A stretch of DNA of 64,000 bases from Desulfuromonadaceae bacterium (GTDB lineage: Bacteria; Desulfobacterota; Desulfuromonadia; Geobacterales; Pseudopelobacteraceae). Both the position numbers and the translations under genes were made by a program. Each line of letters begins with the position of its first letter. Position 1 is the first letter of the stretch. The notes beneath the pieces were generated by a model that had not been told where the DNA came from, did not search any database, and was given only the letters and a program-made list of their open reading frames with translations. Where the stretch lies: the NCBI GenBank assembly GCA_028683435.1, contig JAQUIG010000002.1, forward strand, positions 62,001 to 126,000. The letters run 5' to 3'. This document shows positions 1-64,000 of this stretch, piece after piece.

Positions 1-58
1 CCCATAAAAGTAAATATCTGCCGTTGAAATACCAGGCAACCATCATATTTTTAAAGGA

Positions 59-250
59 ATGAGCATAGTCCGGGGAGAAGTGACCGAGATCACGTTTGAG
101 TTGGAACAATCCAGGCAGGAAAATGATGAGAGTATCGATAGAGCTGCCCGTTTACTCGAACTCGCGCAAAAGGCCGCCAGTCTTTACTCTGCACAGATTC
201 CGGCAGAAAAACTCAAGTTGCTTAATTCACTATACTCGAACTCCGTCTAA
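59..250 (+). pseudogene. Serine recombinase C-terminal remnant
   Basis: This 63-residue open frame resembles the extreme C-terminus of large serine recombinases. The stretch LLELAQKAASLY, followed by EKLKLLNSLYSNS, matches the usual helix in which ILELA..A..LY..Q..EK..LL...SN recurs before the end of those proteins. The catalytic resolvase domain and the DNA-binding recombinase domain are absent. In this frame the reading frame is open only from about position 14, after a TAA, so the remnant cannot extend far upstream. An AAAGGA stretch directly abuts the ATG, which is too close for normal initiation. It lies 58 bp from the 3' end of tRNA-Pro, a typical place for the debris of an integrated element. 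It could be annotated as a small hypothetical protein, but a decayed gene end is more likely. Confidence 0.6.
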
Positions 251-271
251 TTTTGTCTAATTTTTAACAAA

Positions 272-303
272 AAAGGGCTTACAGGAAAACCCGCAAGCCC
301 TTT
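272..303 (-). terminator. Terminator after tRNA-Pro
   Basis: Read on the minus strand, a stem of AAGGGCTTGC pairs imperfectly with GTAAGCCCTT and is followed by a run of T. It lies directly downstream of tRNA-Pro and would end the pheS-pheT-ihfA-merR-tRNA transcript. Confidence 0.8.
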
Positions 304-308
304 GTTTA

Positions 309-385
309 TGGTCGGTGCGACAAGATTTGAACTTGCGACCACTAGACCCCCAGTCTAGTGCGCTACCAGGCTGCGCTACGCACCG
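309..385 (-). tRNA. tRNA-Pro (GGG)
   Basis: The minus strand folds into a complete cloverleaf of 77 nt with encoded CCA. The acceptor stem is CGGTGCG/CGCACCG. The anticodon stem CTAGA/TCTAG closes the loop CTGGGGG, giving anticodon GGG. The T loop is TTCAAAT. The gene starts 11 bp after the merR stop, so it is probably processed from the same transcript, and a terminator follows it. A recombinase remnant sits beyond its 3' end. Confidence 0.97.
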
Positions 386-396
386 TTAAAACTCAG

Positions 397-750
397 TTAC
401 AATAGATCTCGTAAAATCTTCAGCTCACTTCGAACTGTTTTTAAGATGTTGCTATATTCTGTTGCAGTCAAGCTATCTAAATCATCATCTGTTTTAATCA
501 GTTTGCCTTTTGTAGTGATACGTTTTTTTACACCTTCTATGGTAAATTTTTCTTCGTATAAGAGATGCTTGACCTGTAAAACAAGATCAACTTCGTTTTT
601 TGAATAAAGCCGCTGACCGGAACCACTTTTAGCCGGTTTGAGAAAGGAGAATTCGGACTCCCAAAACCTTAATACAGATGTTTTTACACCGGCGACTTCG
701 GCTACTTCGCCGATTTTATAGTACATTTTTTCAGTTAATGTTGAAGCCAT
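397..750 (-). CDS. MerR-family transcriptional regulator
   Basis: A small MerR-type DNA-binding protein of about 117 residues. The N-terminal winged helix is clear: YYKIGEVAEVAGVKTSVLRFWESEF, split here only by the recognition turn, followed by the wing GQRLYSKNEVDLVLQVKHLL. The C-terminal 35 residues are helical and contain no cysteine pair, so a metal- or redox-sensing role is not indicated. The frame stays open to a GTG at 768, but the ATG at 750 (MAST...) fits family starts better; neither has a strong ribosome binding site. It lies 24 bp after ihfA at the end of the pheST operon and just before tRNA-Pro, an arrangement typical of Geobacter relatives. Its target genes are unknown. Confidence 0.85.
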   Translation of the reverse strand: MASTLTEKMYYKIGEVAEVAGVKTSVLRFWESEFSFLKPAKSGSGQRLYSKNEVDLVLQVKHLLYEEKFTIEGVKKRITTKGKLIKTDDDLDSLTATEYSNILKTVRSELKILRDLL

Positions 751-774
751 GACAGAATAAGCCTGCACTACAAC

Positions 775-1059
775 TTATTTAACCTCTGCGTTAATTGCAT
801 TTTTCAAGACCTGACTTGGCTTGAACGTCAGGATTCTACGGGCATTAATTGTTATGGTTTCACCGGTTTGCGGATTGCGACCGCGGCGATCGGCCTTCTG
901 TTTTACAACAAAATTACCAAAACCGGCAATCTTGATTTTTTCACCTGATTCCAGCGTTAACTTAAGAAGTCCAAAGACTGTTTCCACCATCTCGGCTGAT
1001 TCTTTTTTTGAAAAGCCTATCCTCTGGTGAATGCGTTCGACTATGTCTGCTTTTGTCAT
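775..1059 (-). CDS. ihfA: Integration host factor subunit alpha
   Basis: IHF alpha is a nucleoid protein that bends DNA as a heterodimer with IHF beta and helps sigma-54 promoters, recombination and replication. The 94-residue sequence has the HU/IHF fold: MTKADIVERIH at the N-terminus, the GFGNF turn, and the arm region RRGRNPQTGE with the intercalating proline. It ends in FKPSQVLKNAIN, as usual for IHF alpha rather than HU. Placement directly downstream of pheT is the conserved arrangement also seen in enterobacteria (pheST-ihfA), which supports the alpha assignment. The 84-bp gap to pheT shows no strong terminator, so it is probably in the same operon. Confidence 0.95.
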   Translation of the reverse strand: MTKADIVERIHQRIGFSKKESAEMVETVFGLLKLTLESGEKIKIAGFGNFVVKQKADRRGRNPQTGETITINARRILTFKPSQVLKNAINAEVK

Positions 1060-1142
1060 ATTTACCTCAATATTTACCAGTTAATGCACTGAATCAAAAG
1101 GAGAAATTTTATAGCACAGGGACATCTATTACGCAATAAATT

Positions 1143-3551
1143 TTATCGTACCGTTACCTTTAATTTATCGATCAGATTAGTAACAATTTTTTTATGAAGT
1201 GAAGCGATCTCCTCTTCAGCAAGTGTACGCTCAAAGGACCTGTATCTGATACGCACTGCAATGCTTTTATATCCATCAGGGACACCTTTTCCGCGATAAA
1301 CATCAAAGATTTGAACGTGCTCAATCTCTTTTGATTTTTCTGCTCTGATGCATTCCAAGATCTTGACCGCTGCCAACTCTTCAGGAATCAGCATCGCAAT
1401 ATCGCGGGCGCTGTCAGGAAACCTGGATGGTGCCAAAATAGTTTTTTTAGTTCGCGATAGTTTCACAAGTTTTTCAAAATTAAGCTCGAAACAAAAAACC
1501 GGCTTTTCAATTTCAAAGTTCTTTTGGACAAGGGGATGAAGCTCCCCTACAGAACCTACCTGCTCTCGACCAGCAAAGACCCTGCACGACTTACCGGGAT
1601 GGTAGTACGGGTCCGTGTTTTCAACGACCCATGACACCCCACCGATGTCAAGAACATCAAGAACCGTTTCAACGATACCTTTTGCATCAAAGAAATCAAC
1701 CGGCTCATTGGGGCGGCTCCAACCGTCACCGTCCCTTGAACCTGTTATGGCCCCCACTATACAAAGGGGTTCACGCGGCATATCTTCACCGTCACCGGGA
1801 AAATAGACCCGCCTCATTTCAAAGAGCTTCAGATCAAGCGAGCGGAAGTTCATGTTTTTTGCCGTGGTTTCCAGAAGGCCGGGCAACAGTGTCGTCCGCA
1901 TTACCGACTGTTCATCAACCAGCGGATTGGCGAGCTTAATGGCAATACGGCGCGGATCATCATCGTTCAGCAGCAGCTTGCCCGCAGCGTCAGGTGCGGT
2001 GAAACTGAAGTTGATAATTTCAGTCATTCCGTTATTAACGAGCAGGTCTCTGACCCGCTTTTCAGTTTCCTGATGACGGGTCGGCCGGTCTGAGATAACC
2101 CTTGCAATCGGCATTGTGGCAAGGATTTTGTCATAACCGTTCAAACGGGCGATCTCTTCAATAAGATCAATTTCACGTTCCAAATCGATTCGATAGTGCG
2201 GCGGGATAACAGCAACCGATCCGTCGGCACAGGGAGAAACCCGGCATTCCAAACGGGTAAGGATATCAATAATGACATCCCGATCAAGATCTATCCCGAT
2301 CAGTTCATTTGCTTTTTCGGGTCGAAAGATGATTGCTTTCCGGTCGCTCTTGCCTGGATATATATCAATACAGCCTTCGGCCAGGACACCGCCAGCCAGC
2401 TCAACGATCAGAGAGGCTGCCCTGTCAAGCGCTCGCCCTACCCCCTCAATATCGATACCGCGTTCAAAGCGATGTGAAGATTCTGTATGCAGACCAAGCC
2501 GCTTGCTGGTCTTGCGAACAGCGGCCGGTTTGAAAAATGCGCTTTCAAGGAGAATTGATGTCGTCGTGCTCTCGATCTCGGAATTCAGTCCCCCCATCAC
2601 ACCAGCCAGAGCGACTGGGCGCTCGGCATCACAGATAACGAGATCAGCGGGAGTCAGTACGCGTTGCTGGTTATCGAGAGTAGTAAACTGCTCACCATCT
2701 GCTGCCGTGCGTACAACAATCCGTTGCCCGGAAAGCCGGAGGCAATCGAATGCGTGCAGCGGCTGCCCTGATTCCATCATGATCAGATTGGTAATATCGA
2801 CAACATTGTTGATTGAACGCATATCAATAGCATTGAGGCGTTTGACCAGCCATTCCGGTGAAGGAGCGATTGTGCAACCGGAGATATAACGGGCGGCATA
2901 GCGTGGACAGAGATCTGGGTCCTCAATCGTCACCCCGATGATCGACTCTACCTTCTCCGGTCCTTCTACAATTGTACATTGCGGATACCTTAATTTCAGA
3001 TTAAGCTTGGCGGCAATATCTCGCGCAATTCCTATCACACTCAGACAGTCGGAGCGGTTGGGGGTCAGGCCGATCTCGAAAACAGTATCTTTGAGGCCAA
3101 GTGCACTAAAAACCGGCGTTCCAATCGGTGCAAGGGAGGGCGGCAGCACCATAATACCGGCACTTTCCTCAGCCAGACCCAGCTCTTTTTCAGAGCAGAG
3201 CATTCCGCATGAGTCCTCACCGCGAATTTTTGATTTTTTAATTTTAAAATCGCCGGGCAGTACCGCGCCAATCTGAGCCAGCGCTACGGTATCACCCTGC
3301 TTGAAATTCTGGGCGCCACAGACGACGTTCAGGACGTCCTTCCCGTTGTTCACCCGACATATCGAAAGTTTATCGGCATTGGGGTGCGGCCGCTTTTCCT
3401 CAACCAGCGCCACCACGACATCATCAAGCCCGGCACCAAGCTTCGCCATGGCCTCCACTTCAAGCCCAAGCATTGTTAGCAGCTCCGCAAGCTCGTCAGG
3501 CGTTTCATCGAAATCTACAAATTCTTTTAGCCAGTTGTACGTAACATTCAT
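1143..3551 (-). CDS. pheT: Phenylalanyl-tRNA synthetase beta chain
   Basis: The beta subunit of the (alpha-beta)2 enzyme that charges tRNA-Phe in the cytoplasm. At 802 residues it has the normal bacterial length. It begins with MNVTYNWLKEFVD and carries the EMAP-like tRNA-binding domain (about 40-150, with PHPNADKLSICRV), the B3/B4 editing domain (about 210-370, MMESGQPLHAFD), the B5 domain (about 400-475), the catalytic-like module (about 480-680), and the C-terminal anticodon-binding ferredoxin-like domain (about 705-802, starting SRFPDSARDIAMLI). It follows pheS by 27 bp and precedes ihfA. No anomalies were seen. Confidence 0.98.
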   Translation of the reverse strand: MNVTYNWLKEFVDFDETPDELAELLTMLGLEVEAMAKLGAGLDDVVVALVEEKRPHPNADKLSICRVNNGKDVLNVVCGAQNFKQGDTVALAQIGAVLPGDFKIKKSKIRGEDSCGMLCSEKELGLAEESAGIMVLPPSLAPIGTPVFSALGLKDTVFEIGLTPNRSDCLSVIGIARDIAAKLNLKLRYPQCTIVEGPEKVESIIGVTIEDPDLCPRYAARYISGCTIAPSPEWLVKRLNAIDMRSINNVVDITNLIMMESGQPLHAFDCLRLSGQRIVVRTAADGEQFTTLDNQQRVLTPADLVICDAERPVALAGVMGGLNSEIESTTTSILLESAFFKPAAVRKTSKRLGLHTESSHRFERGIDIEGVGRALDRAASLIVELAGGVLAEGCIDIYPGKSDRKAIIFRPEKANELIGIDLDRDVIIDILTRLECRVSPCADGSVAVIPPHYRIDLEREIDLIEEIARLNGYDKILATMPIARVISDRPTRHQETEKRVRDLLVNNGMTEIINFSFTAPDAAGKLLLNDDDPRRIAIKLANPLVDEQSVMRTTLLPGLLETTAKNMNFRSLDLKLFEMRRVYFPGDGEDMPREPLCIVGAITGSRDGDGWSRPNEPVDFFDAKGIVETVLDVLDIGGVSWVVENTDPYYHPGKSCRVFAGREQVGSVGELHPLVQKNFEIEKPVFCFELNFEKLVKLSRTKKTILAPSRFPDSARDIAMLIPEELAAVKILECIRAEKSKEIEHVQIFDVYRGKGVPDGYKSIAVRIRYRSFERTLAEEEIASLHKKIVTNLIDKLKVTVR

Positions 3552-3578
3552 ATCAATGCACCATTAAATATCGTGAGG

Positions 3579-4595
3579 TTAGAACTGCCGAAGAAAACGG
3601 ACGTCATTTTCAAAAAGGAGACGCATGTCGGATATACCGTACTTTAACATTGCAATGCGCTCTATCCCCATTCCGAAAGCAAATCCGGAAATATTTTCCG
3701 GATCATACTGTACATGCCGGTAAACTTCCGGGTCAACCATGCCGGCACCAAGTATTTCGAGCCAGCCGCTGTTTTTACAAACCCGACACCCCTTACCGCC
3801 GCAGATGACGCAGGCGATATCAACCTCTGCAGATGGTTCCGTAAATGGGAAATAACTCGGCCGAAGACGAACTCCGGTTTTTTGCCCGAAAAGCTGATTG
3901 GTGAAGACTGTCAGGATACCTTTAAGGTCGCCAAATGTCACTTTGGTGTCAACCATTAATCCTTCAATCTGATGGAACATCGGCGAGTGCGTAGCGTCTG
4001 AATCGCAACGATACACTGTTCCCGGAGCTATGATGCGTACCGGGGGCTTTTGTTTCAGCATGGTGCGGATTTGCACCGGTGAGGTATGGGTTCGCAGCAG
4101 CATGTCATTTTCGACAAAAAATGTATCCTGCATATCACGAGCAGGATGTTCGGGGGGGAAGTTAAGCGCCTCGAAATTGTACCAGTCATGTTCAATCTCC
4201 GGACCTTCTGCAACAGCAAAACCGAGGCCGGAAAAAATGGAACAGATCTCTTCAATGACAAGAGAAACCGGATGTTTGGTGCCCTTCTGCGGGCGACGGC
4301 CGGGAAGAGAAGTGTCTATCCGCTCAGATTGGAGGCGAGCAGCAATTACCTTTTCCTGCGCCGATGCAATTGCAGCACCCAGTGCCGACTCAATTTCATC
4401 TCGAACAGTATTAACCAACTGCCCGACAATTGGGCGTTCCGTAGCCGACAGAGAACCAAGCCCCTTCATCAGAGCCGTTAATTCACCTTTGCGCCCAAGC
4501 ATACTGATGCGAATATCCTGAAGCTGCTCTACAGAGGACGCTGTGGCAACGGCCTGCAGGGCGCCATTTCTCAATTGCTCAAGTTGTTCCCGCAT
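3579..4595 (-). CDS. pheS: Phenylalanyl-tRNA synthetase alpha chain
   Basis: The catalytic subunit of phenylalanyl-tRNA synthetase, a class II enzyme. The 338 residues begin with a coiled-coil arm (about 1-85) that contacts tRNA. The catalytic core follows, with motif 1 near [11 protein letters not shown], motif 2 near [20 protein letters not shown] and motif 3 in [14 protein letters not shown] near the end. The gene lies downstream of rplT and upstream of pheT, as in many bacteria. A terminator hairpin stands between rplT and pheS, leaving about 50 bp for a promoter. No phenylalanine-rich leader peptide like E. coli pheM was found. Confidence 0.98.
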
Positions 4596-4644
4596 AATTG
4601 ATTACCTTCGATACAAATTAAGTAGTAACAGCGTATTAACTGTA

Positions 4645-4679
4645 CAAAAAAGGGAACAGGAGCCAGTCCCATTCCCTTT
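4645..4679 (-). terminator. Terminator between rplT and pheS
   Basis: On the minus strand AAAGGGAA pairs with TTCCCTTT around an inner loop, followed by a T run. It follows rplT and precedes pheS by about 50 bp. It should end, or partly end, the infC-rpmI-rplT transcript. Confidence 0.75.
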
Positions 4680-4702
4680 TCCTAAATAAACTTACAAAAG
4701 TT

Positions 4703-5056
4703 CTACATACCGGCCATTGCAAGAGCCGCAATCTGAGCAAATCCATTAGGATCGGTCACAGCGATGTCGGCGAGGACCTTGCGATCTATCTGGACATTGG
4801 CCTTTTTAAGACCGAAGATGAACTTGCTGTATGACAAACCATTGATGCGTGAAGCCGCATTGATACGAACAATCCACAAGCTGCGGAAATCACGTTTTTT
4901 TACGCGGCGATCGCGGAAGGCATAATTTAAAGCCCGGTCTACCGCTTCCGTCGCACTGCGAAACAACTTGCTGCGTGCGCCACGGTAACCTTTGGCAAGT
5001 TTCAATACCTTGTTGCGTCTGCGTCTCGCTTTGAACCCTCTTTTTACACGTGCCAT
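4703..5056 (-). CDS. rplT: 50S ribosomal protein L20
   Basis: L20 binds 23S rRNA early in large-subunit assembly and in many bacteria represses its own operon. The 117-residue product has the basic N-terminal extension [20 protein letters not shown] and the conserved globular part with [11 protein letters not shown] and [21 protein letters not shown]. The start follows GGAG closely. It is the last gene of the infC-rpmI-rplT unit. The gap to rpmI is unusually long at 113 bp and holds a 21-codon open frame with a good ribosome binding site. Confidence 0.98.
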
Positions 5057-5062
5057 ACGTCA

Positions 5063-5128
5063 CTACTCCTTCGTTGCTGAATTGGCCAGATCCACAAGGG
5101 GAGACAATTTCCTCATGGTTCTTGGCAT
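5063..5128 (-). CDS. Possible 21-residue ORF between rpmI and rplT
   Basis: A short frame (MPRTMRKLSPLVDLANSATKE) starts at ATG 5128 with GAGGAG seven bases upstream and stops at a TAG that overlaps the rplT ribosome binding site. The product has no recognisable family. Translation ending there could expose or couple the rplT start, so a leader-peptide role is possible. It may equally be chance in a structured leader. I cannot confirm that it is expressed. Confidence 0.3.
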   Translation of the reverse strand: MPRTMRKLSPLVDLANSATKE

Positions 5129-5169
5129 TATGCATCTCCTCATACGATGTATATGAAGAAAAAAACGGG

Positions 5170-5367
5170 TTATTTGTAAGGAATCAAGCGGGCGACATTT
5201 TTCTGGTCAACAGCTGCAACCATGGATCCGCCGCGAAGATTACGCTTACGCTTACGGGACATTGGGGTCAGGATGTGACTGGTGAAAGCGCATCCACACT
5301 TGATGCGTCCGGATGCTGTTTTTTTGAAGCGTTTGGCTGCACCGCGGTTTGTTTTAATCTTAGGCAT
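5170..5367 (-). CDS. rpmI: 50S ribosomal protein L35
   Basis: L35 is a small basic large-subunit protein. The 65 residues show the family pattern [20 protein letters not shown], followed by a central SHILT segment, [13 protein letters not shown], and the usual C-terminal I-P-Y-K. It lies 51 bp after infC and before rplT, the universal order of this operon. Nothing unusual was seen. Confidence 0.97.
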
Positions 5368-5418
5368 GATAAACTCCTTCTCCGTTATAAGAACTTACCT
5401 GTTTAGGCAATACATTAT

Positions 5419-5937
5419 TTATTTTTTAGGTTTTGGTGCAACAATCATATACATGTTACGCCCCTCAACCCGGGGATGATTTTCAATAACGCAGACATCC
5501 TGCAACTCTTTCGCAACTCTTTCAATAACTGCTCGACCAACATCCATATGGGTAATTTCACGGCCGCGGAATACAAGAGTAATTTTGGCTTTGTTTCCCT
5601 CTTCGAGAAAACGCTTGACGTTGTTTATTTTAAATTCAAGGTCATGACTGTCGGTCTTCGGACGTAACTTTACTTCCTTCAGCAGAACATGAACCTGTTT
5701 CTTTTTTGCTTCCTGCAGCTTTTTGCTCTGTTGATACTTAAACTTGCCATAGTCCATAATCCTGCAGACAGGCGGAACTGCTGTGGGTGAAACTTCAACA
5801 AGATCCAGTTGCTGCTGTTCGGCCAGTGCGAGCGCTTCTGCTAGGGAAAGTACACCCAGTGCCTCTCCTGTCGCACCAATGACACGAACTTCAGAAACCC
5901 TGATGGCCTGATTGATATTTACGGTCGGTTTTGCTAT
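5419..5937 (-). CDS. infC: Translation initiation factor IF-3, inferred AUA start
   Basis: IF-3 binds the 30S subunit, keeps it apart from 50S and proofreads start-codon choice. Both domains are present: the N-terminal part (NINQAIRVSEVRVIG, with the linker and PVCRIMDYGKFKYQQSKK) and the C-terminal domain (LKEVKLRPKTDSHDLEFKINN, FRGREITHMD). No ATG, GTG or TTG lies at the family's usual start. Translation most probably begins at ATA 5937, giving IAKPTVNINQAIR with fMet in position 1 and about 172 residues, because AGGGGGT lies seven bases before that codon. The next option, GTG 5967, has no ribosome binding site and adds ten residues unlike the family. Non-standard AUU, AUC or AUA starts are known for infC and let IF-3 repress itself. 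Confidence 0.93.
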   Translation of the reverse strand: MAKPTVNINQAIRVSEVRVIGATGEALGVLSLAEALALAEQQQLDLVEVSPTAVPPVCRIMDYGKFKYQQSKKLQEAKKKQVHVLLKEVKLRPKTDSHDLEFKINNVKRFLEEGNKAKITLVFRGREITHMDVGRAVIERVAKELQDVCVIENHPRVEGRNMYMIVAPKPKK

Positions 5938-5988
5938 GGCGACACCCCCTGACAGCAGTTTAAGCACGACTGCTATCTGATTTTAAAC

Positions 5989-7899
5989 CTAATTATATTT
6001 TTTACATTCCTCTGCTACAAAAGCTACAAACTCTTCAGGCTTCATAGCCGGCAGGTTTTTACCGTCACGATAGCGAGGTGTAACCATGCCCTGCTCAACT
6101 TCTTTATCGCCGATTACCAGCATGTAGGGAATCTTCTGGAGTTGGGCTTCACGAATCTTGAAACTCAGTTTTTCATTGCGGACATCACGTTCAACACGTA
6201 TTCCAGCATTACGCAACAGCCGGTAAACATCCTGGGCAAACGATATCTGATTATCTGTCACGGTGACAATAACAGCTTGGACCGGAGAAATCCATAACGG
6301 GAAACTTCCAGCGAAATGCTCAATAAGGACGCCGATAAAACGTTCAATCGAACCGAGGATTACACGGTGCAACATTATGGGGCGTTTACGTTCACCATCG
6401 GCTGCTACATACGTGAGATCAAAGCGTTCCGGCAATGTAAAATCGCACTGGATAGTAGCACACTGCCATCTCCTGTCAAGACAATCACGCAATTTTATAT
6501 CTATTTTAGGGCCGTAAAATGCGCCATCACCCTCATTTATCTCATAGGTACGACCGGAGTCTTTCAAAGCCGAAAGCAGCGCTCCCGTTGCCTGTTCCCA
6601 ATCGGAATCCGAGCCGATCGATTTTTCCGGTCGTGTTGAAAGTTCCATTTCATAATCGAAACCGAAAATAGACATCACATCATTAACAAAAGATATAACA
6701 CCCTTTATTTCGGCATCCAACTGTTCAGGAGTACAGAGGATATGGGCATCATCCTGAGTAAAGCAGCGCACCCGCATAAGGCCATGAAGAACGCCGGCAC
6801 GTTCATGGCGGTGGACAGTCCCGAGTTCAAAATAGCGGAGCGGCAGGTCGCGATAACTGCGCAACTTGGACTTGTAAATCATCATGTGGGAGAGACAGTT
6901 CATCGGCTTGATGCCGTAGCTCTGCTCATCTACCTCAGTGAAATACATGTTTTCACGGTAATTTTCATAATGCCCTGAACGCTGCCAGAGTTCACTCTTG
7001 AGGATCTGTGGCCCGACAACAATATCGTAATCCCGCTTTAAATGCTCCTTGCGCTCAAAATCTTCGAGAACAGTGCGCAGCATGGCACCTTTGGGGTGCC
7101 AAATCGGAAAACCGGCGCCGACTTCGTCCGAGAACGAAAACAGATCCAGCTCCCTGCCTATCTTGCGGTGATCACGCCGTTTTGCCTCTTCAATGCGATG
7201 CAGATATGCTTCCAACTCTTTTTTATCGGCAAAGGCGGTCCCGTAAATGCGCTGTAACATGCGATTTTTTTCGTCGCCGCGCCAGTAGGCGCCGGCAATA
7301 GATAGCAGCTTAAAAGCCTTGATCCGAGCCGTTGAAGGCAGATGCGGCCCGCGACAGAGGTCGGCAAAAGTACCCTGGCTGTATACCGAAACATGATCAA
7401 CACCGAGGTCGTTGATCAATTCGGCTTTATACGGTTCCCCCATGGCTTCAAACATACTGACAGCATCGGCACTGGAATACTCATGCCGTTCGATTTTCTG
7501 ATCGGCAGCAGCCAGCATCAGCATCTTAGCTTCAATACGCTCCAGATCATCAGGCGTAAAAGGCTTGTCCATGTCAAAATCGTAATAGAAGCCGGTTTCA
7601 ATGGCAGGACCGATCGTAACCTTTGCCTGAGGAAAGAGCTCTTTAACGGCTTGAGCCATAAGATGTGATGTTGTGTGACGAATAATATCAAGAGCTTCTG
7701 GACTTTTTTCGGTAATAATTTCAACGTGGTCGCCACCAGCCAGTTGAGAAGAAAGGTCTGTCAGCTGGCCGTTGATCTTCCCTGCCAGAGCGGCTTTAGC
7801 GAGACCTGCGCCGATTGATGCGGCCAGATCATAGACAGTAGCCCCCTCAGGCAGCTCACGAGTAGAATTATCTGGAAGTGTAATTAAAATAGTATCCAT
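5989..7899 (-). CDS. thrS: Threonyl-tRNA synthetase
   Basis: Charges tRNA-Thr and edits mischarged serine. The chosen ATG at 7899 has AAGGAAC seven bases upstream and gives 636 residues; the frame runs on to 7953 through the upstream hairpin, which is unlikely to be coding. Domains in order are TGS (about 1-62, [14 protein letters not shown]), the editing domain with HTTSHL (about 80-86), the class II catalytic core (about 240-530, with the zinc-type segment KPMNCLSHM) and the anticodon-binding domain (about 540-636). It heads thrS-infC-rpmI-rplT. Just upstream lie a terminator-like hairpin and tRNA-Val, so expression may depend on read-through. Confidence 0.98.
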
Positions 7900-7917
7900 A
7901 AAAGTTCCTTTGCAAGA

Positions 7918-7949
7918 CAAACAGAAAAGGCATCGATACATCGATGCCT
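7918..7949 (-). terminator. Hairpin/T-tract between tRNA-Val and thrS
   Basis: On the minus strand AGGCATCGAT pairs perfectly with ATCGATGCCT around a two-base loop, then TTTTCTGTTT follows. It lies 31 bp downstream of tRNA-Val and ends only about 20 bp before the thrS start. That leaves no room for a separate thrS promoter, so it probably terminates only part of the transcription and acts as an attenuator or processing point. Confidence 0.8.
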
Positions 7950-7980
7950 GCATCCTGCTCGTTTCGGCTCTGCTTGTTAA

Positions 7981-8056
7981 TGGTAGGCGCGGGCGGTGTC
8001 GAACCGCCGACCTCTACCGTGTCAGGGTAGCGCTCTCCCGCTGAGCTACGCGCCTA
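7981..8056 (-). tRNA. tRNA-Val (GAC)
   Basis: The minus strand gives a complete 76-nt cloverleaf with encoded CCA. The acceptor stem is TAGGCGC/GCGCCTA. The anticodon stem CTACC/GGTAG encloses CTGACAC, giving anticodon GAC. The T arm holds TTCGACA. A strong promoter lies 18 bp upstream, and a terminator-like hairpin separates it from thrS. Confidence 0.97.
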
Positions 8057-8073
8057 TATCAAAAAGCTGGAGA

Positions 8074-8102
8074 GTAATAGCAATTTATGCCATGGATGTC
8101 AA
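8074..8102 (-). promoter_or_regulatory. Sigma-70 promoter of tRNA-Val/thrS
   Basis: On the minus strand TTGACA (8102-8097) is separated by 17 bp from TATTAC (8079-8074), about 18 bp before the tRNA 5' end. It is the only strong promoter visible for tRNA-Val and for thrS behind it. Confidence 0.8.
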
Positions 8103-8134
8103 GCTGATTTTATTTTCTGAATTTACTGCCTCAA

Positions 8135-9595
8135 TCATCCGATTTGTTCCAACCTGGCTACATTTTCAACATGTACCGTCTGAGGAAACATGTCAACCGG
8201 TTGAATTTCGCGGCAGAGATACCCCAGTTTGCTCAATATATCGAGGTCACGCGCCAGGCTCTGCGGAGAACAGGAAACGTAAATGATTGATTTCGGCCTG
8301 AGGGATGCAAGCCTCTCCAGCACGTTTTGATCGCAACCTTTACGCGGGGGGTTTAACACTGCCACATCGACAGCCAGATGGTCTCCTGCCATCTCGTCAA
8401 GCAGGTCGGCAACGTCCCCGTCTTCGAAACGACAGTTTTTGATGCCATTTATTCTGGCATTCATGCTTGCATCGGCCACAGCCTCTTCAACCACTTCAAC
8501 ACCGATCACGTTTTTAGCGGCGCCGGCCAGGAACAGTGAAATTCCCCCAATGCCGCAGTACAGATCAAGTACTGTTTCAGAACCGCTAAGCCCGGCCCAC
8601 TCGCGCACCTTACTGTAAATCATATTGGCACCGCTATTGTTGATCTGGAAAAATGAACGGGGTGAAATTCTGAAAGCGACATCACCGATTCGCTCCGTCA
8701 GGTACAGTTTCTTAGTCAGAAAAAAATCTTTCTGTCCCATAATCACATTACCTTCGGTCGCGTTCACATTCTGGACAACAATTTCAACCTCTGGAACCAT
8801 CTCCTGCACATAACGCCCCAGGTGATGAATCTCATTGAAAGAACGCTTGGAAGTTACAAAGACCACCAGCGCCTTTTTTTCATAGGTAGAGACACGCACA
8901 ACCAGATAGCGCAGCAGCCCCATTTTACTTTGCGGATTATAAACCTGCACCTTCCCTTTTTTGATCCCTTTTCTGACTGCTTCGACCACTTTGTCGATGA
9001 GCGGATGGTGTATCGGGCACTGTTGCAGGTCATATACATCATGACTGGCACGGCGATATATACCGATATAAGGTTCCGAAAACTTGCCGGCCACTGTCAG
9101 TTTTGCCGTCGTGCGATAATGTATCAGGTTGTCGGGCGAAAGCAGCGGGTGCACCACCACTGCTGCCAACCCGGGATATTTGGCCATTTCGGCCAGAATC
9201 ATGCCCCGTTTCCAGTTTTTTTGTTCGGAATATTTCATGGCAATCAGCGGACAGCCGAAGCAATCCGCACTTTCACGACAGGGAGGATTGTTGCTCCTCA
9301 ATTGAGAAGGTGTTAACAGCTTTTTAACATGACAAAACGCTGTACCACCCGCAACATGATCGACTCCCGCCAGCACGATATCACCTGGCAGGGCACCGCC
9401 AACCTTGAGCGTCATTCCCTCTTCGCTGCGTGCGGTTCCGTAGCCGTCTTCATCCAGAGAAGCAATGCGCAACTCCAACACATTTTTACGGGTTAACGGC
9501 ACAAACGACTTATCTTCAGCAGCTTCAGCCGGCTTTAGAGACGGATCACGTTCCGTTTTTGTCTTTTTATTTTCATATTTTTTGTTTTTATTCAA
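8135..9595 (-). CDS. rlmD: 23S rRNA uracil-5-methyltransferase, RlmD/RumA type
   Basis: An S-adenosylmethionine-dependent methyltransferase that makes 5-methyluridine in RNA. The 486 residues include a lysine-rich leader (1-35), a TRAM-like RNA-binding domain (about 38-95), the iron-sulfur cysteines in CRESADCFGC with a fourth in QQCPIHH, the SAM site VLDLYCGIGGISLFLAG, and the catalytic YVSCSP with downstream glutamate (ARLE). Translation seems to start at TTG 9595, with AAGGA about ten bases upstream. The exact target uridine cannot be read from sequence; RlmD (U1939) is the nearest named type. It follows rdgB by 14 bp, so it is likely in the rph-rdgB operon. Confidence 0.9.
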   Translation of the reverse strand: MNKNKKYENKKTKTERDPSLKPAEAAEDKSFVPLTRKNVLELRIASLDEDGYGTARSEEGMTLKVGGALPGDIVLAGVDHVAGGTAFCHVKKLLTPSQLRSNNPPCRESADCFGCPLIAMKYSEQKNWKRGMILAEMAKYPGLAAVVVHPLLSPDNLIHYRTTAKLTVAGKFSEPYIGIYRRASHDVYDLQQCPIHHPLIDKVVEAVRKGIKKGKVQVYNPQSKMGLLRYLVVRVSTYEKKALVVFVTSKRSFNEIHHLGRYVQEMVPEVEIVVQNVNATEGNVIMGQKDFFLTKKLYLTERIGDVAFRISPRSFFQINNSGANMIYSKVREWAGLSGSETVLDLYCGIGGISLFLAGAAKNVIGVEVVEEAVADASMNARINGIKNCRFEDGDVADLLDEMAGDHLAVDVAVLNPPRKGCDQNVLERLASLRPKSIIYVSCSPQSLARDLDILSKLGYLCREIQPVDMFPQTVHVENVARLEQIG

Positions 9596-9609
9596 AGTTT
9601 ACTTTTCCT

Positions 9610-10203
9610 TTATGCAATAGTTTCCAGATATTCGCGGAACTTGGCAAAAGCCTGCGCCCGATGACTTACTCTGTTTTTTTCTGCCAATTCAAGCTCTGCC
9701 ATGCTGCGGTCAAAACCATCCACCAGAAAAAGCGGATCATAACCGAAGCCACCCTCCCCCCTTGCTGCAGAGAGGACCCGTCCGGCGATCCTGCCGGTAA
9801 AGAGCCGTTCAACTCCCTCCGGAGTCACAAATGCCAGCACACAGACAAAAGCACCCTGACGCCGGTCATCGGGGATATTGCGTAACTCTTCCAGAAGCCG
9901 GAGGTTGTTCTCGGCATCACCGGCCCCTTCGCCGGCATAGCGAGCCGAGAAGACACCCGGTCGGCCATTCAATGCATCGACGACCAGACCGGAATCATCC
10001 GCCAGTGCCGGAAGCCCGGAAAACCGTGACGCCTCACGAGCTTTTTTGAGCGCATTTTCCTCGAACGTTGTTCCATCTTCCACGATCTCTGGAAAATCAG
10101 CAAAATCAGCCGCAGAGCTGATCTGCCCCACAAGCCCCGTCAGCAACGCGTTGATTTCAACTATTTTACCCGGATTGCGGGTCGCTACAACCAAATGCTT
10201 CAC
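9610..10203 (-). CDS. rdgB: XTP/dITP pyrophosphatase (RdgB/HAM1)
   Basis: Hydrolyses non-canonical purine triphosphates such as dITP and XTP to keep them out of DNA. The 197 residues begin with the family signature [13 protein letters not shown] and carry [33 protein letters not shown], and SHRAQAF at the C-terminus. The start is a GTG that overlaps the rph stop as GTGA, indicating translational coupling. The rph-rdgB pairing is widespread. Confidence 0.97.
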
Positions 10204-10916
10204 CTGGCCAGCGCCCCCTGCTGAAGTGCAAAGAGTTGCTGAACACCACCAATGGCAAGATCCCGCATGACATCCATCTGGGCACTTGTAAAAGGTTCGG
10301 CCTCGGCCGTACCCTGCACTTCCACAAAGCGTCCACTGGATGTTATGACGAAATTCATATCAACTTCCGCTGAAGAATCCTCCAGGTAATTGAGGTCAAG
10401 CAGAGCCTCCCCCTCCACAACTCCGACACTGACCGCCGCTACAGCCTCCTTGAGCGGGATTTCTGCAAGGAGTCCCCGGGATTTCAGTGTAGTAAGTGCA
10501 TCAACAAGAGCGACGTAAGCGCCGGTTATCGAGGCTGTGCGTGTTCCCCCGTCCGCCTGAATGACATCACAATCGATATAAATAGATCGCTCGCCAAGTT
10601 TTTCGAGATCAGTCACCGCTCGCAAGGAACGACCGATCAGCCGCTGGATCTCCAGTGTGCGGCCGGTTTGCTTCCCTTTTGCCGCTTCACGCTGAGAGCG
10701 GGTATGTGTGGCACGCGGCAGCATGGCATATTCTGCAGTCACCCAACCGGTGCCCTTACCCCTCAAAAAAGGTGGCACCGATTCTTCCACTGATGCCGTG
10801 CAGATGACCATTGTATCACCAAATTCTATCAAAACTGAACCTTCCGCATGCCTGGTAAAACTGCGAGTAATTTTAATTGGACGTAAAGCGGTGGCACAGC
10901 GGCCGTCATTTCTCAT
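10200..10916 (-). CDS. rph: Ribonuclease PH
   Basis: A phosphorolytic 3'-5' exoribonuclease that trims tRNA 3' ends. The 238-residue protein matches the family along its length: [40 protein letters not shown], the phosphate-binding RSLRAVTDL, and [20 protein letters not shown] split across the active-site strand. The full length contrasts with the frameshifted rph of some E. coli strains. The gene is upstream of rdgB with a GTGA overlap. Confidence 0.97.
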
Positions 10917-10989
10917 ACAGACAACTCCTCAACCCGATAAAATTAAAACGTAGCGCTGTTCATTAACCTGTCAACGCTGGCGTGTCAAA

Positions 10990-11019
10990 CAAAAAGGGAA
11001 CCTGATTTCAGGTTCCCTT
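10990..11019 (-). terminator. Terminator after the zinc-ribbon gene
   Basis: On the minus strand AAGGGAACCTGA pairs with TCAGGTTCCCTT, followed by TTTTTG. It separates the 51-residue zinc-ribbon gene from rph. Confidence 0.9.
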
Positions 11020-11049
11020 GTGACGTGCAGCTAATTCAGGTTTTATCGA

Positions 11050-11205
11050 CTACCCGAGAAGAGTATTATTATTCCTGGCCCGATTGGCAAGAATGGTGGA
11101 ATCCAACAGTTCTCCGCAGCAGCTGCATTTCCAAGCATCGAAGGAGCGGACAAAATCATAAAACTTCTCAGCGAACATGCGACTTTTGCAACGTGGACAA
11201 TGCAT
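11050..11205 (-). CDS. Small zinc-ribbon protein, 51 residues
   Basis: A short gene with a strong ribosome binding site (GGGGGG, seven bases before ATG 11205) and a terminator just after it. The product starts MHCPRCKSRMF and has a second knuckle, WKCSCCGELLD, so two CxxC pairs 21 residues apart could bind one zinc ion. The tail NRARNNNTLLG is polar. The pattern resembles small stand-alone zinc ribbons found in proteobacterial genomes, but I do not recognise a named family. The terminator and ribosome binding site argue that it is real. Nucleic-acid or protein binding is inferred only from the fold. Confidence 0.8.
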   Translation of the reverse strand: MHCPRCKSRMFAEKFYDFVRSFDAWKCSCCGELLDSTILANRARNNNTLLG

Positions 11206-11292
11206 AGAATCCCCCCGGCAATTGTAGTAATTAAGAGATAGCCGGGGTGTCTACATCTTGTGTGCCAATAGCTAAAAATATTTTTTACTGGC

Positions 11293-11315
11293 ATGAGTTA
11301 ATAAAATTAACTCAT
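11293..11315. repeat. Perfect 10-bp inverted repeat, AT-rich
   Basis: ATGAGTTAAT and ATTAACTCAT form perfect arms around AAA. It lies between the ComEA-like gene and the zinc-ribbon gene. No T tract follows at once on either strand, so it may be an operator or a weak terminator. Confidence 0.6.
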
Positions 11316-11338
11316 TACTTATCGGACAGTTAAGGGTT

Positions 11339-11887
11339 TTAAAAGTAGTGGCGCATCATCTTGTACTTCTTTTCGCCAATCCCATCTACTGCAATAAGAT
11401 CACCGAGACGCAAAATACCGCCATTTTTATGACGGTAGGTAGTAATACGCCGTGCCAACGCGGGCCCTATTCCGGGCAAACGCTCAAAATCGGCCTCACC
11501 CATCGTTGTAATATCAAGCGGGATTCCAAGAATCATGCGCTCGGAGACCGTCATTTGATCCACCACCAGCAGAAGTGATCCGTCAGGCTGATCCAAAAGA
11601 TTAACCGCTGAACCATTCAGCAGGGGAAGAGCTGCAACAGTGCCGTTCATATGCTGTTTAAGCGGGCGCAACGGCCCCGCCATTTTGATGACGCTTTCCG
11701 CCAATGTATTGGCGGACACCACATATATGCCCGGATGGTGCAGCTTACCACTGACTTTGACAGTCACCATGCAACTGGATAAAGCACGAAAAGCCGTACG
11801 ATCAGCGGTATCCTGGCTCGTACGGCTTTTCATTGCTACCGGCAAAAAGAGCAGAGCCGCAGATGCGATCAGCACGACCCGCCGCAT
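11339..11887 (-). CDS. ComEA-like exported helix-hairpin-helix protein
   Basis: A protein of about 182 residues with an N-terminal hydrophobic segment (RRVVLIASAALLFLPVAM) that should export or anchor it. A SLBB-like region follows (VTVKVSGKLHHPGIYVV, about 40-75). The C-terminal 60 residues carry two helix-hairpin-helix motifs, LPGIGPALARRI and VDGIGEKKYKMM, which bind DNA without sequence preference in ComEA, the receptor for DNA uptake. The ATG at 11887 has AGGTGG upstream. It lies 16 bp after cimA. No other competence genes are in the window, so a role in DNA uptake is only a family-based guess. Confidence 0.8.
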   Translation of the reverse strand: MRRVVLIASAALLFLPVAMKSRTSQDTADRTAFRALSSCMVTVKVSGKLHHPGIYVVSANTLAESVIKMAGPLRPLKQHMNGTVAALPLLNGSAVNLLDQPDGSLLLVVDQMTVSERMILGIPLDITTMGEADFERLPGIGPALARRITTYRHKNGGILRLGDLIAVDGIGEKKYKMMRHYF

Positions 11888-11903
11888 TGTTTCCACCTGC
11901 AGC

Positions 11904-13472
11904 CTACTCCTCTGACTTGTGCAGTTTATAGTCGATACTATCGATCAGAGCCTGATAGGAAGCATCGATAATGTTGTCCGAAACACCGACTGTGCCCCAG
12001 CGGGCATGCTTGTCACCGGATTCTATCAGCACTCGGGTCGAGGAGGCTGTCCCCTGACCGGCCGGCAGAACGCGCACCTTGTAGTCCAGGAGTTTCACCT
12101 CTTTCAATGCCGGATAAAATTTCTCCAATGCCTTACGGATGGCGTTATCAAGCGCATTGACCGGACCATTTCCTGCTGCAGCAGTATGCTCGACTTTCCC
12201 GCCGACCTTGACCATGATGGTTGCTTCCGCCATCGGTTTCTGATCCTCACCCCGCTTTTCATCTATCACCCGGAAACCGAGCACGGTGAAGAATTTCTTA
12301 TGAGAACCGAGCGCCTTTTTCATCAACAGCTCAAATGATGCCTCAGCCCCCTCAAACTGGTAGCCGCGGTTCTCCATATCCTTAATGTTATCGAGTATTT
12401 CCAGGGTAACCGGATCTTTGCTGTCCAGATTGATATTGAACTCTTCCGCCTTGGCCAGGATATTTGAGCGGCCGGACAGATCAGAGATCAGTACACGGGT
12501 ACAGTTTCCGACCAACTCTGGACGCATATGCTCGTAGGTTTCAGGATGCCGCTGGATCGCGCTAACATGCACCCCACCCTTGTGTGCAAACGCCGAGTTA
12601 CCAACATAGGCCTGATGCTTGTCTGGCGAGATGTTAGCCAGTTCGTACACATAGCGGGATACTTCCCGCAGATGCCGCATCTGTTCGTCCGAGATACACT
12701 CCTTCTTCATCTTGACCTTCAGCGCCGGAATGATTGAACAGAGATTGGCGTTACCGCATCGCTCACCAAAACCATTGATTGTTCCCTGGACCTGAACAAT
12801 ACCCAGGTCAACGGCAACAAGCGAATTGGCAACGGCACATTCACCATCATTATGGGTATGAATGCCGAGCGGCGTTTTGATATGTTTCTGAACGTCCCTG
12901 ATAATTGATGCAATCTCAAACGGAAGGCGCCCACCATTGGTTTCACAGAGGACAATACAATCAACCTTGGCAGCCTCTGCGGCTTTGAGAGTCTTGATCG
13001 CATACTCCGGATTGGCCTGATAGCCATCGAAAAAATGCTCCGCATCGTAAAAAACTTCCGCAACGTGCTGCTTGAGATATTCCAGAGAATCAAAGATCAA
13101 CGCCAGATTCTCTTCGAGTGAAATCCTTAAGGCCTCCCGAACATGGAAATCCCAGCTTTTGCCAAAGATTGTAATCGCATCAGGCTCAGCCTTGATCAGC
13201 GTCATAATGTTACTGTCTTTATCCGGGGTCACCTTGGCACGACGCGTGGAACCAAACGCCGCAATTTTTGCCTGGGTCAGCTTTTCCTTCTTTATATCTT
13301 TAAAAAATGCGACATCCTTGGGGTTACTCCCCGGCCATCCCCCTTCGATGTAGTGAATACCCAAGTCGTCAAGTTTGTGCGCAATGCGTATCTTGTCCTC
13401 CATCTGAAACGAGATGTCTTCAGATTGAGTGCCATCCCGCAGGGTAGTATCATACAACTTGATTAAACTCAT
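11904..13472 (-). CDS. cimA: (R)-citramalate synthase
   Basis: Condenses pyruvate with acetyl-CoA to citramalate, the first step of the threonine-independent isoleucine route used by Geobacter relatives. The 522 residues contain the alpha-isopropylmalate/homocitrate synthase barrel, with [11 protein letters not shown] at the N-terminus, [15 protein letters not shown] with its metal-binding histidines, and [11 protein letters not shown]. The C-terminal LeuA-type regulatory domain (about 390-515) suggests feedback control. The long form with FGKSWDFHV fits the citramalate synthase group rather than LeuA. The ribosome binding site GGGAGG is clear. A nine-bp inverted repeat lies upstream in the divergent region shared with the MATE gene. 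Confidence 0.93.
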
Positions 13473-13529
13473 GAATGCCTCCCTAAAATAAAAATATTTG
13501 AAACTTTTTCCGCTAAATAAAATTACGTT

Positions 13530-13569
13530 CCGTTTTAGCTGCTTTTTCCGGATTTTTCAACTAAAACGG
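13530..13569. repeat. Inverted repeat between cimA and the MATE gene
   Basis: CCGTTTTAG at 13530-13538 is repeated inverted as CTAAAACGG at 13561-13569, with a smaller palindromic core TTTTTCCGGATTTTT between them. It lies in the divergent promoter region 58 bp from cimA, so it may be an operator or the structured leader of cimA. Confidence 0.55.
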
Positions 13570-13597
13570 CTGACTGTTTTTCCTTGACCCTTGCCCC

Positions 13598-14974
13598 ATG
13601 ACCCCTTACCCTGTTTTTATGACTTCCGATCTGACATCCGCGCCGATTCCACAGCTCGTAAGACGCCTCGCCATACCGGCCGGAACCGGTTTTTTCTTCA
13701 ACACCATGTTCAATGTCGTAGACACCTGGTATGGCGGGCAACTTTCGACCAGCGCCCTGGCCGCGATGTCACTCTCCTTCCCGGTTTTTTTTCTGATCCT
13801 GGCGATCGGGAGCGGCGTATCAACCGGTGCAACCACGCTGATCGGAAATGCCCTCGGCCGCAAGGATCATGACGAAGCCCGCCGCTACCTGTCACAGTCA
13901 CTTTCCTTCGCCCTGTTCCATGCACTGTTCCTGACTGCGGCCGGATTGATACTTGCTCCGCATATTTTCATCCTGATGGGAGCCCGGGGAGAATACCTTT
14001 CTCATGCGCTCAGTTACATGAATGTTATTTTCGCCGGCAGCACCTTTTTTCTGCTTAACTTCGTGATGAATGCCATTCTCAACTCACACGGCAACACTCT
14101 GGCGTACCGCAATTTCCTGATCGGCGGTTTTTTTCTCAATCTGCTTCTGGATCCGTGGTTTATGTACGGCGGTGCCGGTGTACCGGCGCTTGGACTGGCT
14201 GGAATTGCCCTGGCTACGGTTTTTATCCAGTGCCTTGGTGGTTTTTACCTGTTCGGCCAATTATCTAAAACCGGCAGCATGCCCTCTTTCCGTCTTGCTG
14301 ATCTTCGGCCGCGCTGGAGTTATTTCCGCGAGCTTTTCAGGCAGGGGTATCCATCAGCCATGAATATGATGACCGTCTCGCTCGGGATCTTCATCATTAC
14401 CTGGTTCGTAGGACGCTTTGGCGAGCAGGCTGTAGCAGCCTATGGCATTGGTACACGCATCGAGCAAATCGCGCTGCTGCCGGTTATGGGGCTGAATATT
14501 TCCACCCTGGCCCTCACCGCCCAGAATTTCGGAGCCGAGAGAATCGATCGAATTCGTGAAACAGTCCGAGTCTCGCTCCGCTTCGGAGTTATGTTTGCTC
14601 TCTGCGGGACTGCTGCCGCACTACTGTACCGCAGCCAATTAATGGGGCTCTTCACCAAGGATTCCTCCGTTATTGAAGCCGGAGCAAGATTTCTGGCTAT
14701 AGAAGCGTTTGTAATGCCGGCGTACGTTCTGCTCTACATCAATGTGTCCGCTATGCAGGGGATCAGGATGCCTCTGTTCGGCCTCACTATCGGGCTCTAC
14801 CGCCAGATTGCCGGACCGCTGTTCGTATTCCACCTGCTCACGACAGTCATGGGGTTGGGACTGGTCGGCGTCTGGTGGGGAATTTTCGTAATAACCTGGT
14901 CGGCGGCACTGATCGTTGTGGTCTATGTCGGCAGGACACTTGCCAAGCTTGAAAAGGATCTTACTAAAATATGA
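13598..14974 (+). CDS. MATE-family efflux transporter
   Basis: A 458-residue integral membrane protein with about twelve predicted membrane helices in two homologous halves, typical of MATE exporters that exchange drugs or metabolites for Na+ or H+. Recognisable features are FNTMFNVVDTWYGGQLS in helix 1-2 and the second-half counterpart beginning near YPSAMNMMTVSLGIFIITWFVG. The start is uncertain: ATG 13598 or ATG 13619, neither with a good ribosome binding site. The gene overlaps mtaB by four bases (ATGA). The substrate cannot be predicted. Confidence 0.93.
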   Translation: MTPYPVFMTSDLTSAPIPQLVRRLAIPAGTGFFFNTMFNVVDTWYGGQLSTSALAAMSLSFPVFFLILAIGSGVSTGATTLIGNALGRKDHDEARRYLSQSLSFALFHALFLTAAGLILAPHIFILMGARGEYLSHALSYMNVIFAGSTFFLLNFVMNAILNSHGNTLAYRNFLIGGFFLNLLLDPWFMYGGAGVPALGLAGIALATVFIQCLGGFYLFGQLSKTGSMPSFRLADLRPRWSYFRELFRQGYPSAMNMMTVSLGIFIITWFVGRFGEQAVAAYGIGTRIEQIALLPVMGLNISTLALTAQNFGAERIDRIRETVRVSLRFGVMFALCGTAAALLYRSQLMGLFTKDSSVIEAGARFLAIEAFVMPAYVLLYINVSAMQGIRMPLFGLTIGLYRQIAGPLFVFHLLTTVMGLGLVGVWWGIFVITWSAALIVVVYVGRTLAKLEKDLTKI

Positions 14975-16269
14975 AACGTGTAGCCATCAGCACTCTGGGG
15001 TGCAAAACCAATCAATTCGAATCGGCCGCCATGATTGAGCAGCTGAAAGCCGCCGGGTACCTCGTCGTTCCCTTCAGTGAACCATCTGACATTTATATCG
15101 TCAACTCCTGTACCGTGACTGCCCGAACAGACGCGGAAACCCGCCGACTGATCCGCCGCGCCCGCCGGCTCAATCCCGAATCACGCATCATTGCAACCGG
15201 CTGTTACGCCCAGGTATCACCCGGCGAGCTGGAGAAGATGCCCGAGCTCGATTGTGTTCTTGGCAACCAGGAGAAACAGAACATCTCGGTTCTTCTCGAA
15301 TCAGCCACAAACTCGGTTTCTGATATCGCTGCAGTCAGCTGGGCCGAGCCGCTTAAACTGACCAGTTTTGCCGAACATACCCGCGCCTTTCTTCAGATCC
15401 AGAACGGCTGCAACTCATTCTGCGCGTACTGTATCGTCCCCTATGCCCGTGGGCGCAGTCGCAGTGTCAGCCCGGATGACATCCTTCGGGGCATGCATGA
15501 TCTTGCCGACAACGGCTTCAAAGAGGTCGTGCTGACCGGCATCCATCTTGGCGCTTATGGCTTGGACCTCCCGTCACCGACATCACTGACAGCTCTCGTC
15601 AGAGAGATTGATGCCAAGTCCATTGTCCCCCGCCTGCGCATCGGTTCGGTGGAACCGAATGAAGTCAGCGAGGAACTGCTGGGCCTCATGTCCGCATCAA
15701 AGAGCATCTGCCCGCACCTGCACCTGCCATTGCAGAGCGGCAGCGATCCGGTATTGAAGCGCATGGGGAGGCCGTACACCTCAGGCGAATTCCGGGATTT
15801 GGTGACTCGGATTTCTGTTGCCATGCCGGACGCTTTTATCGGTGCCGACGTGATCGCCGGATTTCCGGGAGAGACCGAGGATGAGTTCCAGGAAACCGTA
15901 CGATTACTTGCAGATCTGCCATTCTCCGATCTGCATGTATTTCCCTATTCCAGCCGCTCAGGAACCAAAGCTGCCGGTATGCCGGGGCACCTGTCTCCCC
16001 AGACAGTTACCGTGCGGGCAGCGTATTTGCGAAACATTGCGAAACGGAAAAAAGAGATGTTTCTGCAGCGGTTTGTGGACAAGGATCTAAGGATTCTGGT
16101 TCAAAAATACGATGTTACATCCGGATTCTGCAGTGGATTGTCACGCAATTACATCTCTGTTTCGTTTCCCGGTGAAAAGGCGCTTGTAAACGAAGAAGTT
16201 TCCGTGCGGGTAACACGCTGTAACGGGGAGGTTTGTTCAGGAAATGCAACAGCCGTATCGGATAGGTGA
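14971..16269 (+). CDS. mtaB: tRNA t6A37 methylthiotransferase MtaB
   Basis: A radical-SAM enzyme that turns N6-threonylcarbamoyladenosine into its 2-methylthio form at tRNA position 37. The 432 residues show the N-terminal UPF0004 domain with three cluster cysteines (TLGCKTNQFES, VNSCTVT, ATGCYAQ), the radical-SAM motif GCNSFCAYCIVP (about 145-156), and a C-terminal TRAM-like region. The absence of the longer MiaB-type signature and the opening RVAISTLGCKTNQFE favour MtaB over MiaB or RimO. It is coupled to the MATE gene by an ATGA overlap. Confidence 0.93.
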   Translation: MKRVAISTLGCKTNQFESAAMIEQLKAAGYLVVPFSEPSDIYIVNSCTVTARTDAETRRLIRRARRLNPESRIIATGCYAQVSPGELEKMPELDCVLGNQEKQNISVLLESATNSVSDIAAVSWAEPLKLTSFAEHTRAFLQIQNGCNSFCAYCIVPYARGRSRSVSPDDILRGMHDLADNGFKEVVLTGIHLGAYGLDLPSPTSLTALVREIDAKSIVPRLRIGSVEPNEVSEELLGLMSASKSICPHLHLPLQSGSDPVLKRMGRPYTSGEFRDLVTRISVAMPDAFIGADVIAGFPGETEDEFQETVRLLADLPFSDLHVFPYSSRSGTKAAGMPGHLSPQTVTVRAAYLRNIAKRKKEMFLQRFVDKDLRILVQKYDVTSGFCSGLSRNYISVSFPGEKALVNEEVSVRVTRCNGEVCSGNATAVSDR

Positions 16270-16317
16270 GTTACAACCGGAGATCAGAGTGGACATGCTC
16301 CGACCGGATGAAGAGAC

Positions 16318-17217
16318 TCATAACCTGATCAAATCCTCATGTTCCTCGTCGTGAGGATTGATATGGATCATGACGTCTCCTACTCCGGGATAGCGCTCGA
16401 AGATCAGTTTTTTTACGTTTGTTGCAACATCATGTGACTGTTTGACCGTCATATTCGGGTCCATTTCAAGCTTCAGATCGACGATCATGTACTGCCCTGA
16501 ACGACGGGCACGCATTTCATGCACATGTTCGACCTGCTCGACACTTTCTGCCAGTGTCTGTAGAGCTTCGATAAAATCTGCCGGAGCCGTCCCGTCCATC
16601 AGGTCATGAGCGGCTTCACGAAATGTCTGGTAACCGACATGCAGAATAAAGAATGAGGTCAGCCCCGCCGCCAGCGGATCCATGATCCCCATCCCGAAAA
16701 AGGCACCGATGACTCCTGCCAGTGTTGCAACTGATGAGATGGCATCTTTACGATGGTCTTTGGCAATTGCCAGCAGTGCCGGACTTTCGAGTTTTTTACC
16801 CGTGCGTGTCGAGAAGCGGTAGAGCCATTCTTTGACGACGATCGTTACGGCAGCGGCAGCGACGGCAATCCAGCCTGGTGATTTAAAATCCCCCGCAACA
16901 ATTGTAACGACCGATCCATACATGATCCAGCCGCCGGTAGCAGCTATCACCAGTGAGATCAGAAGCGCAGCCAGGCTTTCCGCCCGGCCATGACCGTAGG
17001 GGTGGTTGGCATCAAAAGGCTGGCGGCCCAGCCGGAGCGCAATCATGGTGGCAAATATTGCAATAAAATCACACGCACTCTCGATACCATCGGCAAAAAC
17101 GGCGTCCGACTGCCCCCAGTGGCCGGCTGACAATTTAATAACCATCAATACGGCATTTACCCAGAAACCGATTTTTATGATCCGGTCGGCACTATCGAAA
17201 CGTTCATTTCTTTGCAT
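16318..17217 (-). CDS. Cation diffusion facilitator transporter
   Basis: A 299-residue CDF protein that exports divalent metals such as Zn, Fe or Co. It has six membrane helices in residues 1-210, with the metal-site motifs DGIESACDF and the histidine-rich HPYGHGRAES, and a cytoplasmic C-terminal domain (about 215-299) ending in MIHINPHDEEHEDL. The ATG at 17217 shares one base with the recJ stop (TGATG), so it is coupled to recJ. The TTG just upstream is less likely. Metal specificity is not readable. Confidence 0.93.
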   Translation of the reverse strand: MQRNERFDSADRIIKIGFWVNAVLMVIKLSAGHWGQSDAVFADGIESACDFIAIFATMIALRLGRQPFDANHPYGHGRAESLAALLISLVIAATGGWIMYGSVVTIVAGDFKSPGWIAVAAAAVTIVVKEWLYRFSTRTGKKLESPALLAIAKDHRKDAISSVATLAGVIGAFFGMGIMDPLAAGLTSFFILHVGYQTFREAAHDLMDGTAPADFIEALQTLAESVEQVEHVHEMRARRSGQYMIVDLKLEMDPNMTVKQSHDVATNVKKLIFERYPGVGDVMIHINPHDEEHEDLIRL

Positions 17218-18926
17218 CAAGACTCCGCCTTCCGCATCGCTTTTATCCGTAATTGCAATGTAGTTGCATTGTTCCAGAGATTGTCCTCCGGAAAAAATGC
17301 GATGTCAAGCAGCCCGTCCGTAGGGCATTCTGCCTGTCTGAACGCGATGGCATTAAAAAGCTGTCCACCCGCTGACAATCTCAATTTGAGGTGTCCATCT
17401 CCGACAACCCGGCGATCAACCACCGTAACACGCCGCATCATCAGGGTCGGCTCCGGATTCCCGGCTCCAAACGGCTCCATGCGTTTCAGTTCAAGAACCA
17501 GGGCAAGATCAACTTCAGCAGGGCAAACGTCACAATCAATATCAAGGGACGGCATAAGCTCACGATCGCCAAGAATTTGAACAGCCGCAGCTTCAAAGGC
17601 TGCGGCAAAGGTGCCGGTGCTTGTGCCCTTCAGAGCGACACCGGCAGCGTAACGGTGTCCCCCGAAACGATCAAGCTGGCCTGGACAAGCGTTCAGCGCC
17701 TCCAGCAGATGAAAGCCGGGAATGCTCCGCCCGGAACCTTTTGCATTTCCCTCCTCATCAATGGCAATCAGAATTGTCGGCCGATGGTAGCGCTCAACCA
17801 GACGGGAAGCAACAATCCCGATAACCCCCTGATGCCACTCCCGTGAAGCGAGCACAATACTTCTGCAGACGGGGTAGTTCCCGCCGCCATCAACCATTGC
17901 AACAGCCTGTTCAAGTATTCCCCGCTCAACAGCTTGCCGCTCGGCATTTGCCGTATCCAGCTCATCTGCAATAACAGCACATTCATCGGCACTATTGCTC
18001 AGCAGCAGGTCAACACCCGGCACCGCGCTTTCCATACGCCCGGCGGCATTCAATCTGGGCGCCAAGCGAAATCCAACCTGGCCGCAATTAACTGTATCCT
18101 TGATTCCGGCAACTTTTTTGAGCGCAGCAATGCCTGGTCTGCGACTGTTTTCAAGCTTTTTTAAACCATAAAACGCATAGGTCCGGTTTTGGCCGATGAG
18201 CGGCACCACATCTGCGATCGTCCCGAGTGCAACCAGATCGAGCCAATCCCGAAGATCAGGCTCACCACTAACACTAAACAGACCCGCCAGCCTCATGCGG
18301 CTGCGCAGCGCAACCAACAGGTTAAAGGCGACACCAACACCGGCCAGCATTTTAAATGGATAGGTGCAGCCCGGCTGCAGAGGATTTACCACCGCAGTCG
18401 CTTCAGGAATAAACGCCCCGGGCGCATGATGATCGAGTATGACCAGATCAACAGCAGCACGCCGGCAGAAGAGGGCTTCTTTTACCGCTGTAATACCGCA
18501 ATCGACGGAGATGATCAGCGTGGCACCAGTGTCAATAATACGTTGCAGTGCCTCTTCGTTAAGACCATAGCCGTCATCGAAACGGCTGGGTATAAAATAG
18601 TTGCAGGTCAGTCCCACTTGCCGCAGGAAAGAAACAAGCAGAGCCGTACCGGTAATACCGTCAACATCATAATCACCGTAGATACTGACTTTTTCGCCAT
18701 TTTTCAGAGCCAGCAGTACCCGTTCTACCGCGGCATGCATACCTTTCAGCAAAAACGGATCGTGCATCGTTGTCAGGGAGGGTGAGAAAAATTGCAGACC
18801 TTCTTCAGCCGTGTCTATCCCCCTGCCGATCAGAATCCGTGCGGTTATTGAGCCGACCTCAAGTGACCGGGACAGATTCTCAACTCCAGCATAATGAATC
18901 GTTTTAACAGCCCATTTTTTATGCAT
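17217..18926 (-). CDS. recJ: Single-stranded-DNA exonuclease RecJ
   Basis: A 5'-3' exonuclease for single-stranded DNA used in recombination and mismatch repair. The 569-residue protein has the DHH phosphoesterase motifs in order: YGDYDVDGITG, SVDCGITA, LDHHAPG, then the DHHA1 domain with GSGRSIPGFHLLEAL and GGHRYAAG, and a C-terminal OB-like region. ATG 18926 is preferred because AAAGGG lies nine bases before it; the ATG at 18935 abuts that site. The gene follows a TPR gene, with a terminator hairpin in between. Confidence 0.96.
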   Translation of the reverse strand: MHKKWAVKTIHYAGVENLSRSLEVGSITARILIGRGIDTAEEGLQFFSPSLTTMHDPFLLKGMHAAVERVLLALKNGEKVSIYGDYDVDGITGTALLVSFLRQVGLTCNYFIPSRFDDGYGLNEEALQRIIDTGATLIISVDCGITAVKEALFCRRAAVDLVILDHHAPGAFIPEATAVVNPLQPGCTYPFKMLAGVGVAFNLLVALRSRMRLAGLFSVSGEPDLRDWLDLVALGTIADVVPLIGQNRTYAFYGLKKLENSRRPGIAALKKVAGIKDTVNCGQVGFRLAPRLNAAGRMESAVPGVDLLLSNSADECAVIADELDTANAERQAVERGILEQAVAMVDGGGNYPVCRSIVLASREWHQGVIGIVASRLVERYHRPTILIAIDEEGNAKGSGRSIPGFHLLEALNACPGQLDRFGGHRYAAGVALKGTSTGTFAAAFEAAAVQILGDRELMPSLDIDCDVCPAEVDLALVLELKRMEPFGAGNPEPTLMMRRVTVVDRRVVGDGHLKLRLSAGGQLFNAIAFRQAECPTDGLLDIAFFPEDNLWNNATTLQLRIKAMRKAES

Positions 18927-18943
18927 CCGGCACATCCCTTTGT

Positions 18944-18972
18944 CAAAAAAAATCCCCCGACAAGCGGGGGAT
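18944..18972 (-). terminator. Terminator between the TPR gene and recJ
   Basis: On the minus strand ATCCCCCGC pairs with GCGGGGGAT-like sequence around a short loop, followed by eight T. It lies after the TPR gene, and its T tract ends 17 bp before the recJ start, so recJ must rely on read-through or on a promoter inside the upstream gene. Confidence 0.88.
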
Positions 18973-18981
18973 AGATTTTAG

Positions 18982-19557
18982 TTATTTCATTGCCGGGGCC
19001 AAGCCCCTGCCAGGTTGTTCCATCATCCCTTTTATCTGAATGGCGGTCGAACTGCTCGAATCGAGCTTGAGATATCTGTCCCAGTATTTGGCCGCCTTTT
19101 CAGGCTGTTTCAGATCAACAGCATAAACCAGGCCGGCATTATACAGGCTCTGCAGATGGTTAGGATCGAGCTTGTTGGCTTTTTCGAAATTAGCAAGCGC
19201 CTTGTCATACCACCCGACAGCTCTGAACATAACCCCTTGGTCGGTCAGTACATTCGGATTATTTGGTTCAATCTCCAGCGCTTTACCATAGGCATTAATC
19301 GCTTTCTGGGATTGTGCCGTATCAAAATAGTCATTGCCAAGAGATATCCACGCGTTAAGGTTTTTGGGATCTTGGGCGACGATCTTCTCCGCCTGGGCAA
19401 TGCGCTGGCTGTAGTCGGCCGGTGACCCTGCACCGGTCGGAGCGGCTATATTCACTTGATCTGTTTTACCGGTAGTGCTGATGCTGAAAAGCAAATATCC
19501 GCCCAACAAACCGACTATAAGAGCAACTGATGCGATGAGAATAGAATCTTTGTTCAC
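18982..19557 (-). CDS. Membrane-anchored TPR protein
   Basis: A 191-residue protein with one N-terminal membrane helix (ILIASVALIVGLLGGYLLF) and about four tetratricopeptide repeats from residue 50 to 175. Examples are LNAWISLGNDYFDTAQSQKAINAYGKALEI (shown only in part by its key W, G, Y, A positions) and YNAGLVYAVDLKQPEKA. Such proteins are scaffolds for protein complexes. It lies 30 bp after secF and is followed by a terminator. A role near the Sec machinery is suggested only by position. Confidence 0.88.
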   Translation of the reverse strand: MNKDSILIASVALIVGLLGGYLLFSISTTGKTDQVNIAAPTGAGSPADYSQRIAQAEKIVAQDPKNLNAWISLGNDYFDTAQSQKAINAYGKALEIEPNNPNVLTDQGVMFRAVGWYDKALANFEKANKLDPNHLQSLYNAGLVYAVDLKQPEKAAKYWDRYLKLDSSSSTAIQIKGMMEQPGRGLAPAMK

Positions 19558-19587
19558 AGAACGTCTCCATTGGAAAATTCTAGCGGC

Positions 19588-20499
19588 TTATGCAGCCTTG
19601 ACCTTTTTTGCCAAGGCGCGATTTTCAAGAATTACCACAATCGGGGACGCGACAAACACGGATGAATACGTGGCAACCCCGATCCCGATCAACAGCGCGA
19701 GAGAAAAGTCATGTATTACCTCACCACCGAACAAAAACAGTGACAGAGCAGCCAAAAAGGTTGTCAAAGATGTTACGATCGTACGCGACAGAGTCTCGTT
19801 GATGCTGCTGTTGAAGATGTTATGCATGGCACCCTTAAGATTTTTGTGCAGGTTTTCGCGTATGCGGTCAAAGATGACCACCGTATCTGTCAGCGAATAG
19901 CCGGCAATCGTCAGAACGGCCGTGATAAAGAGCAGATTGATCTCCTTGTTCAACAGATAGAAAACAGCGACCATGGCCAGGACATCATGCATGGTGGCTA
20001 TCGTTGCCCCGATGCCGAATTTCAAATCAAAACGCCAGGCGATATATATAATGATACCCAGCAGCGAGAGAACAACCGCGATCAGCGTATCTTTGCGCAG
20101 CTTGTCACCGACTGAAGGGCCTATTTCAGTAGAACTTTCAACGGAAAAAGGGTTGTCTGCAAACTCTTTTTTGAAAGAGATCTGTACCAGTTCCGATTGT
20201 TTGCCGACAGCAGCACCCGCCATCTTGACCAAAAGCATGTTGCCATCTTTGATTTCCTGCAGATCGGCCTTGGCAATACCATGCTTATTCAGTGCGGCTC
20301 TGGCATCGGCAATCGAGAACGGTTTACTGAATTTCAGCTGCATTGCGGTGCCGCCGGAAAAGTCGATTCCCATGTTGGCGGCGCCGCGGCCAATCTGGAT
20401 GATGCCGATAATACCGATAATCGCGATAATCGACGAAATAACAAATGCAATATTTCGCTTGCCGATAAAGTCTATGTTGGTCTTGCCAAGAATTTCCAT
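19588..20499 (-). CDS. secF: Protein translocase subunit SecF
   Basis: SecF works with SecD in the inner membrane and uses the proton gradient to pull proteins across after SecA. The 303 residues show six membrane helices, the N-terminal INFIGKR-like segment (IDFIGKRNIAF), the periplasmic P4-type domain (about 45-120, beginning GIDFSGGTAMQLKF) and the conserved YSLTDTVVIFDRIREN in helix 4-5. It follows secD by 14 bp in the standard yajC-secD-secF order. Confidence 0.97.
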   Translation of the reverse strand: MEILGKTNIDFIGKRNIAFVISSIIAIIGIIGIIQIGRGAANMGIDFSGGTAMQLKFSKPFSIADARAALNKHGIAKADLQEIKDGNMLLVKMAGAAVGKQSELVQISFKKEFADNPFSVESSTEIGPSVGDKLRKDTLIAVVLSLLGIIIYIAWRFDLKFGIGATIATMHDVLAMVAVFYLLNKEINLLFITAVLTIAGYSLTDTVVIFDRIRENLHKNLKGAMHNIFNSSINETLSRTIVTSLTTFLAALSLFLFGGEVIHDFSLALLIGIGVATYSSVFVASPIVVILENRALAKKVKAA

Positions 20500-20513
20500 G
20501 AACGATGCTCCCC

Positions 20514-22106
20514 CTATATGCTCATTTTTTTGACTGTTCCCTTGTGCAGGAAAATGTCAAATATCACCCTGGTACCGACCAGTGAGGTGAACAGGTTGAT
20601 AATGACCCCCAGACTTAAGGAAACGGCAAACCCCTTGACCGGACCGGTACCGAACTGAAACAGAACCGCCGCCGTTATCAAGGTTGTGATATGGGAGTCC
20701 ATAATCGTCAGGAAAGCCTTGTCATAACCTGCATCAAGAGCCGACTTGGGTGATTTGCCCAGCTTGAGTTCTTCACGGATGCGCTCAAAGATAATGACAT
20801 TGGAGTCAACGGACATGCCGATCAGCAGTACGATGGCAGCGATGCCCGGCAGAGTAAGCGTTGCGCCCAGCGCAGCCAGGGCACCCAGAAGGTACAGTAT
20901 GTTCAAAACCATGCCCAGATCGGCAACGAGACCTGACAGCTTGTAATAAATCGCCATAAAGACGACGACCAGCAGCACCCCGATCAGGGCCGCATACAAA
21001 CCTTTATTGATGGAATCCTGTCCCAAAGAGGGACCCACGGTCACATTCTGGATGATTTTGACCGGGGCAGGCAGTGCTCCGGCCCGGAGTACAATGGCAA
21101 GGTCTGCAGCGGTTTTTTCGGTAAAGTTGCCTGAGATCTGGGCGCTGCCGCCTGAAATACGCTCGCGTATGACCGGAGCTGAGTGAATATTGTTGTCAAG
21201 AACGATAGCAAAGCGTTTGCCGACATTTGCGGCGGTGACCTGGTCAAACAGTTTGGCGCCCAGTGAGTTGAATTCAATGCCGACATATGGCTGGTTGAAC
21301 TGTGAATCAATTCTCACCTGAGCGTCAGTCAACAGATCGCCGGTGATCATCGCTTTTTTCTGGACTACGATCGGGATTTCCGTGACGGCACCGGTTGTGG
21401 CATCAACACTTTTCTCCTTGAGCAGTTCAGCGTCATCGGGAATCGCTCCGGATGTCGGCGAGATATCCTCGCGCACCATCTTGAAGTCAAGCCTGGCAGT
21501 ACGTCCGATCAGCTCAATCGCTCGCTGCGGATCCTTGATACCGGGCAGTTGGACCACGATATGGTCGATCCCTTCGCGCTGGATAGTAGGTTCCGAAACG
21601 CCAAACTGGTCAATCCTGTTGCGGATCGTTTCGAGCGCCTGCTGAACAGCCTTGTCCTTGCGGTCCTGCGCATCTTTCTCGCTTACCCGCAACGTCAGGG
21701 CAACAAAGCCCCCTTCGTCAAAAGTCGGACTCTGTTCGTAGGATGGATATTTATCCTTGATCAGTTTTTGTACGGTATCGGCAGTCCCCTTCTCGTACAG
21801 CACCACGGACACCTTATCAGAACCGTCTCTTGAAATACGCTTGAAATGAAGATTCTTGCTGTTCAGCGTATCTTCAAGGTCTGTCGCGACAAGATCAAGA
21901 GACCCTTCAACCGCTTTCTGGGTATCAACCTCCATCACCAGGTGTGTTCCACCCTGCAGGTCAAGGCCCAGATGAATCTTGTCATCCGGCAAAAAGTTTC
22001 CCCACCATGATGGCAACTTGCCAACCAGGGTTGGAGTCAGGTACAGAAACGAAAAAGCAACAAAAACAGCTATAAGGCTTATACGCCAGCCAGTTCCTTT
22101 CGGCAT
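20514..22106 (-). CDS. secD: Protein translocase subunit SecD
   Basis: Partner of SecF in the SecDF translocation motor. The 530-residue protein begins with a membrane helix (SLIAVFVAFSFLYLTPTL), then has the large periplasmic P1 region with LGLDLQGGTHLVMEVD and IRNRIDQFGVSEPTIQREG, and five further helices containing IVLLIGMSVDSNVIIFERIREE. Length and motifs are complete. It follows yajC by 29 bp. Confidence 0.98.
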   Translation of the reverse strand: MPKGTGWRISLIAVFVAFSFLYLTPTLVGKLPSWWGNFLPDDKIHLGLDLQGGTHLVMEVDTQKAVEGSLDLVATDLEDTLNSKNLHFKRISRDGSDKVSVVLYEKGTADTVQKLIKDKYPSYEQSPTFDEGGFVALTLRVSEKDAQDRKDKAVQQALETIRNRIDQFGVSEPTIQREGIDHIVVQLPGIKDPQRAIELIGRTARLDFKMVREDISPTSGAIPDDAELLKEKSVDATTGAVTEIPIVVQKKAMITGDLLTDAQVRIDSQFNQPYVGIEFNSLGAKLFDQVTAANVGKRFAIVLDNNIHSAPVIRERISGGSAQISGNFTEKTAADLAIVLRAGALPAPVKIIQNVTVGPSLGQDSINKGLYAALIGVLLVVVFMAIYYKLSGLVADLGMVLNILYLLGALAALGATLTLPGIAAIVLLIGMSVDSNVIIFERIREELKLGKSPKSALDAGYDKAFLTIMDSHITTLITAAVLFQFGTGPVKGFAVSLSLGVIINLFTSLVGTRVIFDIFLHKGTVKKMSI

Positions 22107-22135
22107 AAGGCTTGTTCTCCCTTCCGGATTTTGAA

Positions 22136-22462
22136 CTAGTCCTTCTTGATTGCTGCGATGTAGCTCTTGGTAATTTTAATATTTACGTTGTTTGCAATCT
22201 CAAGAGTCACAAGATCATTCTCTACTGCGGTTACTTTACCATGAACTCCACCGGCCGTAACGACATTGTCACCCTTTTTCATCGCTTCCAGCAGAGCTTT
22301 ATGCTCTTTGGCCTTTTTCTGTTGTGGACGAATGAGTAAAAAATAGAATATTGCAAACATGAAAACCAGCGGTATTACCTGCTGAAATGCCGCCATACCC
22401 CCGCTAGCTCCGCCTGCCGCTCCTCCTGGAGCACTTCCCATCGCAAAAGCCAATCCAAACAT
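22136..22462 (-). CDS. yajC: Preprotein translocase subunit YajC
   Basis: A small single-helix membrane protein of 108 residues that associates with SecDF. A glycine/alanine-rich N-terminal leader is followed by the membrane helix (VIPLVFMFAIFYFLLIRPQ) and the cytoplasmic domain with RPQQKKAKEHKALLEAMKKGD and VVTAGGVHGKV. It lies between tgt and secD, the conserved position. Confidence 0.96.
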   Translation of the reverse strand: MFGLAFAMGSAPGGAAGGASGGMAAFQQVIPLVFMFAIFYFLLIRPQQKKAKEHKALLEAMKKGDNVVTAGGVHGKVTAVENDLVTLEIANNVNIKITKSYIAAIKKD

Positions 22463-22486
22463 GTTGTTATCCTCCCCTTTAGTTTA

Positions 22487-24654
<2,168 letters not shown>

Positions 24655-24678
24655 TCAATCCCTGCTTTTGGTCCCTAT

Positions 24679-25812
24679 TCAACGGAAATCAGAGAGTTTT
24701 TTCAACTCCGTGCCGGGATAGTAATAGGAAAGAATTTCTCCAGCGGAAAAGCCGTCGAGCGCACGCTGTTTGGCACCCCATTGGCACAACCCGACGCCAT
24801 GGCCGTTACCGCTTCCGGAGAAGCTGATTTCATTCTTAGAATTTTTCATGGTGAAACGGGTACTCTTTATGAAACCATACCCGACAGCCTTGCGGAACTG
24901 TTCGCCACTGATCGCGCCGCCGCCTTTTGATGCCAGCAGAATAACCTGCCTCAGGCGGCCTCGGGAATTATCTTCTCCCGGCTTTATATCGTAAAGGCCT
25001 GACACCTTATGTCCAGCACCCCGCAGACGCTCTTCAATCTCTTTCAAAGAAAGCTTGTACTCCCAGGTTGTACCCGTAGGTGAAGTCAGGCAATACTGAC
25101 ATTCAACACCTTTCAGATACGGCAACGATGCACCCCAGATATTTTCTGACGCTTCGGTCCGTCCACCGCAACTGGAGTGGTAGAAGGCCTGAATGATGGC
25201 GCCGCCAAATGTCAGCACCTCCCCTTGAGTCTCAAGAACAGCACGACGGGAACGGCTGTCTTCGATCTGGCTCCCCTCATACACCTGATCAATGACAGAT
25301 GATTCGAGGTGATACGGGGAATCCATACGGGCCATTTTCCTGTTTAAAGCATATGTCCTCGCGATTATAGCCTGGGCTTTTACCGCTTCAATCGGCCATG
25401 CAGAAGATATTTCACAGTTAATCAGTCCGACCAGATATTCCTCAAGCGGCAACTGGTTCACCACCAGAATCCCCTTGTCTGCAACGGACAACTCCGCAAG
25501 CCCCCGGTACGGTTTATTATTTATGTATACTGCAAAGGGAGCAGAAAACAACAACCGCCGGAACAGCTTCCCCTCTACCAGCAAACCATCCTTTACAGGC
25601 TTTACTGTTGCCGGAAATGACATGGCAAGGGGACCGCCTGTCTCGTCAGTGACAAGGAGTCCGTCACCAGCCACCGTCACTTCGGGAGCTGATTTAACAA
25701 TAGCGATCCGGATGGTTTCATCCAGGACGGCTGCATTTACCCTGCCCAGCGCCGACAACGACAAAACGGTCATAACCAGCGTCAGAACGATAAGTATGCT
25801 CATACGATACAT
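24679..25812 (-). CDS. SpoIID/LytB-domain exported protein
   Basis: A secreted protein of about 377 residues with a SpoIID domain. In sporulating bacteria SpoIID is a lytic transglycosylase that acts on denuded glycan strands; in non-sporulating Gram-negatives such proteins are probably cell-wall enzymes. The signal peptide (SILIVLTLVMTVLSLSALGRVNA) follows the start chosen at 25812, and the longer frame to 25917 lacks support. Core motifs are LPLEEYLVGLINCEISSAWP, with the usual catalytic glutamate, ARTYAL, YHSSCGGRTE and GSGNGHGVGLCQWGAKQRA. It is transcribed toward queA. Confidence 0.88.
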   Translation of the reverse strand: MYRMSILIVLTLVMTVLSLSALGRVNAAVLDETIRIAIVKSAPEVTVAGDGLLVTDETGGPLAMSFPATVKPVKDGLLVEGKLFRRLLFSAPFAVYINNKPYRGLAELSVADKGILVVNQLPLEEYLVGLINCEISSAWPIEAVKAQAIIARTYALNRKMARMDSPYHLESSVIDQVYEGSQIEDSRSRRAVLETQGEVLTFGGAIIQAFYHSSCGGRTEASENIWGASLPYLKGVECQYCLTSPTGTTWEYKLSLKEIEERLRGAGHKVSGLYDIKPGEDNSRGRLRQVILLASKGGGAISGEQFRKAVGYGFIKSTRFTMKNSKNEISFSGSGNGHGVGLCQWGAKQRALDGFSAGEILSYYYPGTELKKLSDFR

Positions 25813-25923
25813 TGGCTGCAAAACCTGAAGATAAAAACATAGAATACTCCACTGTGTCAATTTTTTTGATTGCCTGTTTTTTTTGAGCATTTTTGCATGA
25901 AGATCAATATTGTACAATTTGGC

Positions 25924-26018
25924 ATCTATACTGTATGTTTGACTCGCTCAACCAACAATTGGCAGCGGCCACCAATGCGCACGATGATCACGCACTCTGC
26001 TTGCTAGTATCTATACTG
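25924..26018 (+). repeat. Direct repeat ATCTATACTG upstream of the ABC pair
   Basis: The 10-mer ATCTATACTG occurs at 25924-25933 and 26009-26018; the second copy is part of the palindrome AGTATCTATACT. Both are in the divergent region between the SpoIID-like gene and the ABC ATPase gene. A regulator site is possible but unproven. Confidence 0.35.
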
Positions 26019-26037
26019 GTTTACCCGGGAATTTACC

Positions 26038-27000
26038 GTGACAGAACTCCTTTCACTACATAACCTGCAGGTCTCCTTTCCGACTGAACAAGGCACCTTT
26101 CATGCCGTCCGGGGGATTTCTCTTTCTCTGGCAACAGGATCCGTACTGGCACTTGTAGGAGAATCCGGATCGGGAAAGAGCATGACGGCGCTGTCGATTA
26201 TGCGGCTTGTTCCGCAACCCGGGTTTATCAGTGCAGGGGAAATAGTTTTTGAAGGGCATAATCTATTGCTGCTGCCGGAAGAGGCGCTGCGAAACATCCG
26301 GGGGCGACGAGCTTCAATGGTCTTTCAGGAGCCGATGACTTCGCTGAATCCGGTTTTGCGCATTGCAGACCAGCTCTGTGAACCGCTTCTTCTCCACTTG
26401 GGCCTTTCCCGGCGTGATGCTCGGGAGCGTGGGGTCGAACTCCTGACAAACGTCGGCATTCCGTCAGCCGGTGAACGGATGCGCGACTACCCGCACCAGT
26501 TGAGCGGCGGCATGCGCCAGCGGGTCATGATTGCCATGGCCCTGGCATGTCACCCTTCATTGCTGATTGCTGATGAGCCCACGACAGCACTGGATGTCAC
26601 CATCCAGGCGCAGATACTGGAACTTCTCGATGCCCAGAGAAAAGCAAGCGGCCTGTCAATCCTCCTTATTACGCATGATCTCGGGATTGTGGCCGAACGT
26701 GCCGACCATACCGCCGTCATGTATGCCGGCCAGGTGGTTGAGTCTGCCCCGACCGGCACCCTGCTTTCTGATCCCCGCCATCCTTATACAAAGGCGCTCC
26801 TGGCTTCTCTGCCCCAATATGCAGAACCGGGGAGAGCACTACCTGCCCTCCCCGGCCAAATGGAGATCAGGACAGCGTCTGCGGACGGCTGCAGCTTTGC
26901 AGAGCGTTGTCCGCTCGCAGCCCCCAGATGCCGCGCCGAAACCCAGGACCTTCGCGAAATTGCTCCGGATCATCTACTTCGTTGCTGGAAATGCTCATGA
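26038..27000 (+). CDS. Peptide/nickel ABC transporter ATPase, OppD/DppD type
   Basis: One of two ATPases of an Opp/Dpp-type importer. The 320 residues carry Walker A GESGSGKS, the signature LSGGMRQR, Walker B LLIADEP, and the oligopeptide C-terminal domain with a cysteine cluster ([14 protein letters not shown] plus C near the end) that is typical of OppD/DppD. The start is GTG 26038. It overlaps the partner gene by ATGA. No permease or substrate-binding gene is adjacent, so the pair must work with components encoded elsewhere, or the original operon has been split. Confidence 0.93.
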
Positions 27001-27971
27001 ACGATACACCTCTTCTCAGCGCAGTCGATTTGCATAAAACATTCAGGGTTTCCGGGAAAAGCTACTCAACCCAATCTCTGACAGCACTTGATCTTGTATC
27101 CCTGCATCTCTCTGCCGGCGAAACTCTCGGGGTTGCCGGTGAATCCGGTTGCGGCAAGTCCACCCTGGCAAAGGTCATGGCCGGCCTTCTGACGCCGGAC
27201 GGGGGCAGTGTGTTTTACAAGGGGATTCAGCTGAGTCAGCTCGGGTATAACGATCGCACCGTTTTCCGACGGAAAACCCAGATGATCTTTCAGGACCCGT
27301 TTTCATCCCTGAACCCTCGCATGCGGGTTGGCGACAGCATTTCTGAACCATTCAAGATCGCCGGCATGTCTGCTCCGCTGCAACGCGCAGAGCTCACCCG
27401 GATCATGGCGGCGGTCGGCCTGCAGAGCGATGCCGTCAATCGCTTTCCCGATGAGTTTTCAGGAGGACAGCGGCAACGCATCGGCATTGCACGTGCCCTG
27501 GCTGCCTCTCCGGATATCCTGATCGCCGATGAGCCGGTTTCATCTCTCGATATTTCGATTCAAGCCCAGATCATCAATATCCTTCTGCAGATGAAACTCG
27601 ATTTTGCGCTGTCCATGATGATTGTTTCGCACAACTTGCTGGTGTTACGCCACATCTGTGACCGGATTATCATCATGTATCTTGGATCGGTTATTGAGTG
27701 CGGGCCGGCTTCAGAGCTGTTTCACCGCTGCCGGCATCCGTATACTGAGGCTCTCATCGCCGCAATTCCCGGCGTTCACCCGTCATCCGTCTCCAAAGAC
27801 GTGTTATTGCGGGACGACCTGCCGTCCGCCCTGTCAATTCCGTCAGGGTGCCGATTCCACCCGCGCTGCCGCCATGCGGTCGATCTCTGCCGCCACGAGG
27901 TCCCGCAATTGGTTGAATATTCAACCGGCCATACGGCGGCCTGCCATCTGAGCCAGCAGTTGTACGGCTGA
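26997..27971 (+). CDS. Peptide/nickel ABC transporter ATPase, OppF/DppF type
   Basis: The second ATPase of the pair, about 324 residues. It shows Walker A GESGCGKS, the signature FSGGQRQR, Walker B ILIADEP, and a C-terminal domain with cysteines in CRFHPRCRHAVDLC. The ATG at 26997 overlaps the upstream stop as ATGA, which is better than the frame opening at 26907 inside the upstream gene. It is followed 97 bp later by an ArsR-family regulator on the same strand. Confidence 0.93.
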   Translation: MNDTPLLSAVDLHKTFRVSGKSYSTQSLTALDLVSLHLSAGETLGVAGESGCGKSTLAKVMAGLLTPDGGSVFYKGIQLSQLGYNDRTVFRRKTQMIFQDPFSSLNPRMRVGDSISEPFKIAGMSAPLQRAELTRIMAAVGLQSDAVNRFPDEFSGGQRQRIGIARALAASPDILIADEPVSSLDISIQAQIINILLQMKLDFALSMMIVSHNLLVLRHICDRIIIMYLGSVIECGPASELFHRCRHPYTEALIAAIPGVHPSSVSKDVLLRDDLPSALSIPSGCRFHPRCRHAVDLCRHEVPQLVEYSTGHTAACHLSQQLYG

Positions 27972-28009
27972 ACGAGTACATGCACATATCTTTTTAATAA
28001 AGTTTTAGA

Positions 28010-28038
28010 TTGACGAGCGTAGATTCCATATATATGAT
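28010..28038 (+). promoter_or_regulatory. Sigma-70 promoter of the ArsR gene
   Basis: TTGACG (28010-28015) and TATGAT (28033-28038) are 17 bp apart, 30 bp upstream of the ArsR start. The -10 region lies in an AT-rich near-palindrome, a plausible autoregulatory site. Confidence 0.65.
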
Positions 28039-28067
28039 ATTTAAAAAAAATGATGGGAGCCGGAACA

Positions 28068-28340
28068 ATGGCCTTTGATAAAGATAAAAACTTTTCAGCA
28101 GAAGCAGAGGTGTTAAAAGTACTGGGCCATCCGATCCGCCTGAAGATCGTTGCTGGACTTTGTACGCATGAATGCAATGTAAAGCATATCTGGGAATGTC
28201 TCGGACTTCCGCAGGCAACGGTTTCGCAACATCTGGCGCTGCTTAAGAACAAGGGGATAATTGACGGTAAGCGGGAAGGTGTTGAAGTGCATTATAGCGT
28301 AATTGACGAATTTGCCAAAAAAGTCATAAGTTCTTTATAA
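28068..28340 (+). CDS. ArsR-family transcriptional regulator
   Basis: A 90-residue winged-helix repressor. The recognition helix region is LPQATVSQHLALLKNKGII, and the wing is KREGVEVHYSV. Three cysteines lie in the first half, in GLCTHECNVKHIWECLGL. Two of them sit where ArsR/SqrR/BigR-type sensors hold ligand or redox cysteines, so metal or thiol sensing is possible. ATG 28068 has GGGAG eight bases upstream; the earlier ATG at 28050 has none. It has its own promoter, and the convergent bioC follows. No obvious target such as an efflux pump is adjacent. Confidence 0.88.
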   Translation: MAFDKDKNFSAEAEVLKVLGHPIRLKIVAGLCTHECNVKHIWECLGLPQATVSQHLALLKNKGIIDGKREGVEVHYSVIDEFAKKVISSL

Positions 28341-28366
28341 TCGGGGACAGCCTCATCGTGGTGGAA

Positions 28367-29203
28367 TCAAACCTTTGGCTGCTGTCCGATCTGAGCAGAG
28401 AGATAAAGCACTTTATACGTGGCAGGAATCCTGCCGTTCTCTCCATACCTATCCTGATACAGCCGGGAAGTTTCCTGTAAAATCCTCCTCCACCCCAAGC
28501 CGCTCCCTGCCCCCCCCGATACCGTTCCGGCCCCGATGTTTTTTATCGACCGCAGCAGAGTGTGCAGATCCTCGTACCAGTCAACTTCAGTTTCAACCGT
28601 AACGACGAACCGTTCAAAATCCATCCCGTTTAAAATCGACTTCACCTCGTCAACTGTTCTGAAAACGTGCAACCGAGAGATGCTTTGGCTTTTATCCGCA
28701 GCACACCTGCCGGTCGCATCCCGAAAACAATGCTGCAACTCTCCCAGCGTACCTTGGCAGAAAAACGCCAGGCTGATGCTCCCCCCAGGTTGTACGACTC
28801 TGCGCAACTCATGCAGAGCGGCAGATAAATCACCCACCCACTGCAGCACAGACGCCGATACGGCCAGATCGAATGCTTCGCGTCTGAACGGAAGGGTTTC
28901 AGCATCGCCGTTGACTATAGTGCAGAAGTCACCTAACTTTTGCTGTGTGCGGAGACACATATTGAGAGCGACATCAACTCCCGCAAGGTGAGCAGCCGGA
29001 TAAATCGAATGCAGCCGTTCGAGCATGGCACCAGTGCCGGTCCCTACATCAAGGATGTGCTCGGCTGGCTGATTCAGATGCAGTTCGACTGATCTGGCCA
29101 GATTCGACACCACCCGCTTCTGAACAAGAACGTGTCGATCATACTCGGCAGCTTTTTGATGGAATGCTGCAGCTATGCTGCCGGTATCAGGCATCCTGTT
29201 CAC
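28367..29203 (-). CDS. bioC: Malonyl-ACP O-methyltransferase BioC
   Basis: Methylates malonyl-ACP so that fatty-acid synthesis can build the pimeloyl chain for biotin. The 278 residues are a class I SAM methyltransferase: the BioC-like N-terminus with IAAAFHQKAAEYDRHVLVQ, motif I HILDVGTGTGAML, and SASVLQWVGDLSAALHELRRVVQPGG, split around motif III. GTG 29203 has AAGGAG five bases upstream. It overlaps the bioH end by 17 bp, so the two are coupled. The order bioF-bioH-bioC supports the assignment. Confidence 0.92.
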   Translation of the reverse strand: MNRMPDTGSIAAAFHQKAAEYDRHVLVQKRVVSNLARSVELHLNQPAEHILDVGTGTGAMLERLHSIYPAAHLAGVDVALNMCLRTQQKLGDFCTIVNGDAETLPFRREAFDLAVSASVLQWVGDLSAALHELRRVVQPGGSISLAFFCQGTLGELQHCFRDATGRCAADKSQSISRLHVFRTVDEVKSILNGMDFERFVVTVETEVDWYEDLHTLLRSIKNIGAGTVSGGAGSGLGWRRILQETSRLYQDRYGENGRIPATYKVLYLSAQIGQQPKV

Positions 29204-30014
29204 ATACGCTCCTTACAAATCGGATAATCCGGCCATTGAATTGGTAACTCTGCGTCAAAAAAGGTGCGTGACCACACTCCGGAAAAATGGCCTGCGTGGC
29301 GTTCGGAATGTGGGCTTTCAGATAGCACGAAGCCTGTGGCAGACAAATCTCGTCCATTGCGCCATTGAGAATTAAAGTCGGGACAGAAATAGTGCCCAAT
29401 AAATGGCGCATGTCCGCTCCGGCAAGCGCGTCAAGCGCATCAAGCATGGCTGCGATATCAGGCGCTGCCATGCTTGAGAGCAGTTGTTTGATTTCTGCCG
29501 CAGAGGAGTTGTTTTCAAGCTCACCTGTTGCAAACAGGCGGGCAGAGAAGCCATTCATCGCGCGCTGCGAGTTGCGTTGTACTTTGAGTCGCATCCCAGC
29601 GACTTCATTGAGTGAAAGACCATGAGGAAAATCAGCTGAGGCGGTAAAGCTGGGGGTTGCAGAAACCAGTACCAGACCTGCCAACCTGTCTGACAGCTCA
29701 GCATATGATTTAAGCGCGATCTGCCCCCCCATTGACCAGCCGACCAGAACAGCATCCGCAAGATTCAGAGAACCAAACAGGTCAACCAGATCTTCGACAA
29801 AAACATCGAAACTCAGGCTACCGGAAATTCCCCGGGAGCGGCCATGACCGCGAAGGTCTGGCGCCAGTATCCGGTCCGAAGCGGCGAGCCCATCGAACTG
29901 ATATTTCCAGACCGCCGATGACAGACACCAGCCATGCACCAGCACGACCGGGCGTCCCATTCCCTTGTCTTCATACCACAGTTTTTCACCTCTGCGGTTC
30001 TCATACCACGGCAT
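29187..30014 (-). CDS. bioH: Pimeloyl-ACP methyl ester esterase BioH
   Basis: An alpha/beta hydrolase that removes the methyl group from pimeloyl-ACP methyl ester, ending the BioC-BioH route. The 275-residue product has the oxyanion region VVLVHGWCLSSAVW, the nucleophile elbow VGWSMGGQ (about 91-98), the acid in NGAMDEICLP and the histidine in PECGHAPFLTQ. ATG 30014 overlaps the bioF stop as TGATG with GGAG seven bases upstream. Sequence alone cannot prove BioH specificity; the position between bioF and bioC makes it very likely. Confidence 0.9.
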   Translation of the reverse strand: MPWYENRRGEKLWYEDKGMGRPVVLVHGWCLSSAVWKYQFDGLAASDRILAPDLRGHGRSRGISGSLSFDVFVEDLVDLFGSLNLADAVLVGWSMGGQIALKSYAELSDRLAGLVLVSATPSFTASADFPHGLSLNEVAGMRLKVQRNSQRAMNGFSARLFATGELENNSSAAEIKQLLSSMAAPDIAAMLDALDALAGADMRHLLGTISVPTLILNGAMDEICLPQASCYLKAHIPNATQAIFPECGHAPFLTQSYQFNGRIIRFVRSVCEQDA

Positions 30015-31186
30015 CACACGACTCCAAGAGTATGACCGATGCGACTGATACGCTCAACTGCACCGACCAGGTCGTTGTGCGTGTGACTGGACATCAGCGT
30101 GAACCTGAGACGGCTTGTACCGACCGGCACCGTTGGAGGACGTATCCCTTGGACAAAGAGCCCTTCTGACAGCAACGCTTCTGAAAATTGCATAGTGGTA
30201 ATGGTAGAACCGATGACGATCGGTACAATCTGGGTCGAGCCCGGAGGGATGTTGAAACCGGCTTCCGCCAGACTGCTCCTGAAGAAGCGTGTGTTCGCGG
30301 ATAATTGTTCTCTCAGTCTGTCCCCTTCAGCCGTTTGCACAAGTTCAATAGCTGCATGGGAAGCAGCCAACACCGAGGGCGGCAACGAGGTTGAAAAAAT
30401 GAAGCTGCGGGCACGATTGATCAACAGCTCGCGTAATTCAGCCGAAACAGCGACATAAGCCCCGAAACTTCCCAGCGCCTTACCAAATGTACCCATCTGG
30501 ATATCAACGTCACTCCCGACACCCAGCAACTCGGCACTTCCCCTACCCTGCGCACCAAGAACACCACAACCATGCGCATCATCGATCATGAGTAGTGCCG
30601 CATGTTTGCGTTTGAGATCGACAAGTTCAGCGAGCGGTGCGATGTCGCCATCCATACTGAAGACACCATCGCTGACAATCAGGCTGCGCCCCTTGGCGTG
30701 TTTTTCCATAAGGAGCGCCAGTTGCCGGTAATCGTTATGCGGATAGCGTACCAACCTCGCCCCGGAGAGCAGAATTCCGTCAACGATGCTGGCATGATTA
30801 ATCCGGTCGGAAAAGACGACATCTCCACGGCCGACCAGAGCCGGGATAATACCGGTATTTGCGGCATAGCCGCTGTTAAAGAGGAGTGCAGCCTCACTTT
30901 TTTTAAAGGAGGCAACTGCATGTTCCAGCCGCTCGTGGAGTTCCATTGTCCCGGACACAAGCCGGGAGGCGCCGCTCGACGTCCCATACTGCTGAATAGC
31001 CGCTATCGAAGCAGCCGCCAGAACCGGGTGATCGGCCAATCCCAGATAATTATTGGAACAGAGCAGCAGCACATCGCGGTTGTTGCAGGTCACGCGAGCC
31101 GCTTGCGAACCGCTGACAAGTCTGGTACTACGCAGCAAGCCACGGTTTCTGATATCCTCAAGTTCATTCTGTACCGTTCTTTGCAT
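30014..31186 (-). CDS. bioF: 8-amino-7-oxononanoate synthase
   Basis: A PLP enzyme that joins pimeloyl-ACP and L-alanine in biotin synthesis. The 390 residues match the alpha-oxoamine synthase family: [12 protein letters not shown] near the N-terminus, [35 protein letters not shown], and the PLP lysine in [14 protein letters not shown]. It is the first gene of bioF-bioH-bioC. A promoter overlapped by a BirA-type palindrome lies just upstream, so expression is probably repressed by biotin. Confidence 0.96.
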
Positions 31187-31200
31187 ATGGGCTTTCTCAC

Positions 31201-31241
31201 TCGTTAACCGCTTTATAACATCCGGTTGACAATAGACTCAA
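31201..31241 (-). promoter_or_regulatory. bioF promoter with BirA-type operator
   Basis: On the minus strand TTGTCAACC (31232-31224), a 14-bp spacer and GGTTAACGA (31209-31201) match the biotin-repressor consensus TTGTAAACC-N14/15-GGTTTACAA closely. A -35-like TTGAGT (31241-31236) and a -10 TATAAA (31217-31212) lie 18 bp apart, with the -10 inside the operator. The site ends 14 bp before the bioF start. Binding by a BirA with a DNA-binding domain would block RNA polymerase. Confidence 0.82.
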
Positions 31242-31265
31242 AAAAATCTGTTCAGAGCAACTTCA

Positions 31266-32366
31266 CTAGAGATAGTCCGTCATCCCGGCAACTCCCAACT
31301 GTTCAACCACCTTTTTTACATCCTGGCAGCGCTCTCTGTGGCAGACCAGAATGGCATCCGCTGTGGCAACGACAACCACGTTATGAACGCCAACCGTCGC
31401 GACCATCCTCCCGTCGGAATAAATGATGCAGCCGGAGGAATCTACGGCAATATGTCCAGCAGCATTGACACAGACGGTCCCGTTACCGTCAGGTTCGATC
31501 ACCTCAGGCAGAGCACTCCAGCTCCCGACATCGCTCCATCCCATCTCAACCGGTACCATCAGAACCCTGGAAGATTTTTCCATAATCCCGTAATCAATTG
31601 AAATGCTCTCGATATCCTGATAGAGAGCGGCAATCTGCTCCTTCAGGCCGGCCTGTCCAGGCGAAACTCCGGTTTGCATCATCTGCAGGAGTTTATCGTG
31701 CAGAGTCGGCATGAATGCTCCCATCTCCGCCAAAACCGCGTCGGCGCGCCAGATAAACATGCCGCTGTTCCAGAAATAGTTCCCTTCCTCCAGATAGCGC
31801 AGCGCCTCAGCCAGCGGCGGTTTTTCCACAAAACGCCTGACAGGGAACGGTCCCTGATGATGTCCCTGTTCAGGGGCATCATTTACTGTATCCATCGAGG
31901 CTTCGATATACCCGTATCCGGTTTCCGGGCGTGACGGCAAAATGCCAAGCGTCACCAGAAAACCGTTACCCGCAGCCTTCCCCGCAAAGGTCAGCGTATC
32001 TCGCAGCATCCGTTCGTTTTTTATGAAATGATCGGCAGGCAGGACCGCCATGATTCCGGATGGGTCATGGGCGGCAATAAGTGCGGCAGCCAGGCCGATG
32101 GCCGGGGCGGTATTACGTGCCGCAGGTTCGGCGATGATGTCAATCGGGACCGAGTCGTAGGGCTGCATCTGGCGTGCAGTTTCATCCGCCTGCAGATGGT
32201 TGGTTATGATCAGAATCCGCTTCGGGTAGAGCGGCAGGACACGCTCGACCGTTTTCTGCAGCATGCTGCGATCACCGGTGATTGAAATAAGCTGTTTGGG
32301 GCGGGCAACCCGCGAAAGCGGCCAGAATCTGGTCCCTGACCCTCCGGCAAGAATAACAATGTACAT
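31266..32366 (-). CDS. manC: Mannose-1-phosphate guanylyltransferase
   Basis: Makes GDP-mannose from mannose-1-phosphate and GTP for polysaccharide or LPS synthesis. The 366 residues are the nucleotidyltransferase part only: ILAGGSGTRFWPLSR (positions 5-19), RPKQLI, EPAARNTAPAI, VLPADHFI and RFVEKPPL. The mannose-6-phosphate isomerase cupin that is fused in many ManC proteins is absent; a separate cupin gene is encoded two genes upstream. It is the last gene of the rfbB-rfbD-cupin-lipoprotein-manC set. Confidence 0.94.
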   Translation of the reverse strand: MYIVILAGGSGTRFWPLSRVARPKQLISITGDRSMLQKTVERVLPLYPKRILIITNHLQADETARQMQPYDSVPIDIIAEPAARNTAPAIGLAAALIAAHDPSGIMAVLPADHFIKNERMLRDTLTFAGKAAGNGFLVTLGILPSRPETGYGYIEASMDTVNDAPEQGHHQGPFPVRRFVEKPPLAEALRYLEEGNYFWNSGMFIWRADAVLAEMGAFMPTLHDKLLQMMQTGVSPGQAGLKEQIAALYQDIESISIDYGIMEKSSRVLMVPVEMGWSDVGSWSALPEVIEPDGNGTVCVNAAGHIAVDSSGCIIYSDGRMVATVGVHNVVVVATADAILVCHRERCQDVKKVVEQLGVAGMTDYL

Positions 32367-32380
32367 AAGGGCATCTCCCG

Positions 32381-32911
32381 TTATTTGTACTGAATTCGGC
32401 CGATAAAATCTGCTACTTCGCGCCCGAGTTGGCTTATCGAGTCGGTCGTATCGAGAACATCCCAGAGTGTCTGGCGGAAGTACGCTACCTCCTGGCCGCT
32501 GACGCCATCGCGCAAACTGATGGCAACCGATATTTTGAAGCGGCCGAGGCGGATGAATTTCCCGGTCAGCAGCAGTGTCGCAGCATCCGGTTGCCCGTCA
32601 CGGGAAATTTTTTTATAGATGCGGCGAGACTTGATGTAACGCTCGATATGCTCGGACAACTCTCCGGGGAGCTTTACATAGCGGAGATCGCGCTGACTCA
32701 TTTCGGCATCGGGAGAATCGGAATACAATCCCCGCTCTAGTTCAAGATCCCGGATCACGAGTGACGTGTAGCTGTACATCGGCTTTGGATTGGTAACAAC
32801 CTCCTCTTCGATAATAGTCGTGGAAGAAGCGGCACATCCCGCAGATACCAGCAGCAGGCAGACAGAGCAAAGGAGCAGCAGCGAACGTATGAAGGAGTTT
32901 GGGTTATTCAA
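32381..32911 (-). CDS. Predicted lipoprotein, unknown family
   Basis: I do not recognise a named family. The likely product begins at TTG 32911 as (M)NNPNSFIRSLLLLCSVC and runs through LLLVSAGC, a clear lipobox, so the mature protein of about 150 residues is lipid-modified at the cysteine. The frame is open to 32983, but that would place an extra 24 residues before the signal peptide. The mature part has alternating strands and helices (VIRDLELERGLYS, HIERYIKSRRIYKKI, LLLTGKFIRLGRFKISVAIS). Its start overlaps the cupin stop by eight bases. The location suggests a role in surface polysaccharide or envelope assembly. Confidence 0.7.
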   Translation of the reverse strand: MNNPNSFIRSLLLLCSVCLLLVSAGCAASSTTIIEEEVVTNPKPMYSYTSLVIRDLELERGLYSDSPDAEMSQRDLRYVKLPGELSEHIERYIKSRRIYKKISRDGQPDAATLLLTGKFIRLGRFKISVAISLRDGVSGQEVAYFRQTLWDVLDTTDSISQLGREVADFIGRIQYK

Positions 32912-33263
32912 CGCCCAGACTTTCACAGCGGTTGTAATCATCATTAAAGCGGACGATATCGTCTTCGCCCAGATATTCTCCATTCTGGACCTCGATAATT
33001 ACGAGCGGGATCTTGCCCGGATTTTCAAGGCGGTGATTCTGACCGATAGGAATAAAGGTCGACTCATTAACGTTAACGGTCAGCTGGCTGTCACCACAGG
33101 TAACAAGCGCAGTGCCGGACACTATTATCCAGTGTTCGCTGCGATGGTGGTGCTTCTGCAGAGACAGGCGCTGTCCAGGCATGACTTCAATACGCTTTAT
33201 TTTATAACTCGTGTTCTCATCGAGAACGGTATAGGTACCCCACGGGCGTTCTCCACGTTCCAT
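32904..33263 (-). CDS. Mannose-6-phosphate isomerase-type cupin
   Basis: A single-domain cupin of 119 residues like the C-terminal half of bifunctional ManC/AlgA proteins. Typical motifs are RPWGTYTVLDE, YKIKRIEVMPGQRLSLQKHHHRSEHW (key H, H, H and E metal positions) and GQNHRLENPG. It could interconvert fructose-6-phosphate and mannose-6-phosphate, feeding ManC, which here lacks this domain. ATG 33263 has AAAGGA seven bases upstream; earlier in-frame starts at 33278 and 33329 lack support. It lies 12 bp after rfbD. Confidence 0.88.
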   Translation of the reverse strand: MERGERPWGTYTVLDENTSYKIKRIEVMPGQRLSLQKHHHRSEHWIIVSGTALVTCGDSQLTVNVNESTFIPIGQNHRLENPGKIPLVIIEVQNGEYLGEDDIVRFNDDYNRCESLGVE

Positions 33264-33274
33264 AGTTGATCCTT

Positions 33275-34114
33275 TCATGAATGACTGGAGGTTCGAAGCT
33301 TCAGATATTGTCGCAGTGCATCCCGCCATGTTTGCGGGTGAAAACCGGCATCAACGGTCAACTTGCTGCACTCCAGGGTAGAATAAAGCGGTCGCTTGGC
33401 CGGACGATTCAACTCCGTGGTTGTCATCGGCCTGACATCAACGTTTAGGCCGGTTTCTTCAAAGATCGCTTTGGCAAAGCCGTTCCACGAGCAGTACCCT
33501 GAATTGGCCGCGTGATAGGTCCCCCGACAGCCGCCATCAATCAGCGCAATAATTGCCCGTGCCAGGTCCATGGTCCAGGTTGGCGAACCGATCTGATCAT
33601 CAACCACATTCAGCTGGTCTTTTTCGGCTCCGAGGCGAAGCATGGTTTCAACAAAATTATTGCCATGCAGGCCATACAGCCACTGCGTCCGAACGATCAC
33701 ATGCTCCGGGCAGATGGCGGCATTCATTTCACCCGCGAGCTTGGATTCACCGTAGACACTGAGCGGAGACGGGGCATCATCCTCGACGTACGGCGTACCT
33801 TTGCCGCCGTCAAAAATGTAATCGGTACTGACCTGAACCAGCAGAGCGCCGGTCTCCCGGCAGGCCATCGCCAGATAAGCCACCCCCTCACCATTAACCG
33901 CCATTGCCGTCTCAGGGTTGCTTTCGCAGCCGTCGACATCGGTATAAGCGGCGCAATTAACCACCACCTCCGGCTTTAGACCACCAATAACCTTCATTAC
34001 CGATTCTAGCGAGGCAATGTCTATATCAGCAATATCTACGCCGTGTCCCCTGTCACCAATGAGAGCAATCAGGTCTTGCCCCAGCATACCGTTTGCACCC
34101 ACTACCAGAATCAA
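33275..34114 (-). CDS. rfbD: dTDP-4-dehydrorhamnose reductase
   Basis: The last enzyme of dTDP-L-rhamnose synthesis, an extended SDR. The 279-residue product shows ILVVGANGMLGQDL, VVNCAAYTDVDGCE, STDYIFDGG with the SDR threonine, and the catalytic pair in SVYGESKLAGE. Translation appears to start at TTG 34114, which overlaps the rfbB stop as TTGA. The neighbouring rmlA and rmlC genes needed for the full pathway are not in this window. Confidence 0.95.
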   Translation of the reverse strand: MILVVGANGMLGQDLIALIGDRGHGVDIADIDIASLESVMKVIGGLKPEVVVNCAAYTDVDGCESNPETAMAVNGEGVAYLAMACRETGALLVQVSTDYIFDGGKGTPYVEDDAPSPLSVYGESKLAGEMNAAICPEHVIVRTQWLYGLHGNNFVETMLRLGAEKDQLNVVDDQIGSPTWTMDLARAIIALIDGGCRGTYHAANSGYCSWNGFAKAIFEETGLNVDVRPMTTTELNRPAKRPLYSTLECSKLTVDAGFHPQTWRDALRQYLKLRTSSHS

Positions 34115-35184
34115 GCGACACCTCCGCCATACTGACCTTGATAATATTCACGGTACGCGCCGGAAGCTACTTCAGCCACCCATCCCTGATTGGCAAGATA
34201 CCAGTCGATCGTCTCGGCGATCCCCTGCTCAAAGGTATAAGCGGGACTCCAGTCGAGATCGGCTTTGAGGCGCGAGGCATCAATGGCATAGCGGCGGTCG
34301 TGGCCGGGACGATCCTTGACAAAGGCTATCAAAGAGCGGTTCTCACCGCTGGCACGCCCGAGACGGTTATCCAGCAGGTCGCAGACCAGATTGACAATAT
34401 CGATATTTTTCCATTCGTTGTTACCGCCGATATTATAGACCGAACCGGACGTTGCCTTTTTCAGAACGGTTTCAATCGCCACGGCATGATCACGGACATG
34501 CAGCCAGTCACGAATATTCAAGCCGTCACCGTAGACCGGCAGCGGCTTTTTGTTGATTATATTGTGGATAAGAAGCGGGATCAGCTTTTCCGGGAAATGA
34601 TAGGGGCCATAATTATTGGAGCAGCGGGTGTTCAGAGTCGGCATGCCGAACGTTTCATGATAGGCGCGCACCAGCAGGTCGGCGCCGGCCTTGCTGGCGG
34701 AATAGGGTGAATTGGCGGCCAGTGATGTTTCTTCGGTAAAGTAGCCGGTGTCACCGAGGCTGCCATAGACCTCATCAGTTGATATCTGCAAAAAACGAAA
34801 ATCAGCAACAGCGCCGGATTGCCAATGCTTGCGGCTCTCTTCCAGCAGGATCTGCGTACCGAGTACGTTTGTACGAACAAATAATTCAGGTCCGGTGATG
34901 GAACGATCGACATGGGACTCGGCAGCAAAATGCACCACCGCATCCACCCGCTGTTCGGCAAGAAGCTTCCCCACAAGGGCAGCGTCACCGATATCCCCTT
35001 TGAAAAAACGGTAATCCGGGTTTCCCTCAAGTGCAGTGAGGTTTTTCAGATTGCCGGCATAGGTCAGACAATCAAGATTGGTAACCCTGCATCCCGGATT
35101 GCCCGCGATGAATGAATGAATAAAATTGGAGCCGATAAAGCCGGCCCCTCCGGTAATGAGCAGTGATGAAGGAGCAAACGTCAT
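34111..35184 (-). CDS. rfbB: dTDP-glucose 4,6-dehydratase
   Basis: Converts dTDP-glucose to dTDP-4-keto-6-deoxyglucose. The 357 residues are full length, with the NAD-binding GGAGFIGSNF, ESHVDRSI, the catalytic STDEVYGSL, and SPYSASKAGADLLVRAY, and the substrate loop RCSNNYGPYHFPEKLIP. It heads the nucleotide-sugar operon and has a possible promoter 23 bp upstream. It is coupled to rfbD. Confidence 0.97.
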   Translation of the reverse strand: MTFAPSSLLITGGAGFIGSNFIHSFIAGNPGCRVTNLDCLTYAGNLKNLTALEGNPDYRFFKGDIGDAALVGKLLAEQRVDAVVHFAAESHVDRSITGPELFVRTNVLGTQILLEESRKHWQSGAVADFRFLQISTDEVYGSLGDTGYFTEETSLAANSPYSASKAGADLLVRAYHETFGMPTLNTRCSNNYGPYHFPEKLIPLLIHNIINKKPLPVYGDGLNIRDWLHVRDHAVAIETVLKKATSGSVYNIGGNNEWKNIDIVNLVCDLLDNRLGRASGENRSLIAFVKDRPGHDRRYAIDASRLKADLDWSPAYTFEQGIAETIDWYLANQGWVAEVASGAYREYYQGQYGGGVA

Positions 35185-35206
35185 AGATAGATTCTTCTTT
35201 CAGGGG

Positions 35207-35234
35207 AGATTAAACAATATCCAAACAATGTCAA
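35207..35234 (-). promoter_or_regulatory. Possible promoter of the rfbB operon
   Basis: On the minus strand TTGACA (35234-35229) and TAATCT (35212-35207) are 16 bp apart, about 23 bp before the rfbB start. The -10 is imperfect. Confidence 0.5.
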
Positions 35235-35260
35235 CCAGTATACCATAGGCATCGCTTGAA

Positions 35261-36106
35261 TCAAACCTCCAGCGAAGCGTCACGGGATTCTTCCAGCAGC
35301 GCCTCAAGCTCGACAATCTGGGTATCAGTTATATCCAGGACCTCTGCTTCCTTGGTGTTTATCAAGACAAGATCCGGCTCATGTTTCAGGCCAACCCCGA
35401 TCCGGTGGCAGGCCATGTTGACAAACCGTACGATCGCCAGCATCTTGTTGACAGTGTCCCACTCTTCGGCGTGGTGGTCACGGATCACGTCACAGTACAT
35501 CGCCGGAAAATTCCAATGCTGCATCATGCGATATCCCTGTTCGACATGCATCGCCTCGAATATTTCCAGAATCAGCTCATCATCGAAAAGCGAATTTATC
35601 ACCCCTGCGGCTACAAGTTTCTCAATTGATTTGAGCAGATAAAGCTTGCCGACGTCATGCAGAAGCGCAGCCAGATAGGTTTCATCGGCCACACCGCGCA
35701 TACCGCAGGAATGGGCCAACCAGCGGGCCCCGAGGGCACTGCTGTGGCTGTGCAGCCAAAGTTCTTTCATATAGTGGTCAAGCGCCGGATTGCTCGATGA
35801 GTGGGCCGATGCCTGAGAAGCGGCAATAACCAGGTTTATGACCTGCTGTGCTCCGAGACGGATAACCGCTTCTTTGATCGTAGCGACCTTGGTGCGTCCC
35901 ATATACATCGGAGAGTTGGCAATTTTCAGCATCTGGCTTGCAAGTGACATATCCTCATTTGCAACCTGCGAAACCTCATCAACGGTAAAATCGTAGTTTG
36001 AAAGCATTCTCTGCAGTTTTAACGCGACAGGGTGAAAGATCGGCAGCTCAATCGGCTGTGAAGCAAGTAACCTTCTTACCGTTTCCGGAATAGATGCTGA
36101 TGCCAT
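35261..36106 (-). CDS. HDOD-domain protein
   Basis: A 281-residue protein made almost wholly of an HDOD domain, a degenerate HD-type fold used in signalling. The domain runs from about residue 20 to 225: LPIFHPVALKLQRMLSN, the SLASQMLKIANSP helix, LLHDVGKLYLL and MHVEQGYRMMQHW. HDOD proteins usually lack phosphodiesterase activity and often act with c-di-GMP or chemotaxis systems. ATG 36106 has AAGGAG seven bases upstream. It is the last gene of the operon that starts with the M50 protease. Confidence 0.92.
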   Translation of the reverse strand: MASASIPETVRRLLASQPIELPIFHPVALKLQRMLSNYDFTVDEVSQVANEDMSLASQMLKIANSPMYMGRTKVATIKEAVIRLGAQQVINLVIAASQASAHSSSNPALDHYMKELWLHSHSSALGARWLAHSCGMRGVADETYLAALLHDVGKLYLLKSIEKLVAAGVINSLFDDELILEIFEAMHVEQGYRMMQHWNFPAMYCDVIRDHHAEEWDTVNKMLAIVRFVNMACHRIGVGLKHEPDLVLINTKEAEVLDITDTQIVELEALLEESRDASLEV

Positions 36107-36136
36107 GACAGGTCTCCTTACCACGAATTCTGGTTC

Positions 36137-37000
36137 TTACTCGTGACGCTCCAGCAGCAGGCGTCCTTCCAGATCATCTATGAACTGCCGGGCGGAACGA
36201 CCGCTCCTGCGGGCAGTCATCCTGGCCCATTTAAGGGCCTTGTCGCACAGTTCTTCGTCAGAGACAGAAAGCTTTCTCGTCGCAGCATAACGGCGAATAA
36301 TAGAGAGATACTCTTCTTGATCGAATTCATAAAAACCGAGAGACAGGCCGAAGCGGTCAGACAGTGCCAACTTTTCACCAACCGCCTCTTCAGGGTGAAT
36401 TTCAGAATCAGAGCTGTTATCCGACAATCGTTCCGGCATAAGGTGGCGGCGGTTAGATGTCGCATATATGAGTATATTGGCGGGGCGCTCTTCAATATCG
36501 CCATCGAGCAGTGTTTTTAACGCTCTGAAATCACCCTCCCCTTCATCAAAGGAGAGATCGTCGCAGAAAAGAATGAAACGAAAGGGGATATCTCGCAGCT
36601 GTCCGATAATCTGGGGCAGCGACAAGATATCCCAGCGTTTCAGCTCCACAATCCGCAGCCCATCTGGAGCAAACTGCTTCAGGAGACCTTTAACCAGCGA
36701 AGATTTACCACAGCCGCGTTCTCCCCAGAGCAGGACATTATTTGCCGGAAGATGTGCGACAAACTGCCGTGTGTTGCGGAGCACCTCATCCCGGATATCA
36801 TCAATGCCGACAAGTTCGTTCAGATCAAACAGATGCGGATGCGTCACCGCAACCAACCGGCCTGCCTCCCCTACCCGCTCCCAGCGAAACGCGATATTTG
36901 CGTTTAAGTCAATTGGCAAATCCGGGGCAGGCACCAGACGGTCGACCAAGGTGGTGATTTTATCCAGCAGTATTTCAAGTTTATCGGTGTAGTTATTCAT
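36137..37000 (-). CDS. DUF815-family AAA+ ATPase
   Basis: A 287-residue P-loop ATPase of the DUF815 group, whose function is not established. It has Walker A WGERGCGKSSLVKGLL (about 93-108), Walker B FILFCDDLSFDEGEGDF, a sensor-1-like YATSNRRHLMPE and a C-terminal helical lid ending in SARQFIDDL. The start could be ATG 37000 or TTG 37006; AAAGGA lies 11 or 5 bases before them. It lies between two uncharacterised genes and an HDOD gene. A regulatory or chaperone-like role is plausible, but nothing in the sequence fixes it. Confidence 0.87.
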   Translation of the reverse strand: MNNYTDKLEILLDKITTLVDRLVPAPDLPIDLNANIAFRWERVGEAGRLVAVTHPHLFDLNELVGIDDIRDEVLRNTRQFVAHLPANNVLLWGERGCGKSSLVKGLLKQFAPDGLRIVELKRWDILSLPQIIGQLRDIPFRFILFCDDLSFDEGEGDFRALKTLLDGDIEERPANILIYATSNRRHLMPERLSDNSSDSEIHPEEAVGEKLALSDRFGLSLGFYEFDQEEYLSIIRRYAATRKLSVSDEELCDKALKWARMTARRSGRSARQFIDDLEGRLLLERHE

Positions 37001-37015
37001 GTGCAACAGGGTCCT

Positions 37016-37417
37016 TTAGCAGCCACATCCACAGTTATGGCAAACTTTCCTGAATTCATCTGATGGCGCAACAGTTTCCGGTGCAAACGCCACACGCCTG
37101 ACAGCTGTGCTGATATCTCCCATAATATCAAGGCGCATGCTTTTCCCGATAATATGACCAACGCACTGATTGCTATGACCATCCTCCAGGGAGGATATTT
37201 TAACAGCATTCAACATATCGGCATAACTTGTAACCTCGATAGTGGCATCCCGATTGCGCATGACGGTCAAGACTACTCCCAACCGCTTCATCTCAATAAT
37301 CAATCCGTTGAGGAAATCCAGAAACGGCAGACCATCGACATCAACATACCAATCATTTCTGATATGTTTCTGATTGAGAATTGTGATGACCATCTGTTTT
37401 GCTTTTTTATTCGCCAT
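37016..37417 (-). CDS. Uncharacterised protein with C-terminal CHNCGCGC tail
   Basis: A 133-residue protein I do not recognise. The first 70 residues are mixed (MANKKAKQMVITILNQK, then WYVDVDGLPFLDFLNGLI) and look globular. The last eight residues, CHNCGCGC, place four cysteines and a histidine at the extreme C-terminus, as in metal-binding or metal-delivery tails. The ATG at 37417 shares a base with the upstream gene's stop (TGATG). The stop TAA overlaps the ribosome binding site of the DUF815 gene, so the three genes look translationally linked. Confidence 0.82.
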   Translation of the reverse strand: MANKKAKQMVITILNQKHIRNDWYVDVDGLPFLDFLNGLIIEMKRLGVVLTVMRNRDATIEVTSYADMLNAVKISSLEDGHSNQCVGHIIGKSMRLDIMGDISTAVRRVAFAPETVAPSDEFRKVCHNCGCGC

Positions 37418-37914
37418 CACAGTACAGCCGGGCACTGGACGTCCCACTCGGCAAAGCCTTCGCCCGTAAGAGTCAGAAAAGAATCTATCCGCTGACGGTA
37501 AAATTCAAGCTGGCCCGCCTCTTTTGCCAGAAAAGAGAGCTCTTCGGCAGAAATCAGATGCTTACTATGCAGATATCGATACAGCGCAGTGATTGCCGTC
37601 AAATGGCGCTCCAGCATTACCAGCTCGGGATCAAGCGTATGAGTGATGAACCAGGAAGCGGCAAAAATGGTGATTATTCCTGGCTGGGGACGGGCAATAT
37701 TTTGGCGGCCAAAATCAATCAGATAATCACGCAGATAAAGGTCAGCACTGAACGCCAGTTCGGAAGCCTGTGCAGCGGCCATTCCCTCCACCTGAAGGGA
37801 GAGATAGAACAGTTTCAGGATCTGCTGGCAACGCTCATCAACCAGCAACTCCTCGTCAATGGTATCAAAGTCGAAGTCGTCATGCTCAAATTCAATTTCA
37901 GGGCTCTGCGGCAT
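37417..37914 (-). CDS. Uncharacterised acidic helical protein
   Basis: A 165-residue protein with no family I can name. The N-terminus is very acidic (PEIEFEHDDFDFDTIDEELLVDE is summarised by 12 D/E in about 23 residues), and the rest appears mostly alpha-helical (LKLFYLSLQVEGMAAAQAS, LTAITALYRYLHSKHL). No signal peptide or metal motif is visible. It lies 17 bp after the M29 aminopeptidase and shares a base with the next gene, so it belongs to the same operon. Position suggests a partner of the cysteine-tailed protein. Confidence 0.82.
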   Translation of the reverse strand: MPQSPEIEFEHDDFDFDTIDEELLVDERCQQILKLFYLSLQVEGMAAAQASELAFSADLYLRDYLIDFGRQNIARPQPGIITIFAASWFITHTLDPELVMLERHLTAITALYRYLHSKHLISAEELSFLAKEAGQLEFYRQRIDSFLTLTGEGFAEWDVQCPAVL

Positions 37915-37931
37915 AATGTTAATAGTCTCTC

Positions 37932-39032
37932 TTAGTCTGGATTAAGTTCAAGCAAATCTTTATGGACAAAGCGGCCGTTTTTCTGGATCAGCACATCGTC
38001 AAACCAGATCTCTCCATCAGAAAGGATTTTCACCAGATCCCAGTGTACGGAGGAACGGTTGCCGTTGTCACACTCGTCGTACGCCTGTCCGGGGGTGAGA
38101 TGAATTGAACCGAAAATCTTTTCATCAAACAGAATATTGCGCATCGGCTGACGGATCCCGGGATTGACACCGATTGCAAACTCTCCAATGTAGCGGGCAC
38201 CTTCATCTGCATCCAGAATTTTGTTGAGGGGCTTGGTCATACCCCCTTCAGCGGTCGCCTTGACTATTTTACCGTCAGCAAACTCGAAACGGACACCGTT
38301 GTATTCCTTGCCTTGATAAATACTCGGACAGTTATAGCCGATATGCCCCTGGACTGAGTTTTTAACCGGGGCGGTGAACACTTCACCGTCCGGCATATTG
38401 AGACGGCCATCACATTTGACGCCGGGCAGGCCGTCGATACTGAAACTGATGTCAGTATCGGGTGCTGCGATTCTGACCTTTCTGGTTCGGTCCATCAGTT
38501 TTTTAAGCTTTTCCTGTTTCTTTGACTCGGCTTTCCAGTCAATACAGCAGGCGGAAAAGAGGTAATCCTCATATTCATCCAGACTCATTCTGGCTTCCTG
38601 GGCTGAGGCATGAGTCGGGTAGCGGGTCACACACCAGCGGGTGTGTTTAACACGCTGATCGACCAGTGGCCTGGTCAGCTTTGAATATGCGACAACCGCA
38701 TCCTGGCGGGCATTAGCCATGACCATTGAATTGTTAGCGGCGGAAATACCGATATAGACCGTTACGCTCTTGTAGAAATCGAGCTTATGCTGCGGGAAGT
38801 AATCAAGCTGGAGTTTATTGGCACTGTTGTAGAAACAGCGATCAATTTCCGGCACTGAAAAATTGTATTCTACGTACTTTGCACCACGAGTGAGGCAAAG
38901 TGCATACAGCTCCTTCACCAGCGGCAACGCCTCAAGCCCGGCAGCATTGATAAGTACGACATCTCCCTTTTTCACCCTGGTCGAGTAATCCACCAGTATC
39001 TCTGCAAGCCGCCGAATTCTGGGATCATTCAT
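37932..39032 (-). CDS. M29-family aminopeptidase
   Basis: A 366-residue metallopeptidase of the AmpS/AmpT group (M29). The C-terminal half carries the likely metal ligands in order: E in DGEVFTAP, E in IGEFAIGVNP, H in GSIHL and H/D in SSVHWDLV. The N-terminal domain (RRLAEILVDYSTRVKKGD, INAAGLEALPLVKEL) is typical of the family. These enzymes remove N-terminal residues in the cytoplasm. It lies 26 bp after an M50 protease gene. Confidence 0.92.
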   Translation of the reverse strand: MNDPRIRRLAEILVDYSTRVKKGDVVLINAAGLEALPLVKELYALCLTRGAKYVEYNFSVPEIDRCFYNSANKLQLDYFPQHKLDFYKSVTVYIGISAANNSMVMANARQDAVVAYSKLTRPLVDQRVKHTRWCVTRYPTHASAQEARMSLDEYEDYLFSACCIDWKAESKKQEKLKKLMDRTRKVRIAAPDTDISFSIDGLPGVKCDGRLNMPDGEVFTAPVKNSVQGHIGYNCPSIYQGKEYNGVRFEFADGKIVKATAEGGMTKPLNKILDADEGARYIGEFAIGVNPGIRQPMRNILFDEKIFGSIHLTPGQAYDECDNGNRSSVHWDLVKILSDGEIWFDDVLIQKNGRFVHKDLLELNPD

Positions 39033-39058
39033 TCAGTACACTCCAAGTATAGCCGGAT

Positions 39059-39739
39059 TTAATGCATCATCAGCCTTGTAACGCCGAGGACAAGACCGCT
39101 CTGCGGACCGGCCAGCAGCTGAACACCAACTCCGAGGACCGGGGAAATAATGTACGAGAACATGTTGGTAAAAAATACCAGCGCGATGATGATTATCATC
39201 CCGTACGGCTCAATCCGCGACAATAGCGCCGCCTGTCGGTAGGGGAGCAGCCCTGACAACACACGACCACCATCAAGAGGGGGGACCGGTATCATGTTGA
39301 AAATTGCCAGCAACAGGTTGATGTAGACCGAAAATGCCAGCATCAGGACCAAAGGCTCAACCAGCATGGCAAGCGGTGAACCGGGAACGGCGGGATTACC
39401 ATAGGCCACCAGACCACGGAGCAATAACGCTGACACCGTTGCGAGCAAGAGGTTGGTAACCGGACCGGCGACAGCCACCCAGATCATATCCCGTTTGGGA
39501 TTACGAAGATTTTCAAACACCACCGGCACCGGTTTTGCCCAACCGATACCGATAAAGAAAATCATCAACGTACCTACGATATCAATATGCTTCAGAGGAT
39601 TGAGCGTCAATCGCCCCAGCATCCGTGCTGTCGGATCACCAAAACGCCAGGCGACATAGCCATGGGAAACTTCGTGACAAACAATTGCCAGCATACCCGG
39701 CACAAGCATTACTGAAAGCTTGAAAAAGAAACTTTCCAT
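39059..39739 (-). CDS. Site-2 protease family protein (M50)
   Basis: A 226-residue intramembrane metalloprotease with several hydrophobic helices. The zinc site HEVSHGYVAWRFGD (about 21-34) lies in the first membrane region, and the third ligand is in VPPLDGGRV (about 150-158). This is the short form without a PDZ domain, like the rhomboid-independent SpoIVFB-related group widespread in bacteria. ATG 39739 has AAAGGA seven bases upstream; the frame extends to 39808 without support. A promoter just upstream makes it the first gene of a six-gene operon. The substrate is unknown. Confidence 0.9.
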   Translation of the reverse strand: MESFFFKLSVMLVPGMLAIVCHEVSHGYVAWRFGDPTARMLGRLTLNPLKHIDIVGTLMIFFIGIGWAKPVPVVFENLRNPKRDMIWVAVAGPVTNLLLATVSALLLRGLVAYGNPAVPGSPLAMLVEPLVLMLAFSVYINLLLAIFNMIPVPPLDGGRVLSGLLPYRQAALLSRIEPYGMIIIIALVFFTNMFSYIISPVLGVGVQLLAGPQSGLVLGVTRLMMH

Positions 39740-39773
39740 CTGAGAGTCCTTTGAACTGAATAAATCTGCATCT

Positions 39774-39802
39774 TTTCTAGCAGAGTGACCCGGTAAAGTC
39801 AA
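39774..39802 (-). promoter_or_regulatory. Promoter of the M50-to-HDOD operon
   Basis: On the minus strand TTGACT (39802-39797) and TAGAAA (39779-39774) are 17 bp apart, 34 bp before the M50 start. It lies after the glnA terminator, so the operon seems independent of glnBA. Confidence 0.65.
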
Positions 39803-39826
39803 TTGCAAGGCAATCTATGAAACGCC

Positions 39827-39852
39827 AAAAAGGCGGGATCGCTCCCGCCTTT
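39827..39852 (-). terminator. Terminator after glnA
   Basis: On the minus strand AAAGGCGGGA pairs perfectly with TCCCGCCTTT around a four-base loop and is followed by T residues. It closes the glnB-glnA unit. Confidence 0.92.
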
Positions 39853-39879
39853 CATGGATTTATGCAGTTTGGGTATTAA

Positions 39880-41292
39880 TTAAATATCGTAGTACAGTTC
39901 AAACTCAAGTGGCACGGGACGCATGCGGATAGGATTTACTTCTGCCTCGGTTTTGTACTCAATCCACTTCTCGATAACATCGGGAGTAAATACATCACCC
40001 TTCAGAAGGAACTCATGGTCTTCCTTAAGACATTTCAGAGCGTCTTCAAGAGTACCCGGTGCTGACGGAATATCCTTTAACTCCTCAGGAGAAAGACCGT
40101 AAATATCCTTGTCCAGAGGCTGGCCCGGATCAATTTTGTTTTCGATACCATCCAGGCCGGCCATCAGCATGGCGGCAAACGCCAGGTAACCATTGCATGA
40201 TGGATCGGGGGTACGATATTCTACACGCTTTGCCTTCGGATTAGTCGACATCATTGGAATACGGAGTGAAGCAGAGCGATTACGGCTTGAGTAAGCCATA
40301 TTAACCGGAGCCTCGAAGCCGGGGACTAATCGTTTGTACGAGTTGGTAGTCGGATTGGTAATGGCACAGAGGGCCCTGGCGTGCTTGATGATCCCACCGA
40401 TGTACCAGAGTGCCATCTGGGAAAGTCCGCCGTACTTATCACCGGCAAAAAGGTTCTGTCCATCCCTCCATATCGACATGTGGCAGTGCATCCCCGAACC
40501 GTTGTCGCCGTAGAGCGGCTTGGGCATAAAGGTTGCCGATTTGCCGTTCCGGTTGGCTACGTTCTTGATGACATATTTGAACCATTGCAGCTGGTCAGCC
40601 ATGTCAACCAGCGAGGAGAAACGCATATCTATTTCGGCCTGACCACCGGTGGCAACTTCGTGATGCTGGCACTCCACACGTATACCGACACTTTGAAGCA
40701 CTTCGACCATTTCGTTACGCAGGTCATTCTGAGAATCAACTGGTGAACAGGGGAAGTACCCCTCTTTGTGACGAGGTTTGTAGCCAAGATTCGGGAACTC
40801 CTCGCGGCCGCTATTCCAGGCGCCTTCAGAGGAATCAACCGTGTAGAACGACTGATTTGCCGTCGAAGAAAACCGGACATCGTCGAATATAAAAAATTCA
40901 GCTTCCGGGCCAAAGAAAGCGGTATCGCCGATGCCCGTTGACTTCAGGTACATTTCCGCTTTTTTGGCGATATTACGCGGATCTCTGGTGTAATCTTCCT
41001 TGGTAATCGGGTCGAAGATGTCGCAAATGATCGACATGGTCGGAACCTTGACAAAGGGATCTATTTTGGCCGTGGTGGGATCAGGAAGCAGGATCATGTC
41101 AGAAGCGTGGATAGGCTGCCAGCCACGAATTGAAGAGCCGTCAAAGCCTTGTCCCTCTTCAAAGGTATCCTCACTAAACTCGGTTATTGGCACTGAAAGA
41201 TGCTGCCAGGTACCAATAAAATCCATAAATTTGTAATCAACCATCTTCACACAATTCTCTTTAGCAAACTCAAGTACCTGCTTCGGTGTCAT
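39880..41292 (-). CDS. glnA: Glutamine synthetase, type I
   Basis: Makes glutamine from glutamate, ammonia and ATP; the main ammonium-assimilation enzyme. The 470-residue GlnA is full length, with [17 protein letters not shown], the catalytic [19 protein letters not shown], the ATP-site [14 protein letters not shown] and NRSASLRIP. The adenylylation tyrosine is present in [10 protein letters not shown], so covalent control is possible. It follows glnB by 29 bp, and its terminator is clear. Control is probably by NtrC through the -24/-12 promoter in front of glnB. Confidence 0.98.
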
Positions 41293-41321
41293 CTGTTACT
41301 CCTTTCGGGATATGTTTTTTA

Positions 41322-41675
<354 letters not shown>

Positions 41676-41745
41676 TTACGTGAGATTTATGAAAGCAAGG
41701 AAAAACAGGTTTCACGAGACTGACAAGACAGCCCTTCCTTGGTTC

Positions 41746-41765
41746 AAAAGCAAGCTCCTTGCCAA
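41746..41765 (-). promoter_or_regulatory. Sigma-54 (-24/-12) promoter of glnB-glnA
   Basis: On the minus strand TTGGCAAGGAGCTTGCTTTT has GG at -24 and GC at -12 with exactly ten bases between, matching TGGCAC-N5-TTGCA closely. It lies about 85 bp before the glnB start. A separate TATAAT (41785-41780) lies just upstream and may be the -10 of a weaker sigma-70 promoter. Confidence 0.85.
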
Positions 41766-41914
41766 CTAGCCACTTAATTATTATAGCCGTATATTCGCAT
41801 AGTTAGTAAACACCGACTAATTACAGCCGCAGTCGCTGCCCAACCATATGCCCAACAAACAATCATCAGCCAGACAGATCTGCACATAATAATGGCACAG
41901 GGAGCGGATGATGA

Positions 41915-42628
41915 TCAGATATTTATATCCTTAAGCTCCTTGATTATCTCAACCTGGCGCTGGTTGATATAGTATGAGATCTGCTGTTGAGAATGTTTTT
42001 CCGCGTGAAATTCTATGATGCAGGTAAATGGAGCATTCATCCCGATAACTTTAATAATCGTCGCACTCAGCCCCACTTCAAGCTTGGAGTTGCCGTCAAG
42101 CTCGGGCAGTTTCAAAAAAATATTTATGTCAAGACCCGCCACGAGAAGATCGGCAGACATGGTGCTGATTGCAGCACCTCCGAGCGAAATATCCTTAACA
42201 TTACCTGTTAAAATATCTCCTTCAAAAACCAGTTCCGCTTCAACCGGATTATCAAGAAGAACCCGCACAAACCGTCTCATATCCGAACGAATATTTGCAT
42301 AACCGAAATTGCACAGAATAACGCGTTTTTTGGCAGAACTTACATAAAATGCCTCAGCGATCATATCTTCCGGGAATGAGCTCAGTGCATGAGCATGGAT
42401 GAGCGTTTTTTTCTCCATATTGATTACCTTGGCCTGATACTCATGAACGGCAAACTCTGCCATTTCATTTTCGATACTCAGCAAGGTGGCATCATATGAA
42501 ACGGGGATTTCTTTGTAATAGTTTAAAAATGAAAACGTCTTGCCGATCATCTCCTGTAAAAACTGGAGAATAACCAGCATATCCTCTCGTTCAGTTCCTC
42601 GCACTGCTTTGTCGTAATATGGAGACAC
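41915..42628 (-). CDS. PilZ-domain protein
   Basis: A c-di-GMP receptor-type protein. The C-terminal PilZ domain (about residues 115-230) has the binding motifs RRFVRV and, about 30 residues on, DISLGGAAIS. The N-terminal part (residues 1-110) resembles the YcgR-N/PilZN module, with LSIENEMAEFAVHEYQAKV. The frame is open to TTG 42688, but that codon overlaps the start of the divergent M23 gene. GTG 42628, with GGGGTG six bases upstream, is a better start and gives about 237 residues. It may control motility or exopolysaccharide. Confidence 0.82.
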   Translation of the reverse strand: MSPYYDKAVRGTEREDMLVILQFLQEMIGKTFSFLNYYKEIPVSYDATLLSIENEMAEFAVHEYQAKVINMEKKTLIHAHALSSFPEDMIAEAFYVSSAKKRVILCNFGYANIRSDMRRFVRVLLDNPVEAELVFEGDILTGNVKDISLGGAAISTMSADLLVAGLDINIFLKLPELDGNSKLEVGLSATIIKVIGMNAPFTCIIEFHAEKHSQQQISYYINQRQVEIIKELKDINI

Positions 42629-42687
42629 CACAAGCACCCCGAAGATGAAGAATTGAACTATTTTTGAAAATGAGATATACTTAGACA

Positions 42688-43560
42688 ATGGATTTAACTA
42701 TCAGAAAATGTGCCGAACAACAAGCACAATTGACAAATTCTGTCAAAGCGCCTCGTCTGCTTCGGAACAGGTTCCACTTTTCATGCAAGCTGACTTTGAC
42801 CCTTGTTTTTAGTCTGATCAGCTCCTTCGCAGGAGCTGACATTTATCGATTTGTCACTATCGACGGTGTTGAAACATTTACCGATGCCCCCAGCAACAAG
42901 AGTGCCACGGTGGTCATTAAAGAGCGTACGGTGGCCGGTTCCAAACAGCGGAAATCATCTAAAAAAGTAAAGGTTCATGACGTTTCACTCGATGAAATAG
43001 TCCAAAAAACTGTGGTTGCCTCTCTCCATCCGCACGAAGCGGAACAAAACGGTTTCAAACCTCACCTGCCACCTGTCGGGGGCACGATAACCTCCCGAGC
43101 TGGAATGAGAATCGACCCCATCGACGGAACCTGGCGTCAGCACAATGGTATTGACATAGCGATCCCTAGCGGAACCGTAGTTAATCCGGTTGCTCCCGGC
43201 GTGGTCGTCTACAGCGGAAGCCGTTCGGGATATGGCAATACAGTTGTTGTCGAACATGACAACGGAATCATTACTCTCTATGCACACAACAGCCGGATTC
43301 TCGTATCGGATGGGCAGGAGGTTACGACTGAAAGTACCTTGGCTCTTTCTGGCTCTACCGGAAGATCAACCGGACCGCACCTCCATTTTGAAGCATGGCG
43401 GTCAGGATCAAACATCACTATGGCCTTCCTCCCCGACAGCGGTGTGACGCTGCCGAAAACAACGCTGCTCGCCAGCAGCCATAGAGCCCACCGTTTTCGG
43501 AGTGAGACTCTTTCCGACGGCTCTATCCTCTTCACCAACATTCCTGAATCAATCCCCTGA
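42688..43560 (+). CDS. M23-family peptidase with DUF4124 domain
   Basis: An exported 290-residue protein. After a positively charged N-terminus, a hydrophobic stretch (LTLTLVFSLISSFAGA) should direct it to the periplasm. A DUF4124-like segment follows (DIYRFVTIDGVETFTDAPSN). The C-terminal LytM/M23 domain (about 130-260) has HNGIDIAIPSG and GPHLHFEAWR, with the expected H/D and HxH zinc ligands, so catalysis is possible. Such proteins cut peptidoglycan cross-links. It overlaps the aldolase-like gene by one base (TGATG). Confidence 0.9.
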   Translation: MDLTIRKCAEQQAQLTNSVKAPRLLRNRFHFSCKLTLTLVFSLISSFAGADIYRFVTIDGVETFTDAPSNKSATVVIKERTVAGSKQRKSSKKVKVHDVSLDEIVQKTVVASLHPHEAEQNGFKPHLPPVGGTITSRAGMRIDPIDGTWRQHNGIDIAIPSGTVVNPVAPGVVVYSGSRSGYGNTVVVEHDNGIITLYAHNSRILVSDGQEVTTESTLALSGSTGRSTGPHLHFEAWRSGSNITMAFLPDSGVTLPKTTLLASSHRAHRFRSETLSDGSILFTNIPESIP

Positions 43561-44795
43561 TGCTCGATCAGATTGGCAAATACACCGCAAAACTTATTTC
43601 AAATGGTTCGGCACTGACAGGACAGATAACCTTTGCTGTCCAGGATGATGTCATCATTTCTGCCGGCGAACCGAACCTGGCCTCGCTGTCGGAATCAGTA
43701 CTATCCCGCCTGAATTGCCTCACACTGGTTATCGCCACACCTTCACTCCCTTTTGCTGATTTTCTGGTTCAAAGGTGCGCCGGTCATGGGCAGAAAATAA
43801 TCCCGCGCGACACCGAAACCCGCACTTTTCTGCATGACATTCCGATTATACGCAAAAACGAGCTACATTCTGCACCTGCTGAGAAAATTGCCGCTCTGCT
43901 GGGGACGCGTAAAGGGATCGTCGTTGAGGATGTCGGGATCATCGCAACAGGCGCATTGACGGTTGAACAGGCCTATATCAACTGGTCTTCGGTTTTTCAT
44001 TCAACCTATATCAAATACCTTGAAGATCTGCTTGAAGACGGCTTTATGCTCCCAGGTGAAGAAGATGCGTTTAACCATTTTCGCCGGGAATGGCTACTTC
44101 CGCTTTCATCTGATGGGCTCGAGTTTCGCCACGGGCCGTTTATTGAAAAAAATGTCATTCTGGAGGAGATAGCCCGCGTCGGCAGGTATACCGTCCAACG
44201 ACGCTTGGTTGATTCTTTTTTCGGCAATATTTCATATTCAAACGGGAATCTGATCTATATCTCCCAAACCGCAGCCAGTCTGGACGAACTCGCCGGTTGC
44301 ATCAATCCGGTCCCATTTGAAAACAGCTCAACAGTCGGCATCACCGCCTCCAGCGAACTGGTTGCCCATCGCGCCATTATTAAAACGACCGGCTGCCGTG
44401 CCGTTCTGCACGGCCACCCGCGCTTCTCAGTTGTCATGAGCATGATATGTAATGAAAAAGAATCGTGTCATGTTACGGACTGCTGGAAGGATTGTTCAAA
44501 AGTCCGCTTTCTGGGAAATACTCCGGTAGTAGCGGGTGAGATCGGTGCCGGCGGCATCGCGAGGAATGTTCCGCCGGTGATCGGTAGAAGCGGAAGCGCC
44601 ATCGTGTACGGTCACGGCGTATTCAGTATCGGTATGACCGATTTCCGCGAGGCGTTTCAGGGTCTGGTTGATGTCGAGAACTGGTGCCGGAAGGAATATT
44701 TCAGGCTTATTGACGAAAAGATGAATGAGTCACCCCAATTCAACCCTGAAAGATTAAAAGTTACCCCCGCACCTTCCTTGCAATTTCAAACATAG
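43560..44795 (+). CDS. Two-domain class II aldolase/adducin-like protein
   Basis: A 411-residue protein of two related halves. The second half (about 205-395) is a recognisable class II aldolase domain with zinc-type VLHGHPRF and VYGHGVFSIGMTDF. The first half (1-165) repeats its pattern: GKYTAKLISNGSALTGQITF aligns with GRYTVQRRLVDSFFGNISYS, and EDVGIIATGALTVEQAYINW aligns with GHGVFSIGMTDFREAFQGL, but the HxH pair is missing, so it is probably inactive. The substrate is unknown. It is coupled to the M23 gene and ends within the rlmB 3' end on the other strand. Confidence 0.85.
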   Translation: MLDQIGKYTAKLISNGSALTGQITFAVQDDVIISAGEPNLASLSESVLSRLNCLTLVIATPSLPFADFLVQRCAGHGQKIIPRDTETRTFLHDIPIIRKNELHSAPAEKIAALLGTRKGIVVEDVGIIATGALTVEQAYINWSSVFHSTYIKYLEDLLEDGFMLPGEEDAFNHFRREWLLPLSSDGLEFRHGPFIEKNVILEEIARVGRYTVQRRLVDSFFGNISYSNGNLIYISQTAASLDELAGCINPVPFENSSTVGITASSELVAHRAIIKTTGCRAVLHGHPRFSVVMSMICNEKESCHVTDCWKDCSKVRFLGNTPVVAGEIGAGGIARNVPPVIGRSGSAIVYGHGVFSIGMTDFREAFQGLVDVENWCRKEYFRLIDEKMNESPQFNPERLKVTPAPSLQFQT

Positions 44796-45498
44796 CAATC
44801 CCGCCTGCAACAGAGGCATTGAGCGAACTAACCCCCCCATACTGCGGGATCGACATCACGACATCGCACTGTTTACGCACGAGCTGTCTGATCCCCTCCC
44901 CTTCTCCTCCGACAACTAGGGCAACGTTTCCTGAGAAGTCTGTTCCATAGACCGACTGCCTGGCCGCGCCATCGAGTCCATACACCCAGTAGCCGAGCTT
45001 TTTCAGCGTTTCAAGTGTTTGGGCAACATTGGTAACCATGGCCACCGGGACAGTCTCTACAGCGCCTGCCGACGTCTTCTCTGCGGCTGCAGTTATACCG
45101 CAGGCACGGTCTTTGGGGATAAGGACGCCGTCAACCCCGGCACAAGCGGCTGAGCGGATCAAAGCGCCAAGATTATGCGGGTCCTGTATGGCATCCAGAA
45201 CGAGGAGAAAACCATTCGAAGAAGACTGGCTGATCGTTGTCAGCAGTTCGTCGAAGTCGGCATAGCGGAAGGGCTCTACTTCCAGGGCGATACCTTGGTG
45301 ATGCGACGATGCACACATCTTGGTAAGGTCCAACTTATCCCGGCGGTGCACCGCAACGCCGCGTTCCTCGGCCAGCCTGATAATCTTTTCAACCCGATGA
45401 TCTGCGGCACTGATTTGCACATACAGGTTGAACGCACCGCGTGTCCCCTGCAGAGATTCTTTTACCGGATTGACGCCAAAGATCAGCTCACCTTTCAT
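44761..45498 (-). CDS. rlmB: 23S rRNA Gm2251 2'-O-methyltransferase RlmB
   Basis: A SPOUT-family enzyme that methylates a guanosine in the peptidyl-transferase region of 23S rRNA. The 245 residues contain the N-terminal substrate-binding domain (GVNPVKESLQGTRGAFNLYV) and the knotted SAM domain with DAIQDPHNLGALIRSA, LVVGGEGEGIRQLV and IPQYGGVSSLNASVAGGIAMFE. Other TrmH-like targets cannot be excluded. It overlaps pyrF (ATGA), and its 3' end overlaps the convergent aldolase-like gene by 35 bp. Confidence 0.93.
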   Translation of the reverse strand: MKGELIFGVNPVKESLQGTRGAFNLYVQISAADHRVEKIIRLAEERGVAVHRRDKLDLTKMCASSHHQGIALEVEPFRYADFDELLTTISQSSSNGFLLVLDAIQDPHNLGALIRSAACAGVDGVLIPKDRACGITAAAEKTSAGAVETVPVAMVTNVAQTLETLKKLGYWVYGLDGAARQSVYGTDFSGNVALVVGGEGEGIRQLVRKQCDVVMSIPQYGGVSSLNASVAGGIAMFEIARKVRG

Positions 45499-46220
45499 GG
45501 GGCACCTCCCACTATCTCATCAGTGATCCATTCTGCCGCCTGAACCGGATCTTCCGCTTTGGCGATCGGACGACCGATCACCAGATAATCCGAGCCGGAT
45601 GAGACCGCTTCCGCCGGAGTCATAATTCGCTTTTGATCATCAACAGCAGCAAAAGGTGGGCGCACCCCCGGAGTAACAATCAGAAAATCGGGGCCGCACG
45701 CTTCTCTGATCAGAGCGATTTCAAGCGGAGACGCAACCACACCATCCATACCGGATGCTTTGGCAAGCAGAGCCAGACGCACCACCATATCCTGAACTGA
45801 ATCTTCTATCCCTACCTGTCGCAGAGTTTCAGCAGTTGAAGAGGTCAGAATGGTTACGGCCAAAAGCCGGGGACGTTCCGCATCGCTGAATTCCTTCTGC
45901 ACAGCGGTGGCAGCCGCTTCCATCATTTCGGCGCCACCCAGCGCGTGGAGATTGGCCAGTTGCACACCAAGACGGGCCGCCTCACACATCGCTTTTGCAA
46001 CCGTATTCGGAATGTCGTGATATTTAAGATCAAGAAAAACCTGTCCGCCATGCCGCTGAACAGCCTTGACCGCGGCCGGTCCGCAGGAGGTAAACAGCTC
46101 CTTGCCGACCTTGAACATCCCCACTTTACCCGCCAAAATGCCGGCCCAACGATCGATGTCATCAAGACCATGTACATCAAGCGCGAATATGATTTTTTTG
46201 CGTGCTTCATCTCGTGTCAT
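45495..46220 (-). CDS. pyrF: Orotidine 5'-phosphate decarboxylase
   Basis: Forms UMP from OMP, the last step of pyrimidine synthesis. The 241-residue barrel has KIIFALDVHGLDDIDRW, the catalytic DLKYHDIPNTV (D-x-K-x-x-D type) and the phosphate-binding TPGVRPP, and ends with VIGRPI. It lies between dxs (7 bp away) and rlmB (ATGA overlap). Confidence 0.97.
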   Translation of the reverse strand: MTRDEARKKIIFALDVHGLDDIDRWAGILAGKVGMFKVGKELFTSCGPAAVKAVQRHGGQVFLDLKYHDIPNTVAKAMCEAARLGVQLANLHALGGAEMMEAAATAVQKEFSDAERPRLLAVTILTSSTAETLRQVGIEDSVQDMVVRLALLAKASGMDGVVASPLEIALIREACGPDFLIVTPGVRPPFAAVDDQKRIMTPAEAVSSGSDYLVIGRPIAKAEDPVQAAEWITDEIVGGAP

Positions 46221-46227
46221 AATATCC

Positions 46228-48093
46228 TCATTTCATGAATTCTACTGCTGCTGCGGTAATTCCTTCTGCATCGATGCCGACATCCTTGCGCAGTTGGGCC
46301 TGGCTTCCCTGCTCGATATAGCGATCGGGAAGACCAAGTCGCCGCACTTTTACATCCTGCAGGTTATTGTCATATAACAGTTCCAGAACAGCGCTGCCGA
46401 ATCCGCCCTGCAGGGCATTTTCCTCCACCGTTATGATCCTGCCGGTTCGCCGGGCGACACTGAGAAGAAGCCCTGTATCAAGCGGCTTCACAAAACGGGC
46501 ATTGACCACCCCTGCGGAAATCCCTCTCACCTTAAGCATTTCAGCCGCCTGAAGTGCCGGATAGACCGTTGCCCCAACTGCGACAATGGTCAGATCATCG
46601 CCGTCAAGCAGCTGTTCACCCTTCCCCATTTCGAGGCATTTCAGTTCACGATCCAGCGGCACGCCGTAACCGGCACCTCTCGGATAGCGGAGCGCAATCG
46701 GCAGACCGGAATAAACAGCCGTCTTGAGCATGTGGCGCAATTCATTTTCATCCTTGGGAGCCATAACGGTTATCCCCGGCAAGTGCCGCAGATATGACAA
46801 ATCGAAAACGCCGTGATGGGTCGGGCCGTCATCACCTACCAGCCCGGCACGGTCCATGGCGATGGTTACCGGCAAGTTTTGCAGGCAGATATCATGAAAA
46901 ACCTGATCGTAAGCTCGTTGCACAAAGGTTGAATAGATTGCAACTACCGGCCGGAAACCTTCTGCAGCAAAGCCAGCCGCAAAGGTCATCGCATGTTGCT
47001 CGGCTATGCCGACATCAAAAAAACGATCCGGGAAACGCTGAGAAAACGGATTAAGTCCTGTCCCATCCGGCATGGCTGCGGTAATGGCAATAATCTTTGG
47101 GTCTTCTTCCGCCAGCTGCAGAATGGTTTCGCCGAACAGCTCCGTATAGGATTTTACCGCAGGCTTGGCGGCCCCTTTGCCGGTAGCAACATCAAAGGGG
47201 CCGACGCCATGATATTTGGCCGGGGTCTCTTCGGCAGGCTTGTACCCTTTCCCTTTGGTCGTCATGACATGCACCAGCAGCGGGCCGTCCAGTTGATTGA
47301 TGTTATTGAACACATCAACCAGCTGATGCAGGTCATGACCATCCAGAGGACCGAGATAATCGAAACCAAGCGCCTCAAACAGGGCACCGGGAGTGAGAAA
47401 CCCCTTCAGCGAGTTTTCGGCACGACGGGCAAACTGCAGGATGTCAGTACCAAAGGCCGGAATGTTTTTGAGTAAAACTTGTATCTCTTTTTTTAAATCC
47501 CGGTAGTAACGCCCCGTCATCTTTCGCGAAATAAACGTAGAAAAAGCGCCAACATTCTTTGAAATCGACATTTCGTTGTCATTCAGAATGACAATCAGAT
47601 TTTTTTTAAGATGACCGGCCTGATTCAGCGCTTCAAAAGCCATTCCGCCGGTCAGGGAGCCGTCGCCGATAACCGCTATTGAATGATTCCTCTTTCCGTC
47701 GAGGCTGGCCGCAGCTGCCATGCCAAGGCCAGCCGAGATGGAGGTGGATGAGTGGCCGACCCCGAATGCATCATGCTCTGATTCGCAGCGTTTCGGAAAG
47801 CCGGAAATTCCCTTGTACTGGCGCTGAGTATGAAAGCGGTCGCGGCGCCCGGTGAGGATTTTGTGGGTATACGCCTGATGTCCGACGTCCCAGATTATTT
47901 TGTCACTGGGGGAGTCAAAACAGTAGTGCAGTGCAATAGAGAGCTCAACCGTTCCTAGATTGGAGCCAAGATGGCCGCCAGTGGCGGAAACCGTTTCCAG
48001 AAGAAATTTCCTGACTTCTGCCGCAAGTTCCGGCAGCTGTTCCGGTTGCAGCTTTTTCAAATCAGCCGGAGAGTTTATAGTTTCAAGCAGCAT
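46228..48093 (-). CDS. dxs: 1-deoxy-D-xylulose-5-phosphate synthase
   Basis: A thiamine-diphosphate enzyme that makes DXP from pyruvate and glyceraldehyde-3-phosphate, the entry to the MEP isoprenoid pathway. The 621 residues are full length: [28 protein letters not shown] (key H and G), the ThDP site [28 protein letters not shown]-like [14 protein letters not shown], and the C-terminal transketolase domain. Placement after shc and hpnA links precursor supply to hopanoid synthesis. An AT-rich inverted repeat lies upstream. Confidence 0.97.
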
Positions 48094-48144
48094 TGTGAAG
48101 TCCTCTTGCGATCCTAACCCAGATAAACTGGATAAGTGCGTTAA

Positions 48145-48184
48145 CGAAATTATTTTCTTGCCAAAAAACGCAAGAAATAATTTC
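48145..48184 (-). repeat. AT-rich inverted repeat upstream of dxs
   Basis: GAAATTATTTTCTTGC is followed after about eight bases by GCAAGAAATAATTTC. The arms are 15-16 bases with one extra T on one side. It lies in the 98-bp gap between hpnA and dxs. It could end the shc-hpnA transcript or serve as a regulator site. Confidence 0.6.
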
Positions 48185-48191
48185 TAACTTA

Positions 48192-49175
48192 CTAAACATA
48201 ATTATTGGTGCGGAACCACTCCACCGCTCGTTTCAGAGCTTCCGCGACAGGCGTCTGCGGCAAACCGAGTTCCAGAACCGCACGTCTGGACTCGAAATAC
48301 ATATGATATGCCGCCATCTGGACTCCCGCCAGCGGTATCAACGGTTCGCGCCCGGATATGTGGGAAAGCCGCTCATTGAGCCAGGCTGCCACCAGTACCG
48401 GCGTATACGGCAACCTCACTTTTGGTGCCGGAATCCCGGTAATCTCCTGGAGCATCCTGAATATATCACGCAAGGAAAGATTGACGTTGCCCAGTATGTA
48501 TTTACGGCCGACTTGACCTTTTTGCTCTGCCAGAATATGCCCGCGGGCACATTCTTCGACAGCGATCAAATTCAGACCGGTATCCAGATAAGCCGGCATC
48601 CTCCGTTTCATAAAATCAACAATTATTTTCCCGGTAGGTGTAGGCTTTATATCCCACGGCCCAACCGGAGTCGAAGGGTTGACGATTACCAGCGGCAATC
48701 CGCGGGCAGCAAACCGCTCTGCCTCGCGTTCAGCAAGGAATTTGCTTTTTTTGTACGGTCCGGCCATATCAGCAAGCGATACTTTCGTATCCTCAGTCCC
48801 CGGCATACCATTTCCAGGGTTTCCGAGCGTCCCGACGCTGCTGGTGTAGACAACCCGTGAGATAGTGCTCTCCATCGCCGCTTCCAGAATCGCGGTCGTC
48901 CCCGCTACATTGGTGCGGTACATTTCGTCAGGGTCAGGGGTCCAGAGACGATAATCAGCCGCAGCATGATAAAGGACATCACATCCCTTAAGTCCACGCT
49001 GCAGACCGGGGAAGTCAAGAAGATCCCCTTTCCATACCTCGACATCCAGCCCTTTCAGGTTGGCAAGGTTTGAACCCGGCCGTGCCAGTACCCGCACCTC
49101 CCGCCCATCGAGAAGCAGTTCGCGAACGATACTGGCGCCGATAAAACCGGTAGCACCGGTAACAAACGTTTTCAT
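48192..49175 (-). CDS. hpnA: Hopanoid-associated sugar epimerase HpnA
   Basis: An extended SDR protein that accompanies hopanoid genes; its exact reaction is unsettled. The 327 residues show VTGATGFIGASIVRELL, AADYRLWTPDPDEMYRTNV, the catalytic YTSSVGTLG and YKKSKFLAEREA, all characteristic of the HpnA group. It starts on the last base of the shc stop (TAATG), so it is coupled to squalene-hopene cyclase, which supports the name. Confidence 0.92.
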   Translation of the reverse strand: MKTFVTGATGFIGASIVRELLLDGREVRVLARPGSNLANLKGLDVEVWKGDLLDFPGLQRGLKGCDVLYHAAADYRLWTPDPDEMYRTNVAGTTAILEAAMESTISRVVYTSSVGTLGNPGNGMPGTEDTKVSLADMAGPYKKSKFLAEREAERFAARGLPLVIVNPSTPVGPWDIKPTPTGKIIVDFMKRRMPAYLDTGLNLIAVEECARGHILAEQKGQVGRKYILGNVNLSLRDIFRMLQEITGIPAPKVRLPYTPVLVAAWLNERLSHISGREPLIPLAGVQMAAYHMYFESRRAVLELGLPQTPVAEALKRAVEWFRTNNYV

Positions 49176-51220
49176 TAGTTTTTTGCACTCTCAAGGAGCA
49201 ATCGACGGTATCTGCCGAGTGCTGTCAATGGGAAGCAATTACGATATATGTGATATTTAATCATGAAAAACTTGGGGAATCCTGTCCCGGTGAAAGCATC
49301 CTCATCCCATGTGCCATCCGGTTTCTGGGCGTTAATAAGATATTCGACGCCACGCGATGCAGCTTTTGAATGCACTTCTCCAGCTGTAAAGAGCGAGAGA
49401 AGCGTCCAGCCGGTTTGCGATGGGGTACTTGGACCGCACCCCATCAGAGAGCGGTCCTCATAAGATTCACAGACCTCTCCCCACCCGCCATCCGGATTCT
49501 GCCGGGATTTGAGCCAGTCAACAGCTTTTCTGATGTACGGCTGGGTCATATCTTCGCCAATTGCCCCCAGCCCCCCGAGCACTGACCAGGTGCCGTAAAT
49601 ATAGTTAACTCCCCAACGTCCCCACCAGGGGCCCTCAGGTTCCTGCTCGGCCTTGAGAAAGTCCAGCGCCCGGACGACGGCAGGATGATTTGGAGCGAGA
49701 CCAAATGTGCCCATAAGTTCCAGCATGCGACCGGTAAGGTCGGCGGTCGGAGGATCAATCAGCGCCTCCAAATCAGCAAAAGGGATCTTGTTAAGAAGAT
49801 ATTTTGTATTGTCTTTATCAAATGCTCCCCACCCGCCATTTTTGCTCTGCATTCCGAGGCACCAAGCAATGCCGCGCGTGATGGCCTGCTCTTTATGTTT
49901 TTTATCGCGAACATCGATATCCTTAAGCGCAAGCATGACAAAACCGGAGTCGTCAACATCGGGATACCAGTCATTCAAAAACTCAAATGCCCAACCACCC
50001 GGCTCAAGATCGGGAGACTTAACCTGCCAGTCCCCCTTGGAACGTACCTCTCGATCGAGGAGCCAGTGAGCGGACTTAACCAGAGCCGGATGATCAACCG
50101 GAACGCCTGCTTCCTGCATCGCAACCAGAACCAGCGCGGTATCCCAGAGGGGAGAAACGCACGACTGCAAGACAAGGCTGTCATGATCCTCAATACAGAA
50201 ATTTGCCAGCGCTTCAAGTCCGCTTGCAACAGCGGGATGATCGTTTGCATAACCGAGGCAATGCAGGGCGAGAATAGAATTGAGCATGGCCGGCTGGATC
50301 CCCCCCAAATCACCGCTCGATTCCTGATGATCCAGTATCCACTGCTCGGCAAGCGCAACCGATTTTTTCTTTAAGGGGCGAATGGGAGATGATTCATAAA
50401 TCTTCAGCAGATGATCTATGCCTATAAAAAAGTTCTTCCAGCTCAATACTCCGTCCTGACGGGAAAACGAATAATCAGCCGGGCGTGGTGGACGGACAAA
50501 AAGCTCCGGAACTCTGGCCCGGGGCGGAAGTTTTCTGACCGGATTTTCTGACATGACAACTGAAAGTGGAATAATTGTTGCGCGTGACCAGCTGGACAAC
50601 TCATATATATTAAAATAAGCCCATTCCGGAAGCATCATGAGTTCAATCGGCATTGACGGTACTCCCAACCAGGAAAATTCACCGAACAAAGCTAAAAATA
50701 CTTTTGTAAATACGCGCGCCTTAAGAATACCGCCTTTGGAGAGGATGAAGTCGCGTGCCCTGCACATGGCAGGATCACCAGCAGCATAGCCAGCCAGCTT
50801 AAGTGCAAAATACGCTTCAATAGTTGTGGAAAGATCTCCAGGGCCGCCAAACCAGACTGACCACCCCCCCTCCGTGGTCTGCTTGTTCAGAATATAATGC
50901 GCCATCTTTCGTTCGCGCGCCTTGTCGACCATGCCAAGAAAATGAAACAGCATGATATATTCAGACGTAATTGTTACGTTTGATTCAAGCTCTGCCCACC
51001 AGTAGCCATCAGGCAACTGCTCACTGAAAAAAAAATCACGAGTCAGTGTAATGGCCTTATCAAGAGGGTTCTGTGTATCAACAGCCATTTTTTCCGAGAT
51101 TGCAGGCGGAAGATAATAGCTTTTGCTTGGAGCTTTCTCGGCAGGCAAAGGATCAGTTGCTGCCGCCTGAGTATTAAACGAGGTAAGAGATTTTGAAATT
51201 GTTTTTTTTTGCATTTTCAT
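49175..51220 (-). CDS. shc: Squalene-hopene cyclase
   Basis: Cyclises squalene to hopene or hopanol, the first hopanoid-specific step; a monotopic membrane protein. The 681 residues carry several QW repeats (for example GGWSVWFGGPGDLS, QNPDGGWGEVCESYEDRS) and the catalytic aspartate motif as DVDDSG at residues 421-426. ATG 51220 has GAGGAG nine bases upstream. The usual motif is DxDDTA, so the S and G are a conservative change. No squalene-forming hpnCDE genes are in the window. It is coupled to hpnA and precedes dxs. Confidence 0.96.
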   Translation of the reverse strand: MKMQKKTISKSLTSFNTQAAATDPLPAEKAPSKSYYLPPAISEKMAVDTQNPLDKAITLTRDFFFSEQLPDGYWWAELESNVTITSEYIMLFHFLGMVDKARERKMAHYILNKQTTEGGWSVWFGGPGDLSTTIEAYFALKLAGYAAGDPAMCRARDFILSKGGILKARVFTKVFLALFGEFSWLGVPSMPIELMMLPEWAYFNIYELSSWSRATIIPLSVVMSENPVRKLPPRARVPELFVRPPRPADYSFSRQDGVLSWKNFFIGIDHLLKIYESSPIRPLKKKSVALAEQWILDHQESSGDLGGIQPAMLNSILALHCLGYANDHPAVASGLEALANFCIEDHDSLVLQSCVSPLWDTALVLVAMQEAGVPVDHPALVKSAHWLLDREVRSKGDWQVKSPDLEPGGWAFEFLNDWYPDVDDSGFVMLALKDIDVRDKKHKEQAITRGIAWCLGMQSKNGGWGAFDKDNTKYLLNKIPFADLEALIDPPTADLTGRMLELMGTFGLAPNHPAVVRALDFLKAEQEPEGPWWGRWGVNYIYGTWSVLGGLGAIGEDMTQPYIRKAVDWLKSRQNPDGGWGEVCESYEDRSLMGCGPSTPSQTGWTLLSLFTAGEVHSKAASRGVEYLINAQKPDGTWDEDAFTGTGFPKFFMIKYHIYRNCFPLTALGRYRRLLLESAKN

Positions 51221-51380
51221 CCAGATGAACTCCTCATCAGCACCAACAATTCATCTTACGAAGAGGATTAAGACGCATTAGTTCTAGCATAACAAACCCA
51301 TAGTTGTATATTTTTTTCCCATTTTCAAGGACACTATGGAGCCATCTTTCACGGCTCATTTGAGCTACATAGAAGTTCCT

Positions 51381-51409
51381 TTGACTTTCAAGACTAAACA
51401 GGCTATAAA
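51381..51409 (+). promoter_or_regulatory. Promoter of tRNA-Arg(TCG)
   Basis: TTGACT (51381-51386) and TATAAA (51404-51409) are 17 bp apart, 81 bp before the tRNA. The rest of the region from 51221 to 51490 shows a small GAGCC/GGCTC hairpin near 51336 and no gene. Confidence 0.65.
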
Positions 51410-51490
51410 TCTTGCCTACTAAATGGGCAATAAATTGAACAACTTTTTATCTAAAAATCAACTACCGCCAAACAAACGTTTAATGACTAT

Positions 51491-51567
51491 GCGCCCGTAG
51501 CTCAGCTGGATAGAGCACCAGGCTTCGAACCTGGGTGTCGGCCGTTCGAATCGGTCCGGGCGTACCA
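51491..51567 (+). tRNA. tRNA-Arg (TCG)
   Basis: A 77-nt cloverleaf with encoded CCA. The acceptor stem is GCGCCCG/CGGGCGT, closing with a G-T pair. The anticodon stem CCAGG/CCTGG encloses CTTCGAA, giving anticodon TCG. A terminator follows 10 bp later. Confidence 0.96.
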
Positions 51568-51576
51568 AACGATATA

Positions 51577-51607
51577 AATCAGATAACTTAAGGGTTATCT
51601 GATTTTT
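51577..51607 (+). terminator. Terminator after tRNA-Arg(TCG)
   Basis: AATCAGATAAC pairs with GTTATCTGATT around a short loop and is followed by TTTTTAT. It ends the first tRNA-Arg transcript. Confidence 0.9.
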
Positions 51608-51635
51608 TATTATTCCCCACAAACAGCTACAAGCC

Positions 51636-51664
51636 TTGACAATAGCGACAGTGAACGATATAGT
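51636..51664 (+). promoter_or_regulatory. Promoter of tRNA-Arg(TCT)
   Basis: TTGACA (51636-51641) and TATAGT (51659-51664) are 17 bp apart, 51 bp before the tRNA. It is one of the best matches to the sigma-70 consensus in the window. Confidence 0.8.
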
Positions 51665-51715
51665 CCCAAAACATTGCATAGTACGATTTATAACATCTTT
51701 GATTCACTAATTTAT

Positions 51716-51792
51716 GCGCTCGTAGCTCAGCTGGATAGAGCAACGGCCTTCTAAGCCGTAGGTCGCTGGTTCGAGTCCAGCCGGGCGCACCA
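51716..51792 (+). tRNA. tRNA-Arg (TCT)
   Basis: A 77-nt cloverleaf with encoded CCA. The acceptor stem is GCGCTCG/CGGGCGC. The anticodon stem ACGGC/GCCGT encloses CTTCTAA, giving anticodon TCT. It has its own promoter and terminator. It resembles the upstream tRNA-Arg(TCG) in the D arm, suggesting a duplication that diverged in the anticodon arm. Confidence 0.97.
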
Positions 51793-51817
51793 TTTACAAC
51801 CGACATGATAATACTTT

Positions 51818-51866
51818 AAAAAGCCGCCATTACACTAGATACGAACCAGTGTTAAAGGCGGCTTTT
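51818..51866 (+). terminator. Terminator after tRNA-Arg(TCT)
   Basis: AAAAGCCGCC pairs with GGCGGCTTTT across an inner stem (ACACT/AGTGT), followed by T residues. Confidence 0.88.
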
Positions 51867-51970
51867 CTGTTCTGCAACAACCTATGTGCTTCACTGTTAC
51901 AGAGCAACAGTCCCCGCTCATCAATCACATCTTGAAACAGAGGCATCCCCTTGAATCAGGCTACCGATAA

Positions 51971-52010
51971 AAAATAAAGGGTTACAGCATCTGCTGTAAC
52001 CCTTTATTTT
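51971..52010 (-). terminator. Perfect 19-bp hairpin terminator after tRNA-Leu
   Basis: AAAATAAAGGGTTACAGCA and its exact complement flank a two-base loop, with T-rich ends on both strands. It ends the secG-tRNA-Leu transcript and can also stop read-through from the tRNA-Arg genes on the plus strand. Confidence 0.93.
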
Positions 52011-52013
52011 AAC

Positions 52014-52100
52014 TGGTGCGGTGGAATGGAATCGAACCATCACGGAGTTGCCCCCGCCAGCCCCTCAAGCTGGTGCGTCTACCAGTTCCGCCACCACCGC
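52014..52100 (-). tRNA. tRNA-Leu (GAG)
   Basis: An 87-nt type II tRNA with a long variable arm and encoded CCA. The acceptor stem is GCGGTGG/CCACCGC in minus-strand sense. The anticodon stem CCAGC/GCTGG encloses TTGAGGG, giving anticodon GAG. It lies 117 bp after secG with no terminator between, the same order as secG-leuU in E. coli, so it is probably co-transcribed. Confidence 0.97.
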
Positions 52101-52217
52101 AAGCAGAGTACACAAAGCACCGTGTACACCTATAAGTCTAATATCTTGTAGCTGTTTATGCATTCTACATGGGGATGCTTTTCTAACACACCTGTTCAGC
52201 TTTATCAAGTGTAAATA

Positions 52218-52589
52218 TTATTTTTGAGGTTGGGATGGCAACGCCGGTGTAACTGGCGCAGGTACTGAGTTCCCCTTCTCTGGAGCGACTGCTGGTACAG
52301 CTGCTGGCGATTGAACAGGAGCAGATTTACCTTTGCCGGACATCATGGAGGAAGATGATGGCAAGCCGGAAAGGTACGCCAAGGTCAATGATGTCAACAT
52401 AAAGATAACAGCTGCACTGGTAGTTAATTTGCTCAGGAAGGAAGTTCCGCCTCCTGCTCCAAAAACAGATTGGCTTCCGCTGCTGCCGAATGACGCCCCC
52501 ATTTCAGCACCTTTTCCGGATTGCAGCAATACTACGGCAACCAAAAACAGACTAACGAGTACATGCAAAATTGTAAGAGCAATTGTCAT
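52218..52589 (-). CDS. secG: Protein translocase subunit SecG
   Basis: A small subunit of the SecYEG channel. The 123-residue protein has two membrane helices (TILHVLVSLFLVAVVLLQ and TTSAAVIFMLTSLTLAYLS), separated by the glycine-rich GKGAEMGASFGSSGSQSVFG. The C-terminal 45 residues are rich in proline, serine and alanine and lie outside the conserved fold. It follows tpiA by about 98 bp, the usual order. Confidence 0.95.
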   Translation of the reverse strand: MTIALTILHVLVSLFLVAVVLLQSGKGAEMGASFGSSGSQSVFGAGGGTSFLSKLTTSAAVIFMLTSLTLAYLSGLPSSSSMMSGKGKSAPVQSPAAVPAVAPEKGNSVPAPVTPALPSQPQK

Positions 52590-52687
52590 ACCAGATCCCC
52601 TAGCGACGTTTTAAAGAGAGAATTTATAGCACAGCAATTAACATGCTGTAAAGTTCTAAATGAAGCTGGGTGCATGCCAGGGTGGAA

Positions 52688-53443
52688 TCAGACGTTAAAA
52701 GCTGCGATTGCCGCAAAAGAGTCCGCCTTCAGACTCGCTCCACCTACAAGCGCACCATCTATGTCGGGCTGAGACATCAAACCTTTGACATTATCCGGCT
52801 TGACGCTGCCGCCATAGAGAATGCGAACTGCATCAGCCACCTCCTGATTAAAGAGACGGGCAATCAACTGGCGGATAAAGAGGTGTACCTCTTGAGCCTG
52901 AGCTTCAGTGGCCGTCTTGCCGGTACCGATGGCCCATACAGGCTCATATGCGATAACAACATTCGTGAACCCATCTTCGGCAAGCCCTGCCAAGCCGCCT
53001 TGAAGCTGTGTTTCAATCACTGAAAATGTTTGCCCCGATTCCCTCTCAGTCAACGTTTCACCGACGCATACAATAGCGTTTAACCCGGCGGCGATAGCGG
53101 CCTTGGTTTTCTTGTTGACGGACAGATCGGTCTCACCAAAATACTGACGCCGCTCGGAATGGCCAATAATGACGTAACTGCATCCGGCGTCTTTCAGTAA
53201 CTTTGGAGCAACTTCTCCCGTGAAAGCACCCTCTTCCTCCCAATAACAATCCTGCGCAGCCAGTCGGACATTTGAGCCTGCAATAGCATCAGAGACACGG
53301 CTCAATGCGGTGAATACCGGCGCCACAACAATTTCTACACCAGGGATGTTCGCCACAAGCAGCGTAAGCTCACTTACCAGAGCGACAGATTCACCGATAG
53401 TTTTAAAAAGTTTCCAGTTCCCTGCAATAACCGGTATTCGCAT
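52688..53443 (-). CDS. tpiA: Triosephosphate isomerase
   Basis: Interconverts dihydroxyacetone phosphate and glyceraldehyde-3-phosphate. The 251-residue barrel has the catalytic lysine in [10 protein letters not shown], the histidine in [13 protein letters not shown], the glutamate in [12 protein letters not shown] and the phosphate loop [13 protein letters not shown] 53443 overlaps the pgk stop (TGATG). Confidence 0.98.
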
Positions 53444-54651
53444 CAGAGGTCCCCTTTCATGGCTGGAACTTCAAGCGCGTTGACACCAGGCAGGGTTTTC
53501 CCTTCCAGCAGTTCCAGAAAAGCTCCTCCACCGGTGGAAATATAGCTGACGCGGTTTTCTACCCCGGCCTTGCGGACGGCAGAATCGGTATCTCCCCCGC
53601 CTATGATGGTTGTGGCAAAACAGTTGGCAACTGCCTCTGCCATTGCAAATGTCCCCCGGCAGAAAGCATCCATCTCAAAGACCCCCATAGGACCGTTCCA
53701 GATGACAGTTTTGGCGTCACGCAAGGTTTCTGCGAACAGAGTTGTCGTTGCAGGCCCAATGTCAAGGGCCATCCATCCTGCGGGAATTTCCTGGGCAGTG
53801 GTGATAAAGTTGGTTGCATTGGCCTCAAAAGCGTTGGCAACGACACAATCTACCGGCAGATAGAACATGACCCCTTTGTCCCGTGCAGTTTCCATAATGG
53901 TGCGTGCTGTCGGTATCAGTTCGTCCTCTACCAACGACTTGCCAACGTTGTAGCCCATAGCCTTCAGGAAGGTGAATGCCATTCCGCCGCCGACAACAAC
54001 CTTGTCTACCTTGTTGATAAGTGTTTCAAGAACTTCCAGCTTGCCGGAAACCTTGGCGCCGCCCAGTATTGCAACCAGCGGCCTGACTGGATTCTGCATC
54101 GCCTTGTCAAAAAAAGTCATTTCGTTTCTCATCAGAAAACCGGCTGCAATAACCGGTATATGCTTCGTAATCGCTTCCACAGATGCATGTGCACGATGTG
54201 ATACCGCAAAAGCATCATTAACGTAAATTTCACAGCCATTGGCAAGCTTTTCAGCAAAACCGGCGTCGTTTTTCTCCTCACCGGGGTAAAAACGAACATT
54301 TTCAAGCATGACCGCATCACCCGGTTTCATGGCATTTACAAGCCCATCAACATCAGGACCGAAACAGTCGGGCGCCTGGATCACTGGTTTGCCAAGCAGC
54401 TCAGAGAGACGCGTGGTGGCGGGAGCCATACTGTATTTGGCCTTCTTCTCCCCCTTGGGGCGACCGAGATGGGAGGCCAGAACAACTTTACCACCCTGCT
54501 CCAGAACATATTTTATCGTGGGCACCGCCCCGACGATTCGGGTATCCTCGGTAATTGCCCCCTTGTCATCCTGAGGCACGTTAAAATCGACCCGAATGAA
54601 AACTTTTTTCCCCTTCAGATCCTTAATCTCATCGATATATCGAATAGACAC
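53443..54651 (-). CDS. pgk: Phosphoglycerate kinase
   Basis: Transfers phosphate from 1,3-bisphosphoglycerate to ADP. The 402 residues carry [38 protein letters not shown], the ADP site [15 protein letters not shown] and [13 protein letters not shown]. The start is GTG 54651 with GGGAGG just upstream. A strong terminator lies between gap and pgk, with no promoter visible in the 30 bp that remain, so pgk expression probably depends on read-through from gap. Confidence 0.98.
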
Positions 54652-54682
54652 CGTTTACCTCCCGTTTAATAACGCCCGTGGT

Positions 54683-54712
54683 AAAAAAAGAGGGGGAACA
54701 ATTCCCCCCTCT
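54683..54712 (-). terminator. Terminator between gap and pgk
   Basis: On the minus strand GAGGGGGGAAT pairs with ATTCCCCCTC-like sequence around a short loop, followed by seven T. It lies just after gap and about 30 bp before pgk. Confidence 0.9.
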
Positions 54713-54733
54713 CCTTTTAAGCATTGTCGATGA

Positions 54734-55801
<1,068 letters not shown>

Positions 55802-55805
55802 TCAA

Positions 55806-55833
55806 ATAATAGAGCATAATAACAAATCGTCAA
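55806..55833 (-). promoter_or_regulatory. Promoter of gap
   Basis: On the minus strand TTGACG (55833-55828) and TATTAT (55811-55806) are 16 bp apart, about 68 bp before the gap start. Confidence 0.7.
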
Positions 55834-55948
55834 CCATATTCAAGCATGATTTTAAAAAACAGTTTCAAGAGCCTTCCTTCAAACGGTTTTTCATTGTTTT
55901 ACGAACAGGAGAAATGCTATTTATAACGATCTTAAAAAGCTAAGGACA

Positions 55949-56650
55949 GTGAAATGGGGCCAATTAACACCTATGATTATTTTTCCAAATGGAACAGAGG
56001 CAGAGGCTGTTATTTTCGATTTTGACGGAGTTATTGTTGACACTGAACCGCTCCATTATGCGGCGTTTCAGCGGACATTGGAACCGCTGGGACTCCATTT
56101 TTCCTGGCAGGAATACGTTGAGACCTATATCGGGTTCGATGACAGGGATGCATTCAGACATGCTTTTTCCTTAAAAGGGACAATATTAAGCCAGAATGAG
56201 TTACATGGCCTCATTGAACAAAAAGCGGCTTTCTTTAAGGATGTTATAAAGTCAGGGGTTTCAGCGTATCCAGGCGTGCTGGATCTGATTTTTCACCTGC
56301 ACTTAAACAGATTTCCGCTGGCAATATGCAGCGGAGCACTCAGAACTGACATCGACCCAATCCTGGCCATGCTCGGCATCTCAGACTATTTTGACGTTAT
56401 CGTCACCGCCGATGATGTTGCAGCAAGCAAGCCTGATCCTGAATGTTACCAATTGGCTTTCCAGCGACTTCAATCGCTCCATCAACACGGCTTGTCAAAA
56501 GAGGCAACGGTGGCCATAGAAGATACACCTGCAGGAATATCCGCTGCCAAAAGAGCCGGGTTAATGGTTTGTGCCGTCACCAACAGCTATCCTGCAGAGA
56601 GACTCGACCAGGCGAATTTTGTTACGGAGTCGCTTTCGCTGCTCCTGTAA
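55949..56650 (+). CDS. HAD-family phosphatase, beta-phosphoglucomutase-like
   Basis: A 233-residue HAD hydrolase with a small alpha-helical cap. Motif I is [14 protein letters not shown], motif II the serine in ICSGALRTD, the lysine is in ASKPDPECY, and motif IV is [15 protein letters not shown]. The extra aspartates resemble beta-phosphoglucomutase and sugar-phosphate phosphatases, but the substrate is open. The start may be GTG 55949 or ATG 55973; neither has ideal spacing. It stands alone, upstream of glyQ. Confidence 0.9.
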
Positions 56651-56720
56651 ATGTGCACCGCTGAAGGATCTGCGCCTTTGTCTGCCTCGCCCGTTTTTTT
56701 ATGATGGACGTATCGCGACC

Positions 56721-56749
56721 TTGACCGAAGCTTACATTCCTGCTATTAG
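56721..56749 (+). promoter_or_regulatory. Promoter of glyQ-glyS
   Basis: TTGACC (56721-56726) and TATTAG (56744-56749) are 17 bp apart, about 52 bp before the glyQ start. It is the only clear promoter for glyQ, glyS and the genes coupled behind them. Confidence 0.65.
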
Positions 56750-56801
56750 ATACATTTCTTTTCTGCTCCTGACAATCACTCTCCCATCCGGAGGTACAAG
56801 C

Positions 56802-57680
56802 GTGACATTTCAAGATCTTATCCTTTCCCTGCAGGGCTACTGGGCCAGACAGGGGTGCATCATCCAGCAGCCCTATGACACGGAAAAGGGAGCCGGCACG
56901 TTCAATCCGGCCACCTTTCTACGCGTACTCGGACCGGAGCCATGGAACGTGGCTTATGTCGAGCCGTCACGTCGTCCCACTGACGGTCGTTACGGCGAAA
57001 ACCCCAACCGGCTGCAACATTATTATCAGTTTCAGGTCATCATGAAACCTTCGCCTCTCAACATTCTCGACCTCTATCTGGATTCGCTCCGTTCATTCGG
57101 ACTTGATCCTGCCAAACATGATATCCGCTTTGTCGAAGACGACTGGGAGTCACCGACCCTGGGCGCGTGGGGGCTGGGGTGGGAGGTATGGCTGGACGGG
57201 ATGGAGATCACCCAGTTCACCTATTTTCAACAAGCGGGCGGGATAGACCTGAAGCCGACGCCATCGGAGATCACGTATGGGTGCGAACGTATCGCCATGT
57301 ACCTGCAAGGTGTAGATAATGTCTATGATCTGGAGTGGGTCAAGGGGATAAAATACGGCGATATCCACCACGAGAGCGAGGTCGAGTTCTCTCGGCACAA
57401 TTTCGAAGAGGCCGATGTTGATATGTTGCTGCAACTCTTCACCATGTACGAAAAAGAGTGCCTGCGCCTGGCTGCAAAAGAGCTGGTGCTGCCAGCCTAC
57501 GATTATGTCATGAAGTGTTCCCACACCTTCAACCTGCTTGATGCCCGCGGGGCAATTTCGGTTACCGAGCGCGCCTCCTACATCGGCCGCGTTCGCGGCG
57601 TTGCCCGCGTCTGTGCCGAGGGGTATCTGCGTATGCGTGAACGTCTTGGCTTTCCACTGTTGAAAGGAGGCGTCGCCTAA
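56802..57680 (+). CDS. glyQ: Glycyl-tRNA synthetase alpha chain
   Basis: Catalytic subunit of the tetrameric bacterial glycyl-tRNA synthetase. The 292 residues begin with (M)[18 protein letters not shown] and contain [40 protein letters not shown] and [15 protein letters not shown] 56802 has GGAGGT seven bases upstream, so the longer frame from 56571 is not needed. It overlaps glyS by one base (TAATG). Confidence 0.97.
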
Positions 57681-59743
57681 TGAACAATAAAGAACTTTTT
57701 CTCGAAATAGGTTGCGAAGAAATTCCTGCCGGGTTTATACCCCGCGCCACCGCGGAAATGAAGGCGATCATCACCAAAGAACTTGCCATTGCCCGCCTCT
57801 CTTTCAGCGAGATAAAAACCCTAGCAACGCCGCGACGCCTGGTACTGGTAGTGAAGGGCATCCCGGCCGTACAGCCGGATGCCGAGATCACCGCCACCGG
57901 GCCATCGCTCAAAGCCGCCTACGGCACTGACGGCAAGCCAACCAAGGCCGCCGAAGGCTTTGCCCGCGGGCAGGGTATTGATGTCGCAGCTCTGCAGACA
58001 ATTACTACCGATAAGGGTGAGTACCTGTTTGTCAGCAAACATGAAACCGGCCGCCCGACCTATGAGATTCTGACAGAACTACTGCCGGCATTGGTCGCGA
58101 ATATCCCCTTCAAAAAATCAATGCGGTGGGGAGATGGAGATGTGCGTTTCGCCCGGCCGGTTCACTGGATTGTAGCGTTGTTTGACGGCACGGTTGTCCC
58201 CTTCTCCTTCGGCACGGTTGTGAGTGGTAAAATTTCGCGTGGCCACCGTTTTATGGCGAACACCCCCTTCCCGGTAAACGATTTTGCAGGCTATCTGGAC
58301 GAATGTGAACGGCATTTTGTGATCCCCGACCCGGAAAAACGCAAAGAGATCATTCGTCGTGAAACGCACCGTGTCGCCGCAGCTGCCGGCGGCCACTTGC
58401 TGCCCGATGAAGAATTATTAGAGCAGGTAGCCTATCTGGTCGAATATCCAAGCGCTGTCCATGGCACCTTCTCCTCCGAATTTTTGAAAGTTCCCAAAGA
58501 GGTGCTGATTACCTCGATGCGCAGCCACCAGCGCTATTTTTCTATTGTCGATGCCAACGGCGGCTTGCTGCCCGGCTTTATTACCATCAATAACACCCTG
58601 ACCGAAGACCCATCGGTCGTCGTCAAAGGGAACGAGCGTGTCCTGCGCGCCCGCTTATCCGATGCCCGTTTTTTCTTTGAGGAGGACCAAAAGATTCGCC
58701 TGGATGACCGGGTAGAATCGCTTAAAAAAGTTGTCTACCAGCAGAAATTGGGTACATCCTTTGAAAAAATGGAGCGGTTCAGATCACTGGCGGAGGGGCT
58801 GGCTGACCAGCTAAATCCGGCCGTAAAGGCACAGACTTCCCGTGCCGCCTGGCTCTGCAAAGCCGATCTGGTTTCCGCTATGGTATGCGAATTTCCTGAA
58901 GTACAGGGGATTATGGGGCGAGAGTATGCTCTGCTGGAAGGTGAAACGGCTGACGTTGCCAACGCCATTGCCGAACATTACCTGCCGACTCAAGCGGGGG
59001 GAGAACTACCCGCATCAGACAGTGGCGCCTTTGTATCGATCGCCGACAAGCTGGATACAATCTGCGGCTGTTTTGGAGTCGGTCTGATCCCGACCGGAGC
59101 CGCCGACCCGTATGCACTCCGTCGTGCGACGATCGGCATCATTGCCATCATTCTTGACAAAGGGTACCGCCTGTCGTTGCGTTCTCTTATAGGTGACTCG
59201 CTGGAGCTTCTGGCCGCTAAATTGAACCGCCCGAAAGAGCTGGTTGCAAGCGATGTGCTGGAGTTTTTCCGTTCCCGGTTTGTCAACCTGCTGGGAAGCT
59301 CGTTTGCCACGGACGCCGTCGATGCAGCTATTGCGGCCGGATTCGATGACCTGGTCGATGTCAAGGCTCGCGTTGTCGCGCTGGCTGAATTCAAAACCCA
59401 CCCGGACTTTGGACCATTGACCGTAGCATTCAAACGTGTCGGCAATATCGTCAAGAAGGGTGTTGACGCTCCGATTGATACATCACTCTTCCAGGATGGC
59501 GCTGAAAATGATTTGTACGAGGCTATTCAGACGGTAAAGAGTTCGGCTGATGGATTAATTTCGTCCGGCCTTTGGCTGGATGCTTTGACCAAAATCGCCA
59601 CACTGCGTGGTCCGGTAGACCGCTTCTTCGACAACGTCATGGTCATGGCGGAAGATCCGCAGGTACGCACCAACCGCCTGGCGCTCCTGACTAGAATTGC
59701 CGATTTGTTCGGCAAGATTGCCGATTTTTCAAGGATTGCTTAG
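57680..59743 (+). CDS. glyS: Glycyl-tRNA synthetase beta chain
   Basis: The tRNA-binding subunit, 687 residues. It opens with ELFLEIGCEEIPAGFIPRA and has the core MRWGDGDVRFARPVHWIVAL, VPKEVLITSMRSHQRYF and DKLDTICGCFGVGLIPTGAADPYALRR, an HD-like segment, and ends with a DALR-like anticodon-binding region. It is coupled to glyQ and followed 41 bp later by the chemoreceptor gene. Confidence 0.98.
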   Translation: MNNKELFLEIGCEEIPAGFIPRATAEMKAIITKELAIARLSFSEIKTLATPRRLVLVVKGIPAVQPDAEITATGPSLKAAYGTDGKPTKAAEGFARGQGIDVAALQTITTDKGEYLFVSKHETGRPTYEILTELLPALVANIPFKKSMRWGDGDVRFARPVHWIVALFDGTVVPFSFGTVVSGKISRGHRFMANTPFPVNDFAGYLDECERHFVIPDPEKRKEIIRRETHRVAAAAGGHLLPDEELLEQVAYLVEYPSAVHGTFSSEFLKVPKEVLITSMRSHQRYFSIVDANGGLLPGFITINNTLTEDPSVVVKGNERVLRARLSDARFFFEEDQKIRLDDRVESLKKVVYQQKLGTSFEKMERFRSLAEGLADQLNPAVKAQTSRAAWLCKADLVSAMVCEFPEVQGIMGREYALLEGETADVANAIAEHYLPTQAGGELPASDSGAFVSIADKLDTICGCFGVGLIPTGAADPYALRRATIGIIAIILDKGYRLSLRSLIGDSLELLAAKLNRPKELVASDVLEFFRSRFVNLLGSSFATDAVDAAIAAGFDDLVDVKARVVALAEFKTHPDFGPLTVAFKRVGNIVKKGVDAPIDTSLFQDGAENDLYEAIQTVKSSADGLISSGLWLDALTKIATLRGPVDRFFDNVMVMAEDPQVRTNRLALLTRIADLFGKIADFSRIA

Positions 59744-59784
59744 CCACTAACCACCATTATTAATGGTACCTGAGAGGGGAAAAG

Positions 59785-61341
59785 ATGTCATTCACGCTGC
59801 GAATTATTATCGGCAATGCCGTAAGTGTTATCCTTGCAGTCGCGGCTATCGCAACCCTGAATCCGAAGGGGCTTATTTGGTTGGATCTGCTGATCGGCAC
59901 CATTGTACTGGTTTTTACATCGATCATACTCGGATTTCTGAGCAATATCGCCTTCAAACCTCTCGCAGGAATTGTCGCTGCGCTTGAAAAAGCGGCTGAC
60001 GGTGATCTCTCCATTCGGGCCGATGTTACCGGCGGAGGAGAGTTTACACGGCTTGCAAGCGCCTTCAACACCATGATGACCGATATGAACAAGGCCATGC
60101 GCCAGTTCTTTTCTGTCGCTGACACGGTGCGCGATTCGGTCGTAATGGTACGTTCTACAACCGATGCCATGGCCTCCGCTGCCGAAGATGTTGCCATTCA
60201 GGCAACCACCATCGCCACTGCCAGTGAAGAGATGTCAGCTACTTCCGGCGACATCGCTCGCAACTGCCTGTATGCCGCCGAGAGTGCCCAGAAGGCAACC
60301 GAACAGACCCACAGCGGCTCCCAACTCGTCCAGAGCAGCTCCCGCTTGATGGAGAATATAGCCCAGCGCGTAAACGTATCTTCCCAAACGGTTGAAGGGC
60401 TAGGGAAGCGCTCCGATCAGATCGGCGCGATCGTCAGTACTATTCAGGATATTGCTGACCAAACCAATCTGCTGGCGTTGAATGCCGCCATCGAAGCGGC
60501 ACGAGCCGGCGAACAGGGGCGCGGTTTTGCAGTTGTTGCCGATGAGGTGCGGGCCCTGGCGGAGCGCACGACCAAGGCGACCAAAGAGATTGCCGCGATG
60601 ATCAAGGCGATTCAGAATGAAACCCAAAATGCCGTCAGCTCAATGTCGGAAGGAGTCGATGAGGTCAAGCGCGGCACGGCTGAAACGGCCCGTTCCGGCG
60701 AAGCACTGGAAGACATCCTGAACAAAATAAATGAATTAACGATGCAGATCAGCCAGGTTGCCACCGCAGCAGAAGAGCAGACCGCCACGACGCAGGAGAT
60801 CACCAATAATATCCAGATGATCACCGACGTCGTTAACAGAAATGTAGAAAACGCCCGCAGCACGACTCTGGCAACCACAACGCTTGCCAGGGAGGTTGAC
60901 AACCTGCATGAACTGGTCGGCCACTTCCGTCTTTCAAAGGCGGTGGAATGGAATGCATCATATGCAACCGGCGTATCCAAGTATGATGAACAACACAAAA
61001 TCCTCTTCACTATGATTAACGATCTGGCCGACGCCATGCAGCAAAAAAAGAGCAAAGATGCTGTTGGTCGCGTATTGAACGGCTTGGCTGAATATACAAT
61101 CAATCACTTTGCCGATGAGGAACGCAGCTTCGCTCAAACGCACTACCCTGAAGAGACCCAACATAAAGCCTTGCACAAGAAACTGCTCGATCAAGTTAGC
61201 GAACTGATTGGTAAATTTAATGCCGGCGAGCCGCTCATAGCGCAGGATGTTATCAACTTCCTGCAGGATTGGCTGATCAACCATATTCAGGGTGTCGATA
61301 AACGCTACGGCCCCCACCTGAACAAGGGCGGCATCAGATGA
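59785..61341 (+). CDS. Methyl-accepting chemotaxis protein with hemerythrin domain
   Basis: A 518-residue chemoreceptor with an unusual layout. Two N-terminal membrane helices (about 5-25 and 31-53) are separated by only a few residues, so there is no periplasmic sensor. A HAMP domain (about 54-107) and the signalling hairpin follow, with the conserved [18 protein letters not shown] near 230. The C-terminal 130 residues are a bacteriohemerythrin domain: [26 protein letters not shown] and [10 protein letters not shown] give the expected five His plus Glu/Asp iron ligands. It should sense oxygen or NO in the cytoplasm, as DcrH does. GAGAGGGG precedes the start. It overlaps hisH (ATGA). Confidence 0.95.
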
Positions 61342-61961
61342 TCGCAATCATTGACTACGGCATGGGCAACCTCCGTTCCGTACAAAAAGGTTTTGAAAAG
61401 ATAGGCAGAGAGGCGGTTGTCACCGATGACCCGCAGGTTGTACTCCGAGCAGAAAAGATCGTATTGCCTGGTGTTGGTGCTTTTCGAGATTGCATGTACA
61501 ACCTCGAAAAGGGTGGTTTTGTCGAACCGATCCTGAAGGTTGTTGCTGATGGAAGGCCGTTCCTGGGGATCTGCGTCGGAATGCAGCTGTTGTTTACCGA
61601 CAGCGTGGAGTTTGGTCTATACAGCGGACTGAATGTTATCCCCGGTCATGTCCTTCGTTTTCCCGACCAGATGACAGTGGCGGGCGAGAAGCTGAAAGTG
61701 CCGCAGATGGGATGGAACCAACTCTGTTTCAAACGTCGTCCACCCGTCTTTGAGGGGGTCGATGACGGCAGCAACGTCTACTTCGTCCACTCCTATTACG
61801 TCAAACCGGATGACAGCGGTATAATCGCAACAACGACTGACTACGGCATAGAATTCTGTTCATCGGTATGGAAAGACAATGTCGTCGCCACACAGTTTCA
61901 CCCGGAAAAGTCGCAGACGGTCGGTCTGCGGATCCTGAAAAATTTTGCGGAGTTAAAATGA
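61338..61961 (+). CDS. hisH: Imidazole glycerol phosphate synthase, glutaminase subunit
   Basis: Supplies ammonia from glutamine to HisF. The 207-residue class I amidotransferase has [16 protein letters not shown], the nucleophile cysteine in [11 protein letters not shown] and the histidine-glutamate pair in QFHPEKSQ. The start ATG overlaps the chemoreceptor stop as ATGA, and its own stop overlaps hisA. Upstream genes hisG, D, B and others are not in the window. Confidence 0.97.
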
Positions 61962-62698
61962 TCGTAATCCCCGCCATAGATTTGAAAGAAGGCAAGTGCG
62001 TCCGCCTGGAACAGGGGCTGATGGATAAAGATACCGTGTTCAGCGACAATCCCGGCGCGCAGGCTCGCGAATGGGAGAATCAGGGTGCCGAATTACTGCA
62101 TATCGTGGACCTTGACGGAGCCTTTGCCGGCCAACCGAAGAACAGGGCAGCAATTGAGGCGATCCTCAAAGCTATCTCTATCCCGGCTCAATTGGGAGGG
62201 GGCATTCGCGATATCGCCACCATCGAGGCGTATCTATCACTCGGGCTTTCCCGGGTTATCATCGGCACCGCCGCCCAGCGGAATCCTGAACTGGTGCGGG
62301 AGGCCTGCGCAAAATATCCGGGGCGAATCGTGGTCGGCATCGATGCCAAGAACGGCATGGTAGCCGTGCAGGGGTGGGCTGAACTTACCGACATTACGGC
62401 GGTTGAACTGGCGCATAAATTTGAGGATTTCGGCGTAGCGGCACTAATCTACACTGATATTGCCCGGGACGGAATGCTGCAGGGACCAAACCTGGAGGCG
62501 ACCAGAGCGCTGGCCGAGTCCGTTTCGATCCCCGTTATCGCCTCGGGTGGTGTCTCAACTCTGAAGGATATCGAAAATCTGATGGCCATTGAATCCTACG
62601 GAATATCCGGCGTCATTACCGGAAAGGCGGTTTATACCGGGGCAATCAGGCTGAATGAAGCCATAGCGCTCACCAAGGGACAAACCCTAAAATGTTGA
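61958..62698 (+). CDS. hisA: ProFAR isomerase HisA
   Basis: Isomerises the ProFAR intermediate in histidine synthesis. The 246-residue barrel starts [17 protein letters not shown], with the catalytic aspartate at position 8, and has the second aspartate in [14 protein letters not shown] and [14 protein letters not shown] 61958 overlaps the hisH stop (ATGA); the longer frame from 61868 is a shadow of hisH. It overlaps hisF by seven bases. Confidence 0.97.
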
Positions 62699-63453
62699 CC
62701 AAACGCATTATTCCCTGCCTGGATGTAAAAGGGGGCCGTGTCGTCAAGGGTGTCCAGTTCCTGGAGCTGCGCGACGCCGGTGATCCGGTTGAGATTGCCG
62801 AGATGTACGACAGCCAGGGTGCCGATGAGCTCACCTTTCTGGACATCACCGCTTCCAGCGATGACCGCAATATCATTATTGATGTAGTCCGGCGCACCGC
62901 TGAGCGCGTATTTATGCCGCTAACCGTCGGGGGCGGCATCCGCTGTGTTGAAGACATCCGCCGCCTGCTCAACGCCGGAGCTGACAAAACCTCCATAAAT
63001 ACCGCTGCAGTCGATCGTCCCGATTTCGTGCGCGAAGCAGCCGAACGCTTCGGATCGCAATGCACTGTGGTGGCTATCGATGCTCGCCGGGTGCCGGGAG
63101 AAAACCGTTGGCAGGTATATACACACGGTGGCCGCAAACCGACCGGGATCGATGTTGTTGAGTGGGCGGTCAGGATGGAGGCGTACGGTTCCGGTGAAAT
63201 TCTTCTGACCAGCATGGATTGTGACGGCACCAAAAACGGTTATGATCTGGAGCTGACCCGAGCTGTTGTCGACGCCGTTTCAATCCCGGTCATCGCATCC
63301 GGTGGCGTCGGCAATCTTGAACATCTCTACGATGGTTTCACAACCGCAGGGGCCAGTGCCTGTCTGGCCGCTTCTATTTTTCACTATCGAGAGTACACTA
63401 TCAAACAGGCAAAGGAATACCTTCGTAGCAAAGGGGTAGAGGTGCGATTATGA
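62692..63453 (+). CDS. hisF: Imidazole glycerol phosphate synthase, cyclase subunit
   Basis: Uses HisH-derived ammonia to close the imidazole ring. The 253-residue protein has the N-terminal [19 protein letters not shown] with the catalytic aspartate, [10 protein letters not shown], and the second aspartate in [15 protein letters not shown]. It overlaps hisA by seven bases and hisE by ATGA. Confidence 0.97.
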
Positions 63454-63782
63454 CACACACAGATGATATCCTCCAGTCCGTATATCAGGTCATACTCGAC
63501 CGCAAAGCCAACCCGACTGACAGCTCCTATACCTCATCACTGATGCGCGGTGGAATCGACAAAATTCTCAAAAAAGTTGGTGAAGAGGCAACAGAAGTCG
63601 TCATTGCTGCCAAGGGAGGCAGACCTGACGAAATTGTTTATGAGACGACCGATCTACTCTTTCATCTGCTTGTCCTGCTCGGGCATCAAGGCATCCCCCC
63701 CGAAGCGGTTTACAGCGAGCTGCGGCGAAGATTTGGCACTTCAGGTATTGCAGAAAAGGCGGCACGCCCCCTTAACCATTAA
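63450..63782 (+). CDS. hisE: Phosphoribosyl-ATP pyrophosphatase
   Basis: Hydrolyses PR-ATP to PR-AMP, the second step of histidine synthesis. The 110-residue MazG-like helical protein has [31 protein letters not shown] and the metal-binding [13 protein letters not shown]. It is a separate protein, not fused to HisI, which is not in the window. The start overlaps hisF by ATGA. No clear terminator follows. Confidence 0.96.
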
Positions 63783-63803
63783 CCTTTTTTCCATATTTGG
63801 TTA

Positions 63804-63831
63804 TTGACAAACCTACCCGGTATGTTACTGT
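63804..63831 (+). promoter_or_regulatory. Promoter of rpsU
   Basis: TTGACA at 63804-63809 is a perfect -35. The best -10 at normal spacing is TACTGT (63826-63831), which is weak; TACAAC further on has a TG extension but is too far away. Confidence 0.5.
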
Positions 63832-63901
63832 GTACAACTCTAAATTTTCTATCAATTGCAATATATTTATTTCTAAACAAAATGACGGGAGGTGATTTTA
63901 C

Positions 63902-64000
63902 ATGCCGGGAGTAAAGATAAAGGATAGCGAGCCGTTTGAAATGGCACTGAAAAAGTTCAAAAAACAGTGCGAAAAAGCTGGGATTCTTTCCGAAGTTCGT
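63902..64000 (+). CDS. rpsU: 30S ribosomal protein S21, N-terminal part
   Basis: The first 33 residues of S21, cut by the window end. The sequence [19 protein letters not shown], then [14 protein letters not shown], fits the S21 family, and GGGAGGTGA lies ten bases before the start. S21 helps 16S rRNA pair with mRNA during initiation. It lies 119 bp after hisE. Confidence 0.95.

Follow-up and report, generated by a model that had tools for sequence, protein, structure and literature searches.

Six genes lie in one direction on the minus strand of a 64,000 nucleotide stretch of DNA from a Desulfuromonadaceae bacterium (GCA_028683435.1, contig JAQUIG010000002.1, positions 62,001–126,000 of the forward strand). 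This whole stretch is termed the window. The block occupies positions 35,261–39,802 of the window, with the genes in the order M50, M29, p165, p133, DUF815 and HDOD. A preliminary description had suggested that the six products could form one regulatory pathway of proteolysis. The question raised by the locus is whether such a pathway exists, or whether a smaller association is embedded among genes that are ordinary in function.

The six-gene block and its transcription signals

The features of the block are as follows.

39815..39880, minus strand: hairpin of the glnA terminator, which precedes the block (−22 kcal/mol, z −3.74)
39778..39806, minus strand: probable sigma-70-type promoter TTGACT-N17-TAGAAA before M50 (conserved in the genus alignment)
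39059..39739, minus strand: M50-type site-2 metalloprotease (Pfam PF02163, 5e-15)
37932..39032, minus strand: M29 aminopeptidase (Pfam PF02073, 4e-64)
37417..37914, minus strand: p165, acidic stand-alone relative of the tyrosine-recombinase core-binding domain (structure match and profile alignment)
37016..37417, minus strand: p133, undescribed family, possibly thioredoxin-like (invariant CxGH and C-terminal CHNCGCGC)
36137..37000, minus strand: DUF815A AAA+ ATPase (Pfam PF05673, 4e-103)
35261..36106, minus strand: HDOD-domain protein, last block gene in the window family (Pfam PF08668, 2e-43)

The intergenic gaps from M50 to HDOD, as read from the sequence, are 26, 17, −1, 15 and 30 bp, which agrees with the original observation of six co-directional genes separated by about 30 bp or less. 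The p165 and p133 genes have one base in common at their junction (TGATG). The promoter and the glnA terminator that had been placed in front of the block were both recovered. The two hexamers and the spacing of TTGACT-N17-TAGAAA are kept in most of the genus members aligned, and a terminator-type hairpin after glnA is also present in several relatives. A generic promoter scan gave no signal above chance and missed the conserved site.

No terminator was found 3′ of HDOD, and the rfb genes start 77 bp further on. The promoter scan displays an extended −10-like site (TGGTATACT) at positions 35185–35264, ahead of rfbB, and the rfb operon may therefore have its own promoter. In one relative (G010, locus L106, positions 15003–15888) the HDOD reading frame of the block is interrupted and falls into two frames, owing either to a frameshift or to an assembly error.

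Short gaps recur in the named relatives. The M50–M29 gap is 100 nt or less in 31 of 31 cases and the M29–p165 gap in 42 of 43; gaps are likewise short between p165 and p133 (46 of 48) and between p133 and DUF815 (20 of 20). Since the gene order with its short gaps is found in approximately 30 named relatives, the arrangement is not due to chance. On sequence evidence the six genes are a real but composite bacterial operon, i.e. ordinary protease genes together with two undescribed proteins.

M50, M29 and HDOD are clear members of their families. The M50 sequence passes the family score and displays the motifs HEVSH (HExxH) and NMIPVPPLDG (NxxPxPPLDG). The M29 sequence also passes its family score and has the motifs GEVF, GEFAIG, GSIHL and HWD, to which we presume the metal ligands belong. 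HDOD scores 148 bits against a family cut-off of 22.9.

The p165 and p133 proteins

Searches of the curated families of Pfam and NCBIfam gave no credible match to p165. One Pfam match, to ABC_membrane_2 (E 0.008), is attributed to chance; the fold gives it no support. The AlphaFold2 model (61 orthologues, pLDDT 92.5) is all helical. Its closest structural matches by VIA-align are 3nrw (Z 10.4, 103 residues, 2.2 Å) and XerA (5hxy, Z 10.3), followed by SroF, an integron integrase and Cre. Recombinases and integrase-like proteins, among them the regulator MrpR, fill the top 26 rows of the list, whereas unrelated proteins score 5.2 or less. Helical bundles may reach high Z values by chance with this tool, and therefore an independent profile comparison was made. 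Alignment of p165 with XerC/XerD of relatives by hhalign gave a probability of 81.6% (P 1.1e-5), and the alignment falls within the core-binding domain in the right register. Among the controls, 26 other families gave no more than 0.7% and 60 column shuffles no more than 2.8%. Taken together, the modelled fold and the profile match with its clean controls indicate that p165 is a homologue of the tyrosine-recombinase core-binding domain.

The catalytic domain (R-K-H-R-H/W-Y) is absent from p165 and from its 73 orthologues, which are 158–181 aa long and stop after the core-binding part; R62, D63, W88, P96, R142 and W157 of p165 are among the conserved positions. For this reason p165 is not classed as a tyrosine recombinase. 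The family has a net charge of about −15, and the protein in the window has a charge of −17 and a pI of 4.4. The core-binding part taken separately has a net charge of −5, compared with +3 in Xer domains. The overall acidity argues against an Xer-like binding of DNA. With the catalytic domain missing and the acidity strong, p165 probably acts as the partner of another protein and not by binding DNA.

Thus p165 has in common with the tyrosine recombinases (XerA/XerC/XerD, Cre and the integron integrase) a core-binding, SAM-like fold over approximately 100 residues. Unlike these it is a stand-alone protein that is acidic, lacks the catalytic domain and carries extra segments at both the N- and C-terminal ends, and its neighbours are housekeeping genes and not a mobile element. 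Searches of PHROGs and PADLOC gave nothing that points to a phage or defence role, and sequence searches of the PDB with p165, p133 and DUF815 found no relatives other than general AAA+ proteins.

A long open frame around p165 in one genome (G212) was considered as a possible fusion; one frame was read, it contains no partner, and it is merely an open frame of high-GC DNA. An 831-aa gene beside p165 in f50, suspected to be Lon, proved to be a multihaem cytochrome.

The second small protein, p133, has no match in Pfam, NCBIfam or PHROGs and no family model. Of the two proteins reported as unknown in the preliminary description, p165 has thus been placed by profile with the XerC/XerD core-binding domain and p133 still stands without a family. 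The p133 family is found in the Desulfuromonadia and in one further lineage (f32). C85xGH88 and the C-terminal CHNCGCGC are invariant in the members seen, including those from other classes, and the literature searched holds nothing on the function of the CHNCGCGC tail. The AlphaFold2 model has a pLDDT of 84, which is low in the tail. Its fold matches L51/CI-B8, SelW and thioredoxin weakly (best Z 5.9), and Foldseek gave no match under E 0.09. The order of strands and helices is similar to that of L51/CI-B8 and SelW-type thioredoxin-like domains (Z 5–6, a weak match). However p133 differs from these in having the invariant C-terminal CHNCGCGC and no N-terminal CxxC, the sequence after the first strand being QKHIRNDW. 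The model is that of a protein that is perhaps thioredoxin-like. The five fixed cysteines and two histidines suggest metal or redox chemistry.

Elsewhere p133 belongs to a cassette that also encodes a putative outer-membrane barrel, ABC_sub_bind, a receiver domain (REC), a phosphoesterase and SppA. (The names Opp, barrel, phosphoesterase and SppA used here are labels assigned by reading the sequences.) In sister families the cassette (L080–L090) consists of an ABC ATPase, a multihaem cytochrome, a 700-aa putative barrel without a Pfam match, ABC_sub_bind, a short receiver domain, p133, the phosphoesterase and SppA; it may serve electron transfer or a metal-related export. In another genome (G064) a long open frame around p133 looked like a possible fusion.

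The DUF815 ATPase and its neighbours

The DUF815A protein of the window matches PF05673 with 344 bits (cut-off 23.8) over profile positions 3–248 of 249. Its ATPase motifs are intact, i.e. Walker A and B, sensor 1 and the arginine residues (GERGCGKS, FILFCDD, TSN, DRFG, RSGR). In the literature searched, no description of a function for DUF815 or COG2607 was found; the DUF815 passages are mere mentions, and papers that name COG2607 do so once each. Within that literature, and with no credible curated family for p165 or p133, the earlier statement that the middle three genes are without an established role is upheld.

In a sample of 297 genomes from the phylum, p165 was found in 24 and DUF815 in 31. 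DUF815 is present in 19 of the 24 genomes with p165 and in 12 of the 273 without it (Fisher 1.1e-17). At the family level DUF815 occurs in seven of eight families with p165 and in three of about 88 others (about 8e-8, with an approximate denominator); both tests ignore relatedness within families. DUF815 was not detected in five p165-bearing genomes of the sample. DUF815 is found without p165 in f14, f18 and f32 and in other phyla.

In many Geobacterales p165 and DUF815A are adjacent or one gene apart. Geobacteraceae and Geotalea show the order p165-(M48)-DUF815A, and the window family shows p165-(p133)-DUF815A. In a locus of another class (L217), p165, an SNase, an M48 metallopeptidase with TPR and DUF815 are all on one strand. 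Outside the Geobacterales most p165 genes are not beside DUF815, and p165 is solitary in several classes.

Independently of p165, the five loci (L217, L263, L265, L267 and L268) from f27 and f90, two families of other classes of the phylum, each have an M48+TPR metallopeptidase gene immediately upstream of DUF815, and in both f50 loci one lies near DUF815. A related M48 peptidase lies beside the DUF815 paralogue in a further genome (G029). An M48 metallopeptidase at DUF815 is a recurrent feature of at least three lineages. The DUF815 proteins of f27, f50 and f90 form a separate deep branch of the tree, and thus the M48 association extends beyond the DUF815A clade. A Sinorhizobium homologue of DUF815 adjoins yajC-secDF and a LysM-domain gene, whereas the DUF815 of the window is paired with p165. 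Judged by gene content, the theme common to the DUF815 neighbourhoods is cell envelope, export and proteolysis.

The preliminary description had also envisaged an ATPase with an adaptor-like pair near proteases. One part of this holds, in that p165 and DUF815 co-occur and are repeated neighbours, often with M48 nearby; p133 would be at most a possible member. The arrangement is like that of AAA+ proteases with adaptors (ClpXP, FtsH) by analogy only, since genes for an ATPase, a small acidic partner and a metallopeptidase stand side by side. In contrast to ClpXP and FtsH, the peptidase is neither fused nor chambered and the ATPase is of a separate AAA+ lineage; here the association is one of gene neighbourhood.

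DUF815 homologues are also common in records of Acinetobacter plasmids, where most cover about 70% of the query and the neighbourhoods are partly unannotated. According to one paper (PMC8942029), a prophage carries a DUF815 gene beside oxa23 and ISAba1, and this DUF815 may therefore be a passenger of the resistance element.

History of the block and possible roles

The order of the block genes among relatives was established from searches of 39 related genomes, from fetched regions and from 80 named loci. In the genus of the window the order is M50-M29-p165-p133-[DUF815A]-HDOD, with the rfb genes usually next, and the HDOD orthologue is inside the block in nearly all members. Sister genera, among them Oryzomonas and Pelotalea, show M29-p165-p133-DUF815A-HDOD. 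Trichlorobacter has OppB-OppC-p165-methyltransferase-HDOD, and Geobacteraceae and Geotalea have OppA-OppB-OppC-p165-(M48)-DUF815A. Block members are separate in nearly every sister family. There both proteases have conserved housekeeping neighbours, namely trpS-scpA-scpB in the case of M50, whereas M29 is grouped with pnp, an M16 peptidase, dut and sua5. The closest relative (G013) is missing p133. About half of the relatives have no DUF815A in the block, and in six genomes the gene is located elsewhere. On the p165+M29 tree, parsimony requires 10 state changes of DUF815A, of which three are forced by well-supported branches alone. Because M50, M29 and p133 have separate neighbourhoods, G013 is without p133 and DUF815A is unstable, the six genes are not a functional unit inherited together. 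The neighbourhood comparison, the test named with the preliminary description, thus largely refutes the six-gene pathway and leaves the link between p165 and DUF815 in place.

Our preferred explanation, held tentatively and at somewhat less than even chances, is that DUF815 and p165 work as a pair of ATPase and partner, either in proteolysis at the envelope or in the handling of peptides, and that passenger genes have joined this pair in the window clade. In this scheme p165 would no longer act on DNA as Xer does and would instead be a protein partner or adaptor that docks on the ring of the DUF815 ATPase. The pair may then remodel envelope proteins or peptides using ATP and pass substrates to membrane and cytoplasmic peptidases, i.e. 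M48 in most lineages and the nearby M50 and M29 in the window lineage. In the sister families peptide uptake would proceed via Opp. Nearly all of the genomes that have lost DUF815A contain a second DUF815 paralogue, which p165 may use in its place. M50, M29, HDOD and p133 would be co-expressed passengers or have loosely coupled functions.

For the operon as a whole, simple drift is about as likely as this pair. By drift, housekeeping genes came to lie behind one promoter and have expression in common without a common mechanism, p165, p133 and DUF815 acting elsewhere. The conserved housekeeping neighbours of M50 and M29 in sister families agree with this, as do the separate cassette of p133, the repeated gain, loss or movement of DUF815A and the solitary p165 genes of several classes. 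However drift alone would not yield the co-occurrence of p165 and DUF815 across the phylum, their adjacency in two classes or the recurring M48.

Far less probable is a role for p165 as a recombinase-derived DNA-binding regulator that controls this operon or others. The precedent is MrpR, the repressor of prophage SPbeta, in which a recombinase fold without recombination has been turned into a regulator (PMC10516654); p165 has the core-binding fold, and MrpR is among its structural matches. MrpR has both domains and binds DNA (PMC10516654), whereas p165 is the first domain alone, and the charge of the p165 family (about −15, against about +3 in the Xer core-binding domain) speaks against such a function.

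The pathway of all six products is a shade more doubtful again: the peptidase theme favours it, as does a tight conserved operon that in the genus has a single promoter, yet its members are separated in nearly every sister family, with p133 missing from the closest relative and DUF815 from about half. Very improbable is a role for p165 as an acidic decoy or mimic of DNA, bound to the cell's own Xer recombinases or to other DNA-binding proteins. This would fit an acidic protein with the fold by which recombinases make contact with DNA and with one another, but it leaves the linkage to DUF815 and M48 unexplained.

Returning to the pair of p165 and DUF815, a wider proposal can be made, although in its full form it is rather unlikely. 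p165 would found a family of acidic core-binding domains that lack the catalytic half and serve as adaptors for DUF815. With M48 membrane metallopeptidases they would constitute an undescribed ATP-driven system of envelope proteolysis in the Desulfuromonadia as well as in further classes of the phylum.

The new element of the block, as read from its sequences, is p165, which varies a known domain and is associated with DUF815 in a way not described before. p133 represents a further undescribed family; its invariant cysteine tail suggests a role in metal binding or redox chemistry in these bacteria. Reuse of a recombinase domain as an acidic, non-catalytic partner would, if true, be an unusual evolutionary step. 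DUF815 ATPases span many phyla, and the p165 partner together with the recurrent M48 neighbour gives a testable handle on their function.
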